Positions 1 through 64,000 of a DNA stretch of 64,000 bases are shown here, one piece after another. The DNA is from Herbaspirillum rubrisubalbicans. GTDB lineage: Bacteria; Pseudomonadota; Gammaproteobacteria; Burkholderiales; Burkholderiaceae_D. Location of the stretch: assembly GCF_003719195.1 (NCBI RefSeq), contig NZ_CP024996.1:4092001-4156000 (forward strand), in the 5' to 3' direction. Position 1 is the first letter of the stretch. The number at the start of each line of letters is the position of its first letter. The position numbers and the translations under genes were made by a program. The notes below the pieces were generated by a model. The model saw only the letters and a list, made by a program, of their open reading frames with translations, did no database searches and had not been told where the DNA came from.

Positions 1-1122
1 GTGGTGTCGATCCTGGGCGGGATGCCTTACCCCAAGCAGATGCAACTGCTGTCGCGTAACCCGGAAATCCTGGTAGCCACCCCGGGTCGTCTGATCGACC
101 ACATGGAGTCCGGCAAGATCGACTTCTCGCAACTGCAGATCCTGGTGCTGGACGAAGCTGACCGCATGTTGGACATGGGTTTCATCGACGACATCGAAAA
201 GATCGTCGCGGCCACCCCGGCCACCCGCCAGACCATGCTGTTCTCGGCCACCCTGGACGGTGTGGTGGGCAACATGGCCAAGCGCATCACCAACAATCCG
301 CTGACCATCCAGATCGCCAGCTCCTCGACCCGTCACGAAAACATCATGCAGCGCGTGCACTTCGTGGATGACCTGTCGCACAAGAACCGCCTGCTGGACC
401 ACCTGCTGCGCGACACCAGCATCGACCAGGCCGTGATCTTCACCGCCACCAAGCGTGACGCCGACACCATCGCCGATCGTCTGAACATCGCCGGTTTCGC
501 CGCCGCCGCACTGCATGGCGACATGCACCAGGGCGCCCGCAACCGTACCCTCAACAGCCTGCGCCGTGGCCAGGTCCGTATGCTGGTAGCCACCGACGTG
601 GCTGCCCGCGGCATCGACGTGCCGGGCATTACCCACGTATTCAACTACGACCTGCCCAAGTTCGCGGAAGACTACGTGCACCGTATCGGTCGTACCGGCC
701 GTGCCGGTCGCAATGGCGTGGCGATCTCACTGGTCAATCACGCTGAAGGAATGCAAGTCAAGCGCATCGAGCGCTTCACCAAGCAAACCATTCCGGTGGA
801 CGTGGTCGAAGGTTTCGAACCGAAAAAGACCGCTGCGCCGCGCAGCCCGCGCAAGCCGGGCGGCTGGCGTCCGGGTGATGGCCGCAGCAACAGCGGCCCG
901 CGCTTCGGCGCTGGCAACCGCGAAGGTGGTGGTCATCGTGAAGGCGGTTTCGGCGGTAACCGTGAAGGTGGCTTCGGCGGCAATCGCGAAGGCCGCAGCT
1001 TCGGTGGCGCCAAGCCGGGCAACGGCCCGCGTCGCGAAGGCGGTGCTGGTGGCGGCTACAAGGGCAACAACGGCGGCGGTTTCCGTGCTGACGGCCCGCG
1101 TCGTTCCTACGGCGATCGTTGA
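1..1122 (+). CDS. DEAD-box ATP-dependent RNA helicase, 5' end outside window
   Basis: ATP-dependent RNA unwinding or remodelling (ribosome assembly, mRNA turnover). The visible 373 codons start inside the first RecA-like domain, so the Q motif and Walker A lie upstream of the window. Motifs seen in order: TPGR (Ib), DEAD (II), SAT (III), ATDVAARGID (V) and HRIGRTGRAG (VI). A low-complexity tail from about residue 275 has repeated N-R-E-G-G and G-F-G-G units. Such Gly/Arg-rich tails are typical of RhlE-like helicases and are thought to bind RNA non-specifically. The open frame at base 1 is not a real start. Paralogue assignment (RhlE or another DEAD protein) cannot be settled from the C-terminal part. 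The gene ends 28 bp before a hairpin that was its own terminator and is now interrupted by insertion sequences. Confidence 0.93.
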   Translation: MVSILGGMPYPKQMQLLSRNPEILVATPGRLIDHMESGKIDFSQLQILVLDEADRMLDMGFIDDIEKIVAATPATRQTMLFSATLDGVVGNMAKRITNNPLTIQIASSSTRHENIMQRVHFVDDLSHKNRLLDHLLRDTSIDQAVIFTATKRDADTIADRLNIAGFAAAALHGDMHQGARNRTLNSLRRGQVRMLVATDVAARGIDVPGITHVFNYDLPKFAEDYVHRIGRTGRAGRNGVAISLVNHAEGMQVKRIERFTKQTIPVDVVEGFEPKKTAAPRSPRKPGGWRPGDGRSNSGPRFGAGNREGGGHREGGFGGNREGGFGGNREGRSFGGAKPGNGPRREGGAGGGYKGNNGGGFRADGPRRSYGDR

Positions 1123-1150
1123 TTGCCAACCGGTATCAAGGTGTAAAAAA

Positions 1151-1173
1151 AGCCGCTTCTTTGGAAGCGGCTT
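1151..1173 (+). terminator. Helicase terminator stem-loop, left copy, cut off from its T-tract
   Basis: GCCGCTTC / GAAGCGGC stem with a short TT loop, preceded by an A-run. Here the hairpin is followed directly by the IS left end (CAGGTTGATGAC) instead of T residues. The same hairpin recurs at 2740-2762, 4329-4351 and 5918-5940; only the last copy keeps the T-tract. Confidence 0.85.
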
Positions 1174-1186
1174 CAGGTTGATGACG

Positions 1187-1219
1187 AACCCCGTGTTTTC
1201 GAACACGGGGTTTTGTTTT
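1187..1219 (+). terminator. IS left-end terminator blocking plus-strand read-in (copy 1)
   Basis: AACCCCGTGTT / AACACGGGGTT stem followed by TTGTTTTT on the plus strand, between the IS end and the transposase stop codon. In the plus direction it is a good intrinsic terminator that would stop helicase transcripts from running antisense into the transposase. The same structure occurs 1,589 and 3,178 bp further on, and again from about 63742. Confidence 0.75.
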
Positions 1220-2686
1220 TCAGGCGCAGGTAATTTGCAGATGGTCGATGGCGCAGAAGCCAAGCAAGGCGCGCATTTTTCGCTGTAGCCACTTTTGTAC
1301 GCTGGCAGAGGCGCTCAAGCCGTGTAAAAGCGCGCGCAAGCGCGCCACCAACAGGGCAATCTTCTTCATGTTCTGGGCCGCCGCCGCCAACAAGCACTGC
1401 TCGGCGACCTTGCGCAATCCCCGCATACGGGCATAACGATGTCCGTGCAATTGCTTGGCGTCGGCGAAGCTGCGTTCTACCGTTTCCTTGCGTCGGGCAT
1501 AGATGCGCTTGCCCCATTCGGTACGACGCCGATCATCCACCTTCTCCTTGGAACGCTCCCACACATGGCGCGTCACCACCTTGACCGCATTGGCGCTATT
1601 GGTGCATTGCTCGCGTACCTTGCAGCCTCGGCATTGTTCAGGCTTGGATTTGTATTCCCGATACCCCTGCCGATTGGTCGTGCTGTAGCGCAAGGGTTGA
1701 CCCTGCGGGCAGATGTATTCGTCACGGTAGGCATCGTACTCATACGCCCGTTTAAAGAATGTCCCCGGCTTGTGGTTGGGTGTGCGGTAGCCCATCACGC
1801 CGCTGATCTCGCGATTCTCCAGTCCCTGGCAGACGGCCGGTGTGAAGTAGCCCGCATCCAGGCCAACGGCCTGTACATCAAATCCGAACGTCTGGCGCTG
1901 ACGATCCAGGCGCGCCAGATAAGGCTGACTGTCATGGACTGAGGCGGGCGTGACATGGGTATCGGTAATGATGGAATGCTTGGCATCGACGGTGCGGTGA
2001 TCCAGGTAGAAGAAGCCCTTGGGCTTGTCGTCGCGCACCATGTAGCCGCTCTCGGGATCGGTGCGACTGACCTTGATCTCTTTGGTGGGCGGCTCATCAT
2101 CGTCGTCACGCTTGAGCGGTTTCTTGCCATGCTCGGCACGGTCGATATCCACAGCGGCATCCAGTTCGGCCAGATAGGCCGAGGGTGTCTGGGTAACTTG
2201 AACGTAGTCGAACTTGTTCTTGTTGGCGTTGGCCTTGAGGTGGGTGCTGTCGCTGTAGAGCACACGGCCATCGACCATGCCGCGTCCAATGGCCTGGCGC
2301 ACGATCTCGTCGAAGATCTCTTGATAGACGGTGGTATCAATGAAGCGGCGGCGCCGGTTCTGGGAGAAGGTGGATGAGTCCGGTACCTTGTCGGTCAGAC
2401 GGAATCCGGCAAACCAGCGATAGGCCACATTGACCTGGACCTCGCGGATGAGCTGGCGCTCGCTGCGGATACCGAAGAGGTAACCGATGAACAAGAGCTT
2501 GAAGAGTACCACCGGGTCCAGTGCCGGGCGGCCATTGTCGGCGCAATACAGATGCGCCACCTTCTCTCGGATGAACTCGAAATCCACCGCCGCGTCGATC
2601 TTGCGCAGCAGGTGGTCCTTGGGCACGAGCATCTCGATGGTCACCATCTCTAACTCGTGCTGGGCGGCTGTCGGTTTTTTGAGCAT
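1220..2686 (-). CDS. IS1182-family DDE transposase, copy 1
   Basis: 488 aa, full length. The N-terminal third is a DUF772-like domain (roughly residues 20-110, with a Y-R-W-F-A-G-F segment). A DDE/RNase H-like catalytic domain follows. Candidate acidic residues are D in YSDSTHLKAN, D in VGLDAGYF and E in ERSFADAKQLHGHRYAR. A Cys cluster (C-R-G-C-K-V-R-E-Q-C) lies near residue 350, as in many IS1182 transposases. The ATG lacks an obvious Shine-Dalgarno sequence and lies 15 bp inside a hairpin that sits between it and the IS end. The product should catalyse cut-and-paste or copy-out of the element. No frameshift or early stop is present, so it is probably functional. Confidence 0.93.
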   Translation of the reverse strand: MLKKPTAAQHELEMVTIEMLVPKDHLLRKIDAAVDFEFIREKVAHLYCADNGRPALDPVVLFKLLFIGYLFGIRSERQLIREVQVNVAYRWFAGFRLTDKVPDSSTFSQNRRRRFIDTTVYQEIFDEIVRQAIGRGMVDGRVLYSDSTHLKANANKNKFDYVQVTQTPSAYLAELDAAVDIDRAEHGKKPLKRDDDDEPPTKEIKVSRTDPESGYMVRDDKPKGFFYLDHRTVDAKHSIITDTHVTPASVHDSQPYLARLDRQRQTFGFDVQAVGLDAGYFTPAVCQGLENREISGVMGYRTPNHKPGTFFKRAYEYDAYRDEYICPQGQPLRYSTTNRQGYREYKSKPEQCRGCKVREQCTNSANAVKVVTRHVWERSKEKVDDRRRTEWGKRIYARRKETVERSFADAKQLHGHRYARMRGLRKVAEQCLLAAAAQNMKKIALLVARLRALLHGLSASASVQKWLQRKMRALLGFCAIDHLQITCA

Positions 2687-2700
2687 GACCGATTAAACAA

Positions 2701-2728
2701 CAAAGCCTTGGCTCTCGCCAAGGCTTTG
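2701..2728 (-). terminator. IS right-end hairpin upstream of the transposase (copy 1)
   Basis: CAAAGCCTTGG / CCAAGGCTTTG stem with a 6-nt loop. Read in the transposase direction it is followed by TTGTTTAA, so it can act as a terminator limiting read-in from flanking promoters. Repeated in copies 2 and 3. Confidence 0.6.
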
Positions 2729-2739
2729 TCATCAATCTG

Positions 2740-2762
2740 AAGCCGCTTCTTTGGAAGCGGCT
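2740..2762. repeat. Duplicated terminator hairpin between IS copies 1 and 2
   Basis: A 23-bp segment containing GCCGCTTC-TTTG-GAAGCGGC, the same stem-loop that flanks the array. Here the register is one base different from the outer copies (one A more on the left, one T fewer on the right). Confidence 0.9.
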
Positions 2763-4328
2763 CAGGTTGATGACGAACCCCGTGTTTTCGAACACGGGGT
2801 TTTGTTTTTCAGGCGCAGGTAATTTGCAGATGGTCGATGGCGCAGAAGCCAAGCAAGGCGCGCATTTTTCGCTGTAGCCACTTTTGTACGCTGGCAGAGG
2901 CGCTCAAGCCGTGTAAAAGCGCGCGCAAGCGCGCCACCAACAGGGCAATCTTCTTCATGTTCTGGGCCGCCGCCGCCAACAAGCACTGCTCGGCGACCTT
3001 GCGCAATCCCCGCATACGGGCATAACGATGTCCGTGCAATTGCTTGGCGTCGGCGAAGCTGCGTTCTACCGTTTCCTTGCGTCGGGCATAGATGCGCTTG
3101 CCCCATTCGGTACGACGCCGATCATCCACCTTCTCCTTGGAACGCTCCCACACATGGCGCGTCACCACCTTGACCGCATTGGCGCTATTGGTGCATTGCT
3201 CGCGTACCTTGCAGCCTCGGCATTGTTCAGGCTTGGATTTGTATTCCCGATACCCCTGCCGATTGGTCGTGCTGTAGCGCAAGGGTTGACCCTGCGGGCA
3301 GATGTATTCGTCACGGTAGGCATCGTACTCATACGCCCGTTTAAAGAATGTCCCCGGCTTGTGGTTGGGTGTGCGGTAGCCCATCACGCCGCTGATCTCG
3401 CGATTCTCCAGTCCCTGGCAGACGGCCGGTGTGAAGTAGCCCGCATCCAGGCCAACGGCCTGTACATCAAATCCGAACGTCTGGCGCTGACGATCCAGGC
3501 GCGCCAGATAAGGCTGACTGTCATGGACTGAGGCGGGCGTGACATGGGTATCGGTAATGATGGAATGCTTGGCATCGACGGTGCGGTGATCCAGGTAGAA
3601 GAAGCCCTTGGGCTTGTCGTCGCGCACCATGTAGCCGCTCTCGGGATCGGTGCGACTGACCTTGATCTCTTTGGTGGGCGGCTCATCATCGTCGTCACGC
3701 TTGAGCGGTTTCTTGCCATGCTCGGCACGGTCGATATCCACAGCGGCATCCAGTTCGGCCAGATAGGCCGAGGGTGTCTGGGTAACTTGAACGTAGTCGA
3801 ACTTGTTCTTGTTGGCGTTGGCCTTGAGGTGGGTGCTGTCGCTGTAGAGCACACGGCCATCGACCATGCCGCGTCCAATGGCCTGGCGCACGATCTCGTC
3901 GAAGATCTCTTGATAGACGGTGGTATCAATGAAGCGGCGGCGCCGGTTCTGGGAGAAGGTGGATGAGTCCGGTACCTTGTCGGTCAGACGGAATCCGGCA
4001 AACCAGCGATAGGCCACATTGACCTGGACCTCGCGGATGAGCTGGCGCTCGCTGCGGATACCGAAGAGGTAACCGATGAACAAGAGCTTGAAGAGTACCA
4101 CCGGGTCCAGTGCCGGGCGGCCATTGTCGGCGCAATACAGATGCGCCACCTTCTCTCGGATGAACTCGAAATCCACCGCCGCGTCGATCTTGCGCAGCAG
4201 GTGGTCCTTGGGCACGAGCATCTCGATGGTCACCATCTCTAACTCGTGCTGGGCGGCTGTCGGTTTTTTGAGCATGACCGATTAAACAACAAAGCCTTGG
4301 CTCTCGCCAAGGCTTTGTCATCAATCTG
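2763..4328 (-). mobile_element. IS1182-family insertion sequence, tandem copy 2
   Basis: Starts exactly 1,589 bp after copy 1 and appears identical to it, including the terminal inverted repeats and both internal hairpins. Same orientation as copies 1 and 3. Confidence 0.92.
2809..4275 (-). CDS. IS1182-family DDE transposase, copy 2
   Basis: 488 aa, amino-acid identical to copy 1, with the same DUF772-like N-terminus, DDE domain and Cys cluster. It is intact. With two identical transposase genes in direct repeat, homologous recombination between copies could change copy number without any transposition. Confidence 0.93.
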   Translation of the reverse strand: MLKKPTAAQHELEMVTIEMLVPKDHLLRKIDAAVDFEFIREKVAHLYCADNGRPALDPVVLFKLLFIGYLFGIRSERQLIREVQVNVAYRWFAGFRLTDKVPDSSTFSQNRRRRFIDTTVYQEIFDEIVRQAIGRGMVDGRVLYSDSTHLKANANKNKFDYVQVTQTPSAYLAELDAAVDIDRAEHGKKPLKRDDDDEPPTKEIKVSRTDPESGYMVRDDKPKGFFYLDHRTVDAKHSIITDTHVTPASVHDSQPYLARLDRQRQTFGFDVQAVGLDAGYFTPAVCQGLENREISGVMGYRTPNHKPGTFFKRAYEYDAYRDEYICPQGQPLRYSTTNRQGYREYKSKPEQCRGCKVREQCTNSANAVKVVTRHVWERSKEKVDDRRRTEWGKRIYARRKETVERSFADAKQLHGHRYARMRGLRKVAEQCLLAAAAQNMKKIALLVARLRALLHGLSASASVQKWLQRKMRALLGFCAIDHLQITCA

Positions 4329-4351
4329 AAGCCGCTTCTTTGGAAGCGGCT
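4329..4351. repeat. Duplicated terminator hairpin between IS copies 2 and 3
   Basis: Same 23-bp segment and register as the hairpin between copies 1 and 2. Confidence 0.9.
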
Positions 4352-5917
4352 CAGGTTGATGACGAACCCCGTGTTTTCGAACACGGGGTTTTGTTTTTCA
4401 GGCGCAGGTAATTTGCAGATGGTCGATGGCGCAGAAGCCAAGCAAGGCGCGCATTTTTCGCTGTAGCCACTTTTGTACGCTGGCAGAGGCGCTCAAGCCG
4501 TGTAAAAGCGCGCGCAAGCGCGCCACCAACAGGGCAATCTTCTTCATGTTCTGGGCCGCCGCCGCCAACAAGCACTGCTCGGCGACCTTGCGCAATCCCC
4601 GCATACGGGCATAACGATGTCCGTGCAATTGCTTGGCGTCGGCGAAGCTGCGTTCTACCGTTTCCTTGCGTCGGGCATAGATGCGCTTGCCCCATTCGGT
4701 ACGACGCCGATCATCCACCTTCTCCTTGGAACGCTCCCACACATGGCGCGTCACCACCTTGACCGCATTGGCGCTATTGGTGCATTGCTCGCGTACCTTG
4801 CAGCCTCGGCATTGCTCAGGGTTGGATTTGTATTCCCGATACCCCAGTCGATTGGTCGTGCTGTAGCGCAAGGGTTGACCCTGCGGGCAGATGTATTCGT
4901 CACGGTAGGCATCGTACTCATACGCCCGTTTAAAGAATGTCCCCGGCTTGTGGTTGGGTGTGCGGTAGCCCATCACGCCGCTGATCTCGCGATTCTCCAG
5001 TCCCTGGCAGACGGCCGGTGTGAAGTAGCCCGCATCCAGGCCAACGGCCTGTACATCAAATCCGAACGTCTGGCGCTGACGATCCAGGCGCGCCAGATAA
5101 GGCTGACTGTCATGGACTGAGGCGGGCGTGACATGGGTATCGGTAATGATGGAATGCTTGGCATCGACGGTGCGGTGATCCAGGTAGAAGAAGCCCTTGG
5201 GCTTGTCGTCGCGCACCATGTAGCCACTCTCGGGATCGGTGCGACTGACCTTGATCTCTTTGGTGGGCGGCTCATCATCGTCGTCACGCTTGAGCGGTTT
5301 CTTGCCATGCTCGGCACGGTCGATATCCACAGCGGCATCCAATTCGGCCAGATAGGCCGAGGGGGTCTGGGTAACTTGAACGTAGTCGAACTTGTTCTTG
5401 TTGGCGTTGGCCTTGAGGTGGGTGCTGTCGCTGTAGAGCACACGGCCATCGACCATGCCGCGTCCAATGGCCTGGCGCACGATCTCGTCGAAGATCTCTT
5501 GATAGACGGTGGTATCAATGAAGCGGCGGCGCCGGTTCTGGGAGAAGGTGGAGGAGTCCGGTACCTTGTCGGTCAAACGGAATCCGGCAAACCAGCGATA
5601 GGCCACATTGACCTGGACCTCGCGGATGAGCTGGCGCTCGCTGCGGATACCGAAGAGGTAACCGATGAACAAGAGCTTGAAGAGTACCACCGGGTCCAGT
5701 GCCGGGCGGCCATTGTCGGCGCAATACAGATGCGCCACCTTCTCTCGGATGAACTCGAAATCCACCGCCGCGTCGATCTTGCGCAGCAGGTGGTCCTTGG
5801 GCACGAGCATCTCGATGGTCACCATCTCTAACTCGTGCTGGGCGGCTGTCGGTTTTTTGAGCATGACCGATTAAACAACAAAGCCTTGGCTCTCGCCAAG
5901 GCTTTGTCATCAATCTG
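4352..5917 (-). mobile_element. IS1182-family insertion sequence, tandem copy 3 (variant)
   Basis: Same length and ends as copies 1 and 2 but with scattered substitutions. Examples are near 4815-4850 (GCTCAGGG and CCAGTCG instead of GTTCAGGC and CTGCCG), 5225, 5341, 5364, 5553 and 5576. By eye there are roughly nine differences. Copy 3 therefore has a history separate from the identical pair. Confidence 0.9.
4398..5864 (-). CDS. IS1182-family DDE transposase, copy 3
   Basis: 488 aa. It differs from copies 1 and 2 at two residues close to the Cys cluster: N-R-L-G-Y instead of N-R-Q-G-Y, and K-S-N-P-E instead of K-S-K-P-E. The other nucleotide changes are silent. All putative catalytic residues are retained, so it is probably active. 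Confidence 0.92.
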   Translation of the reverse strand: MLKKPTAAQHELEMVTIEMLVPKDHLLRKIDAAVDFEFIREKVAHLYCADNGRPALDPVVLFKLLFIGYLFGIRSERQLIREVQVNVAYRWFAGFRLTDKVPDSSTFSQNRRRRFIDTTVYQEIFDEIVRQAIGRGMVDGRVLYSDSTHLKANANKNKFDYVQVTQTPSAYLAELDAAVDIDRAEHGKKPLKRDDDDEPPTKEIKVSRTDPESGYMVRDDKPKGFFYLDHRTVDAKHSIITDTHVTPASVHDSQPYLARLDRQRQTFGFDVQAVGLDAGYFTPAVCQGLENREISGVMGYRTPNHKPGTFFKRAYEYDAYRDEYICPQGQPLRYSTTNRLGYREYKSNPEQCRGCKVREQCTNSANAVKVVTRHVWERSKEKVDDRRRTEWGKRIYARRKETVERSFADAKQLHGHRYARMRGLRKVAEQCLLAAAAQNMKKIALLVARLRALLHGLSASASVQKWLQRKMRALLGFCAIDHLQITCA

Positions 5918-5945
5918 AGCCGCTTCTTTGGAAGCGGCTTTTTCT
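5918..5945 (+). terminator. Original helicase terminator, right copy with intact T-tract
   Basis: GCCGCTTC / GAAGCGGC hairpin followed by TTTTTCTT. This is the only copy that keeps the U-tract of an intrinsic terminator. It marks the right side of the insertion site. The uninterrupted terminator would have joined the A-run at 1145-1150 to this T-run. Confidence 0.85.
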
Positions 5946-5966
5946 TGGCACGCCAAACTCACAGGC

Positions 5967-6221
5967 TCATGCAAGCAACCATTGACCATCGCGCTTGATG
6001 GCGTCGTGCATGGCATCGGGAGCAAGGTCCAATTCCCCAGGCCAGGTCACCACGCCATCCACTAGGCAGACCTGCCTGAACTGCCTCTGATCGCGCAGCG
6101 GTGCAAAGACGCCACGAAAGAAACTGGGAAGGAATCTGACCGGGCCTTCCACCCCATCCCTGAAGCGGACCTGCAAGGCATAGTCGCCAGAAAGTTTGAC
6201 TTCAACCACATCCCATTCCAT
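5967..6221 (-). CDS. DUF2442-domain protein
   Basis: 84 aa, uncharacterised. Core features seen are M-E-W-D-V-V-E-V-K, then Y-A-L-Q-V-R-F-R-D-G and a conserved F-L-P-S-F-F-style segment, which fit the small DUF2442 family. I chose the ATG at 6221 because GGAG lies about 8 nt upstream. A TTG at 6242 is in frame but would overlap the preceding gene. The gene starts 4 bp after the stop of the DUF4160 gene, so the two are almost certainly co-transcribed and probably co-translated. These two families are often neighbours; a toxin-antitoxin-like role has been suspected but the sequence does not show one. No catalytic motif is visible. Confidence 0.75.
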   Translation of the reverse strand: MEWDVVEVKLSGDYALQVRFRDGVEGPVRFLPSFFRGVFAPLRDQRQFRQVCLVDGVVTWPGELDLAPDAMHDAIKRDGQWLLA

Positions 6222-6225
6222 ATCA

Positions 6226-6486
6226 TCACTCCAAAGGCGCAATCGGCTTGGGGGCCTGCATGTCCTGGCAAAGCGTCCAGTCTTCTAGCAATTCTGCTTG
6301 ATGCAACTCAGTCCAATCCAGCACAAGTTGCAAGGCTCTGCGGGGCAACTGCCCTTCCAATAGCACCAACTTCCTGACATCAATCACGGCCTTGTATTCG
6401 GCATAGCGAACATGAAAATGCGGAGGCGCGTGATCACGATAAAACATCTGAATCACGATTCCATAAAACGTACTGATCGTCGGCAC
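6226..6486 (-). CDS. DUF4160-domain protein
   Basis: 86 aa, uncharacterised. It has the family hallmark near the N-terminus: P-T-I-S-T-F-Y-G-I-V-I-Q-M-F followed by H-A-P-P-H-F-H-V-R-Y, where the P-P-H-F-H-V motif is typical of DUF4160. Translation starts at GTG with GAGGGTGA just upstream. It is the first gene of a two-gene unit with the DUF2442 gene. Function is unknown. The histidine-rich turn could bind metal or nucleic acid, but nothing here proves it. The pair lies between the IS array and the pqi operon. Confidence 0.78.
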   Translation of the reverse strand: MPTISTFYGIVIQMFYRDHAPPHFHVRYAEYKAVIDVRKLVLLEGQLPRRALQLVLDWTELHQAELLEDWTLCQDMQAPKPIAPLE

Positions 6487-6596
6487 AGGTTCACCCTCGT
6501 ATCCATCGGTTCATACCGATTTGGGTAATTCCCTCCCGCGCAAGATTTTACAAGCAAGCTTGGACGACAGCGATTTCTTCGCCTACATCTTCGAAC

Positions 6597-7229
6597 TCAG
6601 GAAGAACACTGCCCCTGTCCCGCCTGCAAAGAGCGTACATTGCCGGCAATTTCCTGCACCGCCTGCGCCACCACCTTCTGCGTGGCCGCCACCACCTCGG
6701 CATTGCTGGCGCCGCTGACCGGTTCCACCGCCGTAAGGCGGCAGGCGAGGCTGCGGCGGTCGTCGGAGCGGGTGATGGTCCAGCCGAAGACGGCCTGGAC
6801 CTGGCCGTTGCGGGTGGCTTCGAAGTCGCGCAGCTCGACGTTGATGCGATAGCTGACCTGGTCGGCCGGGCGTCCGCTGCGCGAGACGTCGATGGCGCCC
6901 AGTCGTGAAGCCACGCCAGCGGCCAAGGCGTCGCGTAATTCATTGTTGAAGGGTGAGGCCCAGCGGTCCTGCTCCAGTACCTCCACCCGCGTGGCATCGC
7001 TGCGCACCACTAGTTGCGGACGAGCCAGGCGCTCGGGCACGGCCACCGGCATCACCTCGATGAAGCTCTGCGGCCCTTGACCCGCGGTGCGCGTGCTGGC
7101 ACCGCCATCGGCGGGGCTGGTCAGAGTGTAGAACTGCGTGGGCGGCGAGCTGCCGCAGGCCGCCAGGGAGAACGCCAGCGCGGTTGCGGCCAGGGTCTTG
7201 AGAGTGAGGCTGTTTTTCTTTTGCATCAT
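6597..7229 (-). CDS. pqiC: PqiC-like outer-membrane lipoprotein
   Basis: 210 aa. Lipoprotein signal with lipobox S-L-A-A-C (Cys near residue 25), followed by P-P-T-Q-F-Y-T-L, typical of the ABC-transport-auxiliary lipoprotein (DUF330/PqiC) family. In E. coli, PqiABC forms a periplasm-spanning lipid-trafficking tunnel and PqiC sits in the inner leaflet of the outer membrane. The start codon overlaps the pqiB stop by 4 bp (ATGA), showing translational coupling. It is the last gene of the minus-strand unit pqiA(N)-pqiA(C)-pqiB-pqiC. No terminator was found in the 110 bp before the DUF4160 start. Confidence 0.9.
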   Translation of the reverse strand: MMQKKNSLTLKTLAATALAFSLAACGSSPPTQFYTLTSPADGGASTRTAGQGPQSFIEVMPVAVPERLARPQLVVRSDATRVEVLEQDRWASPFNNELRDALAAGVASRLGAIDVSRSGRPADQVSYRINVELRDFEATRNGQVQAVFGWTITRSDDRRSLACRLTAVEPVSGASNAEVVAATQKVVAQAVQEIAGNVRSLQAGQGQCSS

Positions 7230-8854
7230 GGCTCCTGTTTGCCCCGGATCAGCGACTCCGGATGCTGTTGCAGGTAATCGGTGAGGATGCGGATCGAGGC
7301 CGCCGCCTTGCTCAGTTCCTGCATGGTCTGGCGGATATCCTGCTGCAGCGGCGCATCGTCGGACAAGGTGCGCTCGGCCGCATTCAAGGTCTTGCGCGCA
7401 TCCTTCATGGCCGCCTGCATCTCGGGGGCGATATCGTTGTTGATGTGCGCAGCGGTCTGCTCGGCCGTGGACAGGGTCTTGTTGAGTGTCTTCAAGGTGG
7501 TCTGCAGATCGTGTCCGATCTCATCGAAAGGCACCTTGGAGAGCTTGCCGGCGATGTCCGACAGTTGCTGCTGCAACTCATCCAGGCTGCCCGGGATGGT
7601 GGGCAACTCCAGCGGTGTCTTGTCGGGATCAATCTGCGCCGGCTTGGCCTTGGGGAAGAAGTCGATGGCCACATACAACTGACCGGTCAGCAGATTGCCG
7701 TTGCGCAGTTGCGCGCGCAGGCCGCGCTTGACCAGGGTGCGCAACAAGTGCGCGTTGGAGCGGCGCTGTCCGTCGGTCTCTTCCTGGAAGCGGCGGCCCA
7801 GTCGATCCGGGTAGATCTGCACCATGACCGGCATCCGGAACTCGCCGCGCTGCTTGTCGTATTCCACCCCGATGCTCTTGACTTCGCCCAGCACCACGCC
7901 GCGGAAATCGACCGTGGCACCGGGCTGCAAGCCGCGCAGGGATTGGTCGAAGTACAGCACCGCAGTCTGCGGCACGCCGTCAGGCTCCTTCATGGCGGCG
8001 CTTTCGTCTTCCACCAGTTGGTATTCGGTACCTTCCTTGGCCGGCGCACTGGTCTGATATTCGTCGCGATCGCGGAAGGCAATGCCCCCCAGCACCACAG
8101 TCGACAGCGCCTGGGTGTGCAGCTTGAAGCCGCTGGCGTTGAGTTCCATGTCGAAGCCACTGGCGTGCCAGAAACGCGAACCTTGTGTGACGAACTTGTC
8201 GTAAGGCGCATTGACGAAGATGCGCAGCGTCACGCCGCGACCATCGCTATCCAGATCGTAGGCCACCACCTGGCCGACCTTGATGCGGCGATAGAAGATG
8301 GGCGAACCGATGTCCAGCGACCCAAGGTCATCGGTATGCAGCACGAACTGGCGCCCGGAGACGTCGCGCGTGACGATGGGCGGCTGTTCCAGGCCGACGA
8401 AGTTCTTCTTGGTTTCTTCCGAAGCCCCGGCGTCGGCGCCGATATAGGCGCCCGAGAGCAAGGTACCCAGGCCGGAAATGCCGGAGGCGGCAATGCGCGG
8501 ACGCACCACCCAGAAGCGGGTGTCCTCGGCGTTGAAGCCGGACGCTTCCTGGTTGAGCTGAATGCCCACCAGCACGTGCGAGCGGTCGGACGCCAGCTTC
8601 AGGGTCTGCACCTGGCCGATCTCCACATCCTTGTACTTGACCTTGGTCTTGCCCGCTTCCAGCCCTTCGGCCGAACGGAAGCTGACCGTCACCATGGGGC
8701 CGCGGTCAACCAGGATCTTGGCCACCAGGGTCAGGCCGACGATGGCGGCGATGATGGGAATGAGCCAGACCAGCGAAGGTAGCCAGTTGCGCTGGCGCAC
8801 CCGCCGCGGTTGCAGCAGCGCCGGTTTGTCCTCGGGAGTGTCGGGTGGAGTCAT
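7226..8854 (-). CDS. pqiB: PqiB-like MCE-domain membrane-tethered protein
   Basis: 542 aa. One N-terminal transmembrane anchor (about residues 28-46, S-L-V-W-L-I-P-I-I-A-A-I-V-G-L). Three MCE/MlaD modules follow, recognisable by V-T-V-S-F-R-S-A-E-G-L-E-A-G, the D-D-L-G-S-L-D-I-G-S-P-I-F-Y-R-R segment, and D-F-R-G-V-V-L-G-E-V. A long helical C-terminal region rich in Leu/Ala/Gln heptads (about 415-530) corresponds to the needle-like coiled coil of E. coli PqiB that bridges the periplasm. It overlaps both neighbours by 4 bp. Length and domain number match PqiB rather than MlaD (one MCE) or YebT/LetB (seven). Confidence 0.93.
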   Translation of the reverse strand: MTPPDTPEDKPALLQPRRVRQRNWLPSLVWLIPIIAAIVGLTLVAKILVDRGPMVTVSFRSAEGLEAGKTKVKYKDVEIGQVQTLKLASDRSHVLVGIQLNQEASGFNAEDTRFWVVRPRIAASGISGLGTLLSGAYIGADAGASEETKKNFVGLEQPPIVTRDVSGRQFVLHTDDLGSLDIGSPIFYRRIKVGQVVAYDLDSDGRGVTLRIFVNAPYDKFVTQGSRFWHASGFDMELNASGFKLHTQALSTVVLGGIAFRDRDEYQTSAPAKEGTEYQLVEDESAAMKEPDGVPQTAVLYFDQSLRGLQPGATVDFRGVVLGEVKSIGVEYDKQRGEFRMPVMVQIYPDRLGRRFQEETDGQRRSNAHLLRTLVKRGLRAQLRNGNLLTGQLYVAIDFFPKAKPAQIDPDKTPLELPTIPGSLDELQQQLSDIAGKLSKVPFDEIGHDLQTTLKTLNKTLSTAEQTAAHINNDIAPEMQAAMKDARKTLNAAERTLSDDAPLQQDIRQTMQELSKAAASIRILTDYLQQHPESLIRGKQEP

Positions 8855-9555
8855 GCGGTTTCCTGTGGCTTGTGGGCAGTGTCTTCTGAATGAGGGGGGA
8901 TGCTGGCCTCGCTGCGGTCGGTCTCATCCCAGATCAGGCGCGGGTCGAAGGCCAGGGACGCCAGCATGGTCAAGACCACTACCGCACCGAAGGCGGCGAT
9001 GCCGATACCGGCGTGGACGTTGGCAAAACCGTGGATCTTGACCAGCCCGGTCAGCACCGAGACCACGAACACGTCCAGCATCGACCAGCGGCCGATGGCC
9101 TCGACCACGCGATACAGCTTGGCGCGTTGCAGGCGCTGCCAGCGGCTGCGGCGGCGCGCCGAGAATACCAGGATGCCCAGCGCCACCAGCTTGAACAGCG
9201 GCACCAGGAAGCTGGCGATGAACACCACCATGGCCAGCCCCCATTCGCCGGAGGTCCAGAAATAGATGACGCCGGAAAGAATGGTGTCGCGCTGTTCATC
9301 GAACAGCGTACTGGTGACCATCACCGGCATCAGGTTGGCCGGGATGTACATGATGCAGGCGGCAATGAGCAGCGCCCAGGTGCGGTTGAGGCTATCGATC
9401 TTGCGCACGTGCAGCGGCGCATGACACACGCCGCAGGGCTCGTGCTGGTGCGCAGCTTCCCAGACGGTACCGCAATGATGGCAGCCGATCACGCCCAGCG
9501 AGGCGGCATCCTGTACCGGCAGGTCTTCATCTTCCTCTTGTGCAGGCAGGCTCAT
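8851..9555 (-). CDS. PqiA-like integral membrane protein, second half
   Basis: 234 aa. Cytoplasmic zinc-ribbon-like CxxC pairs near the N-terminus (G-C-H-H-C-G and C-G-V-C-H) are followed by about four transmembrane helices. The segment V-F-V-V-S-V-L-T-G-L-V-K-I is typical of the PqiA family. ATG at 9555 overlaps the stop of the upstream half (ATGA). E. coli PqiA is a single protein containing two such modules; here each module is a separate gene. It probably forms a heterodimeric inner-membrane partner for PqiB. Confidence 0.88.
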   Translation of the reverse strand: MSLPAQEEDEDLPVQDAASLGVIGCHHCGTVWEAAHQHEPCGVCHAPLHVRKIDSLNRTWALLIAACIMYIPANLMPVMVTSTLFDEQRDTILSGVIYFWTSGEWGLAMVVFIASFLVPLFKLVALGILVFSARRRSRWQRLQRAKLYRVVEAIGRWSMLDVFVVSVLTGLVKIHGFANVHAGIGIAAFGAVVVLTMLASLAFDPRLIWDETDRSEASIPPHSEDTAHKPQETA

Positions 9556-10193
9556 GCACCGGCTCCCTTGTCGCCGTACTGCTCGGCCTGCTGCTGTTCC
9601 CACATGTGCCACAGATAGCGGGGATTGAAGGACACCACCACGGTCAGCAATACCGTCAGGCAACCGAAGGACCACAGCGCCGCGCCCGGAATCACCTCGG
9701 CCATGTTGGATAACTTGATCAGGGCCACCAGGATGCCCAGCATGAAGACCTCGATCATGCCCCACGGCCGGGCCGCCTGCATCAGCCGCAGCAACAGCAC
9801 GAAGCCGGGCGGCCGGGTGGCGCGCGCGCCGGGCAGCAGCAGGTAGAGCAGCACGCCGAGCTGGATCAGCGGGAACAGCAGAGTCGTGGCCAGCACCAGC
9901 AAGGCCACTTCGGACATGCCATCGCGGGTCAACGCCATGACCGCGCCGATCAGGGTGGTGTCGGCCGACAAGCCCTGCAGCTCGATGGTGACGATAGGGA
10001 AGATATTGGCAATGACGAACAGGATCAGCGCGCCGATGGTCAGCGGCAACAGATGCTGCAGGCGCCGCCCGGTATCACGCTCCAGTTCGGCGCCGCAGCG
10101 CAGGCACCTGGCGATCTCGCGCTGGCCCAGTTGGGGCCGCTGGTAGACGGCGTCACATTCTTCACAAACGATGAGGTCGGTGCGTTTTCGCAT
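9552..10193 (-). CDS. PqiA-like integral membrane protein, first half
   Basis: 213 aa from the chosen ATG. A zinc ribbon at the N-terminus (C-E-E-C ... C-L-R-C) is followed by four predicted membrane helices with V-F-M-L-G-I-L-V-A-L-I-K-L, the counterpart of the motif in the second half. The start is uncertain because no clear ribosome-binding site is visible. ATG 10193 gives the spacing from N-terminus to first CxxC seen in E. coli PqiA; ATG 10247 or GTG 10295 would add 18 or 34 residues. First gene of the pqi unit. In E. coli the operon is paraquat (SoxRS) inducible; no such site is recognised here. Confidence 0.85.
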   Translation of the reverse strand: MRKRTDLIVCEECDAVYQRPQLGQREIARCLRCGAELERDTGRRLQHLLPLTIGALILFVIANIFPIVTIELQGLSADTTLIGAVMALTRDGMSEVALLVLATTLLFPLIQLGVLLYLLLPGARATRPPGFVLLLRLMQAARPWGMIEVFMLGILVALIKLSNMAEVIPGAALWSFGCLTVLLTVVVSFNPRYLWHMWEQQQAEQYGDKGAGA

Positions 10194-10459
10194 GGATGAA
10201 GGAGGCTTGCTGGCGGCGAGGCGAATGTTCTGTTGTTTGTTCTTCATGATGCACTGCAAGGAGAAGCCGGGCAACACGACAACGGTAAAGCCCACTGCAG
10301 CGCTTGTTTTGGAGCATTTTCGCTGCGCAGCGTTCCATGCTCACAAGGAATCGCCGCGGCGGCAATGAAAATAAATGACCGAAAAGTTATTAATACAGGA
10401 TTCTAGCAACGAATCGTGGGCAGCGGGCGCGCCTTTTAGCGGGATAGAAAAGATAGCGC

Positions 10460-10487
10460 TTGACAAGCCCTTGGCCAATCTTCTACA
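10460..10487 (+). promoter_or_regulatory. Candidate leuA leader promoter
   Basis: A perfect -35 TTGACA (10460-10465) and, 16 bp later, a weaker TCTACA (10482-10487). Transcription from it would start at about 10494, only a couple of bases before the leader-peptide ATG at 10496, implying a leaderless mRNA. Confidence 0.55.
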
Positions 10488-10495
10488 TTGCTCAG

Positions 10496-10588
10496 ATGAC
10501 TTCCGCAGCAACCATCTCCCTACGCCACAACAGCGCCAGCGCCCTGCTAGCGTTGCTACCGGTGTCGCTACTACTAGCCTCGCGCTAA
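10496..10588 (+). CDS. leuL: leu leader peptide, rich in leucine CTA codons
   Basis: 30-codon frame, ATG to TAA, ending 340 bp before leuA. Eight of its 30 residues are Leu (positions 9, 17, 18, 20, 21, 25, 26, 27). Six of the eight use CTA, a codon almost absent from neighbouring genes, and there is a CTA-CTA-CTA run at codons 25-27. This is the signature of an attenuation leader: ribosomes stall on scarce charged tRNA-Leu and alter folding of the downstream RNA. There is no Shine-Dalgarno site, and the candidate promoter places the transcript start next to the ATG. The peptide itself probably has no function. Confidence 0.72.
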   Translation: MTSAATISLRHNSASALLALLPVSLLLASR

Positions 10589-10819
10589 AATCCGTAGTTC
10601 CTGCCGTACCCGCTGACGACACGCGATCCGGCAACCCCCATCAAATCAGCAGTACCGGCAGTACAACCAGGCAGTGACGCGCTATCCATGGAGAGCCGAC
10701 GTCGCAGCCCCACAGGTGAAGCGATCATGCATTCGAAGACCAGCACCATCGGCAAGCAGCGTCGGCACCCAGGCCAGCGGCGCCACGCGCAGCGGGAGTT
10801 GCCGCCTCTGGCTCTATGA

Positions 10820-10860
10820 CGGGTTGCCTGGCCACGCGCCCGTGGCAGCCAGGCAACCCG
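10820..10860 (+). promoter_or_regulatory. Very stable hairpin in the leuA leader RNA
   Basis: A 12-bp arm CGGGTTGCCTGG pairs with CCAGGCAACCCG. Inside is a second 5-bp stem (CCACG / CGTGG) after a CAG bulge. It ends 68 bp before the leuA start. It has no following T-run, so it is not a standard intrinsic terminator. It may be the regulated element of the leuL attenuator (translation or Rho control) or a processing site. The rest of 10589-10928 holds no supported gene. Confidence 0.6.
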
Positions 10861-10928
10861 ATCCGCCACATCTGACGCACTGAAGCATTCCAGCATTCCC
10901 AGCAAATCCGAAGACTAAGAGGTCCATC

Positions 10929-12632
10929 ATGATGTTAAGCAACCCCGCCGCCAAATACCGTCCCTTCCCGGCCATCGACCTGCCCGACCGCACCTGGCCC
11001 AGCAAGGTCATCACCACTCCGCCGATCTGGATGAGCACCGACCTGCGCGATGGCAACCAGGCCCTGATCGAACCGATGAACGCCGAGCGCAAGCTGCGCT
11101 TCTTTGAACTGCTGTTGAAGACCGGCCTGAAGGAAATCGAAGTGGGCTTCCCCTCGGCTTCGCAGACCGATTTCGATTTCGTGCGCAAGCTCATCGTCGA
11201 GAACCGCATTCCCGATGACGTCACCATCATCGTGCTGACCCAGTCGCGTGATGAACTGATCCGCCGCACCGTGGAATCGCTGGAAGGCGCCAAGAAAGCC
11301 ATCGTCCACCTGTACAACTCGGTGGCCCCGGCCTTCCGCAAGATCGTCTTCAACATGTCGCGTGAAGAGATCAAGAACATCGCCGTCACCGGCACCCGTC
11401 TGGTCAAGGAACTGACCGATGCGCGTCCGGGCACCGAATGGCGCTTCGAATATTCGCCGGAATCCTTCAGCACCACCGAACTGGATTTCTCCAAGGAAAT
11501 CTGCGATGCCGTCTGCGAAACCTGGGGCGCCACTCCAGAGCGCAAGGTCATCCTGAACCTGCCCTCCACCGTCGAATGCGCCACCCCCAACGTCTACGCC
11601 GACCAGATCGAATGGATGTGCCGCAACCTGAAGGATCGCGCCAGCACCATCATCTCGGTGCACCCGCACAATGACCGCGGCACCGCCGTGGCCTCGGCCG
11701 AGCTGGCCGTGATGGCCGGTGCCGACCGCGTCGAAGGCTGCCTGTTCGGCAATGGCGAACGCACCGGCAACGTCGACCTGGTCACGCTGGCGCTGAACCT
11801 GTACACCCAGGGTGTCAACCCCGGCCTGGACTTCTCCGACATCGACGTGGTGCGCCAGGTGGTGGAAGAGTGCAACCAGATCCCGGTGCACCCGCGTCAC
11901 CCCTACGTGGGCGACCTGGTCTTCACCGCCTTCTCCGGCTCGCACCAGGATGCGATCAAGAAGGGCTTTGCCAAGCAGCAACCCGACGCCATCTGGGAAG
12001 TGCCCTACCTGCCGATCGACCCGGCCGACCTGGGCCGCAGCTACGACGCCGTCATTCGCGTCAACAGCCAGTCCGGCAAGGGCGGCATGGCCTACCTGCT
12101 GGAACAGGAATACGGCCTGGCCCTGCCGCGTCGCCTGCAGATCGAATTCTCGCGCGCCATCCAGCGCGAGGCCGACGCCACCGGCAAGGAAATCGCGGCC
12201 GCCGACATCCACGCCATCTTCCAGCGTGAATACCTGGAGCGCACCGAACCCTACGTCTATCGTGCCCACCGCATGTCCGAAGACAGCTCCAAGGCCGAGT
12301 CCATCAACATTGAAGTCGATATCGTGCGCAATGGCCAGCCGGTCACCGTGCGCGGCAGCGGCAATGGCCCCATCGATGCCTTCGTGCAAGCGCTGGGCCT
12401 GGACATCAAGCTGATGGACTTCCATGAACACGCCATCGGCGCCGGTGCCGACGCCAAGGCCGCCAGCTACATCGAGCTGCGCCTGAACGAAGCGCCGACC
12501 GGTTTCGGCGTGGGCATTGATGCCAACATCGTGACCGCCTCCTTCAAGGCCGTGCTGTCTGCCGTGAACCGTCAGATCGCCATCAGCGAGAGCGCCAACC
12601 AGGCCGGCTCTGCGCAAGCCAAGGCTGCCTAA
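10929..12632 (+). CDS. leuA: 2-isopropylmalate synthase (LeuA type 2)
   Basis: 567 aa. Condenses acetyl-CoA with 2-oxoisovalerate, the first committed step of leucine synthesis, in the cytoplasm. The N-terminal TIM barrel shows T-D-L-R-D-G-N-Q (residues 37-44; general base and metal ligand) and S-V-H-P-H-N-D-R-G with the metal-binding H245 and H247. A linker and a C-terminal LeuA regulatory domain (about 435-555, leucine feedback site) follow. The length fits the type-2 LeuA of beta- and gammaproteobacteria and actinobacteria. AAGAGG lies 8 nt before ATG 10929; a second ATG follows directly. Regulated by the upstream leuL leader, and a terminator follows at 12676. Confidence 0.96.
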
Positions 12633-12675
12633 GTCGGATGACGGCCGGCGATCCCGGCCGCTGTCCCCGAGCTCG

Positions 12676-12703
12676 ACGCCGACCTACCGGTCGGCGTTGT
12701 TTC
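12676..12703 (+). terminator. leuA intrinsic terminator
   Basis: ACGCCGACC / GGTCGGCGT stem with a TACC loop, followed by TGTTTCGTT, 44 bp after the leuA stop. Confidence 0.8.
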
Positions 12704-12739
12704 GTTGACGCCTCCCCTGTCACATCAAGCACACAGACC

Positions 12740-12779
12740 TCTGTCATCTGAGTTCTGATCTCTGAGCTCAGATGACAGA
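12740..12779. promoter_or_regulatory. Long inverted repeat upstream of nnrS
   Basis: TCTGTCATCTGAG and its exact complement CTCAGATGACAGA separated by 14 bp. It has no T-run on either side, so it is more likely an operator or an RNA structure in the nnrS leader than a terminator. Confidence 0.55.
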
Positions 12780-12901
12780 CATACACTCCTGCAAAGCCTC
12801 CCCGCATTGCGTCACCTCAAGGCAAGCCAGGCAGACTGGACCTAACATCGTCTGATCAAGCCGACGTGCAAGCCGCACCGGCACTGCCCCGGGGACATGC
12901 C

Positions 12902-14119
12902 ATGATCCAGATCGCCGAACGCTCGCCATCACCCTCTGCCCACAACGCTGCGCGCAAGACCTCCGGTGAGCCGCCTGCGCTGTTCTCGCTGGCCTTTCGC
13001 CCCTTCTTCCTGGCCGGCAGCCTCTGGGCGGCACTTTGCGTGGCCCTGTGGATAGGCATGTTGCATGGCCAACTCACCTTACCCAGCCGCCTCGATCCCC
13101 TGAACTGGCACATCCATGAAATGCTGTTCGGCTGGGTCATGACCGCCATCGCCGGCTTCCTGCTCACCGCCATTCCCAACTGGACCGGACGCACTCCGAT
13201 ACGAGGCGCCCTGCTGGCCGCCCTGGCAGGCACGTGGCTGCTAGGACGGATCGTCGGTACCGTCTCGGCGCTACTGCCGCTGTGGCTGGCGTTGCTGGCC
13301 GAACTGGCCTTCCCGCTGGCTCTGTGCACGCTGGCCTGGCGCGAGATCATTGCCGGCAAGAACCGCCGCAACCTGCCCATGCCCTTGCCGGTGGCACTCC
13401 TGGGCGTGGCAGATCTGTTGATGATGCTGCGTGCTGAAGGCTTGGACCTGCCGGCGGGCCTGGATTGGCGACTGGCGCTGGTGGCCGTGTGCATCCTGAT
13501 GTCGGTGATCGGGGCGCGCATCATCCCAGCCTTCACCCGCAACTGGTTGCTGGCCCGCCGTAGCAAGGCACAAGCCACCAGCAGCCGCTGGCTCGACATC
13601 AGCGCCACCGCCAGCCTGCACACTGCCCTGCTGGCCTGGGCCTGGGCGCCACAGCAGGCCATCATCGGCGCCCTGCTGCTGGCAGCGGCCGCATTGAACC
13701 TGGCCCGACTGCTGCGCTGGCGCGGTCATGCCACGCTGGCCGAACCTCTGCTGGTGGTGCTGCATCTGGGCTATCTCTGGCTCATCGCCGGGGTGGCCTT
13801 GCTGGGCCTGAGCGTGGTCGGCATGGACGGCCTGCAGGTGGCCGCCATCCATGCCCTCACCGCCGGGGCCATGGGCACGCTGGTGTTGGGGGTGATGACC
13901 CGCGTATCGCTGGGTCATACCGGCCGAGCCTTGCAGGCCGACCGCCGTACTAAGGCTATCTACGTGAGCATCAGTGCGGCAGCCGGCTGTCGCATCGCTG
14001 CCACATTGACTGTTGGCAATAGCTGGTGGCTGGGGCTGTCGGCGGTGTGCTGGAGCTTGGCCTTCCTGCTCTTCGTATTACGTTATGGTCCGCTCCTGAA
14101 CCGGCCCCGCCTGCGCTGA
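12902..14119 (+). CDS. nnrS: NnrS family heme/copper-containing membrane protein
   Basis: 405 aa polytopic protein with about twelve hydrophobic segments across the inner membrane. It begins with the family segment F-S-L-A-F-R-P-F-F-L-A-G, followed by L-N-W-H-I-H-E-M-L-F-G. Conserved histidines here and in H-A-L-T-A-G-A-M-G-T-L-V-L-G-V-M-T-R are the likely heme/copper ligands. NnrS proteins are linked to nitric oxide metabolism and protect against nitrosative stress. No FNR, NsrR or NorR site is evident in the upstream region. ATG 12902 was chosen because the nearby GGGG fits as a ribosome-binding site; an ATG at 12866 is also possible. Confidence 0.92.
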   Translation: MIQIAERSPSPSAHNAARKTSGEPPALFSLAFRPFFLAGSLWAALCVALWIGMLHGQLTLPSRLDPLNWHIHEMLFGWVMTAIAGFLLTAIPNWTGRTPIRGALLAALAGTWLLGRIVGTVSALLPLWLALLAELAFPLALCTLAWREIIAGKNRRNLPMPLPVALLGVADLLMMLRAEGLDLPAGLDWRLALVAVCILMSVIGARIIPAFTRNWLLARRSKAQATSSRWLDISATASLHTALLAWAWAPQQAIIGALLLAAAALNLARLLRWRGHATLAEPLLVVLHLGYLWLIAGVALLGLSVVGMDGLQVAAIHALTAGAMGTLVLGVMTRVSLGHTGRALQADRRTKAIYVSISAAAGCRIAATLTVGNSWWLGLSAVCWSLAFLLFVLRYGPLLNRPRLR

Positions 14120-14139
14120 AGCAAGCACCATCCTGACGG

Positions 14140-14170
14140 CAACATGCGCGTCCCCCCAACGCGCATGTTG
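14140..14170 (+). terminator. Strong hairpin after nnrS, no T-tract
   Basis: CAACATGCGCGT / ACGCGCATGTTG, 12 perfect pairs with a CCCCCCA loop, 20 bp after the nnrS stop. Probably a transcript 3' end stabiliser or terminator. Confidence 0.55.
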
Positions 14171-14346
14171 CCCACTGGCATCCCACTTCATCCCGGCTCA
14201 TGAGAGCAGGTGCCGAAGCTCGCAATTTACGTGATAAGAACGTTCTCGTTGTACGTAACTGCCTTATCATAGATTTCCTGGTCATCACACCAGTTCTCGG
14301 CAACACGCCACCACAAGCCGCATCCACATTTTTCGGGGGGAAAATC

Positions 14347-16107
14347 ATGCGCTTCAACAACTTCAGCATTTCCACGCGACTGGCCCTGGCCTTTTCCATT
14401 CTGATCCTGGTCATCGCCGCCATCGTCACGCTGGGCCTGGCTCGCCTGAGCGACATCAATCAGTCCCTGGATCTGGTGGTCAACGACCGCTACAAGAAGA
14501 TCGCCATCATCAATACCATTTCCGGCAAGGTCGATGATGTGGCGATTTCTCTGCGCAACGAATTACTGATGACCAACCCGGAGCAGATTGCCAACGAACA
14601 AAAAATCATCGAAGCCCTGTCAGCTGAAAACACCAAGCTCTACGATGAACTTACACGCCTGATTGCCGATCCCGAGGCCAAGGCCAAGCTGACTCAAGTC
14701 ACTGAAACCCGTAAAAAATATGCAGCCATGCGCAAGGAAATCGACAGGCTCTTCACTTCCGGCGAAAAAGATGCCGCCATCAAGTTGATGTTGAGCCAAA
14801 TGGTGCCCTTGCAGAAGATCTACTTCGGCCAGCTTGATGAGCTCGCCAACATGCAACAAAAACTGATGGACAAGTCGGTGGAAGAAGCCGAAGCAACCTA
14901 CCTCGCCACCCGCAACATCATGCTGGCCTCGGGCGTACTGGCTGCCCTGTTTGCCGGCTTCGTCGCCTGGACCATCTCGCGCAGCATCACCCGTCCGTTA
15001 AGCCGCGCCGTGGAAGTGGCCGAGACGGTGGCTGCCGGTGACCTGACCGCCGTCATCACCGCCCACTCTACCGATGAGACCGGCCGCCTGCTGCAGGCGC
15101 TGGCGGCGATGAACCAGAAGCTCAAGGCCATCGTGCTGGAAGTCCGGCACAGCACGGACTCCATGGTCACGGCCTCGACCCAGATCGCCACCGGTAACCT
15201 CGACCTGTCCTCGCGCACCGAAGAGCAGGCCAGCGCGCTGGAAGAAACCGCCTCTTCGTTGGAACAACTGACCTCCAGCGTCAAGCAGAATGCCGATCAC
15301 ACCCGCAAGTCCAGCGAGCTGGCCGGCACCGCCACGGCCGTGGCCAACCAGGGCGGAGAAGCGGTCAAGCAGGTGGTGCAGACCATGGGCGCCATCAACG
15401 ATTCCTCGCGCAAGATCGTCGACATCATCTCGGTAATCGATGGCATCGCCTTCCAGACCAACATCCTGGCCTTGAATGCCGCCGTGGAAGCCGCCCGTGC
15501 CGGCGAGCAGGGACGCGGCTTTGCGGTGGTGGCCTCGGAAGTGCGCGCTTTGGCGCAACGCTCGGCTACCGCCGCCAAGGAGATCAAGGAACTGATCAAC
15601 GACTCAGTCAACCAGGTTTCTTCCGGCACTGAACTGGTGGCGCAGGCGGGCAATACCATGGACCAGGTGGTCAACAGCATCGAGCAGGTCGGCCATATCG
15701 TGGGCGAAATCTCGGCCGCCACGCGCGAGCAGAGCGACGGCATCGAACAGGTCAACCAGGCCATCATGCAGATGGATAACACCACCCAGCAGAATGCCGC
15801 GCTGGTGGAAGAAGCCGCCGCCGCCGCACAAGCCCTGCAGGATCAGGCGCAGCGATTGCTGGAACTGGTCAGCGTGTTCCGCCTGGATGACGCAGGTGGA
15901 CCTGAGTTGCGCACCATGCAGGCGCCGCAGGCAGCGGCCTTGAAATCCTCTGCAGTCACCAGCAAGGCACTGCCCTCCAAACCGCAAACCCAGCCACAAC
16001 CTCAAGCGCAGTCCGCACGTCCGGCCGCCATCGGCGCCAACCAGGCACCACGCGCCCTGCCCAACAGCATCAAGGAAGACAAAAAGGAAGAGTGGGAATC
16101 CTTCTGA
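14347..16107 (+). CDS. Methyl-accepting chemotaxis protein
   Basis: 586 aa inner-membrane chemoreceptor. TM1 is at about residues 10-32. A periplasmic four-helix-bundle ligand domain (about 33-188) is followed by TM2 (about 190-212), a HAMP linker starting S-I-T-R-P-L, and a cytoplasmic signalling domain. The hairpin tip I-D-G-I-A-F-Q-T-N-I-L-A-L-N-A-A-V-E-A-A-R is seen intact. After an Ala/Pro/Gln-rich linker the protein ends in E-W-E-S-F. This matches the x-W-x-x-F pentapeptide that tethers CheR and CheB, so it is likely a major, adaptation-competent receptor. A GGGGGGA ribosome-binding site precedes ATG 14347. The ligand is not predictable; 4HB sensors often bind small organic acids or amino acids. 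Confidence 0.94.
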   Translation: MRFNNFSISTRLALAFSILILVIAAIVTLGLARLSDINQSLDLVVNDRYKKIAIINTISGKVDDVAISLRNELLMTNPEQIANEQKIIEALSAENTKLYDELTRLIADPEAKAKLTQVTETRKKYAAMRKEIDRLFTSGEKDAAIKLMLSQMVPLQKIYFGQLDELANMQQKLMDKSVEEAEATYLATRNIMLASGVLAALFAGFVAWTISRSITRPLSRAVEVAETVAAGDLTAVITAHSTDETGRLLQALAAMNQKLKAIVLEVRHSTDSMVTASTQIATGNLDLSSRTEEQASALEETASSLEQLTSSVKQNADHTRKSSELAGTATAVANQGGEAVKQVVQTMGAINDSSRKIVDIISVIDGIAFQTNILALNAAVEAARAGEQGRGFAVVASEVRALAQRSATAAKEIKELINDSVNQVSSGTELVAQAGNTMDQVVNSIEQVGHIVGEISAATREQSDGIEQVNQAIMQMDNTTQQNAALVEEAAAAAQALQDQAQRLLELVSVFRLDDAGGPELRTMQAPQAAALKSSAVTSKALPSKPQTQPQPQAQSARPAAIGANQAPRALPNSIKEDKKEEWESF

Positions 16108-16156
16108 TCCCCTCTGAATCTGAGTGAGACCCGCAACGCAAGCGGCTGCGGGCCGC

Positions 16157-17500
16157 TCAGAGTTGCCGGGCCAGACGGATGCCGCTGACCTGCCAGCGCG
16201 CCGTGGCCGGGAAGAAGTTGCGATAGCTCAGCCGCGCATGGTTCAAGGGTGTGGCTGAGGAAGAGCCACGCAAGACATATTGGTTCACCATGAACTTGCC
16301 GTTGTACTCTCCCACCGCCCCGGGTGCGGCCACGAAGCCCGGATAGGGGGCATAGCTGCTGCTGGTCCACTGCCAGGCCACACCAAAAAATTCACGTCCC
16401 TGTCCCTGCAGGTGGGCCGCTGCGTGTTCCCATTCGGCTTCGGTCAGCAGGCGTGCGCCGGCCCAGCGAGCATAGGCGTCGGCCTCATAGTAGGACAGGT
16501 GCTGGGCGGCGCGATGCGGCTGCAAAGGCTGCATTCCATATTCCGTAAATTCCTGCCATTGATTGTCCGCAGCCGGGCGCCAGTACAGTGGATGCGCCAG
16601 CGACAACTGCTGCTTCCACTCCCAGCCTTCGGACAGCCACAGTGCAGCATCCTCATAGCCTCCCGCCTCGACAAAGGCCAGGTACTCAGCATTGTTGACC
16701 AGCCGTGACGCGCACTGGTAAGCCTCGACGAACTGGCGATGACGCGGCCTCTCGTTGTCGAAGCAAAAGCCGCTGCCGGCATGACCGATCTCCACCACCC
16801 CGGCCTGGATGCGATGCCATTGCAGCGGCAGCTCCACCGGGTCGCCCAGGCACACGCTCATCGGCAGCGGTTGGTAAGCCGGTTGCAGCGGGTTCATCGA
16901 CAGCAGGATCTTGATGTCGGTAAACATCAGTTCCTGGTGCTGCTGCTCGTGCTGCATCCCCAGTTCCAGCAGGGCCAGGAAATCGGCCAATTGCGCATGA
17001 TCCTCCTCCGCTTCGGCCCGACCCGAATCGAGCGCATCGATGAGCAGCAACATGCGACCATCGACCTCATCCCGATAGGCCAGCACCTCGGCCAGCGACG
17101 GGCGCGTGAGCAAGCCGCGTTGCGGCCGTGGAAACTTCTCGCCCACGCCTTCGTAGTAGGAATTGAACAGCATACGGAACTGCGGATGGAAAGGCGTGAA
17201 GCCGCTCTGGAAACGCTCCAGCAGGAAGGTCTCGAAGAACCAGGTGGTGTGAGCCAGATGCCACTTGACGGGGCTGGCCTCGGGCATGGCCTGCACACAG
17301 CAATCCTCGGCCGACAGTGGCTCGGCAATCAACAAGGACTGGCGGCGCAAGCGCCGGTAGCGATCCCCCAGCCGCTCGCGCGAACGATGATTGACCTGCT
17401 GGACCGCTGCATCGATCACCGCGTCGATAGTGGCGGCGGTATCCAGGCTGGGTTCGACCTGCTGCGCGGTAGCGTCCTGGGCGATGACAAGGGCGGGCAT
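16157..17500 (-). CDS. egtB: Ergothioneine biosynthesis protein EgtB (sulfoxide synthase)
   Basis: 447 aa. Non-haem iron enzyme that joins trimethylhistidine (hercynine) to a thiol donor with O2. The N-terminal DinB-like domain has H-L-A-H-T-T-W-F-F-E (H81, H84) and the H-E-Q-Q-H-Q-E motif (HX3HXE, near residue 180), giving the three-His facial triad. A C-terminal FGE-sulfatase domain (about 225-447) has the W-E-W and L-R-G-S-S segments. ATG 17500 is preceded by AGGAGG. It lies 81 bp downstream of egtD in the same orientation. Donor specificity (cysteine or gamma-glutamylcysteine) cannot be read from sequence alone. No EgtA or EgtC gene is nearby. Confidence 0.93.
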   Translation of the reverse strand: MPALVIAQDATAQQVEPSLDTAATIDAVIDAAVQQVNHRSRERLGDRYRRLRRQSLLIAEPLSAEDCCVQAMPEASPVKWHLAHTTWFFETFLLERFQSGFTPFHPQFRMLFNSYYEGVGEKFPRPQRGLLTRPSLAEVLAYRDEVDGRMLLLIDALDSGRAEAEEDHAQLADFLALLELGMQHEQQHQELMFTDIKILLSMNPLQPAYQPLPMSVCLGDPVELPLQWHRIQAGVVEIGHAGSGFCFDNERPRHRQFVEAYQCASRLVNNAEYLAFVEAGGYEDAALWLSEGWEWKQQLSLAHPLYWRPAADNQWQEFTEYGMQPLQPHRAAQHLSYYEADAYARWAGARLLTEAEWEHAAAHLQGQGREFFGVAWQWTSSSYAPYPGFVAAPGAVGEYNGKFMVNQYVLRGSSSATPLNHARLSYRNFFPATARWQVSGIRLARQL

Positions 17501-17544
17501 CCGGCCTCCTGCAAGAATGAATGAATCGGAAAGAGCGTGGAAAA

Positions 17545-17581
17545 GGGCGAAAGGGCGAAAGGGCGAAAGGGCGAAAGGGCG
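17545..17581. repeat. Octanucleotide tandem repeat (GGGCGAAA) between egtD and egtB
   Basis: Four full GGGCGAAA units plus a partial fifth, starting immediately after the egtD stop codon on the transcribed strand. Such short tandem repeats change copy number by replication slippage. Here the change would alter the egtD-egtB spacing but no reading frame. Confidence 0.9.
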
Positions 17582-18556
17582 CTAACGCGCCCGCGCATGG
17601 CAGACCGTGAACCAGCGCCGCTCATCGAACCACATGCGGCAAGCGCCGAAGCCGGCCTGCTCCAGCAAGCTCAGAATGTCCTGCTCGGTGAATTTGTGGC
17701 TGTATTCGGTATGGATGCGCTCGCCCTGATGGAAGGTGCGACGGACCCCGGGCCAGCGCACGATGAGGTCGCGCCGCGCCTCCAGGTACATCTCGATGCG
17801 CTGCTGGTGGATGTTGTAGAAGGCCACATGGCGCCAGTGACGGGGATCGAAATCGGCGCCCAGCAAGCCATTGACGTGATGCAGCACGTTCAGGTTGAAG
17901 ACCGCGGTCACGCCCAGCGCATCGTCGTAGGCCGCCTCCAGCACTGCCACCTCCTTGACCAGGTCCAGCCCGATCAGCACGCCACCGTCATTGCTCCCGG
18001 CGGGCAAGGCGGCCCGCAGGCGGCGCAGGAAGGCCAGCGCCTGCCGGGCATCGAAGTTGCCCAGGGAAGAGCCGGGATAGAAGAACAGTCGCTGCTCTGC
18101 CTGCACCGTATCGGGCAAGTCCAGCGTAGTCGAGAAATCCATCACCAGCGGCTGCATGGGAAGCTGCGCAAAGCACCGCTGCAACCCCTGCACCGACTGC
18201 TGCAGGAAGTCGCCGGAAATATCGACCGGGACATACTGGCGCGGCTGCAGCACCTCGAACAGCGAGGCCGCCTTGGCACAGTTGCCCGCGCCCAGGTCGA
18301 TGAGGATACAGCCATGGCCGACGGCCGCGGCAATGGCCTCCTGGTGGGCAGCAAAGATGGCCGCTTCGGTGCGGGTGGGGTAATACTCGGGCAGCGCGCA
18401 GATGGCCTCGAAGAGCTTGCTGCCCAGGGCGTCGTAGAAATACTTGGGAGCGATGAAGGCTTGGGGAGCCATCAACGCGGCCGCCAGTTCGGCGTGCTGC
18501 TGTCGAGGTGATGCGGGGGTCTCCCAGTGGGAAGACATCAGAGCGGGTTGGGCCAA
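17582..18556 (-). CDS. egtD: L-histidine N-alpha-methyltransferase EgtD
   Basis: 324 aa. SAM-dependent trimethylation of histidine to hercynine, the first step of ergothioneine synthesis. A class I methyltransferase core is visible: D-L-G-A-G-N (residues 87-92, SAM binding), then Y-V-P-V-D-I-S and F-F-Y-P-G-S-S-L-G-N-F, typical of EgtD. The family segment F-D-A-L / Y-D-A-L-G-S-K-L-F-E-A-I lies near residue 41. Length matches characterised EgtD (about 320 aa). It is first in a two-gene unit with egtB. Start at ATG 18556; an internal ATG seven codons later is possible. Confidence 0.93.
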   Translation of the reverse strand: MAQPALMSSHWETPASPRQQHAELAAALMAPQAFIAPKYFYDALGSKLFEAICALPEYYPTRTEAAIFAAHQEAIAAAVGHGCILIDLGAGNCAKAASLFEVLQPRQYVPVDISGDFLQQSVQGLQRCFAQLPMQPLVMDFSTTLDLPDTVQAEQRLFFYPGSSLGNFDARQALAFLRRLRAALPAGSNDGGVLIGLDLVKEVAVLEAAYDDALGVTAVFNLNVLHHVNGLLGADFDPRHWRHVAFYNIHQQRIEMYLEARRDLIVRWPGVRRTFHQGERIHTEYSHKFTEQDILSLLEQAGFGACRMWFDERRWFTVCHARAR

Positions 18557-18941
18557 GCGACTCTCCTTGCCAGTGACGGTAATGGATCATGCTGCCAGCT
18601 GCTGTGCGCCGTTGCGGTTGCGTTTTTTCGGACCTGCTCACTGTAGCAGGGCAAGGCAGGCAAGCAATGGCTGACGGGCAACATTGCAGATTGCTTCATA
18701 TGGCCCTGGGAGGCTGCTTCCCAGGCGGCGCCAGCAGGCGCCCGGCTTCCATTTGCTTCACATGCCACTCGTATCGGGCCTAGCCGGGGCCGCAACATGT
18801 TCGCAGTCTGTTTATACTCATGCCTGTTCCGACTAAGGCCACCAGCGGTGGTTCAACGCGGCGACCAGATTTTCACGGCAGCCATCGCATCTGGCCATGC
18901 GGCAACAGGCAAGGCCGCGCTGCCCTCCCAACACCTCATCC
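18557..18941. other. Divergent intergenic region egtD / ABC exporter
   Basis: 385 bp with no supported gene. It contains a hairpin at 18705-18725 (CCTGGGA / TCCCAGG) and a smaller one near 18637-18654 (CCTGCT / AGCAGG). Promoters for both flanking genes must lie here, but none is convincing by eye. Confidence 0.5.
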
Positions 18942-20798
18942 ATGTCCATGTCCTCCACGACTCCTCCGCGCAGCACTTCCCATCCCGTCACTCATGCAGT
19001 CACTGACAACAGCCCACAGTCGAGCTCCCCGACCGCCCGCAAGTCGGCACTGGCAGCCTTGCGCAAGCTGCTCCCTTTCCTGTCACCCTACAAGAAGCAA
19101 TTCCTGCTGGCCGGGCTGGCCCTGATCGTGGCCGCCGCGGCCACACTGGCCGTGCCGTATGCCTTCAAGCAGATGATCGACCTGGGCTTTGGCGCGGCCG
19201 GCAGCAAGAGCGCCAGCCATATCAACCTCTACTTCCTGGCGCTGTTCGGCGTGGCCTGCGTGCTGGGGGTGGCCACGGCGCTGCGCTTCTACATGGTGTC
19301 CTGGCTGGGCGAGCGCGTCACGGCTGACCTACGCAGCGCGGTCTATGCGCACGTGGTCACGCAAAGCCCGGAGTTCTTCGAAACCACCAAGACCGGCGAA
19401 GTGCTCTCGCGCCTGACCGCCGACACCACCCTGATCCAGACCCTGGTCGGCACCAGCATCTCCATGGCCCTGCGCAACGCCCTGCTCTTTGCCGGGGGCA
19501 TGACGATGCTCTTCATCACCAGCGCCAGGCTGACCTCCATCATCATCGTCATGCTGGCGGCGGTGGTACTGCCCATCGTGTTCTATGGCCGCCGCGTGCG
19601 CAAGCTCTCGCGTGCCTCGCAGGATCGCGTAGCCGATGCCTCGGCCATGGCCGGTGAAATCCTCAACGCCATGCCCACCGTGCAAGCCTTCACCCACGAA
19701 GAGATCGAAGCGCGCCGCTTCGCCCAGTCGGTGGAACGCGCCTTCCAGACCGCCATGGAACGCATACGGGCGCGTTCGCTGTTGACGGTGGTGGCGATCC
19801 TGCTGGTGTTCGGTGCCATCGTCTTCGTGCTGTGGCTGGGCGCGCACGCGGTGATGGAAGGCAGCATGAGCGGTGGCGAGCTCGGCCAGTTCATCCTCTA
19901 TGCCTCGCTGGTAGCAGGCTCCCTGGGCGCGCTCTCGGAAGTGATGGGTGACACCCAGCGCGCCGCCGGTGCCACCGAACGCCTGCTGGATCTGCTGGCC
20001 GCGCAATCCCCGGTGCAGTCGGTGCTGCTGCCGGAAAAACTGCCGCCGCGCACCGCCAATGGCGCCGCCTTGCAGATCGATGCGCTGGACTTCCACTATC
20101 CTTCGCGCCCCGGCAGTGCCTCGCTGTCGGGCTTCTCGCTGGCGGTGCAGCCAGGCGAGACGGTGGCCGTGGTCGGTCCCTCGGGCGCCGGCAAGACCAC
20201 CCTGTTCCAGTTGCTGCTGCGCTTCTACGATCCGCAGCAGGGCAACATCCGGCTCGATGGCGTCGATATCCGTTACCTGACCTTGCAGGACTTGCGCGCA
20301 GCGATCGGCATCGTGCCGCAGGACACGGTGATCTTCTCGGCCAATGCCATGGAAAACATCCGCTTCGGCCGCCCCGACGCCAGCGACGCTGAAGTCATCG
20401 CCGCGGCCCAGATGGCCGCCGCCCATGAATTCATCGAACGCCTGCCCAACGGCTATCAATGCTTCCTCGGCGAACGCGGGGTGCGCCTGTCCGGTGGCCA
20501 GCGCCAGCGCATCGCCATTGCCCGCGCACTGCTGAAGAATCCGCCGCTGCTGTTGCTGGACGAAGCCACCAGCGCCCTGGATGCCGAATCCGAACGGCTG
20601 GTGCAAAGCGCCCTGGAAGCGGCCATGGTCGGCCGCACCACACTGGTCATCGCGCACCGCCTGGCCACGGTGCAGCGCGCCGACCGCATCATCGTGCTGG
20701 AGCATGGCCGCATCGTCGAGACCGGTACCCATGCCGAACTGGTGGCGCGCAATGGCCTCTATGCGGGTCTGGCTGCCTTGCAGTTCGAGACCCAGTAA
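18942..20798 (+). CDS. ABC exporter, fused permease and ATPase (MsbA-like)
   Basis: 618 aa half-transporter that acts as a homodimer in the inner membrane. A short Ser/Thr-rich N-terminus precedes six transmembrane helices (about residues 40-320) and one nucleotide-binding domain. Walker A is G-P-S-G-A-G-K-T (412-419); then the Q-loop I-V-P-Q-D-T, signature L-S-G-G-Q-R-Q-R, Walker B L-L-L-L-D-E-A and a switch H in I-A-H-R. Related to lipid A/multidrug exporters; the substrate is unknown. Two close ATGs (18942 and 18948) are possible starts; an upstream ATG at 18897 adds an unlikely Pro-rich extension. Confidence 0.9.
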   Translation: MSMSSTTPPRSTSHPVTHAVTDNSPQSSSPTARKSALAALRKLLPFLSPYKKQFLLAGLALIVAAAATLAVPYAFKQMIDLGFGAAGSKSASHINLYFLALFGVACVLGVATALRFYMVSWLGERVTADLRSAVYAHVVTQSPEFFETTKTGEVLSRLTADTTLIQTLVGTSISMALRNALLFAGGMTMLFITSARLTSIIIVMLAAVVLPIVFYGRRVRKLSRASQDRVADASAMAGEILNAMPTVQAFTHEEIEARRFAQSVERAFQTAMERIRARSLLTVVAILLVFGAIVFVLWLGAHAVMEGSMSGGELGQFILYASLVAGSLGALSEVMGDTQRAAGATERLLDLLAAQSPVQSVLLPEKLPPRTANGAALQIDALDFHYPSRPGSASLSGFSLAVQPGETVAVVGPSGAGKTTLFQLLLRFYDPQQGNIRLDGVDIRYLTLQDLRAAIGIVPQDTVIFSANAMENIRFGRPDASDAEVIAAAQMAAAHEFIERLPNGYQCFLGERGVRLSGGQRQRIAIARALLKNPPLLLLDEATSALDAESERLVQSALEAAMVGRTTLVIAHRLATVQRADRIIVLEHGRIVETGTHAELVARNGLYAGLAALQFETQ

Positions 20799-20818
20799 GC
20801 GCTCACCCGGGTGAGCGC
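20799..20818. promoter_or_regulatory. Perfect 20-bp palindrome directly after the ABC exporter stop
   Basis: GCGCTCACCC and its exact complement with no spacer, beginning at the base after the stop codon. A loop-free perfect palindrome is more typical of a protein-binding site than a terminator. It lies about 25 bp upstream of a possible -10 (TAGACT, 20841-20846) for the next gene. Confidence 0.5.
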
Positions 20819-20895
20819 CGACACGCTGGCCGGAAATCCCCTAGACTGCGCATCTCGGCATCACGCGATGCCACTGACATGACAGGAGTTCTTGG

Positions 20896-22014
20896 ATGAG
20901 CAGTCAATTGTTTTCGCCGCTGACGCTACGCGGCCTCACCTTGCCCAACCGCATCGCGGTCTCGCCGATGTGCCAATACTCGGCCACGGATGGATTGGCC
21001 AACGACTGGCACCTGGTGCACCTGGGCAGCCGCGCCGTGGGCGGGGCCGGGCTGGTGCTCGCCGAAGCCACGGCAGTGCTGCCGGAAGGTCGCATCAGCA
21101 GCGCCGACCTGGGCCTCTGGAAGGATGAGCACATTGCGCCCCTGCGCCGCATCACCCGCTTCATCGAACAGCAAGGCGCGGTGCCCGGCGTCCAGTTGGC
21201 CCACGCCGGGCGCAAGGCCAGCGTCCTGCGGCCCTGGGTTGGCCCGGCGGCCAGCGTGCCGCCGGCTGACGGTGGCTGGGTGCCGCAGGCGCCCTCGGCG
21301 CTGGCCTTCGACACCACCTATACCCAACCCACCGCCTTGACGGTGCAGGACATCGAAGGCCTGGTGCAAGCCTTTGCCAAGGCCGCCCAGCGCGCCCTGG
21401 CAGCCGGCTTCAAGGTGATCGAACTGCATGGCGCGCATGGCTACCTGGGCCACCAGTTCCTCTCGCCCTTGAGCAATAAGCGCGATGACCAATATGGCGG
21501 CAGCTTCGAGAACCGCATCCGCTTCCTGCTGGAAACGGTGCGCGCCACCCGGGCCGTGTGGCCGGACGAACTGCCGCTGTTGGTGCGCCTGTCGGCCACC
21601 GACTGGGCCGAGGGCGGCTGGACACCGGAAGAAACGGTAGCCCTGTCGATCCGCCTGCGCGAACTGGGGGTGGACCTGGTGGATGTCTCCACCGGCGGCA
21701 ACCTGCCGGCTGCTGCCATTCCCGTGGGGCCCGGCTACCAGACCGGCTTTGCCGCGCAGGTCAAGGCCCAGGCCGGCATTGCCACCGGCACGGTGGGCAT
21801 GATTACCGATGCCATCCAGGCCGAGCACGTGCTGCGCACCGGCCAGGCCGACCTGGTGCTGCTGGCGCGCGAGTTGCTGCGCGACCCGTACTGGCCCATG
21901 CACGCGGCCCAGCAATTGCGCCATGAGATGGCCTGGCCACCGCAGTATGTGCGGGCCGCATCGAGCAAGACGCCATTGCGACCGGAGGTGGACTACGGCG
22001 CCAGCCAAACCTAA
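20896..22014 (+). CDS. NADH:flavin oxidoreductase, Old Yellow Enzyme family (YqjM-like)
   Basis: 372 aa FMN-dependent TIM-barrel ene-reductase. Motifs: L-F-S-P-L-T-L-R-G-L-T-L-P-N-R at the N-terminus and S-P-M-C-Q-Y-S-A, whose Cys modulates flavin potential in the YqjM/thermophilic-like subclass. Also Q-L-A-H-A-G-R-K-A, the substrate-binding pair in E-L-H-G-A-H-G-Y-L, and the FMN site F-L-S-P-L-S-N-K-R-D-D-Q-Y-G-G-S-F-E-N-R. Reduces activated C=C bonds of enones or nitro compounds; physiological substrate unknown. AGGAG precedes ATG 20896. Confidence 0.93.
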   Translation: MSSQLFSPLTLRGLTLPNRIAVSPMCQYSATDGLANDWHLVHLGSRAVGGAGLVLAEATAVLPEGRISSADLGLWKDEHIAPLRRITRFIEQQGAVPGVQLAHAGRKASVLRPWVGPAASVPPADGGWVPQAPSALAFDTTYTQPTALTVQDIEGLVQAFAKAAQRALAAGFKVIELHGAHGYLGHQFLSPLSNKRDDQYGGSFENRIRFLLETVRATRAVWPDELPLLVRLSATDWAEGGWTPEETVALSIRLRELGVDLVDVSTGGNLPAAAIPVGPGYQTGFAAQVKAQAGIATGTVGMITDAIQAEHVLRTGQADLVLLARELLRDPYWPMHAAQQLRHEMAWPPQYVRAASSKTPLRPEVDYGASQT

Positions 22015-22033
22015 CGCAAGCAGTCAAAAAACA

Positions 22034-22070
22034 AAATGCCGCTCGGCGTCATGCAGAGCGGCATTTCTTT
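22034..22070 (+). terminator. Bidirectional terminator after the OYE gene
   Basis: AAATGCCGCTC / GAGCGGCATTT stem, T-rich on the plus side and an A-run on the other. It serves the convergent OYE and DedA genes. Confidence 0.85.
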
Positions 22071-22090
22071 TGCCCAGGGAAAACAAACGA

Positions 22091-22732
22091 TCAGCCCGGA
22101 CGACGCTTGTGGCGGATGTACTCGATGATGCCCGGCAGGATCGACACGATCACGATGGCCACGATCAGCAGACTCAGGTTCTGCTTGACCACCGGCAGGT
22201 TGCCGAAGAAGTAGCCGGCGTAGGAGAAGCTGGCCACCCAAGCGATGCCGCCGATGACGTTGTAGAAGAAGAAGCGCGGATAGGTCATCGCGCCCACGCC
22301 TGCGACAAACGGTGCGAAGGTGCGCACGATGGGGGCGAAGCGGGCAATGATGATGGCCTTGCCACCGTGCTTTTCGAAGAAGGCATGGGTCTTCTCCAGA
22401 TATTGCTTCTTGAAGATGCGTGAATTGGGCTTGTCGAAGACCTTGATGCCCAGCATCTTGCCGATCTGGTAGTTGGTACTGTCGCCCAGGATGGCGGCCA
22501 CGATCAGGGTCAACACCATCAGGTGGATGTCGTAGGCACCGGTAGCCGCCAGTGCGCCGGTGACGAACAGCAACGAGTCCCCCGGCAGGATGGGCGTGAC
22601 CACCAGGCCGGTTTCACAAAAGATGATCAGGAACAGGATCAGGAACAACCAGGGTCCGTAGGAAACGGCCAGCTCGGCCAGGTGGCGGTCGATGTGGACG
22701 ATGAAATCGACCAGGAACAGAAGGATATCCAT
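22091..22732 (-). CDS. DedA family inner-membrane protein
   Basis: 213 aa. Typical DedA signatures are [19 protein letters not shown] (reentrant-loop motif), G-D-S-T-N-Y-Q-I-G, and [15 protein letters not shown]. DedA proteins are VTT-fold membrane proteins. Several act as polyprenyl-phosphate or phospholipid flippases and affect envelope integrity and polymyxin tolerance. ATG 22732 starts at [10 protein letters not shown], the usual N-terminus; longer frames upstream lack family similarity. No partner gene is nearby. Confidence 0.92.
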
Positions 22733-22978
22733 AAAACCTGAAAATGAAGGAAAGCGCTCATTGTACCAACTGCTTACCGGTCGCCAATGGCTATTCATGC
22801 CATCCCGGAAAGCCGGGCCGCCGTCAGGTTTGCAAGGAGCACCCTGACCCAATCTTGCGTTTCTTTACCGGCCTCTACCCACAAGTTGTCGCACGGCATT
22901 CCGATATCTGATGCAAGCGGTGGCGCTGCCCCGCGAGCGTTTTTTCCCCTGATGCCTTGCCTGCCCTTGGAGCCGATC

Positions 22979-23284
22979 ATGAAACACACACTGTTGAGCC
23001 TGCTGGACAAGACCCTGGATGCCCTGCCGCTGACGGGCGCGGCCATCGGCATGACGCTGCTGGCCTGCATCTTCTCGGACGTCTTGCACGATCTCCTGTT
23101 GCGCGCCGATATGGATCTGCTGGCCGCCGCCGTGGCCCTGCTACCACTGTCGGCGGTCCTGCTGGCCTTCGGCTTGAGTATGCGGGAGCAGCCGCGCAAG
23201 CCGCCGCGCCGCCTGCGGCAGCGGGAACTGGCTCGGCGCCAGGCGCTGCTGCGCGCCACCTACGATCTGGATGAGCATCCCTGA
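22979..23284 (+). CDS. Small hypothetical two-helix membrane protein
   Basis: 101 aa. No family recognised. Two hydrophobic segments (about residues 15-35 and 44-66, the second L-A-A-A-V-A-L-L-P-L-S-A-V-L-L-A-F-G-L) are followed by a strongly basic tail rich in Arg, Pro and Gln. GGAG lies 8 nt before ATG 22979. A longer in-frame start at 22787 would add 64 residues with no visible domain. Position between dedA and the gntR gene gives no functional hint. Confidence 0.55.
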   Translation: MKHTLLSLLDKTLDALPLTGAAIGMTLLACIFSDVLHDLLLRADMDLLAAAVALLPLSAVLLAFGLSMREQPRKPPRRLRQRELARRQALLRATYDLDEHP

Positions 23285-23311
23285 AGCGCGTCTGCGGCCA
23301 AGACGGCTGCC

Positions 23312-24016
23312 TTATTCGGGCAAGCCGTCGCCGGCCAGGATCATCTCGGCCGCGCTCAGCAGGTCGCCTTCCAGCCCGGCGCGGGCCTTCTTTGGCGAAC
23401 CTTCGCGCAGCCCCTCCAGCAAACGCGCGTGATGGACCAGCGCCGGCGCTTCGGCCAGGCGCCGGGAGCCGGCGCGCAGGTCAAGATTGATCACCGGCCC
23501 AACCTGCAGCCACAACCCGGCGATCAGGTCCACCAGGGTCGGCATTCCAGAACCCTGGTAGGCAGCGAAATGCAATTGCTTGTTCAGGCGGATGACCAGA
23601 TCCACATTGGGTTTCTTGCGCTTCATCTCGACCGACAGGTCTTCATGCAGACGCGCCACTTCCTCCAGTGCGGCCGCATCGATATGTCTGGCGGCATGTT
23701 CGGCGGCCAAGCCCTCCAGCGCCAATCTGATCTTCAGCAATTCACGGAACTTGCCCTTGGTCATGAGAGGCACCCGCATGGCGCGGTTGGGCAGGATCTC
23801 CAATGCCCCTTCGGCGGCCAGCTGGCGCACCGCTTCGCGCACCGGCATGGGACTGGTGCCCAGGGCATCGGACAAACCCTTGAGGGTCAGCTTCTGGCCG
23901 GGACGCACCTGCCCGGCCTGGATCAATTCGCATAGATCCTGATACACCCGCTCGGACAAGGTCGCATGTTGGATCTTGCGCACGGTGGAAAGGTCAGCGA
24001 TGAGGGTTGGGTCCAT
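23312..24016 (-). CDS. GntR-family (FadR/FCD subfamily) transcriptional regulator
   Basis: 234 aa from ATG 24016. The N-terminal winged helix-turn-helix (about residues 15-85) has L-T-L-K-G-L-S-D-A-L-G-T-S-P-M-P-V-R-E-A-V-R-Q-L. An all-helical FCD effector domain (about 95-220) has H-F-A-A-Y and H-H-A-R, possible metal/carboxylate ligands. The gene is divergent from the branched-chain ABC/SDR/BKACE operon at 24416 and is its likely regulator, probably responding to an organic acid. A TATAAT at 24041-24046 (minus strand) lies about 25 bp upstream of this ATG and argues against the longer GTG start at 24055. Confidence 0.9.
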   Translation of the reverse strand: MDPTLIADLSTVRKIQHATLSERVYQDLCELIQAGQVRPGQKLTLKGLSDALGTSPMPVREAVRQLAAEGALEILPNRAMRVPLMTKGKFRELLKIRLALEGLAAEHAARHIDAAALEEVARLHEDLSVEMKRKKPNVDLVIRLNKQLHFAAYQGSGMPTLVDLIAGLWLQVGPVINLDLRAGSRRLAEAPALVHHARLLEGLREGSPKKARAGLEGDLLSAAEMILAGDGLPE

Positions 24017-24040
24017 GGCGAGGCGTGAAGAATTTTGCGG

Positions 24041-24046
24041 ATTATA
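24041..24046 (-). promoter_or_regulatory. -10 box of the gntR gene
   Basis: Consensus TATAAT on the minus strand; the predicted transcript start lies between it and ATG 24016. No good -35 is seen 17 bp upstream, so activation or an alternative spacing is possible. Confidence 0.5.
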
Positions 24047-24127
24047 TCGGAGCACAGCATGACGGTGCGCCCTATCGTCAGCAATGACAAGTTGACGCCC
24101 TCGATTCTATCGAATACATTTGATCAC

Positions 24128-24145
24128 ATGTCAAATAAATGACAT
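24128..24145. promoter_or_regulatory. Candidate operator in the gntR / ABC operon intergenic region
   Basis: ATGTCA-N6-TGACAT inverted repeat in an AT-rich patch of the 399-bp divergent region 24017-24415. It overlaps a TTGATCACATGTCAA element. The position and size suit a GntR-type operator. No gene is supported in the rest of this interval. Confidence 0.45.
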
Positions 24146-24415
24146 CAGCAGACCTCAGTAGACATTAACGGATCGGCGCGACGCCGGGCATATCGGCCCG
24201 GCGCGCAGCAGTGACGGCCTCTCAGGAGACTAGCTTCATCAGCCCCCCGCCCGCATTGCGCGGACCCGCGGGCGGCACCTGCCACGCCGCCTTTTCGCCT
24301 TCCCGGACCGTGCCACACGCCTGCTGCCACAGGTGGCCCCCGCCACCCTGCTCGACCATACAAAGCAGTTCCCGAGGAGACACCGGCCCCGCCGGATATT
24401 GAGGAGAATCGCACC

Positions 24416-25717
24416 ATGCAGCAAGACCCGCGCACGTCCGGCAAGATCACCACCAGTCCCACCGATCCGACCGATCCAACCCATCCGCGCTCAGCGCGCC
24501 GTCGGCGCCTCCTCAGCGCCGCCGCCGGTGCTGCCGTGCTGGGTTTCCCGGCCATCGTCCGGGCCCAGTCCGACAAGATCATCATCGGCCACCTCACGCC
24601 ACGTACCGGCTTTCTCGGCCCCATGGGCGAATACGCGGTGATGAGCATCAACCTGGCCGTGGAAGAACAGAACAAGGCCGGCGGCCTGCTGGGCCGCCAG
24701 TTGACCCTGCTCTCGGAAGATTCGGTCAATCCGCCCACCGCCTCCACCAAGGCGCAACGCCTGCTCGAGCGGGATGGCGCCGCGCTGCTGATCGGCGAGA
24801 TTTCCTCGGCCTCGGCACTGGGCATCGCCCAGGTGGCCCAGCGCAACAAGAAGCTGTTCATGAACACCGGCTGCAATTCCGACGAATTGCGCGGCAAGAG
24901 CTGCAACAAGTTCATGTTCCACATCGAGGCCGCCAACTCCACCTACGTGAAAGCCTGCGGCCAGCAGCTCCTGCACAATGGCCTGATCAAGGGCAAGAAG
25001 CTCTATGCCCTCACCGCCGACTACGCCTTCGGCCACGACCTCTTGCGTACCGCCAAGACCTTCGTGGCGGCCAATGGCGGCACCATCGCCAATGACGAGC
25101 TGGTGCCCACCGACGCCACCGACTTCAGCCCCTACCTGCTCAAGATCCGCCAGGCCAAACCCGACCTGGTCATCTCCAATCTGGCGGGCAACCAAATCAC
25201 CAACTTCATCAAGCAATATGCCGAGTTCGGTCTGCCCTTCCCGATCGCCGGTTTCGGCTTTGACACCGTGGCCGCCTGGGGTGCCGGTGCCGACAACTTC
25301 GCCGGTACCTGGCCCACCACCTGGCACCACGATGTGGACGCGCCCTCGGCCAAGGCTTTCGTGAGCGCCTTCGTCAAGAAGTACGGCAAGCCGCCCGAGA
25401 ACCAGGCCTGGGGCGAATACGTGGGATTTCGTTCGATTGCCCAGGCCATTGCCGAGACAAAGTCGCTGGACACCATGAAGCTGATCGAGTATTTCGAGAA
25501 GGGCGCGCAGATCGACATCCTCAAGGGCCGCAAAGGCTACTACCGCGACTGGGACCATCAACTGATGCAGGAGATGTACACGCTCTCGCCCAAACCCAAG
25601 GGCCGCGCCAAGGATCAGTGGGACTTCCTGCAACTGGGTGTGCCGGTGCCGGGACCGAACCTGCCGCTGGAGTCGATTGCGCCGACCCCGCAGGAAAACG
25701 CCTGCAAATTCACCTGA
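24416..25717 (+). CDS. Branched-chain-type ABC transporter substrate-binding protein
   Basis: 433 aa periplasmic binding protein (Peripla_BP_6 type). The N-terminus has a basic R-S-A-R-R-R-R-L-L-S stretch, a hydrophobic core A-A-A-G-A-A-V-L-G-F and R-A-Q, resembling a Tat signal (RR followed by L-L). A two-lobed LivK-like domain follows (I-I-I-G-H-L-T-P-R-T-G-F-L-G near residue 55). The family includes binders of amides, urea and aromatic or short organic acids as well as branched-chain amino acids. The neighbouring catabolic enzymes suggest an organic acid ligand here. First gene of the operon. Confidence 0.9.
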   Translation: MQQDPRTSGKITTSPTDPTDPTHPRSARRRRLLSAAAGAAVLGFPAIVRAQSDKIIIGHLTPRTGFLGPMGEYAVMSINLAVEEQNKAGGLLGRQLTLLSEDSVNPPTASTKAQRLLERDGAALLIGEISSASALGIAQVAQRNKKLFMNTGCNSDELRGKSCNKFMFHIEAANSTYVKACGQQLLHNGLIKGKKLYALTADYAFGHDLLRTAKTFVAANGGTIANDELVPTDATDFSPYLLKIRQAKPDLVISNLAGNQITNFIKQYAEFGLPFPIAGFGFDTVAAWGAGADNFAGTWPTTWHHDVDAPSAKAFVSAFVKKYGKPPENQAWGEYVGFRSIAQAIAETKSLDTMKLIEYFEKGAQIDILKGRKGYYRDWDHQLMQEMYTLSPKPKGRAKDQWDFLQLGVPVPGPNLPLESIAPTPQENACKFT

Positions 25718-25829
25718 CGCGCTCGCTTCAAGACGCCAGGCGCGTGGCGCCCCTGCCTCACCTGCCTCACCTACCTGAGCGCGGGGCCGTCCATCGCCTC
25801 CCTTCCGACTGGCTTGCGCCGGAGCTGCA

Positions 25830-26705
25830 ATGCAAATCGTTTTCCTGCTGGAACAAATCCTCAATGGATTGCTGGTCGGCGGTTACTACCTGCTGATCGC
25901 GCTGGGACTGTCGCTCATCTTCAGCCTGGGCGGCATCGTCAACCTGGCACACGGGGCCTTCTATGCCATCGGCGCCTACCTGGCCGTGGAGATCACCCGG
26001 CACCTGGGCTTCGCCGGCGCCGTGGTGCTCTCGCCGCTGCTGGTGGCGCTGCTGGGCATCCTGTTTGAACGCTTCCTGCTGCGCCGTTTCTACTCGGCCG
26101 ATCCCATCCTGGGCCTGCTGCTGACCTTTGGCCTGTCCATGGTGGCCGAACAGGCCATCCGCATCCTGTGGGGAGCCTCGCCGCTGCCGGCCTCGATCCC
26201 GCCGGCCTTCAAGGGACAGCTCATGGTGGGCGACTTCATGTACTCGCGCTATCGCCTGCTGATGCTGGCCATCGTGCTAGCCGCGCTGACGCTGATCTGG
26301 CTGCTGCTCAACAAGACCTCCTTTGGCCGCGTGGTGCGCGCCGGCGTACAGAAACCGGACATGGTGGCGGTACTGGGCATTGGCCTGCAACCCTACATGA
26401 CGGCCATCGTAATGCTGGGCGTCGGCCTGGCAGCGCTGGCCGGCGTGCTGTTTGCGCCCATCTCGGGAGTACAGCCGGCCATGGGCGCCGAGATCATGAC
26501 GGCCGCCTTCGTGGTGGTGGTCATCGGCGGGCTGGGCAGCTTCTGGGGGGTAGTGCTGGCCGCGGTGCTGGTGGGGGTGGTGCGCGGCATCACCATCCAG
26601 TTCTACGCCCCCGCTGGCGAGGCCTCGATGTACCTGCTGATGTTGCTGGTCCTGATCTTCCGTCCGCGCGGCCTGCTGGGCGAGCGCATCGAACGCTTCG
26701 AATGA
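25830..26705 (+). CDS. Branched-chain-type ABC transporter permease (LivH-like)
   Basis: 291 aa, about eight membrane helices. Family segments: I-L-N-G-L-L-V-G-G-Y-Y-L-L-I-A-L-G-L-S-L-I near the start, G-G-I-V-N-L-A-H-G-A-F-Y-A-I-G-A-Y, and a cytoplasmic loop V-R-A-G-V-Q-K-P-D-M-V-A-V-L-G-I that contacts the ATPase (EAA-like). It pairs with the fused permease/ATPase protein 10 bp downstream. Name only by fold; specificity need not be branched-chain amino acids. Confidence 0.92.
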   Translation: MQIVFLLEQILNGLLVGGYYLLIALGLSLIFSLGGIVNLAHGAFYAIGAYLAVEITRHLGFAGAVVLSPLLVALLGILFERFLLRRFYSADPILGLLLTFGLSMVAEQAIRILWGASPLPASIPPAFKGQLMVGDFMYSRYRLLMLAIVLAALTLIWLLLNKTSFGRVVRAGVQKPDMVAVLGIGLQPYMTAIVMLGVGLAALAGVLFAPISGVQPAMGAEIMTAAFVVVVIGGLGSFWGVVLAAVLVGVVRGITIQFYAPAGEASMYLLMLLVLIFRPRGLLGERIERFE

Positions 26706-26715
26706 GGCCACTGCC

Positions 26716-29247
26716 ATGAATCCTCTGCACAAGACATCGCAGCCCCTGTGGATCGGCGCCGCCGCCCTGATCGCCACGCCGTTGCTGCTGCCCCTGCTGG
26801 GCCTGACCACCACTTCGGCCACCGACGTGGTGATCTATGCCATCGCCGCCATGGGCCTCAATTTGCTGGTGGGCTACACCGGCCTGACCTCGTTCGGCCA
26901 TGGCGCCTGGTTCGGAGTGGGCGCATATGCAGCGGCGCTGTCGCAGACCCACTGGTTCCCCGGCCAGATCGTCATGCCGTTGCTGTTCACCCTCGCCTTC
27001 ATCGCCATGGCCGCACTGCTGGTGGGCTTCCTGATCCTGCGGCGACGCGGTGTGTATTTCTCGCTACTCACGCTGGCGCTATCGGCACTGACCTTCGCCG
27101 TGGCCTTCCGCTGGACCGACTTCACCGGCGGAGAATCGGGGCTGGGCGGCATCGTGCGCCCGGTGGTGGCCGGCATCGACCTGGACCGCCCCATCCCTTA
27201 CCAAGTCCTGGTCAGCCTGATCGCCTTGGCTGTGCTGTTCTGCCTGCACCGGTTGATCCGCTCGCCCTTCGGCCACACCATCGTCGCCATCCGCGAAAAC
27301 GAACAGCGGGCGCGCTTCCAGGGTTACGCCACCATCGTCTACAAGCTGCACATGTTCGTGATCTCGGCCACCGTCACCGGACTGGCCGGCGGACTGCTGG
27401 CCTTCCATCATCGCTTCGTCTCGGCCGAGCCGACGTCGGTGGCCTTCTCGGGAGAACTGCTGGCCATGGTGGTCATCGGCGGAATGCGCAGTTTCCTCGG
27501 CCCGGCGCTGGGCGCGCTGTTCTACATCCTGTTCCGCGAATGTCTGTCGATCTGGACCGAGAACTGGCTGCTCTGGTTCGGCCTGGCCTTCGTCGGCTTC
27601 ATCCTCTTCTCGCCCACCGGGCTGGTCGGTATCTGGCGCCAGTTGCAACGTCGGCTGCGCCCGCCGGCCGAGGTCGGGGCCGCCATGAGTGCGCGTCAGA
27701 TCATCGATGGCCTGCCACTGCCGGAGTTCCTGCAGCCGCCGCCGCGACCAGGCGTGGTGCTCGAAGCCAAGGACATCGAAATCCGCTTCGGCGGCATCCA
27801 GGCGGTCAGCAATGCCCAGATCGCCCTTCATGCCGGTGAAATCCACGCGCTGATCGGCCCTAACGGCGCGGGCAAGACCACCACCTTCAACCTGATCTCC
27901 GGCATGTTCGCCCCCCATGGCGGCAGCGTCCTGCTCAACGGTGAGCCTATCCATGGTCTGCCTCCCAGCGACATCTGCCAGCGCGGACTGACGCGTTCGT
28001 TCCAGATCACCAATCTCTTCAAGGGCCTGTCGATCTACGAAAACCTGCGCCTGTCGCTGCAGGCGCGTCATCCTGGGCGCTACAACATGTGGCGCGACAT
28101 CGACAGCTATCCCGAGATCCACGCCGAAACCGATGCGCTGATGCGTTTCCTCGGCCTCAAAGGCATCGACGACATCCAAGGCGGTGCGCTCTCCTACGGT
28201 GGTCAACGCTTGGTGGACCTGGGCATCGCCCTGGGTTCCAAACCCCAGGTGCTGCTCATGGATGAACCGCTGGCTGGCCTGGCTGCGGCCGAGCGCGAAC
28301 GCGTCTCGCGACTGGTGCAGATCATCGCCGCCAACATCCCCGTGCTCATCGTCGAGCATGACATCGACCGCGTGCTGGGCTTCTCGCACCAGGTCACGGT
28401 GATGAACCAGGGCAGCGTGCTGATGACCGGCACGCCCGAGCAGGCTCGCGCCGACCAGCGCGTGCAGGAAATCTATACCGGTCACGGCACCCCGCCGGTC
28501 ACCGGGCGCAGCCAGGCCGACAGTGGCGAACGCCCGCGCTTGCTGGCCTTCGAGCAGGTCAATGCCTTCTACGGCAAGAGCCACATCCTCAACGACGCCA
28601 GCCTGGACGTGCGCCAGGGCGAGATCGTGGCGCTGCTGGGCCGCAATGGCGCCGGCAAATCCACGCTGCTCAAGACCCTCACCGGCTTGCTCAAGCCGGC
28701 TTCCGGCGCGATCCACTACCAGGGACGCGACATCGCCGGCCTGGCCGCCCCCGAGATTGCGCGCCTGGGCATCGGCTATGTACCACAAGGGCGCGGTCTG
28801 TTCGCCGGCATGACGGTGGCCGAGAACTTGGCCCTGGGGCGACTGGCCCGCAAAACCGATGGCAGCGACGGAGTGGCCTGGAGCGAAGAACAAATCCTGC
28901 ATTACTTCCCGCGTCTGAAGGAACGTCTGCATACCCATGCCGACTTCCTCTCCGGCGGCGAGCAACAGATGGTGGCGGTGGCACGGGCGCTGTCGGGCAA
29001 CGTCAAGCTGCTGTTGCTGGACGAGCCCTTCGAAGGCCTGGCCCCGGCCGTGGTGCAAGAACTGTTCAAGGTCTTCGACCAGCTGCGACGCGAGATCTCC
29101 ATCGTCATCGTCGAGCACAACCTGGACCTGGTGCTGGCCCTGGCCGACCGCGTCTTTGCATTAGAACGCGGAGCGGTGTTCCATACCGGCCCGGCCCAGC
29201 CGCTGCTCACCGACCTGGCCTATCGCAAGCAGATCCTGTGGCTCTGA
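26716..29247 (+). CDS. LivM-LivG-LivF triple fusion: permease with two ABC ATPase domains
   Basis: 843 aa, uninterrupted. Residues 1 to about 320 are a LivM-like permease (L-L-V-G-Y-T-G-L-T-S-F-G-H-G-A-W-F-G-V-G-A-Y). Residues about 345-590 are a LivG-like ATPase: Walker A G-P-N-G-A-G-K-T at 381, atypical signature L-S-Y-G-G-Q, Walker B L-L-M-D-E-P-L-A-G-L. Residues about 605-843 are a LivF-like ATPase: Walker A G-R-N-G-A-G-K-S at 642, signature L-S-G-G-E-Q-Q-M, Walker B L-L-L-D-E-P-F-E-G-L. The usual system encodes these three as separate genes. Partial M-G fusions are known; a full M-G-F fusion is unusual and would fix subunit stoichiometry. Confidence 0.93.
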   Translation: MNPLHKTSQPLWIGAAALIATPLLLPLLGLTTTSATDVVIYAIAAMGLNLLVGYTGLTSFGHGAWFGVGAYAAALSQTHWFPGQIVMPLLFTLAFIAMAALLVGFLILRRRGVYFSLLTLALSALTFAVAFRWTDFTGGESGLGGIVRPVVAGIDLDRPIPYQVLVSLIALAVLFCLHRLIRSPFGHTIVAIRENEQRARFQGYATIVYKLHMFVISATVTGLAGGLLAFHHRFVSAEPTSVAFSGELLAMVVIGGMRSFLGPALGALFYILFRECLSIWTENWLLWFGLAFVGFILFSPTGLVGIWRQLQRRLRPPAEVGAAMSARQIIDGLPLPEFLQPPPRPGVVLEAKDIEIRFGGIQAVSNAQIALHAGEIHALIGPNGAGKTTTFNLISGMFAPHGGSVLLNGEPIHGLPPSDICQRGLTRSFQITNLFKGLSIYENLRLSLQARHPGRYNMWRDIDSYPEIHAETDALMRFLGLKGIDDIQGGALSYGGQRLVDLGIALGSKPQVLLMDEPLAGLAAAERERVSRLVQIIAANIPVLIVEHDIDRVLGFSHQVTVMNQGSVLMTGTPEQARADQRVQEIYTGHGTPPVTGRSQADSGERPRLLAFEQVNAFYGKSHILNDASLDVRQGEIVALLGRNGAGKSTLLKTLTGLLKPASGAIHYQGRDIAGLAAPEIARLGIGYVPQGRGLFAGMTVAENLALGRLARKTDGSDGVAWSEEQILHYFPRLKERLHTHADFLSGGEQQMVAVARALSGNVKLLLLDEPFEGLAPAVVQELFKVFDQLRREISIVIVEHNLDLVLALADRVFALERGAVFHTGPAQPLLTDLAYRKQILWL

Positions 29248-29314
29248 GCGACTGGCTCACCTTCCTCACTGCCCTCACTTCCCACACTTCCCCCCGCGAC
29301 AAGGACAACGCACC

Positions 29315-30100
29315 ATGGACCTGAACCTGAAAGACCAGAAAGTCATCGTCACCGCCGGCGCCCAAGGCATTGGCCTAGCCATCACGGCTGCCTTCGTCGA
29401 GGCCGGCGCGCATGTTCACATCTGCGACATCAGCGAGGACTTCCTCGCCAGCGCACGCGAGCGCTTCGGCACCGCCCCGGTCAGCTACAGCCGCACCGAT
29501 GTCAGTCGCGCATCCGAGGTCGATGCCATGTTCGCCGAACTGGCCCAGCGCTGGGACGGCAGGCTGGATGTACTGGTGAACAATGCCGGCATCGCCGGCC
29601 CGACGTTGCCGGTGGAAGAGGTCGATCTGTCCGGCTGGGATCAGACCATCGCCGTCAACCTCACCGGCCCCTTCCTCTGCACTCGGCGAGCCGTGCCCAT
29701 GCTGAAAAACAATGGCGGCGGCGCCATCGTCAACATCTCCTCGGTCGCTGGCCGGCTGGGCTTTGCGCTGCGCACGCCCTACTCGGCCTCCAAGTATGGC
29801 GTCATCGGGCTGACCGAGACCTGGGCCATCGAACTGGGGCCTTGCAACATCCGCGTCAATGCCGTCCTGCCCGGCATCGTCGCGGGTGCGCGCCAGGAGC
29901 GCATCGTCGCCGCCAAGGCCACCGCCTACGGTATCGCACATGAAGAAATGCGCCAGCGGCTGCTGTCCAAGGTTTCGCTGCGCAAGATGGTCACCGCCGA
30001 GGATGTTGCCAACCAAGTCATCTTCATCTGCTCCCCCGCTGGGGCCAGCATCAGCGGGCGCAGCCTGTCGGTGTGCGGCAATGTCGAAGTCCTGGGTTGA
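29315..30100 (+). CDS. Short-chain dehydrogenase/reductase (SDR)
   Basis: 261 aa classical SDR. Cofactor motif T-A-G-A-Q-G-I-G (TGxxxGIG-like), D in H-I-C-D-I-S, which favours NAD(H) over NADP(H), N-N-A-G, and catalytic S-S ... Y-S-A-S-K. Probably oxidises a hydroxyl of the imported substrate. 67 bp after the ABC gene and 10 bp before the next dehydrogenase, so part of one operon. Substrate not predictable. Confidence 0.9.
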   Translation: MDLNLKDQKVIVTAGAQGIGLAITAAFVEAGAHVHICDISEDFLASARERFGTAPVSYSRTDVSRASEVDAMFAELAQRWDGRLDVLVNNAGIAGPTLPVEEVDLSGWDQTIAVNLTGPFLCTRRAVPMLKNNGGGAIVNISSVAGRLGFALRTPYSASKYGVIGLTETWAIELGPCNIRVNAVLPGIVAGARQERIVAAKATAYGIAHEEMRQRLLSKVSLRKMVTAEDVANQVIFICSPAGASISGRSLSVCGNVEVLG

Positions 30101-30110
30101 GGAGAATGTC

Positions 30111-31043
30111 ATGTCTGAAAAGATCGCCGTCATCGGCGCCGGCCTGATCGGCCGCGCCTGGGCCATCGTCTTTGCCCGCGCCGGTTTCGAGGTGGCGCTG
30201 TGGGATGCGGTGCCGCAAGCCCTGCAGGGCTGCCAGCAACTGCTGCGCGAGAACCTGGCCGACCTGGCTGCCCATGGACTCATCGCCGATCCGCCGCAGG
30301 CACTGCTGGATCGCATCCATCGCGCCGCCAGTCTGGAGCAAGCCTTGCAGGATGCCATCCTGGCGCAGGAAAACGTCAAGGAGACGGTAGAGGTCAAGCG
30401 CGAGATCTTTGCCGAGATGGATCGCCTGGCCGCTCCCGACACCATCCTCACCAGCTCCACCTCGTGGATTCCCACTTCGGCGTTTTCCGAGCACCTGCCC
30501 GGCCGCGCCCGCATCCTGGTGGCTCACCCGGTCAATCCGCCCTATCTGGTACCGCTGGTCGAGCTGGCCCCGGCACCCTGGACCGCGCCGGACACGGTGG
30601 CGCGCGCCAAGCAGATCTATGCCAGCGCCGGACAGTCGCCGGTGGTGTTGAACAAGGAAATCACGGGATTCCTGCTCAACCGCATCCAGGGTGCCGTCTT
30701 GAACGAGGCCCTCAATCTCTACGAAAACGGTTATGCCTCTGCCGAAGACATCGACAAGGTCTTCAAGCATGGCCTGGGCCTGCGCTGGTCCTTCATGGGG
30801 CCGTTCGAAACCATCGACCTGAATGCGCCCGCCGGCGTGCTCGACTATGCCCGACGCTACGGCCACACCTATGGCGAGGTAGCGCGCAGCCAGTTGCCCA
30901 ACGCCTGGCAAGCGGCCACGCTGGACCAACTGGCGCAGGAAAGGCGCGCCGTCCTCCCGGTCGAGCAACTGGCCGAGCGCGCCCGCTGGCGCGACAACCG
31001 GCTCATGGGCCTGATCGCCCACCAACGCCAGCAGCCCAAGTAA
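30111..31043 (+). CDS. 3-hydroxyacid dehydrogenase, lambda-crystallin / L-gulonate 3-dehydrogenase type
   Basis: 310 aa. Rossmann domain G-A-G-L-I-G-R-A-W-A at the N-terminus. Then S-S-T-S-W, H-P-V-N-P-P-Y-L-V-P-L-V-E-L (catalytic His), G-F-L-L-N-R-I-Q and the C-terminal R-W-R-D-N-R-L-M. These features fit the lambda-crystallin branch (L-gulonate 3-dehydrogenase, carnitine dehydrogenase relatives) better than true 3-hydroxyacyl-CoA dehydrogenases. Expected reaction: NAD-dependent oxidation of a free 3-hydroxy acid to a 3-keto acid, the substrate class of the next gene product. GAGGAGA precedes ATG 30111. Confidence 0.88.
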   Translation: MSEKIAVIGAGLIGRAWAIVFARAGFEVALWDAVPQALQGCQQLLRENLADLAAHGLIADPPQALLDRIHRAASLEQALQDAILAQENVKETVEVKREIFAEMDRLAAPDTILTSSTSWIPTSAFSEHLPGRARILVAHPVNPPYLVPLVELAPAPWTAPDTVARAKQIYASAGQSPVVLNKEITGFLLNRIQGAVLNEALNLYENGYASAEDIDKVFKHGLGLRWSFMGPFETIDLNAPAGVLDYARRYGHTYGEVARSQLPNAWQAATLDQLAQERRAVLPVEQLAERARWRDNRLMGLIAHQRQQPK

Positions 31044-31080
31044 CACCCACCAGCTATCCCCTCTCAAAGGAGCACACAGC

Positions 31081-32013
31081 ATGGCCCAGCCCCGCAAAGT
31101 CATCATCACCTGCGCCGTCACCGGCGCCATCCATACCCCCTCGATGTCGCCCTACCTGCCGGTGACACCCGAGCAGATCCGCGATGAAGCCCTGGCCGCC
31201 GCCGAGGCCGGCGCGGCCATCGTCCACCTGCACGCACGCGACCCGGACAACGGCAAGCCCACGCAAGACCCGGAACAGTTCCGCAAATTCCTGCCGCAGA
31301 TCAAGGCCCGCTCCAACGTGGTGATCAACCTCACCACCGGCGGCGCCCCGACCATGGGCGTGGAAGAACGCCTGCAACCGGCCTTGCAGTTGCAGCCCGA
31401 GGTGGCCTCGCTGAACATGGGCTCGATGAACTTCGGCCTGTATGAAATGCTCAACCGCTTCAAGGACTTCAAGTACGATTGGGAACAGCCCTACCTGGCT
31501 GGCTCCGACGACCGCATCTTCCGCAACACCTTCAAGGACATCGCCTACATCCTGCAATCCTGCAGCGCCAACCAGACCCGCTTCGAGATCGAGTGCTACG
31601 ACATCGGCCATCTCTACACCGCCGCCCATTTCATCGATCGCGGGCTGATCAAGCCACCCTTCCTGATCCAGTCGGTGTTCGGCCTGCGCGGCGGCATCGG
31701 CAATGACGTGGAAGACGTCATGCACATGAAGCGCACCGCTGACCGCCTGTTCGGTGCCGATTATTTCTGGTCGGTGCTGGGCGCCGGCCGTGGCCAGATC
31801 CCGATTGCCACCATGGCCGCTGCCATGGGCGGCCACACCCGCGTGGGGCTGGAGGATTCGCTGTGGGACGGTCCCGGCCAACTGGCCAGGAGCAATGCCG
31901 ATCAGGTGCGCCGCATCCGCACCGTGATCGAGGCGCTCTCCTTGCAGGTGGCGAGCGCCGACGAGGCACGCGACATGTTGCAGCTCAAAGGCGGCCACAA
32001 CGTCGGGTTCTGA
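31081..32013 (+). CDS. BKACE family (DUF849) beta-keto acid cleavage enzyme
   Basis: 310 aa TIM-barrel, zinc-dependent. Seen: the N-terminal [17 protein letters not shown], the metal pair in [15 protein letters not shown], and [15 protein letters not shown] enzymes condense a beta-keto acid with acetyl-CoA, giving acetoacetate and a new acyl-CoA. Known substrates include 3-keto-5-aminohexanoate and dehydrocarnitine. With the preceding 3-hydroxyacid dehydrogenase it makes a two-step route from a 3-hydroxy acid. AAAGGAG precedes ATG 31081. Confidence 0.92.
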
Positions 32014-32033
32014 CCCACCGCCCCTGCTGCGCG

Positions 32034-32066
32034 CCGGAGTGCGGGCCACCGCCTCCGGTGTTTTCA
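32034..32066 (+). terminator. Likely terminator of the ABC-SDR-BKACE operon
   Basis: CCGGAG / CTCCGG stem, GC-rich loop, followed by TGTTTTCATT, 20 bp after the BKACE stop and upstream of thyA. Confidence 0.55.
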
Positions 32067-32180
32067 TTCATATCGCTGCAATGCTGCCATGGCAAGCTGC
32101 TTTGCCAACCGGTGTTCGGGCTGTTGATAGGCTACAATCCTTCATCTTCCGGCCTTCCGGCCAACACCCGACACATTGCA

Positions 32181-33152
32181 ATGAAACAATATCAAGACCT
32201 CATCCAGGACGTACTAGAGAACGGCTCCTGGCAAGACAACCGCACCGGCATCCGCACCTTGAGCATTCCCGGCGCGATGATGCGCTTCGACCTGCAAAAG
32301 GGTTTCCCGGCGGTGACCACCAAGCGCCTGGCCTTCAAGTCGGTGGTGGGCGAGCTGTGCGGCTTCTTGCGCGCCACCCGCAGCGCGGCCGACTTCCGCG
32401 CCCTGGGCTGCAAGGTCTGGGACCAGAACGCCAACGAAAACGCCGACTGGCTGGCCAACCCTTTCCGTACCGGCAGCGATGACCTGGGTCCGGTGTATGG
32501 CGTGCAGTGGCGCCAGTGGCCAGCCTACAAGCTCATCGATACCGCCCAGAGCGCGCAGATCGAGGCCGCCCGCGCCAAGGGTTTTGCCCTCGTCTCCACC
32601 TTGCAGGATGAGGGCGTGGACAAGGTCTTGCTCTACAAGGCAGTGGACCAGTTGCGCGAATGCCTGGACACCATCGTCAAGAACCCGGGCAGCCGCCGCA
32701 TTCTCTTCCACGGCTGGAACTGCGCAGTGCTCGATGAAATCGCGCTGCCGGCCTGCCATCTGCTCTATCAATTCCTGCCCAACCAGAGCACCGGCGAAAT
32801 CTCGCTCTGCCTGTACGTGCGCAGCAACGACATCGGCCTGGGCACGCCCTTCAACCTGGCCGAAGGCGCTGCGCTGCTGCACCTGGTGGCACGCCTGACG
32901 GGCTATCAGCCGCGCTGGTTCAGCTACTTCGTGGGCGATGCGCACATCTACGAAAACCATATCGACATGGTCAAGGAACAGTTGACGCGCGCGCCCTATC
33001 CGCTGCCGCAACTGGCCATCGCCGAGCGCGTGCCGGAGTTCGCCAAGACCGGCCAGTACGCCCCGCAATGGCTGGAGCTGATCGAGCCGTCCGACTTCTC
33101 GCTGCTCAATTACCAGCACCACGCACCGCTGACCGCGCCCATGGCGGTCTGA
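32181..33152 (+). CDS. thyA: Thymidylate synthase
   Basis: 323 aa. Converts dUMP to dTMP with methylene-tetrahydrofolate. Seen: N-R-T-G-I-R-T near residue 20, phosphate-binding R-R in [11 protein letters not shown], catalytic C192 in L-P-A-C-H, and the folate/dUMP site [14 protein letters not shown]. Longer than the 264-aa E. coli enzyme because of an internal insertion at about residues 118-160, as in other long-form ThyA proteins. ATG 32181 begins M-K-Q-Y-Q-D-L, the family start. folA, its partner in folate recycling, lies 9 kb away and is not in the same operon. Confidence 0.95.
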
Positions 33153-33200
33153 TCCACGCCTGCGGGCCGGCACTGCACGGCCTGCGCTTCGGGAGCACGC

Positions 33201-34262
33201 ATGTCCACTTCCCTGTTGCAACGACTGGGCCTGGCCCATCCCATCATCCAGGCGCCCATGGCCGGCAGCTCCACCGTGGCCATGGCCGCCGCCGCCTCCA
33301 ATGCCGGCGCGCTCGGTTCGCTGGCCTTGGGCGCGGCGTCGGTGGCGCAGGCGCGCCAAGCGCTGGCGCAATTGAATGCGCTGACCGAAAAACCGTTCAA
33401 CGTCAATTTCTTCTGCCACCAGCCGGCCGTGCTCGATGCCGCACGCGATGCAGCCTGGATACAGCATCTGCAAGCCCACCTGGATGAATTCGGCGGCAGC
33501 ATCAGCCTGCCTTTGAAAGAGATCTACCCGAGCTTCATCGTCGATACCGACATGCAGCAATTGATGCTGGAGCAGCCACCGGCGGTGGTGAGTTTCCACT
33601 TTGGCCTGCCTGAGGCCGCGCTGATCCAGGCACTGAAGAAGGCCGGCGTGTTCCTGCTGGCCACGGCCACCAACCTGGAAGAAGCGCGCCAGATCGAAGC
33701 CGCCGGCATCGACGCCATCGTGGCGCAAGGCTTCGAAGCGGGGGGCCATCGCGGCATCTTCGATGAACACCGTGATGACGAAATCGGTACCTTCGCCCTG
33801 GTGCGCCTGCTGGCACAACACAGCCGCCTGCCCATCATCGCCGCCGGCGGCATCATGGATGGACAGGGGATCGCCGCCGCCCTGCAACTGGGGGCGCAGG
33901 CAGTGCAACTGGGCACGGCCTTCCTGCTCACGCGCGAATCGGCCGCCAATGCCGCCTATCGACATCTACTCAAAAGTTCACGTGCGCAGCATACCCGGGT
34001 CACCGCTGCCATTTCGGGCCGCCGCGCACGGGGCATCGTCAACCGCTTCATGGAAGAAATCGACATATCGGCTGCCCCCGCCATTCCTGCGTACCCGGCC
34101 GCCTATGACGCCGGCAAGCAATTGAATGCCCTGGCCAGCGCGCGCGAGGTCCACGAATTCGGCGCGCACTGGGCCGGCCAGGGTGCGGCGCTCATTCGCG
34201 ATGGCTATACGGTGGGAGAGCTGATCCACTTGCTAGTGCAGGAGTGGCAGGCCGCGCGCTAA
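33201..34262 (+). CDS. Nitronate monooxygenase (NMO / 2-nitropropane dioxygenase family)
   Basis: 353 aa FMN-binding TIM barrel. Motifs: Q-A-P-M-A-G near the N-terminus, the class I hallmark Q-G-F-E-A-G-G-H-R-G, A-A-G-G-I-M-D-G, and G-A-Q-A-V-Q-L-G-T-A-F. Oxidatively detoxifies alkyl nitronates such as propionate-3-nitronate. Starts 48 bp after thyA. The next gene is convergent; no clear terminator was found in the 31-bp gap. Confidence 0.92.
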   Translation: MSTSLLQRLGLAHPIIQAPMAGSSTVAMAAAASNAGALGSLALGAASVAQARQALAQLNALTEKPFNVNFFCHQPAVLDAARDAAWIQHLQAHLDEFGGSISLPLKEIYPSFIVDTDMQQLMLEQPPAVVSFHFGLPEAALIQALKKAGVFLLATATNLEEARQIEAAGIDAIVAQGFEAGGHRGIFDEHRDDEIGTFALVRLLAQHSRLPIIAAGGIMDGQGIAAALQLGAQAVQLGTAFLLTRESAANAAYRHLLKSSRAQHTRVTAAISGRRARGIVNRFMEEIDISAAPAIPAYPAAYDAGKQLNALASAREVHEFGAHWAGQGAALIRDGYTVGELIHLLVQEWQAAR

Positions 34263-34293
34263 GCAGCCGGGCCTGCGACGAGCCTGCCGTGGA

Positions 34294-35784
34294 TCAGGAA
34301 ACGCTGGCCGTGCCGGTTTCGGTCGGTACCTGCTTGTCCTGCCAACCGCCGCCCAGCGCCTTGTAGAGCGACACGGTCGCCTGCAGGCGCTGCAGCTTGA
34401 TCTGGCCCAACTGGTTCTGCGCCTCCGACAGGGTGCGCTGGGTGTCGAGCACCACCAGCAGATCTTCGGCGCCGGCGCGATAACGGATCTCGGCCAGCTC
34501 GAAGGCAAAGCGCGCCTGGTCCACTTCGCCCACCTTCAGGCGATAGCGTTCTTCCAGGCTGCGGATGGCGCCCAGTGCCTTTTCCACTTCCGACAGCGAG
34601 GTGATGACACGCTGGCGATAGACCTGCACCAGCTCTTCCTTCTGCGCCTCGGCCAGGGCCTGCTGGTTGCGCAGGTTGCCGCCGTCGAAGATCGGGGCGA
34701 TCAGGCTGGCGCCCAGACTAGCGAACAGGTTGGGACCATCGAATAGCGACAGCAAGGCACTGCTCTGCGCCCCGGTCGAACCGGTCAGCGAGATGCTGGG
34801 AAAGAGCGCAGCCCGCGCCACCGCCACATTGGCATTGGCTGCGGCCAGATTGGCTTCGGCGCGGCGAATATCGGGGCGACGGGTCAAGAGTTCGGAAGGC
34901 AAGCCAGCCGAGATGCGCGGCATCTGGATCTTGGCCAGGCCCTTTTCCTCGACCTTGAAATTCTGCGGCGGACGGCCCAACAGGATCGCCAGCGCCGTCT
35001 GCGCATCCTGCTCCTGCTGCTGCAGGTCGGGGATCAACTGGCGCTGGTTGGCCAGGGCCGAACGCTGGCGCGCCAGGTCCAGCGGCGAGGCAGCACCGGC
35101 GCGGCTTTGCGCCTCCACCAGACGCAGCACGCGCTCGGCATTGTTGACGTTCTGGCGCGCAATCTCCAGCCGGTCGCGCAGCGACAGCACTTGCAGATAG
35201 GTGGAGACGATGCCGCTGGTGACGGTGAGGGCCACGGTTTGCTGGTCGTAGCGATTGGCGCGCAGGGTGGCTTCGGCGGCCTCGACCCCGGCGCGGTTCT
35301 TGCCCCAGAAATCGATCTCGTAGCTGACCTGCAGGCTGGCGTTGGCCGTATTGGTCGGGGTTCCACCAGAAATGGGCATCTCGCGGGTAGCGCCAGCGCT
35401 CAACCCCACATTGGGCAACAGCGGCGCGCCGGCAATGCGGGCCTGGGCCTGGGCCTGCTTCACGCGCGAGTAGGCGGCGGCGATTTCATAATTGTTGCGC
35501 TGGCCTTCCTGCACCAGCTCGGACAATTCACTGCTGCCGAACTGTTTCCACCAATCGGTATCTGGCCATAGTTGCTCGGCATGGGCCACATCGGCCGAGG
35601 CGCCGCCGCCCCATTTGTCGGGCACCTGCATTTCCAGGATGGGATCGGTCTGCATTTCCCTGGTCACGCAACCGGCCACGGTGAGCACCAGCGTGACGGC
35701 CAGGGTCAGGCGCGTCGGGCGTGTCAGGCGCATGAGGCGTGGCAGGGAAGAAGAAGCGGGCGGGAGAGGACTACGCAATGTCAT
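34294..35784 (-). CDS. Outer-membrane efflux lipoprotein (NodT/OprM type)
   Basis: 496 aa. Lipobox L-T-V-A-G-C (Cys near residue 39) after an Arg-rich N-region. Two OEP repeats (about 80-270 and 290-480) show the typical Y-E-I-D-F-W-G-K and R-P-D-I-R-R-A-E-A-N-L-A-A-A-N-A-N-V motifs. Forms a trimeric TolC-like channel for a tripartite efflux or secretion pump. ATG 35784 has AAGG just upstream; a TTG/ATG pair slightly further out and an ATG at 35733 are alternatives. Downstream of the adaptor gene (74 bp) on the same strand. Confidence 0.9.
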   Translation of the reverse strand: MTLRSPLPPASSSLPRLMRLTRPTRLTLAVTLVLTVAGCVTREMQTDPILEMQVPDKWGGGASADVAHAEQLWPDTDWWKQFGSSELSELVQEGQRNNYEIAAAYSRVKQAQAQARIAGAPLLPNVGLSAGATREMPISGGTPTNTANASLQVSYEIDFWGKNRAGVEAAEATLRANRYDQQTVALTVTSGIVSTYLQVLSLRDRLEIARQNVNNAERVLRLVEAQSRAGAASPLDLARQRSALANQRQLIPDLQQQEQDAQTALAILLGRPPQNFKVEEKGLAKIQMPRISAGLPSELLTRRPDIRRAEANLAAANANVAVARAALFPSISLTGSTGAQSSALLSLFDGPNLFASLGASLIAPIFDGGNLRNQQALAEAQKEELVQVYRQRVITSLSEVEKALGAIRSLEERYRLKVGEVDQARFAFELAEIRYRAGAEDLLVVLDTQRTLSEAQNQLGQIKLQRLQATVSLYKALGGGWQDKQVPTETGTASVS

Positions 35785-35858
35785 GGCCTTGTGCATCAAA
35801 ACAGGGAAACGAGGCCGCCCTGCCCGGCAAAGCCTCTACTGTACATCAAGCGCGCCGG

Positions 35859-37076
35859 CTAGCGGGATGGCGCCCCGGCGTTGCCGGCGCCCTCCGGCTG
35901 CGGCGGATTGGCCGGCAGCAGCACCTGCTCGCCTTCCTTGAGGCCCGACAGTACCTGGGCACGCTCGCCATCGCGAATGCCGATCTTGATCTTGCGGCTC
36001 TCCAATGTGCCATCGGCCAGCACCACCTTGACCGTCTGCGTGCCATCCATGCCGGGCTTGGTCACCAGCGTGCGCGGGATGGTCGGCACGTGTTCGGCAC
36101 GGGCCAGCACGAAATAGACATCGGCACTCATGCCGCTCATCAGTTCGCGGCTGGGATTGGCCACATCGAAGAGCACCGTGTAATACGCCTTCTTGCCCTG
36201 GCGACCGGAGTCGTCGGTGGGCAGCAGCATGATCTGGCGCAGCTTGCCGCTCCAGCGCTTGCCAGGATAGCCAGGCGTGGTGAAGTAGGCGGTCATGCCC
36301 TTTTGCAGGCGGGTCACGTCTTCTTCGGCCACCGGCACCTGCACCGTCATGCGCGACAGATCGGCAATGCGCATCAACACTTCCTGGTTGGCGCCGACCA
36401 TCTGGCCGGGGCGCGCATTCAAGGTGACGATGGTACCGTTGGCCGGGGCTTCGATGCGGGTCTGTTTCTGCACCGCTTCATCCTCGCGAATGGCCGCCTC
36501 GGTCTGCTGGATCTGGGCATTGGTGGCATCTACCCGCGAGGCTGCCGCAGCCATGTTCATGCGGCTGGATTCGTAGGATTCTTCGCGGGTGGCGTTCTCG
36601 GCCTTCAACTGGGTCTGGCGCTGGAACTGCAGCTGGGCAAAGTCGAGCTGGGCATTCTGGCCGGCCAGCTCGGCCTTCAGGCGTGCCAGCGTGGCACGAT
36701 TGCTCTCGATGCGGCTGCTCTGCACGGCCGGCGCCACGGTGGCCAGCAGACGCCCGGCCTTGACCGTTTCGCCGATCACCACATCCACATCCGATATCTG
36801 GCCGGCCACCTTGGAACCCACGTCCACGTAATCCTGCGCCACCACGTTGCCGGTGGCATTGACTACCTGCTCCAGGTCGGCCCGCTCCACAGTCACCGTT
36901 TCCAGCTTGACCGGAATCGGCTTGGCCGCCGGCGGCACCGGTTGCTGGCGCGAATACAGCCAGTAACCACCGCCCAGCACCAGCACCAGCGCCAGCGCGC
37001 TGCCCCACATCTTCTGGCGGGCAGGCGTGTGGGTGGTGGGGACGATATGCGGAAGTGGGTCGTGCGGCTCGGTCAT
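35859..37076 (-). CDS. Periplasmic efflux adaptor (MacA-like, HlyD/RND family)
   Basis: 405 aa. Single N-terminal membrane anchor (about residues 22-42, L-A-L-V-L-V-L-G-G-G-Y-W-L). A lipoyl/barrel-sandwich half G-N-V-V-A-Q-D-Y-V-D-V-G-S-K-V-A-G-Q-I is followed by a long coiled-coil hairpin (about 105-190), the second lipoyl half T-I-V-T-L-N-A-R-P-G-Q-M-V, and a beta-barrel. Organisation resembles MacA. The expected inner-membrane partner (MacB-type ABC or RND pump) is not adjacent: downstream is only the outer-membrane gene. ATG 37076 (M-T-E-P-H-D-P) gives the usual short cytoplasmic tail. Confidence 0.88.
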   Translation of the reverse strand: MTEPHDPLPHIVPTTHTPARQKMWGSALALVLVLGGGYWLYSRQQPVPPAAKPIPVKLETVTVERADLEQVVNATGNVVAQDYVDVGSKVAGQISDVDVVIGETVKAGRLLATVAPAVQSSRIESNRATLARLKAELAGQNAQLDFAQLQFQRQTQLKAENATREESYESSRMNMAAAASRVDATNAQIQQTEAAIREDEAVQKQTRIEAPANGTIVTLNARPGQMVGANQEVLMRIADLSRMTVQVPVAEEDVTRLQKGMTAYFTTPGYPGKRWSGKLRQIMLLPTDDSGRQGKKAYYTVLFDVANPSRELMSGMSADVYFVLARAEHVPTIPRTLVTKPGMDGTQTVKVVLADGTLESRKIKIGIRDGERAQVLSGLKEGEQVLLPANPPQPEGAGNAGAPSR

Positions 37077-37119
37077 GATGGCTTGCGGCAAACGGAAAGG
37101 ATGATCCCAGAAAATGATG

Positions 37120-37141
37120 ACGGCCGAATGTCTTCGGCCGT
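37120..37141 (-). terminator. Hairpin after opgH
   Basis: ACGGCCGAA / TTCGGCCGT with a 4-nt loop, followed on the minus strand by CATCATTTTC. It separates opgGH from the efflux genes. Confidence 0.6.
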
Positions 37142-37161
37142 CCCGCTCACAATCCGCCCCC

Positions 37162-39783
37162 TCAGGCGGCCAGTGCCGGTGGTACTTGGCGTTCCAGGGC
37201 GGCGCGCCAGTCCGCATGGACCTCGGGCACGCCGCTCCAGACCGCCTGGTGCAGTTGCGACAGCAGGCCCGGTTCTTCCAGGATGCTGTTCTTCTGCTTG
37301 TCGTTCAGTGCATCCGGGCCGTCTTTCAAGGCGGTGCGCACCAGCTTCTCGCGCAGGTGCCGGGTCAGTTGCGGCACCTGCGGATGGGCGTGCGCGGTGG
37401 CGCAGACCAGGGCATTGAAGGAAGGATCGACCACTGCCTCGACAAAGCCGGGCAAGGGCGGTGTCTGTTCATGATGGCGCACGGTCTCGCGCAGTTCGAA
37501 CGGCGGCGAGGTCTCTTCTGGAATCTTGAACAGACCCGCACGGCGGAAACCCCGGCCATAGCTCACGCGCGAAGACAGCACCGACACCGGCACCGACACC
37601 GCCAGCGAGCCGGCGATGGGAATCAACCACCAGATGAAGGATGGATTGAGCCAGTACACCAGCGCACCCCAGGCCAGGCCCAGTAGCGAATGCCAGCCGT
37701 GGCGACGCATTGCCTCGCCCCAGCCGGTTTCATTGTCGGCGCGCGGCGGCGACTTCCAGCCGGCATTCCAGCCCAGAAAAGCGCCCAGCACGAAGCGGGT
37801 ATGGAACAGCATTCGCACCGGCGCCAGTGCCATCGAAAACAGCAGTTCGATCAACATGCTCAGCAGCAGCGCCAGCGCACCGCCGAAGCCGCGCGCGCCC
37901 TTCACCGCAAACAGCAGCACCGCCAGGATCTTGGGTAGGAACAGGATAGTAGCGGTGGCCGAGACCAGCGCCAGGGCCTTCTCGGGATGCCATTCAGGCC
38001 AGATCGGGAACAACTGGCGCGGCGCCGTGAAGTATTGCGGATCGATCAGCGTATGGGCAGCCAGCAGCACGGTGGAGAGGATCAGGAACAAGCCCCACAA
38101 CGGCGCCGATACATAGGCCATCACACCGGTGACGAACACGGCCCGATGCACGATATGCATCCCGCGCGCCAGGAACAGGCGGAAGTTCATCAGGTTGCCC
38201 TGGCACCAGCGACGGTCGCGGCTCAACTCATCGAGCAGGTTGGGCGGCATTTCTTCGTAGCTGCCATCGAGGTCGTAGGCGATCCAGACCGACCAGCCGG
38301 CACGCCGCATGAGCGAAGCTTCCACGAAGTCGTGCGACATGATAGGCCCGGACAGATTGCCCTTGCCCGGCAGCGGTGCCAGCGCACAATACTTCATGAA
38401 GGGTTGCAGGCGGATGATGGCGTTGTGGCCCCAGAAGTGCGATTCACCCAGTTGCCAGTAGTGCAGGCCGGCAGTAAAGAGTGGCCCGTACACGCGGGTC
38501 GAGAATTGCTGGATGCGGGCATACAGCGTATCGCGACCGGCCGCACGCGGCGCGGTCTGGATGATGCCGGCGCCGGGATGGGCTTCCATCAGGCGGGTCA
38601 GCTTGGTGAGGCAATCGCCGGTCATGACGCTGTCGGCGTCGAGCACCACCATGTAGCGGTAATCGGCGCCCCAGCGGCGGCAGAAGTCATCCAGGTTGCC
38701 GCTCTTGCGCTTGACGCGGCGGCGACGATGGCGATAGAAGATGCGCCCGAAGCCACCGGTTTCGCGGCACAGGCGATTCCACGCAGCAGTTTCCGCCGCG
38801 CAGATATCGGCCTCGCCACTGTCGGAGAGGATGAAGAAATCGAAATGCGCGATCTGCCCGGTGCGCTCCAGCGACTCGTAGGTGGCGCGCAGGCCAGCGA
38901 AGACGCGTGCCACGTCTTCGTTACAGATGGGCATGACGATGGCAGTGCGTGCCTCGGGGGCAATCTCGGTGTTGCCGGCCTTTTCGTGAGAGATCAGATA
39001 TTTGTCATCTCCCCGCATCAAGACCAGGAAACCCGTCATGGCCGTCCAGAACCCGGCCGACACCCACAGGAACAGCAGCCCGAACAGGAACAGCACCACC
39101 ATCTCCAGCGGCTTGGTGCCGTGATAGGGCAGCACATCGCTCATGAAATAGGTCGCCATCGAGGTCTGCAACACCATCAGGATCAGCAGCGTGATGCGGC
39201 GCACGTTGCCGGTGTGCTGCCAGTGGCCCTTGGGATCGGGCGCCTCGGACTGGTCCAGGTGGTCTTCGATGTAGCGCGGTTCGTCATCCACCACTTCCGG
39301 CTCGACCGCCTTGGCGCGGCCCTTGCGGGCGCGGCGCCAGCGGCTGGGGCGGCGCTCCAGGCGGCGGTTTTCCTCTTCCACCCAGCGCGCGAAGGGATTC
39401 AACTCGCCCCAGGGACGCGGCACCATGGACTTGCGATGCATGGGCGGGCCCACCGGAATGCGCGGCTGGCCGCGCTCTTCTGCGATGGGCGGAACCGCCG
39501 CGCTGGCTACCGGCTCGGCCGCAGTGGCCTCTGGATACATCAGGCGCAAGCGCGCATCGACCGAAGCCTGGGCGGCCACCGGCAAGGTGCTGGCATCGCG
39601 CCCGGAGGCCTCGGCCAGCACGCGGTGCAGGTCGGCCACCGGATCGCCAGAGCCGATTGCACCCGCGCGCGCGGCCAGGTCCTGGCGTTGCGCAGGCGAC
39701 AGCGGCAGGCGCGCGAGGTAATCCTCCAGCGCCTGCGAAGCTGCCGAAGTCTGCCTTAGTTGGGGGGTAATATGTAGCTCCAC
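37162..39783 (-). CDS. opgH: Glucans biosynthesis glucosyltransferase OpgH
   Basis: 873 aa inner-membrane GT2 enzyme that polymerises the beta-1,2-glucan backbone of osmoregulated periplasmic glucans. A long cytoplasmic N-terminus with [11 protein letters not shown] (typical of OpgH) precedes TM helices and the catalytic domain. That domain shows [19 protein letters not shown] and the D-R-R-W-C-Q-G-N motif (the (Q/R)xxRW box). A further helical bundle and a C-terminal tail follow. It overlaps the 3' end of opgG by 28 bp, so translation is coupled. Confidence 0.95.
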
Positions 39784-41381
39784 GTTTCAGACAAGGTTGT
39801 GCCGCCATTGGCATTGCGCAGGAAACCGCGCAGCTCGACAGGCTTGTTTTCTTCCAGACGGCGCAGCTTGACTTCCACGCGCCAGCCGCCGGTCACGTCA
39901 TTCTTGCGGGTGGTCACGCTGGCCAGCTTGCCATTGGCATCGGCCTCGACCACGCCTTCCACGCGCGCATTGGCGGGCAGCTTCTTGAGGTTGGCGCCGT
40001 CGAAGTCGATCGACAATTGCTGAACCTCTTCGGCCTTGCTCTCCTGCTTGGGACGATAGCCATGACCGAACAGGGTCTGCGTCACGTAAGCCAGCGGCGG
40101 ACGTTTTTCATTGTCCTTCTGCCAGGACAAGCGGTATTCCACATTGAAAGGCTGGCCAGGCTTGGGCAGCGTATTGGGAATCCAGTAGGCCACGATGTTG
40201 TCGTTGGTCTCATCGGGCGTGGGGATCTGCACCAGCTCCACCCGGCCCGAACCCCACTTGCCCTTGGGCTCGACCCAGGCGCTGGGACGCGACTGGTAGT
40301 TGTAGTCCAGGTCTTCGTAGTGCGAGAAGCTGCGGTCGCGCTGCATCAGGCCAAAGCCCAAGGGATTGTCGAAGGAGAACGAAGTCACCAGCAGGCGCTT
40401 GGGGTTCACCAGCGGACGCCACAGCCATTCGCCGGTCCCCGACTGCATGGACAGGCCATCCGAATCATGCACTTCCGGCCGGAAGTCGTCTGCCGGACCG
40501 GGCTGGTTCTCGCCGAACAGGAACATGCTGGTCAGCGGGGCGATGCCCAGCTTGGTGACGTTGCTGCGCAGGTAGAGCTGGGCCTTGACGTCCATGACGG
40601 TATCGACACCCGGCTTCAAGACGAAGCGATAGGCACCGGTGGCGCGCGGCGAATCCAGCAGCGCGTAGATCACCAGTTCCTTGGCATCGGCAGAGGGGCG
40701 CTCCAGCCAGAACTCGGTGAAGCGCGGAAATTCCTCGCCCGAATAGAGCGCGGTATCGATGGCCAGGCCGCGTGCCGACAGGCCGTAGCTCTGGCCTTTG
40801 CCCATGGCGCGGAAGTAGCTGGCGCCATGGAAGGTCAGCACGTCATCCTTGACCTTGGGCGAATTGAGCGGGAAGCGGATACGGAAACCCGCAAAGCCGA
40901 TATTGCGCAGGCTGCGCGGATCGACGCTGCGATTGGCGCTGTAGTCGAACAGGGCCGGGCTGAAATGAATCTCGCGCACGGCGTCGCCCACCACTTCATT
41001 GATCTTGATCGGCTCGGTGTAGCTGCCGCCCAGGTGAATGAAGGAAAGTTCAAAGGGCAGCTTCTGCGCGCGCCAGTAAGACTTGTCGTCGCGGAAGTAG
41101 AGCTGACTGGCCTGCTCGTAGCTCAAGTCCTTGAGCGACTTGGGCAGGTCATCCGCGGGTTTCTTGTAGGACTTGCCGGCCAACGCCTTGGCGCGCGCGG
41201 CCACCGTATTGAAATCGAAAGCCAGGGCAGCCTGCGGCAAGGCCAGCGCCAGCAGACCCGCCAGGGCTGCGGGAGCGGCCAGACGGCGCCACCAGGTCAA
41301 TCGTGCGGCACGCGGCGGGGAGCGATGTCCCTGGCCTGGCCCGGAGGTGGTGTAAAGCAGCATTATTGTTTTGTCTGACAT
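39756..41381 (-). CDS. opgG: Glucans biosynthesis protein OpgG (periplasmic)
   Basis: 541 aa. Sec signal peptide (basic region R-L-T-W-W-R-R-L, hydrophobic core, A-L-A-F-D cleavage area near residue 55). The MdoG domain then covers the rest: [22 protein letters not shown] and G-W-R-V-E-V-K-L. Adds branches to or modifies periplasmic glucans. ATG 41381 starts M-S-D-K-T-I; an ATG six codons later is equally possible. Longer frames upstream (to 41501) add an unrelated stretch. First gene of opgGH. Confidence 0.94.
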
Positions 41382-41731
41382 GCAATTTTCTGGTTGAGAG
41401 CCCTGCGCTGACGCCCAAGGCCATGGCACCAGCCCGAAGGCAGGCGCTAGTTTACCCAAATGTTGCGGGGAGTGTTCATATGGATGGCGTGGTTTAGCCA
41501 TTTAAGTTCAGCATTGACCACCGGCAAGCTGCGCCGCCCGGTGCAGTCGGACTGCCATGGCAGGCGTGCTTGCGGAAGTTTGGTTCACCTATAAGGGCAG
41601 GCGCAGGTGCAGAAAGTTCCGTGCCGCAGCATAGCTCCTGTAACATTATGCTTCTGACGACAGCACCACCGGCCCAGCTGGCGGCGCTCTTTACATCCGT
41701 TACACCTGTTCCAGGCAAGCACAGCCCCAGC
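41382..41731. other. Divergent intergenic region opgG / folA
   Basis: 350 bp without a supported gene. It must contain both promoters. An AT-rich patch with CATTATGC near 41645-41652 could be a folA -10, but no good -35 accompanies it. Confidence 0.4.
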
Positions 41732-42226
41732 ATGAGCACTTCTTCCGGCCAACTCACCATCATCGTCGCCACCGACCTCAACAACGGCATCGGCATCCGC
41801 AACACCCTGCCCTGGCATTTGCCGGAAGACCTGGCCCACTTCAAACGCACCACCTCGGGGCATACCATCCTGATGGGCCGCAAGACCTTCGAATCGATCG
41901 GCCGGCCGCTGCCCAACCGCCGCAACATCGTCATCACCCGCAATGCCCTGTGGCAACACTCCGGCGTGGAAACGGCAGGCTCGCTGGCGCAGGCCGCCGC
42001 ATTGGCCGGCGCTGCACCCGCCTTCATCATCGGTGGCGCCCAGGTCTATGCCGAAGCCCTGCCGCTGGTGGATCGCCTCATCATCACCCGCATTGCACGG
42101 GCCTTCGAGTGCGATGCGTTCTTCCCGGCCATCGATGAAGAGCTCTGGCAAGAGACCGCGCGCGAGCAGCACCACGCCGAAACTTCCGGATTGGACTACG
42201 CTTTTGTGACATACGAAAGACGTTGA
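41732..42226 (+). CDS. folA: Dihydrofolate reductase
   Basis: 164 aa, normal length. NADPH-dependent reduction of dihydrofolate. Motifs: I-I-V-A-T-D-L-N-N-G-I-G, L-P-W-H-L-P-E-D-L-A-H-F-K (with the active-site acid), M-G-R-K-T-F-E-S-I-G-R-P-L-P-N-R, and I-I-G-G-A-Q-V-Y. ATG 41732 places the first beta-strand 8 residues from the start, as in other DhfR enzymes. Works with ThyA (32181) in dTMP synthesis. Confidence 0.95.
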   Translation: MSTSSGQLTIIVATDLNNGIGIRNTLPWHLPEDLAHFKRTTSGHTILMGRKTFESIGRPLPNRRNIVITRNALWQHSGVETAGSLAQAAALAGAAPAFIIGGAQVYAEALPLVDRLIITRIARAFECDAFFPAIDEELWQETAREQHHAETSGLDYAFVTYERR

Positions 42227-42438
42227 CAGAGACGGCCCGGCAGGGTGTTGTTTTTTCCCGTTTTTGCTTAAACTGCGCACCTCTTTAGCGCAGTTGGCGC
42301 GCACATGGCGCGCATATCTGCGACAATCCCGCTTTCATTTTTCCGGCGCGCAAGCACTGCCAGCCCAGGCGCTTTTCTTTTGACCCCCTGCGCGCGTAGG
42401 CCGACCCGGCTTCCCGCGCGCGAAGCCTGGAGAAATCC

Positions 42439-44691
42439 ATGAAATTCCGATTCCCCATCGTCATCATCGACGAAGACTTCCGCTCCGAAAATACCTCAGG
42501 CCTGGGCATCCGCGCCCTGGCCGACGCCATCGAAGCCGAAGGCATGGAAGTACTGGGCGTGACCAGCTATGGCGACCTGGCCCAGTTCGCCCAGCAGCAG
42601 TCGCGCGCCTCGGCCTTCATCCTGTCCATCGACGATGAAGAAATGGGCGCAGGTTCCGACGAAGAAACCGACTTCGCCCTGAAGGCCCTGCGTGCGTTCG
42701 TGAGCGAAATCCGTCATAAAAACGCCGACATCCCCATCTACCTCTACGGTGAAACCCGCACCTCGCGCCACATTCCCAACGATGTGCTGCGCGAACTGCA
42801 CGGTTTCATTCATATGTTCGAAGACACGCCGGAGTTCGTGGCCCGCCACATCATCCGCGAAGCCAAGTCCTACCTGGACGGCCTGGCGCCGCCGTTCTTC
42901 CGCGCCCTGGTCGATTACGCCCAGGATGGCTCCTACTCCTGGCATTGCCCCGGCCACTCCGGCGGCGTGGCCTTCCTGAAGTCGCCCGTGGGCCAGATGT
43001 TCCACCAGTTCTTCGGCGAACGCATGTTGCGCGCCGACGTCTGCAACGCCGTGGAAGAACTGGGCCAACTGCTGGACCACACCGGCCCGGTGGCCAACTC
43101 GGAGCGCAATGCGGCGCGCATCTTCAATGCCGACCACTGCTACTTCGTCACCAACGGCACCTCGACTTCCAACAAGATGGTCTGGCACTCCACCGTGGCG
43201 CCCGGCGACATCGTCGTGGTGGACCGCAACTGCCACAAGTCCATCCTGCACTCCATCATCATGACCGGCGCGATCCCCGTGTTCCTGATGCCCACGCGTA
43301 ACCACCTGGGCATCATCGGCCCGATCCCGCTGGAAGAGTTCACCCTGGAAAGCATCCAGAAGAAGATCGAAGCCAATCCCTTCGCCCGCGAAGCCAAGAA
43401 CAAGAAGCCGCGCATCCTGACCATCACGCAATCGACCTACGACGGCGTGGTCTACAACGTCGAAACGCTCAAGGACATGCTCGACGGCGAGATCGAGACC
43501 CTGCACTTCGACGAAGCCTGGCTGCCGCACGCCACCTTCCACGACTTCTACAAGGACATGCACGCCATCGGCAAGGACCGTCCGCGCGCCAAGAAGTCGC
43601 TGATCTTCTCGACCCAATCGACCCACAAGCTGCTGGCTGGCCTGTCGCAAGCCTCGCAGATCCTGGTGCGCGAGTCCGAAACCGTGAAGCTCGACGAAGA
43701 CGCCTTCAACGAAGCCTTCCTGATGCACACCTCGACCTCGCCGCAATACTCCATCATCGCCTCCTGCGACGTGGCCGCGGCCATGATGGAAGCACCGGGC
43801 GGCACCGCGCTGGTGGAAGAAAGCATCCTGGAGGCGCTGGACTTCCGCCGCGCCATGAAGAAGATCGACCAGGAATTCGGCGATGAGTGGTGGTTCCAGG
43901 TCTGGGGCCCCAACAGCTTCGCCGCTGACGGCATCGGCGAGCGCGAGGATTGGGTCATCAAGGCCGAGGACGACTGGCACGGTTTCGGCAACCTGGCGCC
44001 GGGCTTCAACATGCTGGACCCGATCAAGGCCACCATCGTCACCCCCGGTCTGGCCCTGAACGGCCAGTTCGGCGAGAGCGGCATCCCGGCTTCCATCGTG
44101 ACCAAGTACCTGGCCGAGCACGGCGTGATCGTGGAAAAGTGCGGCCTGTACTCGTTCTTCATCATGTTCACCATCGGTATCACCAAGGGCCGCTGGAACA
44201 CCCTGGTGACGGCCTTGCAGCAGTTCAAGGACGACTACGACAAGAACGCCCCGATCTGGCGCATCCTGCCCGAGTTCGCCCAGCGCAACCACCGCTACGA
44301 GCGTCTCGGCCTGCGCGACCTGTGCCAGCAGATCCACGAGACCTACCGTGCCTACGACGTGGCGCGCCTGACCACCGAGATGTACCTCTCGGACATGCAG
44401 CCGGCCATGAAACCTTCGGACGCCTTCGCCAAGATGGCCCACCGCGAAATCGATCGCGTGCCCCTGGACGAACTGGAAGGTCGCGTCACCTCGATCCTGT
44501 TGACCCCGTATCCGCCGGGCATTCCGCTGTTGATCCCGGGCGAGATCTTCAACAAGACCATCGTCGACTACCTGAAGTTTGCGCGTGATTTCAACGAGAA
44601 ATTCCCCGGCTTCGAAACCGACGTGCACGGTCTGGTCAAGCGCGAAGTCAATGGCCGCCGCGATTACTTCGTGGATTGCGTCAAGCAGTAA
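42439..44691 (+). CDS. PLP-dependent arginine/lysine/ornithine decarboxylase
   Basis: 750 aa, fold type I inducible-type decarboxylase. The N-terminal wing (about residues 1-125) is a response-regulator-like fold. The PLP domain follows with S-W-H-C-P-G-H-S-G-G, N-G-T-S-T-S-N-K, H-F-D-E-A-W and the Schiff-base lysine K397 in S-T-H-K-L-L-A-G-L-S-Q. The C-terminal domain has P-Y-P-P-G-I-P-L-L-I-P-G-E. Substrate cannot be fixed by eye; close relatives in Burkholderiales are annotated as arginine, lysine or ornithine decarboxylases, involved in polyamine supply or acid response. It stands alone: no antiporter gene is next to it. The 212 bp upstream contain a TTGACA at 42223 but no matching -10. 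Confidence 0.9.
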   Translation: MKFRFPIVIIDEDFRSENTSGLGIRALADAIEAEGMEVLGVTSYGDLAQFAQQQSRASAFILSIDDEEMGAGSDEETDFALKALRAFVSEIRHKNADIPIYLYGETRTSRHIPNDVLRELHGFIHMFEDTPEFVARHIIREAKSYLDGLAPPFFRALVDYAQDGSYSWHCPGHSGGVAFLKSPVGQMFHQFFGERMLRADVCNAVEELGQLLDHTGPVANSERNAARIFNADHCYFVTNGTSTSNKMVWHSTVAPGDIVVVDRNCHKSILHSIIMTGAIPVFLMPTRNHLGIIGPIPLEEFTLESIQKKIEANPFAREAKNKKPRILTITQSTYDGVVYNVETLKDMLDGEIETLHFDEAWLPHATFHDFYKDMHAIGKDRPRAKKSLIFSTQSTHKLLAGLSQASQILVRESETVKLDEDAFNEAFLMHTSTSPQYSIIASCDVAAAMMEAPGGTALVEESILEALDFRRAMKKIDQEFGDEWWFQVWGPNSFAADGIGEREDWVIKAEDDWHGFGNLAPGFNMLDPIKATIVTPGLALNGQFGESGIPASIVTKYLAEHGVIVEKCGLYSFFIMFTIGITKGRWNTLVTALQQFKDDYDKNAPIWRILPEFAQRNHRYERLGLRDLCQQIHETYRAYDVARLTTEMYLSDMQPAMKPSDAFAKMAHREIDRVPLDELEGRVTSILLTPYPPGIPLLIPGEIFNKTIVDYLKFARDFNEKFPGFETDVHGLVKREVNGRRDYFVDCVKQ

Positions 44692-44710
44692 GTCTCAGCG
44701 CTGCCAAGCA

Positions 44711-44744
44711 AAAAGCCGATGCCTGCGAGGGCATCGGCTTTTTT
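44711..44744 (+). terminator. Terminator of the decarboxylase gene
   Basis: AAAAGCCGATGCC / GGCATCGGCTTTT stem with a short loop and six T residues. The A-run on the other side makes it usable for the convergent chrA transcript as well. Confidence 0.9.
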
Positions 44745-44769
44745 CATGCTACCGCATGAGGCGATCAGC

Positions 44770-45300
44770 TCAGAAGGTGCCGAGATAGAAGTACCCCGCC
44801 AAGGCCCCGCCAAACAACAACCACAGCGGATGAATCTTGGTCTTGAGCGCGATGATGGCAGTTGCTGCCGTGATCGCCGCCAGGAAGCCATGGGTGATCG
44901 AGGCCTGCGTGATCAACAGCGCCGAGGCCGCCACCAGACCGCCCGTCACCGGCAGCAGGCCAGCCTGCACGTGACGCCGCCAGGGCTTGTCCTTGAACCT
45001 CTCCCAGACGTGCAACATGATGACGGTGATGATTGAGGACGGCCCGAACTTGGCCAGGCTGGTCACCAGCATCCCCCAGAAACCGGCCACATGCCAGCCC
45101 ACCAAGGTGACCACCATCAGGTTGGGACCGGGCGCGGCCTGGCCCAGGGCGAACAGCGCGCTGAAATCCTCGGCGCTCATCCAGTGATGTACCTCCACCA
45201 CCTGGCGCTGCATCTCCGGCAGGATGGTATTGCCGCCACCGAAGGCCAGCACCGACAACTGCGTGAAGATGATAGCCAATGCGATCAGGGTCTGGCTCAT
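44770..45300 (-). CDS. Chromate transporter (CHR) half protein, second
   Basis: 176 aa, one CHR domain: F-T-Q-L-S-V-L-A-F-G-G-G-N-T-I-L-P-E-M, then A-L-G-Q-A-A-P-G-P-N-L-M-V-V-T, with about five membrane helices. The ATG at 45300 overlaps the stop of the first half by 4 bp. Paired short-chain CHR proteins together form a chromate efflux transporter equivalent to the long two-domain ChrA; actual chromate transport is not guaranteed. Confidence 0.88.
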   Translation of the reverse strand: MSQTLIALAIIFTQLSVLAFGGGNTILPEMQRQVVEVHHWMSAEDFSALFALGQAAPGPNLMVVTLVGWHVAGFWGMLVTSLAKFGPSSIITVIMLHVWERFKDKPWRRHVQAGLLPVTGGLVAASALLITQASITHGFLAAITAATAIIALKTKIHPLWLLFGGALAGYFYLGTF

Positions 45301-45929
45301 TGCGCGCCCTCCTGCTTGACGGCATCCGGCTTCGCTGCGACCTGCGGCTTGGCCGCAAAGCGCTCGCCATAGCGCGCCGTGAGGAAGATGCTGATCGGCG
45401 TCATCACCAGCATCACCCACAGCAGCGGGATGCGCAGCAAGGCGATGGCGATGAAACAGGCCACCGCCACGGCAGCCAGCACCACGTTCTTGCGCAGCGG
45501 CAGGGTGATCTTGACCGCCATCTGGATCAGCAGACCGGCTGCGGCTGCGGCCAACCCGGCAAAGAGGTGCTTGACGTTGGGATCGTGCTGGAAGTGCTGG
45601 TAGATCATGCCCAGCAGGATCACCACCACGGACGGCACGGCGATGAGTCCGGTAATGCCTGCCAACGCGCCCTTCCAGCCGCGGAACTTCATGCCCAGCG
45701 CCACCGACAGGTTGATGATGTTGCCCCCCGGGAGGAACTGGCACAGCCCCAGCAGCTCGACGAATTCGGCGTCGGTGAGCCAGCGGCGACGCTCCACGAT
45801 CATGCACTGCGCCAAGGGTAGCGCACCGCCGAAGGCGGTCATGCCCAGGCCGAGAAAGCCCAGGAATATTTCTCTGGTGGTGGGGATAGGCCGCTCAGGG
45901 GCCAGCAGGTCAGGAGTGCTCATCATCAT
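45297..45929 (-). CDS. Chromate transporter (CHR) half protein, first
   Basis: 210 aa. F-L-G-L-G-M-T-A-F-G-G-A-L-P-L-A-Q and L-C-Q-F-L-P-G-G-N-I-I-N-L-S are the counterparts of the motifs in the second half, followed by membrane helices and a charged tail. Starts with three adjacent ATG codons at 45929; none has a strong ribosome-binding site. Divergent from a LysR gene, which may control it. Confidence 0.88.
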   Translation of the reverse strand: MMMSTPDLLAPERPIPTTREIFLGFLGLGMTAFGGALPLAQCMIVERRRWLTDAEFVELLGLCQFLPGGNIINLSVALGMKFRGWKGALAGITGLIAVPSVVVILLGMIYQHFQHDPNVKHLFAGLAAAAAGLLIQMAVKITLPLRKNVVLAAVAVACFIAIALLRIPLLWVMLVMTPISIFLTARYGERFAAKPQVAAKPDAVKQEGAQ

Positions 45930-46029
45930 CTCGTGCGGAGGCGGCGTGATTGCCGCATGAACGAAAGGCTACTCTTGGGGAGTGTTTTTGTCTAATATAT
46001 GTCAACCACACCATTCATATTATTAAGAT

Positions 46030-46956
46030 ATGTCACCTTCCATCGACCTGCGCCTGCTGCGCTACTTCATCGCCGTGGCCGAAGAAGGCCATCTCACCAA
46101 GGCCGCCGAGCGCATCGGCATCCAGCAGCCGCCGCTGTCGCAACAGATCCGCCTGCTGGAGCGCGAACTGGGCGTGACGCTGTTCAACCGCCTGCCGCGC
46201 GGCATGGAACTGACCGACAGCGGCACGGCACTGCTCACCGACGCCCGCGCCCTGCTGGCGCAACTGGACACCACGGTGGCCAGCGTGCGCCGCATCGCCC
46301 AGGGCAAGATGGGCCGCATCGCGGTGGGCTTCACCGAATCCGCGTCGCTGCATCCCTTCGTGCACTCGGTGATCCGCGCCTTCCGCGCCGATGCGCCGGA
46401 CGTGGTGATGACGGTGGAAGAAAGCAATACCAATGAACTGATCGAAGCACTGCGCGCCAAGCGTCTCGATCTGGCCTTCGTGCGCTCGCCGGTGGGCGAC
46501 GCCAGCGGCCTGACCATCGAAACCATGCTGGTGGAAGAGATGGTCGCCGCACTGCCCATCGACCATCCGCTGGCCGAGCACGGCAAGCGCAAGAGCATCG
46601 CCCTGCACGCACTGGCCGAGCAAGCCTTCATCATGACGCGCCGGCCCAACGGCCCTGGGCTGTACGACACCATCATCGCCGCCTGCCATGCGGCCGGCTT
46701 TTCACCGCAGGTGACCCAGGAGGCGCGCAAGAATCTCTCCACGCTCTCGCTGGTGGCCGCCGGTGTGGGGGTGGCGGTGATCCCGGCGTCGATGACGCGG
46801 GTCAATGCGGAGGGCGTGGTGTACCTGAAGCTGACCGGCGCGCCCGAGCTGAAAGCCCCGCTGCACTTGGCTTACCGGACCGGCAGCATCAGCGGTGCGG
46901 CGCGCCTGATGCGCGAAGAGGCCTTGAAATTGAGTGCGGGGCGCAAGCGGCGTTGA
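46030..46956 (+). CDS. LysR-family transcriptional regulator
   Basis: 308 aa. N-terminal winged HTH (L-R-L-L-R-Y-F-I-A-V-A-E-E-G-H-L-T-K-A-A-E-R-I, then P-P-L-S-Q-Q-I-R-L-L-E) followed by a two-subdomain effector-binding region from about residue 90. Related in sequence style to the BenM/CatM-like branch. Transcribed away from the split chrA genes across 100 bp. In that gap ATATGTCA occurs twice, once overlapping its own start, which could be part of the binding site. Effector unknown. Confidence 0.9.
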   Translation: MSPSIDLRLLRYFIAVAEEGHLTKAAERIGIQQPPLSQQIRLLERELGVTLFNRLPRGMELTDSGTALLTDARALLAQLDTTVASVRRIAQGKMGRIAVGFTESASLHPFVHSVIRAFRADAPDVVMTVEESNTNELIEALRAKRLDLAFVRSPVGDASGLTIETMLVEEMVAALPIDHPLAEHGKRKSIALHALAEQAFIMTRRPNGPGLYDTIIAACHAAGFSPQVTQEARKNLSTLSLVAAGVGVAVIPASMTRVNAEGVVYLKLTGAPELKAPLHLAYRTGSISGAARLMREEALKLSAGRKRR

Positions 46957-47066
46957 TATCTGCTGCATATGGCAAGTTGCAGATCCATACAAAGCAGGCT
47001 TGCAGCCGATGAGAGTATGGTTTTCAACTTGAAGATAGGCAGCGATGGGGAAACGGACTCTTGCAT

Positions 47067-47104
47067 CAATCCAATATTTCAACAATAATTGAAATATTGG
47101 ATTG
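47067..47104. promoter_or_regulatory. ars operator: perfect 16-bp inverted repeat
   Basis: CAATCCAATATTTCAA and its exact complement with a CAATAA centre, ending 12 bp before the arsR ATG. AT-rich dyads of this kind (TTCAA...TTGAA core) are typical ArsR/SmtB operators, so arsRBC is probably derepressed by arsenite. Confidence 0.75.
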
Positions 47105-47116
47105 AAGGAGAGCGAC

Positions 47117-47449
47117 ATGGAAACCAAGACCGTCATCACCGCACTGGCCGCATTAGCCCAGGAATCACGCCTGGCCATCTTCCGACACCTGGTTCAGCTT
47201 GGGCCCGAAGGCTGCGCCGCCAGCAAGATCGGAGAGACCTTGGACATCGCACCCTCGTCCGTATCGTTCCATATGAAAGAACTGTCACACGCTGGCCTGG
47301 TGAGCTCCCGCCAGGAGGGGCGTTTCGTCATCTACGCGGCCAACTACGGCGCAATGAATGAAGTATTGGGTTTCCTGACGGATAACTGCTGCGGCGGCAA
47401 TCCTTGTTCGCCCGTGAGCGCCTGCCGCGAACCGTCCACCACCAGGTAA
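47117..47449 (+). CDS. arsR: ArsR-family arsenite-responsive repressor
   Basis: 110 aa. Winged helix with A-L-A-Q-E-S-R-L-A-I-F-R-H-L-V and the recognition helix region I-A-P-S-S-V-S-F-H-M-K-E-L. The usual E. coli-type C-x-C-x-x-C in the DNA-binding helix is absent; instead Cys residues cluster at the C-terminus (D-N-C-C-G-G-N-P-C-S and a further Cys). This fits the ArsR subtypes that bind As(III) with C-terminal cysteines. GGAGAG precedes ATG 47117; the start at 47102 lies inside the operator. First gene of arsR-arsB-arsC. Confidence 0.92.
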   Translation: METKTVITALAALAQESRLAIFRHLVQLGPEGCAASKIGETLDIAPSSVSFHMKELSHAGLVSSRQEGRFVIYAANYGAMNEVLGFLTDNCCGGNPCSPVSACREPSTTR

Positions 47450-47537
47450 CCAGCAGCAGGAACCATCAGGCAGAGTTCATCATGACCACCCACCGGGTTA
47501 ACCCGGTGCCCTCTCATTTCTTGACCAAGGATAGAAA

Positions 47538-48821
47538 GTGCTGAGTGCTCTTGTCATCTTCCTGCTCACCCTGATGTTTGTCATCTGGCAGCCCAAGGGA
47601 CTGGGCATCGGCTGGAGCGCCTGTGCCGGCGCGGCCGTGGCGCTGGCGGCCGGCGTCATCCATCTTTCGGATATCCCGGTGGTCTGGCATATCGTCTGGA
47701 ACGCTACCGCTACCTTCATCGCCATCATCATCATCAGCCTGTTGCTGGACAAGGCCGGCTTTTTTGAGTGGGCCGCCTTGCATGTAGCGCGCTGGGGAGG
47801 CGGACGCGGGCGTCTGCTGTTCGTGCTGCTGGTCCTGTTGGGCGCGGCGGTATCGGCCCTGTTCGCCAACGATGGCGCTGCACTGATCCTCACACCCATC
47901 GTCATCGCCATGCTGCTGGCGCTTCGCTTTTCGCCGCAGGCAACGCTGGCCTTCGTGATGGCGGCCGGCTTCATCGCCGACACGGCAAGCCTGCCGCTGG
48001 TGGTGTCGAACCTGGTCAATATCGTCTCGGCGGACTTCTTCAAGATCGGATTCGCGCAATATGCCTCGATCATGATCCCGGTGGACATGGTCTCGATCGT
48101 AGCGACGCTTATCGTCCTGTTCATCTACTTCCGTCGCGATATCCCCCAACACTATGACCTCACGCAGTTGCAAGAAGCCGCCGCAGCCATCCAGGATCGA
48201 GCGACCTTCGTCGCCGGCTGGTGGGTGCTTGCGCTGCTGCTGGTGGGATTTTTCTGGCTGGAAGATATGGGCGTACCGATCAGCGCCGTGGCGGCAGCCG
48301 GCGCAGTGATTCTTCTGGCGGTCGCAGGCAAAGGCCAAGTCATTTCCACGCGTGAAGTCATCAAGGGCGCGCCCTGGCAGGTCGTGTTCTTCTCGCTGGG
48401 GATGTACCTGGTGGTGTATGGACTGCGCAATGCGGGGCTGACCGACCACCTCACGGGCGTGCTGAATGGTCTTGCCGAACATGGCGTCTGGAGCGCTGCG
48501 CTCGGCACCGGTTTCCTGACGGCCTTGCTGTCCTCCATCATGAATAACATGCCTACGGTGCTGGTCGGCGCATTATCGATCGAGGCCACCACCGCGCAGG
48601 GCGTGGTGAAGGAGGCAATGATCTACGCCAACGTCATTGGCAGCGACCTTGGCCCCAAGATCACCCCCATCGGCAGCCTGGCCACCTTGCTGTGGCTGCA
48701 CGTGCTGGACCAGAAAAACATTCATATTTCCTGGGGCTATTATTTTCGGGTGGGAGCATTGTTGACGCTACCGGTTCTGCTGATCACCCTGTCCGCTCTG
48801 GCGATCAGACTGGGGGGATGA
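47538..48821 (+). CDS. arsB: Arsenite efflux permease ArsB
   Basis: 427 aa, about twelve membrane helices. Family segments: [37 protein letters not shown] and [19 protein letters not shown]. As(III)/H+ antiporter of the ArsB type (not Acr3). Starts at GTG 47538 with a weak AAGGA further upstream. No arsA is present, so it works without an ATPase. Confidence 0.94.
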
Positions 48822-48868
48822 ACAGGATGGCCCTGCCCGCTCTGTCAACTTCTACACAGGTATTCATC

Positions 48869-49300
48869 ATGACCACGATCTACCATAACCCAGCATGTGG
48901 CACCTCCCGCAACACCCTGGCCATGATCCGCAACAGCGGTGAAGAGCCGACGATCATCCAGTACCTGCAACACCCGCCCAGCCGCGAGCAACTGGTCAGG
49001 ATGATTCAGGATGCCGGTCTGACGGTGCGCGACGCCATCCGTCAAAAAGGGACGCCCTACGCCGAGTTGGGCCTGGATGACCTCGCTCTGAGCGACGACC
49101 AGTTGCTCGATGCCATGCTGGCCCACCCCATTCTGATCAACAGGCCGTTTGTGGTGACGTCCAAGGGAACCCGGCTGTGTCGCCCCTCCGAGCTGGTGCT
49201 GGACATCCTGGAACACCCTCAGCAAGGTGCTTTCACCAAGGAAGACGGCGAAGTGGTGGTCAATGCGGAGGGCCAGAGAAACACGCTGCCAGGTGCTTAG
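48869..49300 (+). CDS. arsC: Arsenate reductase (glutaredoxin type)
   Basis: 143 aa. H-N-P-A-C-G-T-S-R with catalytic C10 and R14, followed by conserved Arg residues in L-I-N-R-P-F-V and G-T-R-L-C-R-P that bind arsenate. Reduces As(V) to As(III) for export by ArsB; electrons come from glutathione/glutaredoxin. Starts 47 bp after arsB. The interval to the convergent dcd gene (49301-49377) is AT-rich and shows no clear hairpin. Confidence 0.94.
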   Translation: MTTIYHNPACGTSRNTLAMIRNSGEEPTIIQYLQHPPSREQLVRMIQDAGLTVRDAIRQKGTPYAELGLDDLALSDDQLLDAMLAHPILINRPFVVTSKGTRLCRPSELVLDILEHPQQGAFTKEDGEVVVNAEGQRNTLPGA

Positions 49301-49377
49301 TCACCCTATCCAGCCACCCCAATGCAGAAGCAGAAAGACCTTTTATATTATTTATATCATTTGAACGATCATGCCCA

Positions 49378-49947
49378 TCAGGTCTTGGGCAAGGTCACCC
49401 CATGCTGCCCCTGGTACTTGCCGCCGCGATCCTTGTAGGAGGTTTCGCAGATTTCATCGCTCTCGAAAAACAGCACCTGGGCACAGCCTTCGCCGGCATA
49501 GATCTTGGCCGGTAGCGGTGTGGTGTTGGAGAACTCCAGGGTGACGTAGCCCTCCCATTCCGGCTCGAAGGGGGTGACGTTGACGATGATGCCGCAACGC
49601 GCATAGGTGGACTTGCCCAGGCAGATGGTCAGCACGCTACGCGGGATGCGGAAGTATTCGACGGTACGGGCCAGGGCGAAGGAGTTGGGTGGGATGATGC
49701 AGACATCGCCCTTGAAATCGACGAAGGATTTTTCATCGAAGTTCTTGGGGTCGACGATGGTCGAATTGATGTTGGTGAAGATCTTGAATTCGTTGGCGCA
49801 ACGGATATCGTAGCCATAGGACGAAGTACCGTAGGAAACGATCTTGCTGCCATCGGCCGCCTGACGCACCTGACCGGGCTCGTAGGGTTCGATCATTCCT
49901 TCCTGCTCCGCCATGCGGCGGATCCACTTGTCTGACTTGATGGCCAT
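49378..49947 (-). CDS. dcd: dCTP deaminase
   Basis: 189 aa. Deaminates dCTP to dUTP for dTMP synthesis. Motifs: S-Y-G-Y-D-I-R near residue 43, [17 protein letters not shown], the catalytic glutamate in [11 protein letters not shown] and Q-V-L-F-F near the C-terminus. Full length. Downstream of the SseB-like gene on the same strand, with a hairpin between. Confidence 0.95.
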
Positions 49948-49982
49948 GGTTGTTCGAGGTTTCCGACTGATTCAAAGAATCC

Positions 49983-50004
49983 GGCATTTTACGCGAAAAA
50001 TGCC
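49983..50004 (-). terminator. Hairpin between the sseB-like gene and dcd
   Basis: GGCATTTT / AAAATGCC with a 6-nt loop, 39 bp after the sseB-like stop. The T-tract is only partial. Confidence 0.4.
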
Positions 50005-50042
50005 CAAACATGGCTGAACCGGCGCGGTTCTGCCTGTCTGGG

Positions 50043-50834
50043 CTAGCGTGCGCGCCCGAACAAGGATTTGAAAAAGCCCACGCGCTGGCGCTCATAGAAG
50101 GGCTTCAGTTCGGTGAGCATGAAGTCGGCCACACTATGCCCATTGCCCGGCTCCACGCGCATCATGTCCACCGCCTCCTGCGGCCGGCCATGCTGGGCAA
50201 TGACCGGCCCCGCCGCGCGGGCCACCTGCTCCATGTGGCTCTCGGGGGTATCGATCCCCAGCACCAGGGTCGGCTGGGGGTCGTGCGTGGGGTCATGCAT
50301 CGTGGCCAGGTAGGCGGCCTTGACCTTGTCATCGCGGGCGAACAATTGCGACAGCTTCTCCAACATGACGGTGGGCGGCTCGGCCGGCGCCCCCAACCGC
50401 ACCGTGGTCTCGGCACCGATGGTGCGCGCTACCGGTGTGCCACCGTTATCTTCTTGCAGCACGTGGGCGACTTCGCCGGGCACGAAATACTTGCTATAGG
50501 GACTATCGGGATTGAGGATGAACACGCTGCGCCCATCCCCGCACATGCGAAACAGTTCGCGCACCGTCATGGACAGGCAGGGTGCGCCGGGCTCGAAGGC
50601 GCGTTCGAGGTCTTCCATGGTGCTGAACATGGGCAGCATCATGCTGCCATCCTCCCCCGGCCAGCGCATGATCTGCACTTTTCCGCGGTCACCGTCTTCC
50701 GGCAAGTGACCGCGCACGAAGACGGTGGCGTCCAGCACCAGGCGATAAAACGCCGGCCGCGCCTCAGGGTCGTTCTGGGCGCGGACCAGGGCTTCTTCCA
50801 GGGGATTCAGAGGGCGTGCGGGATCGGTTTGCAT
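50043..50834 (-). CDS. SseB-like protein (enhanced serine sensitivity family)
   Basis: 263 aa. N-terminal SseB domain: L-V-R-A-Q-N-D-P-E-A-R-P-A-F-Y-R-L-V-L-D-A-T-V-F-V, then F-S-T-M-E-D-L-E-R-A-F. C-terminal SseB_C-like region with H-D-P-T-H-D-P-Q-P-T-L-V-L-G-I. In E. coli, SseB affects serine sensitivity; the molecular role is unclear. ATG 50834 (M-Q-T-D-P-A-R-P) is preceded by a purine-rich AAAGAAAAG tract; an upstream start at 50906 adds 24 unrelated residues. Confidence 0.85.
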   Translation of the reverse strand: MQTDPARPLNPLEEALVRAQNDPEARPAFYRLVLDATVFVRGHLPEDGDRGKVQIMRWPGEDGSMMLPMFSTMEDLERAFEPGAPCLSMTVRELFRMCGDGRSVFILNPDSPYSKYFVPGEVAHVLQEDNGGTPVARTIGAETTVRLGAPAEPPTVMLEKLSQLFARDDKVKAAYLATMHDPTHDPQPTLVLGIDTPESHMEQVARAAGPVIAQHGRPQEAVDMMRVEPGNGHSVADFMLTELKPFYERQRVGFFKSLFGRAR

Positions 50835-50986
50835 GGTTTTCTTTTCTTTCTGGTTGTTGAGGATGACCATGTCGCCCCATGCAGAGGTACGCGGGCAAGG
50901 CGCCACTTCGAACCTTTACCGGAAAGAAGGTTCCCATGAGGCGGGAGCTCAATGACAATAAACGCCCATTTCTTTCAGGAAAAACC

Positions 50987-51079
50987 ATGCATTTCCTGAC
51001 AAGATGGCTGCAACGACTGACCCGCTGCTGGCGCAGTCAGAACAACGGGCAATGCAGGGCTGACATCGGAAACAGCTGA
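50987..51079 (+). CDS. Possible 30-aa small protein
   Basis: Starts M-H-F-L-T-R-W-L-Q-R-L-T-R-C-W-R; AGGA lies 7 nt before the ATG. Basic and amphipathic with two Trp and two Cys. No homology is recognised. It lies in the otherwise empty interval 50835-51253, at the edge of an AT-rich region. It may be a chance frame. Confidence 0.3.
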   Translation: MHFLTRWLQRLTRCWRSQNNGQCRADIGNS

Positions 51080-51253
51080 CTCAGATTCATCCCCGTCTTT
51101 GCAGGACTGCCTCAATGCTTTCCTGGCTTCCCCGGCGAGGAAAAACTTCCCTCAACATCCGAATACTTTTTATATCGATTCGCCAGATTCCTCGATTCAA
51201 TATCGTCAGCCATGCGGGCTATTTGACGATCCCTTTTCTCATCTACACGACCG

Positions 51254-51646
51254 ATGAAAAAGACAATATCCACGTTCATTCTCTTCTCACTATCAGCGCT
51301 TCATGCCCAAGCATCCGACTGCAGCAAAGCCAGAAACTTCGCTGAAACTGAAATCTGCAAAGACCATTTACTGAGTGCGCTCGACATGACGCTAAACAGG
51401 AATTACCGCGTCATGATGGCCTCGGATATCGGGACGGTTGCCCGGAAAAATCTCTCTGCTTCGCAACGGCTCTGGCTTCAGGAAAGAAACAGATGCAAGG
51501 ACAAGGAATGCATCACTACCTTGTACAAACGCCGACTTGCCGACATCTGCGACTACCCAGTTATCGCAGGCGTTCATCCGGTCTGCGATGAATTCAACGA
51601 TGTTGTAGAGAACGATTTGCAACGACATGACGGTGAGAAAAGATGA
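51254..51646 (+). CDS. Secreted LprI-like (DUF1311) protein
   Basis: 130 aa. Sec signal peptide (M-K-K-T-I-S-T-F-I-L-F-S-L-S-A-L-H-A-Q-A, cleavage before S-D-C). The mature part has the DUF1311 pattern: D-C-S-K-A-R-N-F-A-E-T-E-I-C, L-D-M-T-L-N-R-N-Y, Q-R-L-W-L-Q-E-R-N-R-C and a later C-I-T-T-L-Y. At least five cysteines suggest disulfides. The family includes LprI, described as a lysozyme inhibitor, but most members are uncharacterised. Codon use is AT-richer than in the surrounding core genes. No strong ribosome-binding site is seen. Confidence 0.72.
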   Translation: MKKTISTFILFSLSALHAQASDCSKARNFAETEICKDHLLSALDMTLNRNYRVMMASDIGTVARKNLSASQRLWLQERNRCKDKECITTLYKRRLADICDYPVIAGVHPVCDEFNDVVENDLQRHDGEKR

Positions 51647-51738
51647 CTCAAGTATCTATCGACATCATCGATTTTTGCCCTATCTCTTTCCTGTTTTGAT
51701 CGCACGAAAAATTATCAACGCTAAGACTGAGTAAAGAA

Positions 51739-51768
51739 GAAAATCGGCATCATCTCTGACCGATTTTC
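51739..51768 (+). terminator. Hairpin after the LprI-like gene
   Basis: GAAAATCGG / CCGATTTTC with a 12-nt loop, 92 bp after the stop; the T residues are within the stem. Confidence 0.45.
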
Positions 51769-52380
51769 ACCTCAACGACGTCCATTCACTTCGCGAACCA
51801 ACAGCATCACACCAACCCAATCTTTTAATCGAGGCGCGCAGGATAGCCGTCTGCCAACCCATAAACATCGTTGTAAAAATTGGGCTTTTCGGCTTATCGA
51901 ACAAATAGTTTTCCGTATTTCATTAACGCACTGATCAAATCCCTTCGGATTTGATCACCCGCCGCTATGCCTGCTCATGATGGCAAAGCTGTACGACATC
52001 GCTGTAGTTCTACATCAGCTTCAACAAGATTTTTGCCGCACGTCCTTCAGTATCGAGACCATTCTCCTGGCGGGAAGAAGAAACTCCATGCGAAACCTAT
52101 CTGGTCCCTACCGACATGGTAGCCAACCTGACTTTCCTTCATTGGAAGCATATTCAAAAAAACTTCGCGTTCTTTGCACGAATTCCAAGAGCATCTCTCT
52201 CGCGAATCACTTCAAATTCATCCCCGCTTTTTCTCCGTTACATAAATTTTGTTCCATATTAAAAGCACAGAAAAAACGTAATCAAGAGTTCGAATCTCTT
52301 CGATAGAAATTGGCGAGCATAAATAATCTAATGCCACCACCTAGTTCAAACATCCGTACCAAGATAGAGAAAATCGCAAT
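51769..52380. other. AT-rich intergenic region before the C39 cassette
   Basis: 612 bp with no convincing gene; the open frame 51977-52306 has no domain, signal or good start. It contains the inverted repeat at 51932-51957 and a tRNA T-arm-like stretch at 52283-52299 (AAGAG-TTCGAAT-CTCTT). The promoter of the next gene should lie here. Confidence 0.5.
51932..51957. promoter_or_regulatory. Perfect inverted repeat TGATCAAATCC upstream of the cassette
   Basis: Two exact 11-bp arms with a CTTC centre. No T-tract follows, so an operator is as likely as a terminator. It lies 424 bp before the first cassette gene. Confidence 0.5.
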
Positions 52381-53307
52381 ATGAGTAGAGAAAAACCAAG
52401 AATCGCTAAGAGGCCCGGAATCGATATTACTAACAAAAAACATGTCTTATTATTGGTGGCGTTATTGACATACAGCCATTCTGCATCAGCGGACTTACCC
52501 TTGACTATTGATGACCTTGTTACAGAAAAAGGTAAGGTCAAGATTGATGTATCGGTAGCCTATGCCAATAGTGATAGACAAGGCGTATCCACTGGCGAAC
52601 CGATCACGGTGCAGACAGGAGAAAACTCATTTGTTACGTTACCGACACTGATCGGCGAGAGTCGCGGCAACAGCGATTCGCTGGTAAGCACCGTGGGATT
52701 ACGCTATGGATTAACTAACAAAGCTGAAATTTTCTTCCGTACCTCGTATCTGTATAGCAGCACCAGAAAGAGAGATCTATCCAGAACAACCAGCGACAGC
52801 GAAAGCCAGTTTTCGGATACATGGGCGGGCGTCAACTATCAACTCAAAGAAGACAACGGCACACCGGCCTTGCTAGGTTTTGCAGAGATCGCCTTACGAG
52901 AAAGACATACGAGAAGCAGCAGTTCTTTCCATTCCTTCCTGCTAGGCTTTACTGCCCACACAGCGCTTGATCCCATTGTGTTTTCCCTTACCACTGCCTA
53001 TCGCTTCAACCAAAGCCGCAACGATGGAGAACAAGACTATAAGCCCGGCAACTTCTTGTTGATCCATCCTGGCATCGCCTTTGCTGTCAACGATCATGTC
53101 ACTTTGACTGGCGGCATGCAGTGGGTCAATCGTCAAGCGGATAAATGGGATGGAAAGGCTCAAGGATTCCGACGTACAAGCAGCGCCTTGTTACTTGGCG
53201 TGGGATATGGCATTTCAAAAGCAAGCACCATCAACATCACTCTGAAATCCAATGTCTCAGGTTCAAACGAGGCGGACCTGAGGCTCAATTGGCTGCACAC
53301 GTTTTGA
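52381..53307 (+). CDS. Outer-membrane beta-barrel protein (MetA-pathway/phenol-transporter-like fold)
   Basis: 308 aa. A long N-region is followed by a Sec signal core (V-L-L-L-V-A-L-L-T-Y) and cleavage after S-A-S-A. The mature part alternates polar and hydrophobic residues in strand-like blocks: V-G-L-R-Y-G-L-T-N-K-A-E-I-F-F-R, W-A-G-V-N-Y-Q-L, F-A-E-I-A-L-R-E-R. It ends with aromatic W-L-H-T-F, the Phe C-terminus used as a Bam signal. Domain style resembles the putative MetA-pathway family, which contains many unassigned barrels. First gene of a four-gene AT-rich unit; its role as the export pore of the cassette is inference. Confidence 0.78.
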   Translation: MSREKPRIAKRPGIDITNKKHVLLLVALLTYSHSASADLPLTIDDLVTEKGKVKIDVSVAYANSDRQGVSTGEPITVQTGENSFVTLPTLIGESRGNSDSLVSTVGLRYGLTNKAEIFFRTSYLYSSTRKRDLSRTTSDSESQFSDTWAGVNYQLKEDNGTPALLGFAEIALRERHTRSSSSFHSFLLGFTAHTALDPIVFSLTTAYRFNQSRNDGEQDYKPGNFLLIHPGIAFAVNDHVTLTGGMQWVNRQADKWDGKAQGFRRTSSALLLGVGYGISKASTINITLKSNVSGSNEADLRLNWLHTF

Positions 53308-53352
53308 CGTCTGCCGGTTGAAATCTTGCCTTGACTCCCCCTAAGGATAGAT

Positions 53353-53796
53353 ATGAAATTAAAACAAATCATCATAGTAGGCGCCCTGTCTGTCAGCACG
53401 GCTCCCCTTGTCTACGCGAAGGAAATAGCATCAGAGCCATTGCCGCAATTCACAATGACGGACGCTGAAGCTCTATTTGAAAACGATACTAAGTCCATGC
53501 AATTAGCAGCGCTTTCACCTCAAGAAATGAAAGAGACTGAAGGAGCGTGGGTGAATTTCGCCGTTGGCGGGGCTATCGGCTTTGGGTCCTATGCCTTAGC
53601 TAATTACGTCACCAATCGACCAATTACCTGGCAAGGTTCGCTGTATTCAATCGGTACGGGGGCGCTTACCGGCGGAATGGGTGGTGCGCTAATACGCGCA
53701 TCTGGCGGAGGCCTTGCCGGACAGATCGCCTGGAGGCCCAATATCCTGGCGTCCAACTTTGGTGCCTCACAATACAGCCGATATCGTGGTTGGTAA
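53353..53796 (+). CDS. Gly-rich precursor with Sec signal and internal GA-type leader
   Basis: 147 aa. Residues 1-22 are a Sec signal peptide (cleavage after V-Y-A). An acidic propeptide follows, ending in L-S-P-Q-E-M-K-E-T-E-G-A (residues 54-65). This matches the leader pattern of C39-processed peptides (L-S-x-x-E-M-x-x-x-x-G-G/GA). Predicted cleavage after A65 would release an 82-residue product rich in Gly/Ala. That product has two hydrophobic, GxxxG-like stretches (A-V-G-G-A-I-G-F-G and G-A-L-T-G-G-M-G-G-A-L-I-R-A-S-G-G-G), like class II microcins or amyloid subunits. It has no Cys. AAGGA precedes the ATG. Neighbouring C39 peptidase and barrel support secretion. Confidence 0.75.
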   Translation: MKLKQIIIVGALSVSTAPLVYAKEIASEPLPQFTMTDAEALFENDTKSMQLAALSPQEMKETEGAWVNFAVGGAIGFGSYALANYVTNRPITWQGSLYSIGTGALTGGMGGALIRASGGGLAGQIAWRPNILASNFGASQYSRYRGW

Positions 53797-53812
53797 TTAA
53801 CTAAAAGGATGA

Positions 53813-53836
53813 GATGAGGTGCGAACTCACCTCATC
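53813..53836 (+). promoter_or_regulatory. Hairpin between the precursor and downstream cassette genes
   Basis: GATGAGGTG / CACCTCATC with a 6-nt loop, 17 bp after the precursor stop and just before the next ribosome-binding site (AGGAG, 53841-53845). With no T-run it probably stabilises or partly terminates the message, allowing more precursor than peptidase. Confidence 0.55.
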
Positions 53837-53850
53837 CTTCAGGAGATGCT

Positions 53851-54105
53851 ATGAGCTTGATAGTTGCATTGACAGAGATGCTAGGTGGCATGCTGGCAGA
53901 ATATTCAATACAAAAGAAATGGAGTAAGGTCAAAATATTCTTTGTAACGAGCGCCATTTTTTTCGCTACTTCTTTGGTCAACCTTCTTGTTTTTGAACAT
54001 GGAAGCGGGGTACTTTTGGCCATCTCAGGGTCAGCCATCTTAGGGGTAAGTCTCGGCATTTTTTTTGTACTGACCATTTATATACATGAAAAAACCAAGA
54101 AGTAA
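53851..54105 (+). CDS. Small two-to-three-helix membrane protein (possible immunity protein)
   Basis: 84 aa. Hydrophobic segments at about residues 28-47 (I-F-F-V-T-S-A-I-F-F-A-T-S-L-V-N-L-L-V-F) and 52-78 (V-L-L-A-I-S-G-S-A-I-L-G-V-S-L-G-I-F-F-V-L-T-I-Y-I), with a basic C-terminal tail. No family recognised. AGGAG precedes the ATG. Its 3' end overlaps the peptidase gene by 20 bp. Its size, topology and place between precursor and protease are those of a bacteriocin immunity protein, but it could equally be an assembly factor. Confidence 0.62.
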   Translation: MSLIVALTEMLGGMLAEYSIQKKWSKVKIFFVTSAIFFATSLVNLLVFEHGSGVLLAISGSAILGVSLGIFFVLTIYIHEKTKK

Positions 54106-54829
54106 GAAGCTCTACTCTTTAAGAACCGACGCACTTTCATGCATCCTTTCTCTGACCAGCCTCTTTGCCCCCAGCTCTGCTTTCTCTTTAGACCTGCCCG
54201 GTTATTTAGGAAAGAAAAATCCGCCTGACAGCATTCTTCTGCTAAACACGCATACTGCCCAAATCAGCATTGCCATCAGAAGCTGGAAGAGCCTACGCGA
54301 TGTAGATGTAGTCAAGCAAGACTTCGACTACTCGTGTAGTGCGGCATCCCTGGCAACCTTACTCAACGGGTTTTACGGTCAGTCTCTCACTGAGGAGTCT
54401 TTGCTCAAGGCGATGGACAAGGGCGACTTGAAGGCATCTTTCGAAGACATGCAAAAGATACTACCGAGATTCGGATTCAAGGCGCAAGGATTTGCTGCAA
54501 GTTATGAGCAACTGGTCAAGCTCAAAGCGCCAGTCGTGGTGTATCTCAAACACCGCAAGGATGATCACTTTTCGGTTCTGCGCGGCATCAATGAGAACAT
54601 GGTCTGGTTAGCAGATCCTAGTCTTGGAAACAGAACGTACAGCAAGGCTCAATTTCTGGAAATGTGGCAAACCAGGAACGACAAGGAACGCGAAGAATTA
54701 TCTGGAAAGATTCTGGCCATTTTGCCGCTCAACAGTAAGGTGTCAAGCAACTCAAATTTCTTTTCAAAGAATCCACGTCGGCAGACTATCCAAGCAGTTG
54801 AACAATCGAAAATCCTGATGTTTCCATAA
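54086..54829 (+). CDS. Exported C39-family cysteine peptidase
   Basis: 247 aa. N-terminal signal peptide (basic start, A-L-S-C-I-L-S-L-T-S-L-F-A core, cleavage near A-F-S). The C39 domain follows: oxyanion Q78 and catalytic C84 in Q-D-F-D-Y-S-C-S-A-A-S-L, then H161 in D-D-H-F-S-V-L-R-G-I and D177 in A-D-P-S-L-G. It has no ABC or membrane domain, unlike C39 domains of bacteriocin exporters. A stand-alone periplasmic C39 protease resembles FapD of the Pseudomonas functional-amyloid system. Predicted role: cutting the GA-type leader of the precursor at 53353. Confidence 0.85.
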   Translation: MKKPRSKKLYSLRTDALSCILSLTSLFAPSSAFSLDLPGYLGKKNPPDSILLLNTHTAQISIAIRSWKSLRDVDVVKQDFDYSCSAASLATLLNGFYGQSLTEESLLKAMDKGDLKASFEDMQKILPRFGFKAQGFAASYEQLVKLKAPVVVYLKHRKDDHFSVLRGINENMVWLADPSLGNRTYSKAQFLEMWQTRNDKEREELSGKILAILPLNSKVSSNSNFFSKNPRRQTIQAVEQSKILMFP

Positions 54830-54888
54830 GAACCGCTGGGATAGAGCACAGGCAGGACGAAGAGCAAGCCCTAGCATCCTTCTCATCT

Positions 54889-57800
54889 TCACCGCTGCAT
54901 ACTCTCCCACACCTTCTGCAAGCGCTTCACCGACACCGGCATGGGGGTCTTCAATTCCTGCGCGTACAGGGACACCCGCAATTCCTCCAGCATCCAACGA
55001 AATTCCGTCATCTTGGGATCGGCACGGCCAGCGCGGTCCTTGAGACCACGCTGATACGGCAGGGCCACCGAATTCCACTCTGCCAGCAAGCGCGTATCGC
55101 GGGCCGGGTCGGCGCGCAACTTGTCCAGCCGCACGTTGATGGCCTTGAGGTAACGCGGATAGTGGCTCAGGTTGCCATAGTCGGTCTCGGCCACGAAACG
55201 CTTGCCCACCAGTTGCGACAATTGCGCCTGCATGTCGGCCGCCGCCTGGGCGTGGGCCTTGATGCCTTGCAGCTTCTTGGGCAGCGAGTGGTACTCGGCC
55301 AGGATCAATCCACACAGGCGGGCAATTTCATTGACCAGCAAACCCAGCCGCGCCTTACCCTCATCGCGGCGACGGTTGAATTCGTCGGCGTTGCGCGGCA
55401 GCGGGTCTTGCAGGAAGGCGCGTTCCAGGCCGGCATTCAATATCTGTTCACGCAACTCTTCCTGCGTGCCCAGGGCCATGAACTGCATCCCCATCTGCTG
55501 CAGACCCGGGATGTTCTTTTCCAGGTACTTGAGCTGTTCCTTCATCTGCAGGGCGAACAGGCGACGCAGACCGGCGTAATGGAAACGCGCAGCCTCGGTG
55601 GGGTCATCGAACACTTCCAGGTCGCAATGCGTGAGCCTGTCCACCAGCGCCGGGAAGCCGATCAGCGTCTGCGCCTGCTTGCCGCTGCCACGCGTGATCT
55701 CCAGCAGCTCGGGCAATTCACCAAAGCTCCAGCTGGTGAGATTGCTGTACTCGCCCACCGAAGCAGGCGCAGCCGGTGTCGCGATGGTCGCGCCCCCCTT
55801 GCCTGCGGCGGCCGCAGGCAAAGGTGCCGCACTATCCTCGTCCTCACGCGGGGCAATGGCCACCTGCTCGGCCAGCTTCTGGAACTGCTGGCGTGCCTGA
55901 CCGCCGAATTCGGCTTGCAGCGCGGCCAGGTTGCGGCCCATCTCCAGTTGCCGTCCATGTTCATCGACGATCTTGAAGTTCATCGCATGGTGGGCCGAGA
56001 GCGTCTCCTGCTTGAAGTCGCTGGGCTTGACCAGGAGCGTGATCTGCTCGCGGATGTCGGCGATGATGGCGTCGATCAGGTTGCCGCGACCAAAGGTCTT
56101 GCGCTCTTCCATGCGCTCGCAGAAGCGCGCGGCATAATCGGGCAGCGGGACACAGTGGCGGCGCAGCTTTTGCGGCAGAGACTTCAACAGCAGGTGGACT
56201 TTTTCCTTCAACATGCCCGGCACCAGCCACTCGCAACGATCCGCGGAGACCTGGTTCAATGCATACAGCGGCACGGTCAGCGTCACCCCATCGCGCGCGG
56301 CACCCGGTTCGAAGTGATAGGACAGCGCCATGGCAATACCCGCCACATTCATGGTCTTGGGGAAGAGCTCGGTGGTCACGCCCGCCGCCTCGTGACGCAT
56401 CAGGTCGTCGCGGTTCAGGTAGAGCAGCTTGGGGTCGGCTGCCGTGGCCTGCTTGTGCCACTTCTCGAAGTCCACGCCATTGCAGATGTCCTGCGGGATC
56501 AGCTTGTCGTAGAAACCGATGATCAATTCATCGTCCACCAGCACGTCCAGGCGGCGCGACTTGTGTTCCAGGTTTTCGATTTCGCGCACCAGCTTCTGGT
56601 TGTGCGCGAAGAACGGGGCGCGGGTCTCGAAGTCGCCACCGACCAGGGCATCGCGGATGAAGATCTCGCGCGCCTCAACCGGATTGATGTTGCCGTAGTT
56701 GATGCGGCGCTGGCTGTACACCACCAGGCCATACAAGGTGGCGCGCTCAGAGGCCGTCACTTGCGCGGCGCGTTTTTCCCAGCGCGGTTCGCCCCAGGAT
56801 TTCTTCAACAGGTGGCCGCCCAGTTTTTCCAGCCATTCGGGCTGGATGTTGGCCACGCAACGGGCATACAGGCGGGCGGTGTCGACCAGCTCGGCCGCCA
56901 TCACCCAGCGACCGGGTTTCTTGGTCAGATGGGCGCCGGGCCAGATGTTGAACTTGATGCCGCGCGCGCCCAGGTATTGCGCATCCTCTTCGCTCTTGAA
57001 ACCGACGTTGCCCAACAAGCCGGTCAGCAGGGCCAGGTGCAATTGGTCGTAAGTGGCCGCTGCTTCGTTCAAGCGCCAGCCCTGTTCCTTGACGATGGTC
57101 AGCAGTTGCGAATGGACATCGCGCCATTCGCGCAGGCGCAGTTGCGACAGGAAATTCTCGCGGCAGTGTTCCTGCAACTGGCGATTCGATTTCTTGTGAG
57201 CGATGGCGTCTTCGAACCACTTCCAGATCTTCAGGTAACTGGCGAATTCGGATTTTTCATCGGCGAATTTCTTGTGCGCATTATCGGCCGCATTCTGCGC
57301 ATCCATGGGCCGGTCGCGCGGGTCTTGCACCGACACCGCGGCGGCGATGATGAGCAATTCGGTCAGGCAGGCATTGTCGCGGCCGGCCAGGATCATGCGG
57401 CCCACGCGCGGGTCCAATGGCAGGCGCGCCAGTTGCTTGCCCAAGGGTGTCAAGCGATTGACGCCGCCCTGCTCTTCGACTGCGCCCAGTTCCTGCAGCA
57501 ACTGGTAGCCATCGGCAATGGCGCGCCCCAGCGGCGGCTCGATGAAGGGGAAGCTCTCCACGTCCATCAGGTGCAGCGACTTCATGCGCAGGATGACCGA
57601 GGCCAGCGACGAACGCATAATCTCGGGATCGGTGAACTTGGGACGTTGCAGGAAATCCTGTTCGTCATACAGACGGATGCACACGCCCGCCGCCACCCGG
57701 CCGCAGCGACCAGCGCGCTGGTTGGCAGCCGACTGCGCCACCGGCTCGATCTGCAATTGCTCGACCTTGTTGCGGTAGCTGTAACGCTTCACCCGCGCCA

Positions 57801-58944
57801 GACCGGCATCGACCACATAGCGGATCCCGGGCACGGTCAGTGAAGTTTCCGCCACATTGGTGGCCAGCACGATGCGGCGGGCGTTGCTGGTCTTGAAGAC
57901 GCGCTCCTGCTCCTGCGCCGACAGGCGCGCAAACAGCGGCAGGATTTCCACATGCGGTGGATGATGCTTGCGCAGCGCTTCGGCAGCGTCGCGGATTTCA
58001 CGTTCGCCCGGCAGGAACACCAACACGTCGCCCGAACCGATGCGCGCCAGTTCATCGACGGCATCGACCACGGCATCCATCAGGTCGCGCTGTTCGCGGT
58101 CCTTCTGGGCCTGGCTGGCGCGTCCCTCGGCACGCGCACGGGCTTGCGCCACTTCGGTGGAGACGCCGCTGCGATCGGCATTGTCGATAGGGCGATAACG
58201 GATTTCCACCGGGTAGAGGCGGCCGGAGACCTCGATCACCGGCGCCGGCACCAGCTCGCCCTTGAGCTCACGCCCGAAATGGCGGGCGAAGCGGTCGGCG
58301 TCGATGGTGGCCGAGGTGATGATGATCTTCAGGTCGGGACGCTTGGGCAGCAACTGCTTCAGATAGCCCAGCAGAAAGTCGATGTTGAGGCTGCGTTCAT
58401 GCGCCTCGTCGATGATGATGGTGTCGTACTGGCGTAAGAGCGGATCGGTCTGGGTCTCGGCCAGCAGGATGCCGTCGGTCATCAGCTTGATCCAGGCGCC
58501 CTTGGACAGGGTGTCGTTGAAGCGGACCTTGTAGCCGACCAGCTCGCCCGGTGGCGAATTCAATTCCTGGGCGATGCGCTTGGCGGTGGAAGAGGCGGCG
58601 ATACGGCGCGGCTGGGTGTGGCCGATCAAGCCCTTGGCGCCACGGCCCAGTTCCAGGCAGATCTTGGGGAGCTGGGTGGTCTTGCCGGAACCGGTCTCAC
58701 CGCTGACGATGATGACCTGGTGTCGGCGCAGCGCCTCGGCGATTTCATGGCGGCGGCCGGAGACCGGCAGCTCTTCCGGGAAGGTCACCGGAGGCAGCGG
58801 ATTGCGTACCGGCGGCGCGGCCTCGCTGGCAGGCTCGGCGCGGCGGGGTCCACGCGGCTCGCGCGGGCCGCGTCCACGATCCTGTTGCGGGGTCTGCTGG
58901 GGCTGGGCGCCAGGGGGAGTGTTGGGTGCTTTGGTAACGGACAT
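54889..58944 (-). CDS. hrpA: ATP-dependent RNA helicase HrpA
   Basis: 1,351 aa DEAH/RHA helicase, the usual HrpA size. After a Pro/Arg/Gln-rich N-terminus: Walker A G-E-T-G-S-G-K-T (residues 82-89), D-E-A-H, S-A-T, then the helicase-C motif Q-R-A-G-R-C-G-R, the HA2 and OB-fold regions, and the large HrpA-specific C-terminal domain. HrpA rescues stalled ribosomes on mRNA in E. coli. ATG 58944 (M-S-V-T-K-A-P) is supported by a strong promoter whose start point falls just upstream; the longer frame to 59052 would run through that promoter. Divergent from argA. Confidence 0.95.
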   Translation of the reverse strand: MSVTKAPNTPPGAQPQQTPQQDRGRGPREPRGPRRAEPASEAAPPVRNPLPPVTFPEELPVSGRRHEIAEALRRHQVIIVSGETGSGKTTQLPKICLELGRGAKGLIGHTQPRRIAASSTAKRIAQELNSPPGELVGYKVRFNDTLSKGAWIKLMTDGILLAETQTDPLLRQYDTIIIDEAHERSLNIDFLLGYLKQLLPKRPDLKIIITSATIDADRFARHFGRELKGELVPAPVIEVSGRLYPVEIRYRPIDNADRSGVSTEVAQARARAEGRASQAQKDREQRDLMDAVVDAVDELARIGSGDVLVFLPGEREIRDAAEALRKHHPPHVEILPLFARLSAQEQERVFKTSNARRIVLATNVAETSLTVPGIRYVVDAGLARVKRYSYRNKVEQLQIEPVAQSAANQRAGRCGRVAAGVCIRLYDEQDFLQRPKFTDPEIMRSSLASVILRMKSLHLMDVESFPFIEPPLGRAIADGYQLLQELGAVEEQGGVNRLTPLGKQLARLPLDPRVGRMILAGRDNACLTELLIIAAAVSVQDPRDRPMDAQNAADNAHKKFADEKSEFASYLKIWKWFEDAIAHKKSNRQLQEHCRENFLSQLRLREWRDVHSQLLTIVKEQGWRLNEAAATYDQLHLALLTGLLGNVGFKSEEDAQYLGARGIKFNIWPGAHLTKKPGRWVMAAELVDTARLYARCVANIQPEWLEKLGGHLLKKSWGEPRWEKRAAQVTASERATLYGLVVYSQRRINYGNINPVEAREIFIRDALVGGDFETRAPFFAHNQKLVREIENLEHKSRRLDVLVDDELIIGFYDKLIPQDICNGVDFEKWHKQATAADPKLLYLNRDDLMRHEAAGVTTELFPKTMNVAGIAMALSYHFEPGAARDGVTLTVPLYALNQVSADRCEWLVPGMLKEKVHLLLKSLPQKLRRHCVPLPDYAARFCERMEERKTFGRGNLIDAIIADIREQITLLVKPSDFKQETLSAHHAMNFKIVDEHGRQLEMGRNLAALQAEFGGQARQQFQKLAEQVAIAPREDEDSAAPLPAAAAGKGGATIATPAAPASVGEYSNLTSWSFGELPELLEITRGSGKQAQTLIGFPALVDRLTHCDLEVFDDPTEAARFHYAGLRRLFALQMKEQLKYLEKNIPGLQQMGMQFMALGTQEELREQILNAGLERAFLQDPLPRNADEFNRRRDEGKARLGLLVNEIARLCGLILAEYHSLPKKLQGIKAHAQAAADMQAQLSQLVGKRFVAETDYGNLSHYPRYLKAINVRLDKLRADPARDTRLLAEWNSVALPYQRGLKDRAGRADPKMTEFRWMLEELRVSLYAQELKTPMPVSVKRLQKVWESMQR

Positions 58945-58953
58945 GAGGCCGAC

Positions 58954-58982
58954 ATTATACCTGCCACCGCCCGCCCGGTCAG
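58954..58982 (-). promoter_or_regulatory. hrpA promoter
   Basis: Minus strand: -35 CTGACC (58982-58977), 17-bp spacer, perfect -10 TATAAT (58959-58954). Predicted start about 58948, leaving only a few bases before the ATG at 58944. Confidence 0.65.
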
Positions 58983-59105
58983 GCTGCAGGCGGCTGCTCG
59001 GCCGATGATGCCGGTTTGACGGCAAGCTGGCTCCGGTTTGCAACATCTGCACAAGAAATCTGCCCCGAACCGGCCCGCAAGCCTACGCCCGGGCGCGACG
59101 CTGGT

Positions 59106-59111
59106 TATAAT
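59106..59111 (+). promoter_or_regulatory. argA -10 box
   Basis: Perfect TATAAT ending 7 bp before ATG 59119; the -35 region is weak. The predicted start coincides with the ATG, implying a leaderless message. No ARG-box is recognised. Confidence 0.5.
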
Positions 59112-59118
59112 GCGCGAC

Positions 59119-60432
59119 ATGGAAAAACAGACCGAATTCGTCAACTGGCTGCGCTCCGTCGCGCCCTATGTCCACGCCTTCCGCGGCAAGACCTTCGTGG
59201 TCGCCTTCCCGGGTGAGTTGGTCACGGCCGGCGGCTTGCAAGTCCTGGCCCAGGATCTCTCGCTGCTGCACGCGCTGGGCATCCGCGTGGTGGTGGTGCA
59301 TGGCTCGCGCCCGCAGGTGGCCGAACAGCTGGCGCTGCGCAATGTCGAGGCGCGCTTCCAGAATGGCCTGCGGGTGACCGACAGCGCCGCCCTGGAATGC
59401 GCCAAGGAAGCCGCCGGCGAGCTGCGCCTGGACATCGAGGCCGCCTTCAGCCAGGGCTTGCCCAACACGCCCATGGCGCATTCGGCCATCCGCGTGATCT
59501 CCGGCAACTTCGTCACGGCCCGCCCCATGGGGGTGATCGATGGCGTGGACCTGCAACTGACCGGGGTGGTGCGCAAGATCGCCGCCGATGTCATCCAGCC
59601 CATCATGAATGCCGGCGGCATCGTGCTGCTCTCGCCGCTGGGCTTCTCGCCTACCGGGGAAGCCTTCAATCTGACCATGGAAGACGTGGCCGTGTCGGCC
59701 GCCATCGCGCTGCGCGCCGAAAAGCTGATCTTCCTGTCGGAAACGCCGCTGATGAAGGACGCAGCCGGCGCCGAAATCCGCGAGCTGTCCTCGCACCAGG
59801 CCGAGGCCGTGCTGTCGGCCGGTTTCCTGCCCTCGGACGCCGCCTTCTACCTGGCCAGCGTGGTCAAGGCCTGCAATGCCGGCGTCTCGCGCGCCCACAT
59901 CGTGCCCTTCTCCACCGATGGTTCGGCCTTGCTGGAACTGTTCACCCACGATGGCGTGGGCACCATGGTCACCTACGAAAACCTGGAAAGCCTGCGCCAG
60001 GCCACCATCGAGGACGTGGGTGGCATCCTGAAGCTGATCGAACCGCTGGAAGCCGATGGCACCCTGGTCAAGCGCGGTCGCGAACTGATCGAGCGCGAAA
60101 TCCATTACTTCTCGGTGATCGAGCACGACAACGTCATCTTCGGCTGTGCCGCCCTCTATCCCTTCCCCAAGGAAAGGATGGGCGAGATGGCTTGCCTGAC
60201 CGTGAACCCGGAAGTGCAAGGCCAGGGCGACGGCGACCGTATCCTGAAGCACATCGAGACCCGCGCCCGCGAAGCCGGACTGACCAAGCTCTTCGTGCTC
60301 ACCACCCGCACCTCGCACTGGTTCTTGAAGCGCGGCTTCGTGCTGGCAGGCGTGAACGACCTGCCGCAGGATCGCCAGCAGATCTACAACTGGCAACGCA
60401 AGTCGCAGGTATTGATCAAGAACCTGTATTGA
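59119..60432 (+). CDS. argA: N-acetylglutamate synthase
   Basis: 437 aa, two-domain. The N-terminal amino-acid-kinase domain (about residues 20-280, V-V-V-H-G-S-R-P-Q near 60) binds arginine for feedback. The C-terminal GNAT acetyltransferase domain (about 295-437) has L-T-V-N-P-E-V-Q-G-Q-G-D-G and W-F-L-K-R-G-F. First step of arginine synthesis. The -10 box at 59106-59111 overlaps an alternative ATG at 59110 and any start upstream, so ATG 59119 (M-E-K-Q-T-E-F) is preferred. Confidence 0.95.
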   Translation: MEKQTEFVNWLRSVAPYVHAFRGKTFVVAFPGELVTAGGLQVLAQDLSLLHALGIRVVVVHGSRPQVAEQLALRNVEARFQNGLRVTDSAALECAKEAAGELRLDIEAAFSQGLPNTPMAHSAIRVISGNFVTARPMGVIDGVDLQLTGVVRKIAADVIQPIMNAGGIVLLSPLGFSPTGEAFNLTMEDVAVSAAIALRAEKLIFLSETPLMKDAAGAEIRELSSHQAEAVLSAGFLPSDAAFYLASVVKACNAGVSRAHIVPFSTDGSALLELFTHDGVGTMVTYENLESLRQATIEDVGGILKLIEPLEADGTLVKRGRELIEREIHYFSVIEHDNVIFGCAALYPFPKERMGEMACLTVNPEVQGQGDGDRILKHIETRAREAGLTKLFVLTTRTSHWFLKRGFVLAGVNDLPQDRQQIYNWQRKSQVLIKNLY

Positions 60433-60527
60433 ATTTTCGTCGGGACGTGAGCAGGCTCAACCGCTGACACCAATCGCAAGGCCAGCCACGACCAACGAGC
60501 TCCACCTTAACGAACCAAGGAATCGAC

Positions 60528-60803
60528 ATGGCACGCATGGTCCATTGCATCAAACTGAACAAAGAAGCAGAAGGCCTGGATTTTCCGCCCTATCCGGGCG
60601 AGCTGGGCAAACGCATATATGAAAGTGTCTCCAAGGAAGCCTGGGCCGCCTGGCTCAAGCACCAGACCATGCTGGTCAATGAAAACCGTCTGATGCTGGC
60701 CGATGCCCGCGCCCGCAAGTACCTGGCGGCGCAGATGGAAAAGCATTTCTTCGGCGAAGGCGCCGATGCGGCCGCCGGCTACGTGCCGCCGCCCAGCGAG
60801 TAA
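60528..60803 (+). CDS. yggX: Probable Fe(2+)-trafficking protein YggX
   Basis: 91 aa, full length. [10 protein letters not shown] at the start with the conserved single Cys, then [11 protein letters not shown] and [17 protein letters not shown]. Protects iron-sulfur clusters from oxidative damage in enteric bacteria. 95 bp after argA in the same direction; followed by a terminator. Confidence 0.95.
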
Positions 60804-60827
60804 TCGCCCCGCGCAGTACTGCTACCC

Positions 60828-60862
60828 ACGCCGCCCTGGTTCGCCACGGCGGCGTTTGTTTT
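60828..60862 (+). terminator. yggX intrinsic terminator
   Basis: ACGCCGCC / GGCGGCGT stem followed by TTGTTTTG, 24 bp after the stop. Confidence 0.8.
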
Positions 60863-60944
60863 GCGGTGTTGATTCTGCCTCTTCTGCCTCTCTGGCTGGC
60901 GCTACAATGCCGGCTCCGATTCCGACTTCCTGCTGGAGCTCATC

Positions 60945-63692
60945 TTGTCCTTGCGTCATCTGCGCCTTGCCATCCTGTCCGTCAGCTTCGGCTTCATCCT
61001 CGCCGCGCCCGCCTCGCAGGCGGCCACCTCGACCCTGGCGCTACCAGCCGGCGTGAGCGCCGGTCCCAGCGCCGAGGGCATCAGCGAATACCACTTCGCC
61101 AATGGCTTCAAGCTGCTGTTGCTGCCCGATGACTCCAAGCCCACGGTCACCGTCAACATCACCTATCTGGTCGGCTCGCGCCACGAGAACTATGGCGAGA
61201 CCGGCATGGCGCATCTGCTGGAACACCTGATGTTCAAGGGCTCGCCGCAACATCCGGCGATCCCGCAGGAGTTCAGCAAGCGCGGCATGAACTTCAACGG
61301 CACCACCTGGCTGGACCGCACCAACTACTACGAAAGCTTCCAGGCCGGCCAGGACAACCTGCAATGGGCCATCACCATGGAAGCCGACCGCATGGTCAAT
61401 TCGAAGATCGCGCGCAAGGATCTCGATAGCGAAATGACGGTGGTGCGCAACGAATACGAAGCCGGTGAAACCTCGCCCGCGCGCGTGATGCTAAAGCGTA
61501 TGCAAAGCGTGGCCTACGACTGGCACAGCTATGGCCGCAACACCATCGGCGCGCGCAGCGATATCGAGAACGTGCGCATCGAGAACCTGCAAGCCTTCTA
61601 TCGCACCTACTACCAGCCCGACAACGCCGTGCTGATCATCGCCGGCAAGTTCGAGCCTGGCCAGGTACTGCAATGGGTCAACCAGAGTTTCGGTCGGCTG
61701 CCCAAGCCCAAGCGCAAGCTGCCCGCATTCTGGACCGTGGAGCCGACTCAGGACGGTGAGCGCCAATTCACGATCCGCCGCCGCGGCGACCTGCAACTGG
61801 TGGCGCTGGGCTACAAGATGCCCTCCGCCTTGCACCCGGATGCCACCGCGCTCTCCTTTGCCAGCGACATCCTCACCGACACCCCCAATGGCCGCCTGCA
61901 CAAGTCGCTGGTGCAAACGGGACTGGCCACCGAAGTCTATGCGATGCCGCTGGCCGGCTATGCACCGGGCTTGCAGATCATCGTCGCCAAGCTCAAGGCC
62001 GGGGCCGATATCGAACCGGTCAAGCAAGCCATGATCGCCACCGTCGAATCCTTCAACAGCAACCCGCCCACGGCCGAGGAAATGGCGCGCCTGCGCCGCG
62101 AAAGCGCCAACAACTTCGAGACCTTGCAGAACAATCCGCAACAGATGGCGGTAGCCATGTCCAATGCCATTGCACGCGGCGACTGGCGCCTGCTCTTCAT
62201 CGAACGCGACCTCGAACAGCGCTTGAGCAGCGCCGACATTGCCACCGCCGCCGGCAAGTACTTCCGCCGCGATAACCGTACCGTCGGTCTGTATATCCCG
62301 GAAGATCATCCGCAGCGCGCCGAGATACCACCCGCGCCCAGCGTGGACGCATTGCTGGCGCAATACCAGCCGCGCGCGCCCATCGCTGCCGGCGAAGCCT
62401 TCGATCCGGCACCGGGCAACATCGAACAGCGTACCACCCGCATCGCCCCTGGACAGCCACCGCACGCCGCCCTGAAGCTGGCGCTGCTGCCCAAGCAGTC
62501 ACGCGGGCAGACGGTCTCGGTGAGCATGAACCTGGAGTTCGGGGATGCCGACAGCCTCTTCGGCCAGCGCGCCGTGGCCCAGCTGACCGCGGCCATGCTC
62601 ATGCGCGGCACCAGCACACTGGATCGCCGCCAGTTGGCCGATGAATTCACGCGCCTGAAGATCAACGGCAACGTCTATCGTTTCCAGACCACCCGCGAGA
62701 ACCTGAACGCGGCCATCGCCCTGGCGGGTGAAGTATTACGTCATCCGCGCATGGACCCGGCCGAATTCGCGCAATTGAAGAATGAAACCGTGGCCGCGCT
62801 GGAAGCCACCCGCAAGGAACCCGACGCACGCGCCGCCGAAGCGCTGCAACTACACTTCGACCATTACCCGGCCGGCGACTGGCGCGCCGCACGCACGCTG
62901 GAAGAGCGCATTGCCGCCGTGCAGGCGGTCACGCTGGAACAGGTCCTGGCCTTCCATCGCCGCTTCTATGGCGCCTCGCATGGCGAAGTGGCTATCGTCG
63001 GCGACTTCGATGCCCAGGCTGCACGCAGCGCCATCGACCAGGCCTTCGCCAGCTGGTCCAGCGCCGCACCCTATGCGCGCATCCTGCGCACCTGGTCCGA
63101 TATCGCGCCCGAGCGCATCCTCATCGATACCCCCGACAAGGAAAATGGCGTCTATCTGGCGCGCCAGAATCTGCGCCTGCGTGATGATGACCCCGACTAT
63201 GCGGCGCTGGTCGTGGCCAATTACCTGCTGGGCGCATCCAGCCTGAAGTCGCGCCTGGGCGATCGCGTGCGCCAGCAGGATGGGCTGTCCTACGGCATCA
63301 ACAGCGGCCTGCAGATCGGCGCCATCAGCGACGCCGGTTACCTTGTCATCCACGCCATCGCCACACCGCAGAACATGGACAAGGTCGATGCCGCCGTGCG
63401 CGAGGAACTCGAGCGTCTGCTCAAGGATGGCTTTAGCGAGGATGAATTATTGCGCGCCAAGTCCGGCATCCTGCAACAGCGCAACCAGCAGCGTAGCAGC
63501 GACGGCGGCATGGCCACCGGCTGGACCGCCCTGCTGAACCTGGACCGCAGCTTCCTGTGGCAGCAGCAGCTGGACCTGAAGCTGGCCGACCTGACGCTGG
63601 CGCAATTGAATGCAGCCGTGCGCAAGTACATTGACCCGGCGCGCATGACGGTGGTGATGGCACGCGATGCGGCCAAGGCCGCACAGCGCTGA
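60945..63692 (+). CDS. M16-family zinc metalloprotease (pitrilysin-like)
   Basis: 915 aa. Signal peptide (hydrophobic L-A-I-L-S-V-S-F-G-F-I-L-A-A-P-A-S-Q-A). First M16 unit with the inverted zinc motif H-L-L-E-H (H90, E93, H94) and a downstream glutamate (E in N-E-Y-E-A). A second, catalytically silent M16 unit starts at about residue 500, as in two-domain clam-shell peptidases. Likely degrades peptides in the periplasm. Starts at TTG 60945 with GGAG 8 nt upstream, or at the TTG two codons later. Ends 13 bp before a terminator hairpin that abuts an IS. Confidence 0.9.
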   Translation: MSLRHLRLAILSVSFGFILAAPASQAATSTLALPAGVSAGPSAEGISEYHFANGFKLLLLPDDSKPTVTVNITYLVGSRHENYGETGMAHLLEHLMFKGSPQHPAIPQEFSKRGMNFNGTTWLDRTNYYESFQAGQDNLQWAITMEADRMVNSKIARKDLDSEMTVVRNEYEAGETSPARVMLKRMQSVAYDWHSYGRNTIGARSDIENVRIENLQAFYRTYYQPDNAVLIIAGKFEPGQVLQWVNQSFGRLPKPKRKLPAFWTVEPTQDGERQFTIRRRGDLQLVALGYKMPSALHPDATALSFASDILTDTPNGRLHKSLVQTGLATEVYAMPLAGYAPGLQIIVAKLKAGADIEPVKQAMIATVESFNSNPPTAEEMARLRRESANNFETLQNNPQQMAVAMSNAIARGDWRLLFIERDLEQRLSSADIATAAGKYFRRDNRTVGLYIPEDHPQRAEIPPAPSVDALLAQYQPRAPIAAGEAFDPAPGNIEQRTTRIAPGQPPHAALKLALLPKQSRGQTVSVSMNLEFGDADSLFGQRAVAQLTAAMLMRGTSTLDRRQLADEFTRLKINGNVYRFQTTRENLNAAIALAGEVLRHPRMDPAEFAQLKNETVAALEATRKEPDARAAEALQLHFDHYPAGDWRAARTLEERIAAVQAVTLEQVLAFHRRFYGASHGEVAIVGDFDAQAARSAIDQAFASWSSAAPYARILRTWSDIAPERILIDTPDKENGVYLARQNLRLRDDDPDYAALVVANYLLGASSLKSRLGDRVRQQDGLSYGINSGLQIGAISDAGYLVIHAIATPQNMDKVDAAVREELERLLKDGFSEDELLRAKSGILQQRNQQRSSDGGMATGWTALLNLDRSFLWQQQLDLKLADLTLAQLNAAVRKYIDPARMTVVMARDAAKAAQR

Positions 63693-63705
63693 TGGACAAA
63701 AAAAT

Positions 63706-63728
63706 GGCCGTGTCACGCAGACACGGCC
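63706..63728 (+). terminator. M16 gene terminator stem, IS inserted at its base
   Basis: GGCCGTGT / ACACGGCC stem with a 7-nt loop and an A-run before it. The base after the stem is the first base of the IS left end, so the T-tract is displaced. Confidence 0.85.
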
Positions 63729-64000
63729 CAGGTTGATGACGAACCCCGTGTTTTCGAACACGGGGTTTTGTTTTTCAGGCGCAGGTAATTTGCAGATGGT
63801 CGATGGCGCAGAAGCCAAGCAAGGCGCGCATTTTTCGCTGTAGCCACTTTTGTACGCTGGCAGAGGCGCTCAAGCCGTGTAAAAGCGCGCGCAAGCGCGC
63901 CACCAACAGGGCAATCTTCTTCATGTTCTGGGCCGCCGCCGCCAACAAGCACTGCTCGGCGACCTTGCGCAATCCCCGCATACGGGCATAACGATGTCCG
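63729..64000 (-). mobile_element. IS1182-family insertion sequence, fourth copy, truncated by window end
   Basis: Starts CAGGTTGATGACGAACCCC and matches the first 272 bp of the copies at 1174, 2763 and 4352, with no difference seen. Same orientation as the array 58 kb away and in the same position relative to a terminator hairpin. The right end lies outside the window. Confidence 0.92.
63775..64000 (-). CDS. IS1182-family transposase, C-terminal part only
   Basis: About 75 codons visible, identical to the C-termini of the full copies (R-M-R-G-L-R-K-V-A-E-Q-C-L-L-A-A-A to I-T-C-A). The frame is open to the window edge, so the gene is probably complete outside the window. Confidence 0.9.
   Translation of the reverse strand, partial: GHRYARMRGLRKVAEQCLLAAAAQNMKKIALLVARLRALLHGLSASASVQKWLQRKMRALLGFCAIDHLQITCA

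Follow-up and report, generated by a model that had tools for sequence, protein, structure and literature searches.

The window analysed here is a stretch of 64,000 nucleotides from the chromosome of Herbaspirillum rubrisubalbicans. It contains a four-gene island in which all four frames are open and lie on one strand, at the positions given by the initial annotation. The genes and features are as follows.

52381..53307, + strand: outer-membrane barrel, NapF/HmcD-like, short and related to Fap-like barrels (annotated length 308 aa)
53353..53796, + strand: bacteriocin-like precursor, 147 aa (homologue search; Sec-like start and conserved second leader)
53353..53418, + strand: putative Sec signal peptide, precursor residues 1-22 (from the sequence; across 48 sequences, A22 is conserved to at least 90%)
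53419..53547, + strand: second, C39-type leader, residues 23-65, terminating in LSPQEMKETEGA (contains five of the six invariant columns)
53548..53793, + strand: predicted mature peptide, 82 aa, glycine/alanine-rich, without Asp or Glu (composition)
53805..53839, + strand: hairpin between the precursor and the small gene (DNA fold -10.4 kcal/mol, z -3.65)
53851..54105, + strand: small membrane protein, 84 aa, probable immunity protein (similarity tracks the core)
54086..54829, + strand: stand-alone C39 peptidase, probably periplasmic, with a signal at its N-terminus; C84 (54335-54337), H161, D177 (PF03412)

The barrel and precursor genes are separated by 45 nt and the precursor and small genes by 54 nt, and the small gene overlaps the C39 gene by 20 nt. 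The barrel, the precursor and the small protein match no Pfam or NCBIfam model at its cutoff. The hairpin is not followed by a U-run on the + strand, and hairpins occur at the equivalent position in two related loci, L038 (z -4.21) and L039 (z -7.36). On the opposite strand it gives a terminator-like match, the number of such matches not being above chance, and a promoter and terminator scan returned no more matches than shuffled sequences did.

The GC content of the island is 47%, against 62% for the window, and the island is present in 6 of 34 genomes of the genus. In L061 and L038, copies of the 3' end of the neighbouring helicase gene lie upstream of the cluster. Low GC content, patchy occurrence in the genus and these helicase copies are signs of lateral acquisition.

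Precursor and peptidase

The N-terminus of the precursor is of the Sec type and ends in VYA followed by KE (Sec signals are assigned here by visual inspection and a crude script). A second leader ends at residue 65, in E-G-A. A search with the precursor found 89 proteins at E 0.01, the query itself included, and 47 of these homologues were aligned with the window sequence. Six columns are invariant in the resulting 48 sequences (F42, L54, M59, T62, G64 and G103), and all but G103 fall within the second leader, which also holds four of the ten nearly invariant columns. The leader motif is common to Herbaspirillum, Acinetobacter, Neisseria, Comamonas and others, and of 43 precursor ORFs that bear the motif, 38 have a Sec signal ahead of it, as scored by the crude script with duplicates counted in. 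The two-part structure described in the initial annotation, a Sec signal and then a C39-type leader, is thus borne out.

The core is 21% glycine and 10% asparagine plus glutamine, and contains no acidic residue. It has no internal repeat (the real sequence is equalled or outscored by 161 of 200 shuffles), in agreement with the earlier remark that Fap repeats are missing; Fap-type substrate repeats are absent from the precursor, and no Fap subunit model matches it. The window precursor matches none of the bacteriocin models, including TIGR03949 (class IIb bacteriocin, cutoff 21.5), a model that is passed by two of the seven precursors scanned, L200:2799-3248 and L074:3407-3874 (scores 22.9 and 23.4). 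No enzymatic domain was matched in the window core. Pfam matches to ten precursors and ten neighbouring proteins are all below cutoff, and among 48 precursors no family has more than four members, all of them weak. Searches with the window precursor gave no match in phages and a single one in plasmids, to pTR11_4; the L033b core found only itself and a sister record among plasmids.

The C39 peptidase matches PF03412 above its cutoff (E 2.3e-22), and its 247 residues hold no transporter domain in Pfam, as would be expected from its first description as a signal-bearing C39 protein lacking that domain. Q78, C84, H161 and D177 are invariant in ten aligned sequences, that of the window included. 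Over 179 aa it is 58% identical to the gonococcal C39 protein of a presumed nap island. Its top NCBIfam matches are FilB (82.2 bits, cutoff 475) and FapD (80.8 bits, cutoff 330), so that the FapD equivalog assignment does not apply to it. The proposal that double-glycine-type maturation probably takes place in the periplasm after Sec export is supported.

Recurrence of the gene set and the barrel

The initial annotation suggested a search for co-occurring barrel, GA-leader and C39 genes. For this search the best 80 loci were kept. After six duplicates were dropped, 50 distinct close C39 homologues remained; a related barrel lies nearby in 41 (within 6 kb, or as far as the sequence was fetched), a leader-matched precursor in 36, and both in 34, so that the set does recur. 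The 722 kb of sequence lying no more than 3 kb from a C39 gene contain 101 barrel matches longer than 150 aa, against 12 in the 613 kb farther off; overlapping loci were kept in these counts, and the barrel profile had undergone one iteration on the same loci. The co-occurrence of barrel and C39 exceeds chance. In the window, the single barrel match is the barrel of the island. The gene order is kept in Acinetobacter pTR11_4, in Comamonas and in gammaproteobacterial and other loci. Four C39 loci not near a contig end (L031, L041, L043 and L202) lack the barrel, and the genomes of L041 and L202 yielded no barrel anywhere.

The window barrel is 40% identical to a gonococcal barrel and 40.5% identical over 148 aa to the truncated barrel of the presumed nap island. 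With HmcD of the haemocin plasmid p250 it shares 25% identity across 202 aa (E 1.8e-13 when searched against a small set of ORFs; E 6e-6 by tblastn). The barrel alignment comprised 55 of the 120 homologues listed, from 420 in total, and 69 of 75 aligned barrels were kept. When the barrel profile is compared with the long barrels that adjoin more distant C39 proteins, 253 columns align (hhalign probability 99.5%, E 2.3e-23), and for one of these long barrels the match to the FapF model has E 4.4e-22 without reaching the model cutoff. The top PDB profile matches of the barrel are also to FapF, although weak (E 0.046). On the alignment with the long barrels we reject the view of the barrel as unrelated to Fap-like barrels, and the earlier statement that it looks different from FapF is not supported. 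The window barrel has no room for a long N-terminal domain; its true start is uncertain, since the annotated start gives an unusually long n-region of the signal peptide. Its earlier assignment as the probable exit across the outer membrane gains support from co-occurrence and homology, by which the barrel remains the likely route.

Core and small protein as a probable toxin-immunity pair

The small protein has two predicted helices, from the hydropathy of its homologues. Its search found seven proteins at E 0.01, the query included. It is 44-45% identical in Comamonas and 39% in Massilia, and the same type of core adjoins it in each. In 31 cassettes, median normalised similarity is 0.46 for C39, 0.38 for the barrel, 0.13 for the core and 0.07 for the small protein. 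Similarity of the core and similarity of the small protein are correlated across these cassettes (r 0.83; partial r 0.82 when barrel and C39 are controlled for; 0 of 2000 permutations). After removal of near-duplicates, 26 cassettes give r 0.46 and a partial r of 0.45 (0 of 2000 permutations), a correlation that leans largely on three pairs among the window, Massilia L083 and Collimonas L074a; without these pairs r is 0.23 over 297 pairs. The pairing is loose: the cores of L040 and L062 resemble that of L200b (0.67 and 0.66) while their small proteins do not (0.07 and 0.13), and L033b and L198 have a core similarity of 0.56 with small proteins at 0.11. At loci with three precursors, one leader is kept (0.77-0.94), the cores differ (L200, 0.06-0.10; L033, 0.09-0.29), and the small genes that follow the precursors are dissimilar (0.04-0.08).

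A further link comes from one relative, and not from the window itself: in the gonococcal precursor L058, a stretch of 93 residues has 52% identity to the very C-terminal end of an Rhs protein from Methylomonas. The gene that follows this Rhs gene was compared with 9712 ORFs, and its best match is the one that follows the L058 precursor (29% across 55 residues, E 7.8e-5). The L058 cargo and the next gene thus appear to be a toxin-immunity pair shared with an Rhs element.

The small protein was also considered as a part of the export machine. This candidate was rejected because the protein is unrelated between loci whose machinery is related, and its search reached only the seven proteins given above. 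It is best read as an immunity protein. Within the searches done here, what is new is the evidence for the toxin-immunity nature of the family.

Comparison with known systems

The record of the haemocin plasmid p250 of Avibacterium paragallinarum contains a hemocin structural protein and an adjoining hemocin immunity protein. The haemocin gene order is hmcDCBAI. Like the window, p250 has a barrel (HmcD), a C39 protein with a signal peptide, a precursor with Sec signal and GG leader, and a neighbouring small gene, which in p250 is annotated as immunity. However, identity to the window is low (C39 31%, barrel 25%), the leader ends in GG rather than GA, and haemocin has an extra ATPase gene (HmcB-like) that is not found among the four frames at 52381-54829. 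The cores show no similarity: BLAST gave no precursor match at the haemocin locus L034, which is reached by the leader profile only (E 2e-3).

The nap island of Neisseria gonorrhoeae comprises NapP, NapF, NapA-C and NapI, and periplasmic cleavage by NapP with export by NapF is the model of its authors (available text of PMC11798529). In the stretch presumed to be the island, it shares with the window a stand-alone C39 protein without ABC domains (58%), a barrel (about 40%) and a neighbouring GG/GA-leader precursor; one of the small membrane proteins there is weakly similar to that of the window (26.5%, E 0.012). The initial annotation regarded the window set as a candidate novel export system. 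This does not hold, because the C39 and barrel are 58% and 40% identical to gonococcal nap-type proteins, p250 follows the same logic, and NapP and NapF have already been proposed for both tasks (same source).

Since NapP and NapF are the closest studied relatives, and the gonococcal Naps promote autolysis and, in the available text of PMC11798529, have no antibacterial activity, the window peptide might have the stationary-phase population of its producer, and not competitors, as its target. We consider this unlikely: nap, as described there, has three short peptides (36, 16 and 31 aa mature) from phase-variable genes, whereas the window has one long core of 82 aa with its own adjacent small gene that tracks the core type, and an intact barrel where that of the gonococcal record examined is truncated. 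The short peptides and the truncated barrel suggest that nap may be a worn-down member of the family.

Glycine is also abundant in the core of microcin V. A GA-type leader with a glycine-rich core, and a cognate immunity gene, recall class II microcins such as microcin V, which are exported by an active C39-ABC transporter, a membrane-fusion protein and TolC without a periplasmic intermediate (available text of PMC10233263). An ABC transporter elsewhere in the genome could then export the peptide, the stand-alone C39 protein being an accessory. A PF03412 search of the genome found three further C39 proteins, one of them a partial frame adjoining transposase-like frames. The other two are type I ABC exporters about 0.7 Mb away, whose C39-type domain passes the PF03412 cutoff; one has frames resembling membrane-fusion and TolC-type partners (by eye). 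However, both are of the HlyB type (TIGR01846) and sit among RTX-like proteins (by eye), and in the alignment both have T or S and R at the positions of C84 and H161, so that their C39-type domain looks inactive; no ABC exporter with an intact C39 triad was found in the genome. In addition, the leader is preceded by a Sec signal, which an ABC exporter does not need. This explanation is very improbable, and we reject it on account of the apparently inactive domains.

Fap of Pseudomonas also combines a periplasmic C39 protein, FapD, which is needed for FapC secretion, with a related outer-membrane barrel in a hybrid pathway (available text of PMC5557850). Along with the FilB and FapD matches and the relation to long Fap-like barrels, this would fit a Fap/Fil-like system whose export substrate is an amyloid or pilus subunit. 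However, Fap has amyloid subunits and a FapF with an N-terminal coiled coil (same text), whereas the window has a short barrel and bacteriocin-like cargo; the FilB and FapD scores are far below their cutoffs, no other Fap model matched the four proteins, and the cores diverge, one relative carrying an Rhs-type domain. An amyloid subunit, to which we give hardly any weight, is rejected for its lack of repeats, its composition and its divergent core; of the two products first suggested, the microcin-like peptide is supported, and the amyloid is disfavoured by the missing repeats, low N+Q, glycine content and lack of acidic residues.

Double-glycine leaders also serve pheromones, but a secreted signal peptide, for which the small protein would act as a sensor or as an accessory of the exporter, is similarly far-fetched, given that the four frames contain no sensor or regulator domain, the mature part is 82 aa long and relatives carry toxin-type cargo.

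The island is quite probably a bacteriocin locus that was acquired laterally and belongs to the NapP/NapF-haemocin kind, immunity protein included. The 147-residue precursor would cross the inner membrane through Sec with removal of residues 1-22, and the periplasmic C39 protein would cut after G64-A65 using C84, H161 and D177, as conservation and FapD suggest. The 82-residue glycine-rich, cationic peptide would leave through the short FapF-class barrel, to which co-occurrence and homology point, and, from its composition and the bacteriocin-profile matches of two relatives, may permeabilise the inner membrane of close competitors. The 84-residue membrane protein would confer specific immunity on the producer, a role suggested by covariation and the toxin-immunity pairs of relatives.

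Polymorphic toxins (Rhs, Cdi, MafB) likewise join one delivery module to swapped toxin domains followed by immunity genes (available texts of PMC3482391 and PMC4287609), and the cargo of L058 has an Rhs C-terminal domain, whereas the present family consists of small leader-led proteins that would pass through a barrel. We lean, by a little, toward a broader reading in which Sec, a periplasmic C39 protein and a short barrel of the FapF class together make up a toxin-delivery pathway that is widespread in proteobacteria and has a modular leader. A single machinery would carry interchangeable cargo that ranges from bacteriocins acting on membranes to toxin domains of the Rhs type, every cargo having an immunity gene of its own, and haemocin, the gonococcal nap island and Fap amyloid would be branches of this pathway.

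If this is true, haemocin, the gonococcal autolysis peptides and Pseudomonas amyloid export would join as one pathway that recognises its substrates by a Sec signal together with a C39 leader. The island offers a harmless setting for testing both the target of periplasmic C39 peptidases, which for FapD is described as unclear in the available text of PMC5557850, and the origin of nap peptides from toxin-immunity cassettes. It also suggests that Burkholderiales, Neisseria, Acinetobacter and others contain Gram-negative bacteriocins yet to be charted.

Organization of the cluster

Positions 52381-54829 contain four co-directional frames with a GC content of 47%, compared with 62% for the whole window; the host genome is a single contig of 5.6 Mb. 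The frames and associated features are as follows.

52381-53307, +, barrel
53353-53796, +, precursor
53805-53839, hairpin between precursor and small gene, also present in two other Herbaspirillum loci
53851-54105, +, small membrane protein (the small gene)
54086-54829, +, stand-alone C39 peptidase
54889-59052, helicase gene with helicase domains and DUF3418, which we take to be HrpA-like

The first two intergenic distances are 45 nt and 54 nt, and the small gene overlaps the C39 gene by 20 nt. The C39 protein carries the Pfam domain (E 2.3e-22) and an N-terminal signal, as judged by eye, and is without an ABC part; Q78 and the putative catalytic triad C84, H161 and D177 are invariant in an alignment of ten C39 sequences. 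In the precursor, a Sec signal is followed by a second leader, LSPQEMKETEGA. Precursors that are near-identical or 71-80% identical occur in Herbaspirillum; one in H. rubrisubalbicans is 98% identical at 61% coverage. The core, i.e., the predicted mature peptide of 82 residues, contains 21% Gly, 13% Ala, 10% Asn plus Gln and zero Asp or Glu, and a search for an internal repeat in it found none. Considering this composition and the adjoining small membrane protein, the simplest reading is that the cargo would be a membrane-active bacteriocin accompanied by an inner-membrane immunity protein.

The same low-GC stretch encodes, upstream at 51254-51646, a small signal-peptide protein that Pfam PF07007 assigns to the LprI lysozyme inhibitors (23.5 bits; cutoff 22).

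Recurrence and mobility

Relatives were gathered by C39 similarity, among the matches listed, and their surroundings were scanned afterwards. Close C39s, defined by a profile E below 1e-40, number 50 once duplicates are set aside. In 41 of them a barrel homologue lies within 6 kb, or within the fetched sequence where this was shorter; in 36 the leader profile finds a precursor, and 34 have both. Note that the 11 precursors used to train the leader profile came from eight of these loci and the gonococcal locus L058, the remaining loci being independent, and that the barrel profile, built from seven starting sequences, was iterated once on the very loci counted. Five of the nine loci without a barrel are near a contig end (L065, L069, L077, L208 and L092). 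Of the four that are not, L031 and L043 come from genomes with a barrel elsewhere, and none was found in the whole genomes of L041 and L202. The four-part set described initially, namely a barrel, a precursor with Sec signal and GA-leader, a small membrane protein and a C39 without transporter domain, is confirmed by both its anatomy and its recurrence.

A C39 match at E 1e-40 is found in 6 of the 34 genus genomes; the looser limit of E 1e-30, which admits more distant matches, is reached in 27 of 399 genomes at order level and 26 of 369 at class level. Beside more distant C39s, barrel-profile matches occur, among the matches listed, in 14 of 14 loci (L044-L057) and 47 of 53 (L088-L140), in records that span many proteobacteria and also some other phyla. 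One gammaproteobacterial genome (G498; L212-L217) has seven C39 matches at E 1e-30, with a barrel near most of them. Directly 5' of C39, several loci encode similar-looking membrane proteins of roughly 180-195 aa, each predicted to have four to five helices (L065 910-1455, L067 5402-5986, L068 5306-5884 and L205 3886-4470); this protein, absent in the window, is possibly an extra export or maturation part. In Massilia eurypsychrophila (L083 5800-6583), the C39 gene is split over three frames and probably decayed, and the precursor and barrel alongside look intact.

The island looks laterally acquired. In three of the six C39-bearing genus genomes (G000, G024 and G011), C39 is next to the 3' end of the large helicase gene, and 32 of the 34 genomes in the genus contain a 1001-bp stretch taken from this gene end. 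Second copies of the helicase 3' end lie upstream of the cluster in L061 (3439-3860; 423 bp, 87%) and L038 (1579-1685; 107 bp, 87%), as if the island had arrived with a donor's gene end; no such copy was found upstream of the window's cluster. Relatives also occur on Acinetobacter, Avibacterium and Campylobacter plasmids. Two small Campylobacter plasmids (L035 and L036) carry a barrel, C39 and precursors with a Sec-like start, a GG leader and long cargo.

Known systems and alternative export

The gonococcal record contains three stand-alone C39 genes and a further C39 inside a 707-aa frame, an ABC exporter by NCBIfam matches that are below cutoff. One stand-alone C39 and a barrel stretch are separated by about 3.3 kb, which fits the nap island (3.4 kb in PMC11798529) by size and content rather than by flanking genes. 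Compared with the window, this presumed nap island has a 58% identical C39, a truncated barrel that is 40.5% identical and one weakly similar small membrane protein (26.5%, E 0.012). In the model of the nap authors, NapP cleaves in the periplasm and NapF is the exit (PMC11798529). This kind of cluster has recently been described, and the window locus is an apparently intact example.

Plasmid p250 of Avibacterium paragallinarum, whose annotation names HmcD, a hemocin structural protein and a hemocin immunity protein, encodes a barrel (25%, E 1.8e-13) and a signal-peptide C39 (31%, E 6e-23) related to those of the window, and a precursor with a Sec signal and GG leader. Haemocin is a bacteriocin made by type b Haemophilus influenzae that acts on other types (PMC8873416). 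As for Fap, ten long barrels found next to more distant C39s are homologous to the window's barrel family (hhalign 99.5%, E 2.3e-23). For one of them (L044), the FapF model gives E 4.4e-22 and a score of 78 bits, the cutoff being 700; FapF is also the best PDB profile match, a weak one (E 0.046). In FapD, which is a periplasmic C39, mutation of the active site abolishes FapC secretion, the target of FapD being unclear there (PMC5557850). In literature mostly outside subscription journals, we noticed no paper besides PMC11798529 linking a C39 peptidase, a FapF-like barrel and bacteriocin-like peptides, and none uniting haemocin, nap and Fap or reporting Rhs-type cargo for the Sec/C39/barrel route.

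An alternative is export by an ABC transporter. A PF03412 search of the window's own genome gave four C39 domains including the window gene, and found no exporter whose C39 triad is intact. Two of the domains belong to ABC exporters of 726 and 730 aa, about 0.7 Mb from the window and above the HlyB-type cutoff, in which T or S is aligned with C84 and R with H161. Since these two exist, absence does not argue against the ABC route. The pair (L233 947-11430) looks duplicated and, by eye, lies among long RTX-like frames. The fourth domain, in a 133-136-aa frame (L234 1857-2258; Pfam 27.4 bits) beside transposase-like frames, is partial and probably a remnant.

Evidence for a proposed toxin-immunity system

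Over 31 cassettes, median normalised similarity falls from 0.46 for C39 and 0.38 for the barrel to 0.13 for the core and 0.07 for the next small gene. Core and small-gene similarities are correlated (r 0.83, or 0.82 as a partial r that controls for barrel and C39; 0 of 2000 permutations), as they are in the 26 cassettes left after near-duplicate removal (r 0.46, partial r 0.45, 0 of 2000 permutations). The latter correlation leans on three pairs among the window, Massilia L083 and Collimonas L074a, without which r is 0.23 (297 pairs, a figure without permutation test). For example, the window and Herbaspirillum L040 have barrels at 0.61, yet cores at 0.30 and small proteins at 0.08, whereas the window and L083, with a lower barrel value (0.53), reach 0.64 and 0.40. 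There are exceptions in which the cores are alike and the small proteins hardly so (L040 and L062 against Neisseria-like L200b, and L033b against L198). In L033 and L200, each with three precursors, the leaders are very similar (0.77-0.94), and the cores (0.06-0.29) and the genes after the precursors (0.04-0.08) diverge. Two of seven precursors scanned pass the NCBI cutoff of the class IIb bacteriocin model TIGR03949; the window precursor gives no match.

An Rhs C-terminus with an immunity gene behind it is typical of polymorphic toxins (PMC3482391, PMC4287609), and the delivery systems named in the abstract and passages of PMC3482391 do not include the Sec/C39/barrel route. The C-terminal domain of a gonococcal precursor (L058 5901-6440) shares 52% identity over 93 residues with the extreme C-terminal end of an Rhs protein from Methylomonas. 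When the next gene behind the one for this Rhs protein was compared with 9712 ORFs, its best match was the gene that follows the L058 precursor (29%, 55 residues, E 7.8e-5). At L058 5901-8048, this GA-leader, Rhs-type precursor is followed by several small genes, possibly immunity-like, and adjoined by a NapF-like barrel; the stand-alone C39 genes are elsewhere in the record. Taken together, the covariation of core and small gene, the multi-precursor loci, the TIGR03949 matches and the Rhs link are sequence evidence that this kind of C39, barrel and precursor cluster may be a toxin-immunity system.
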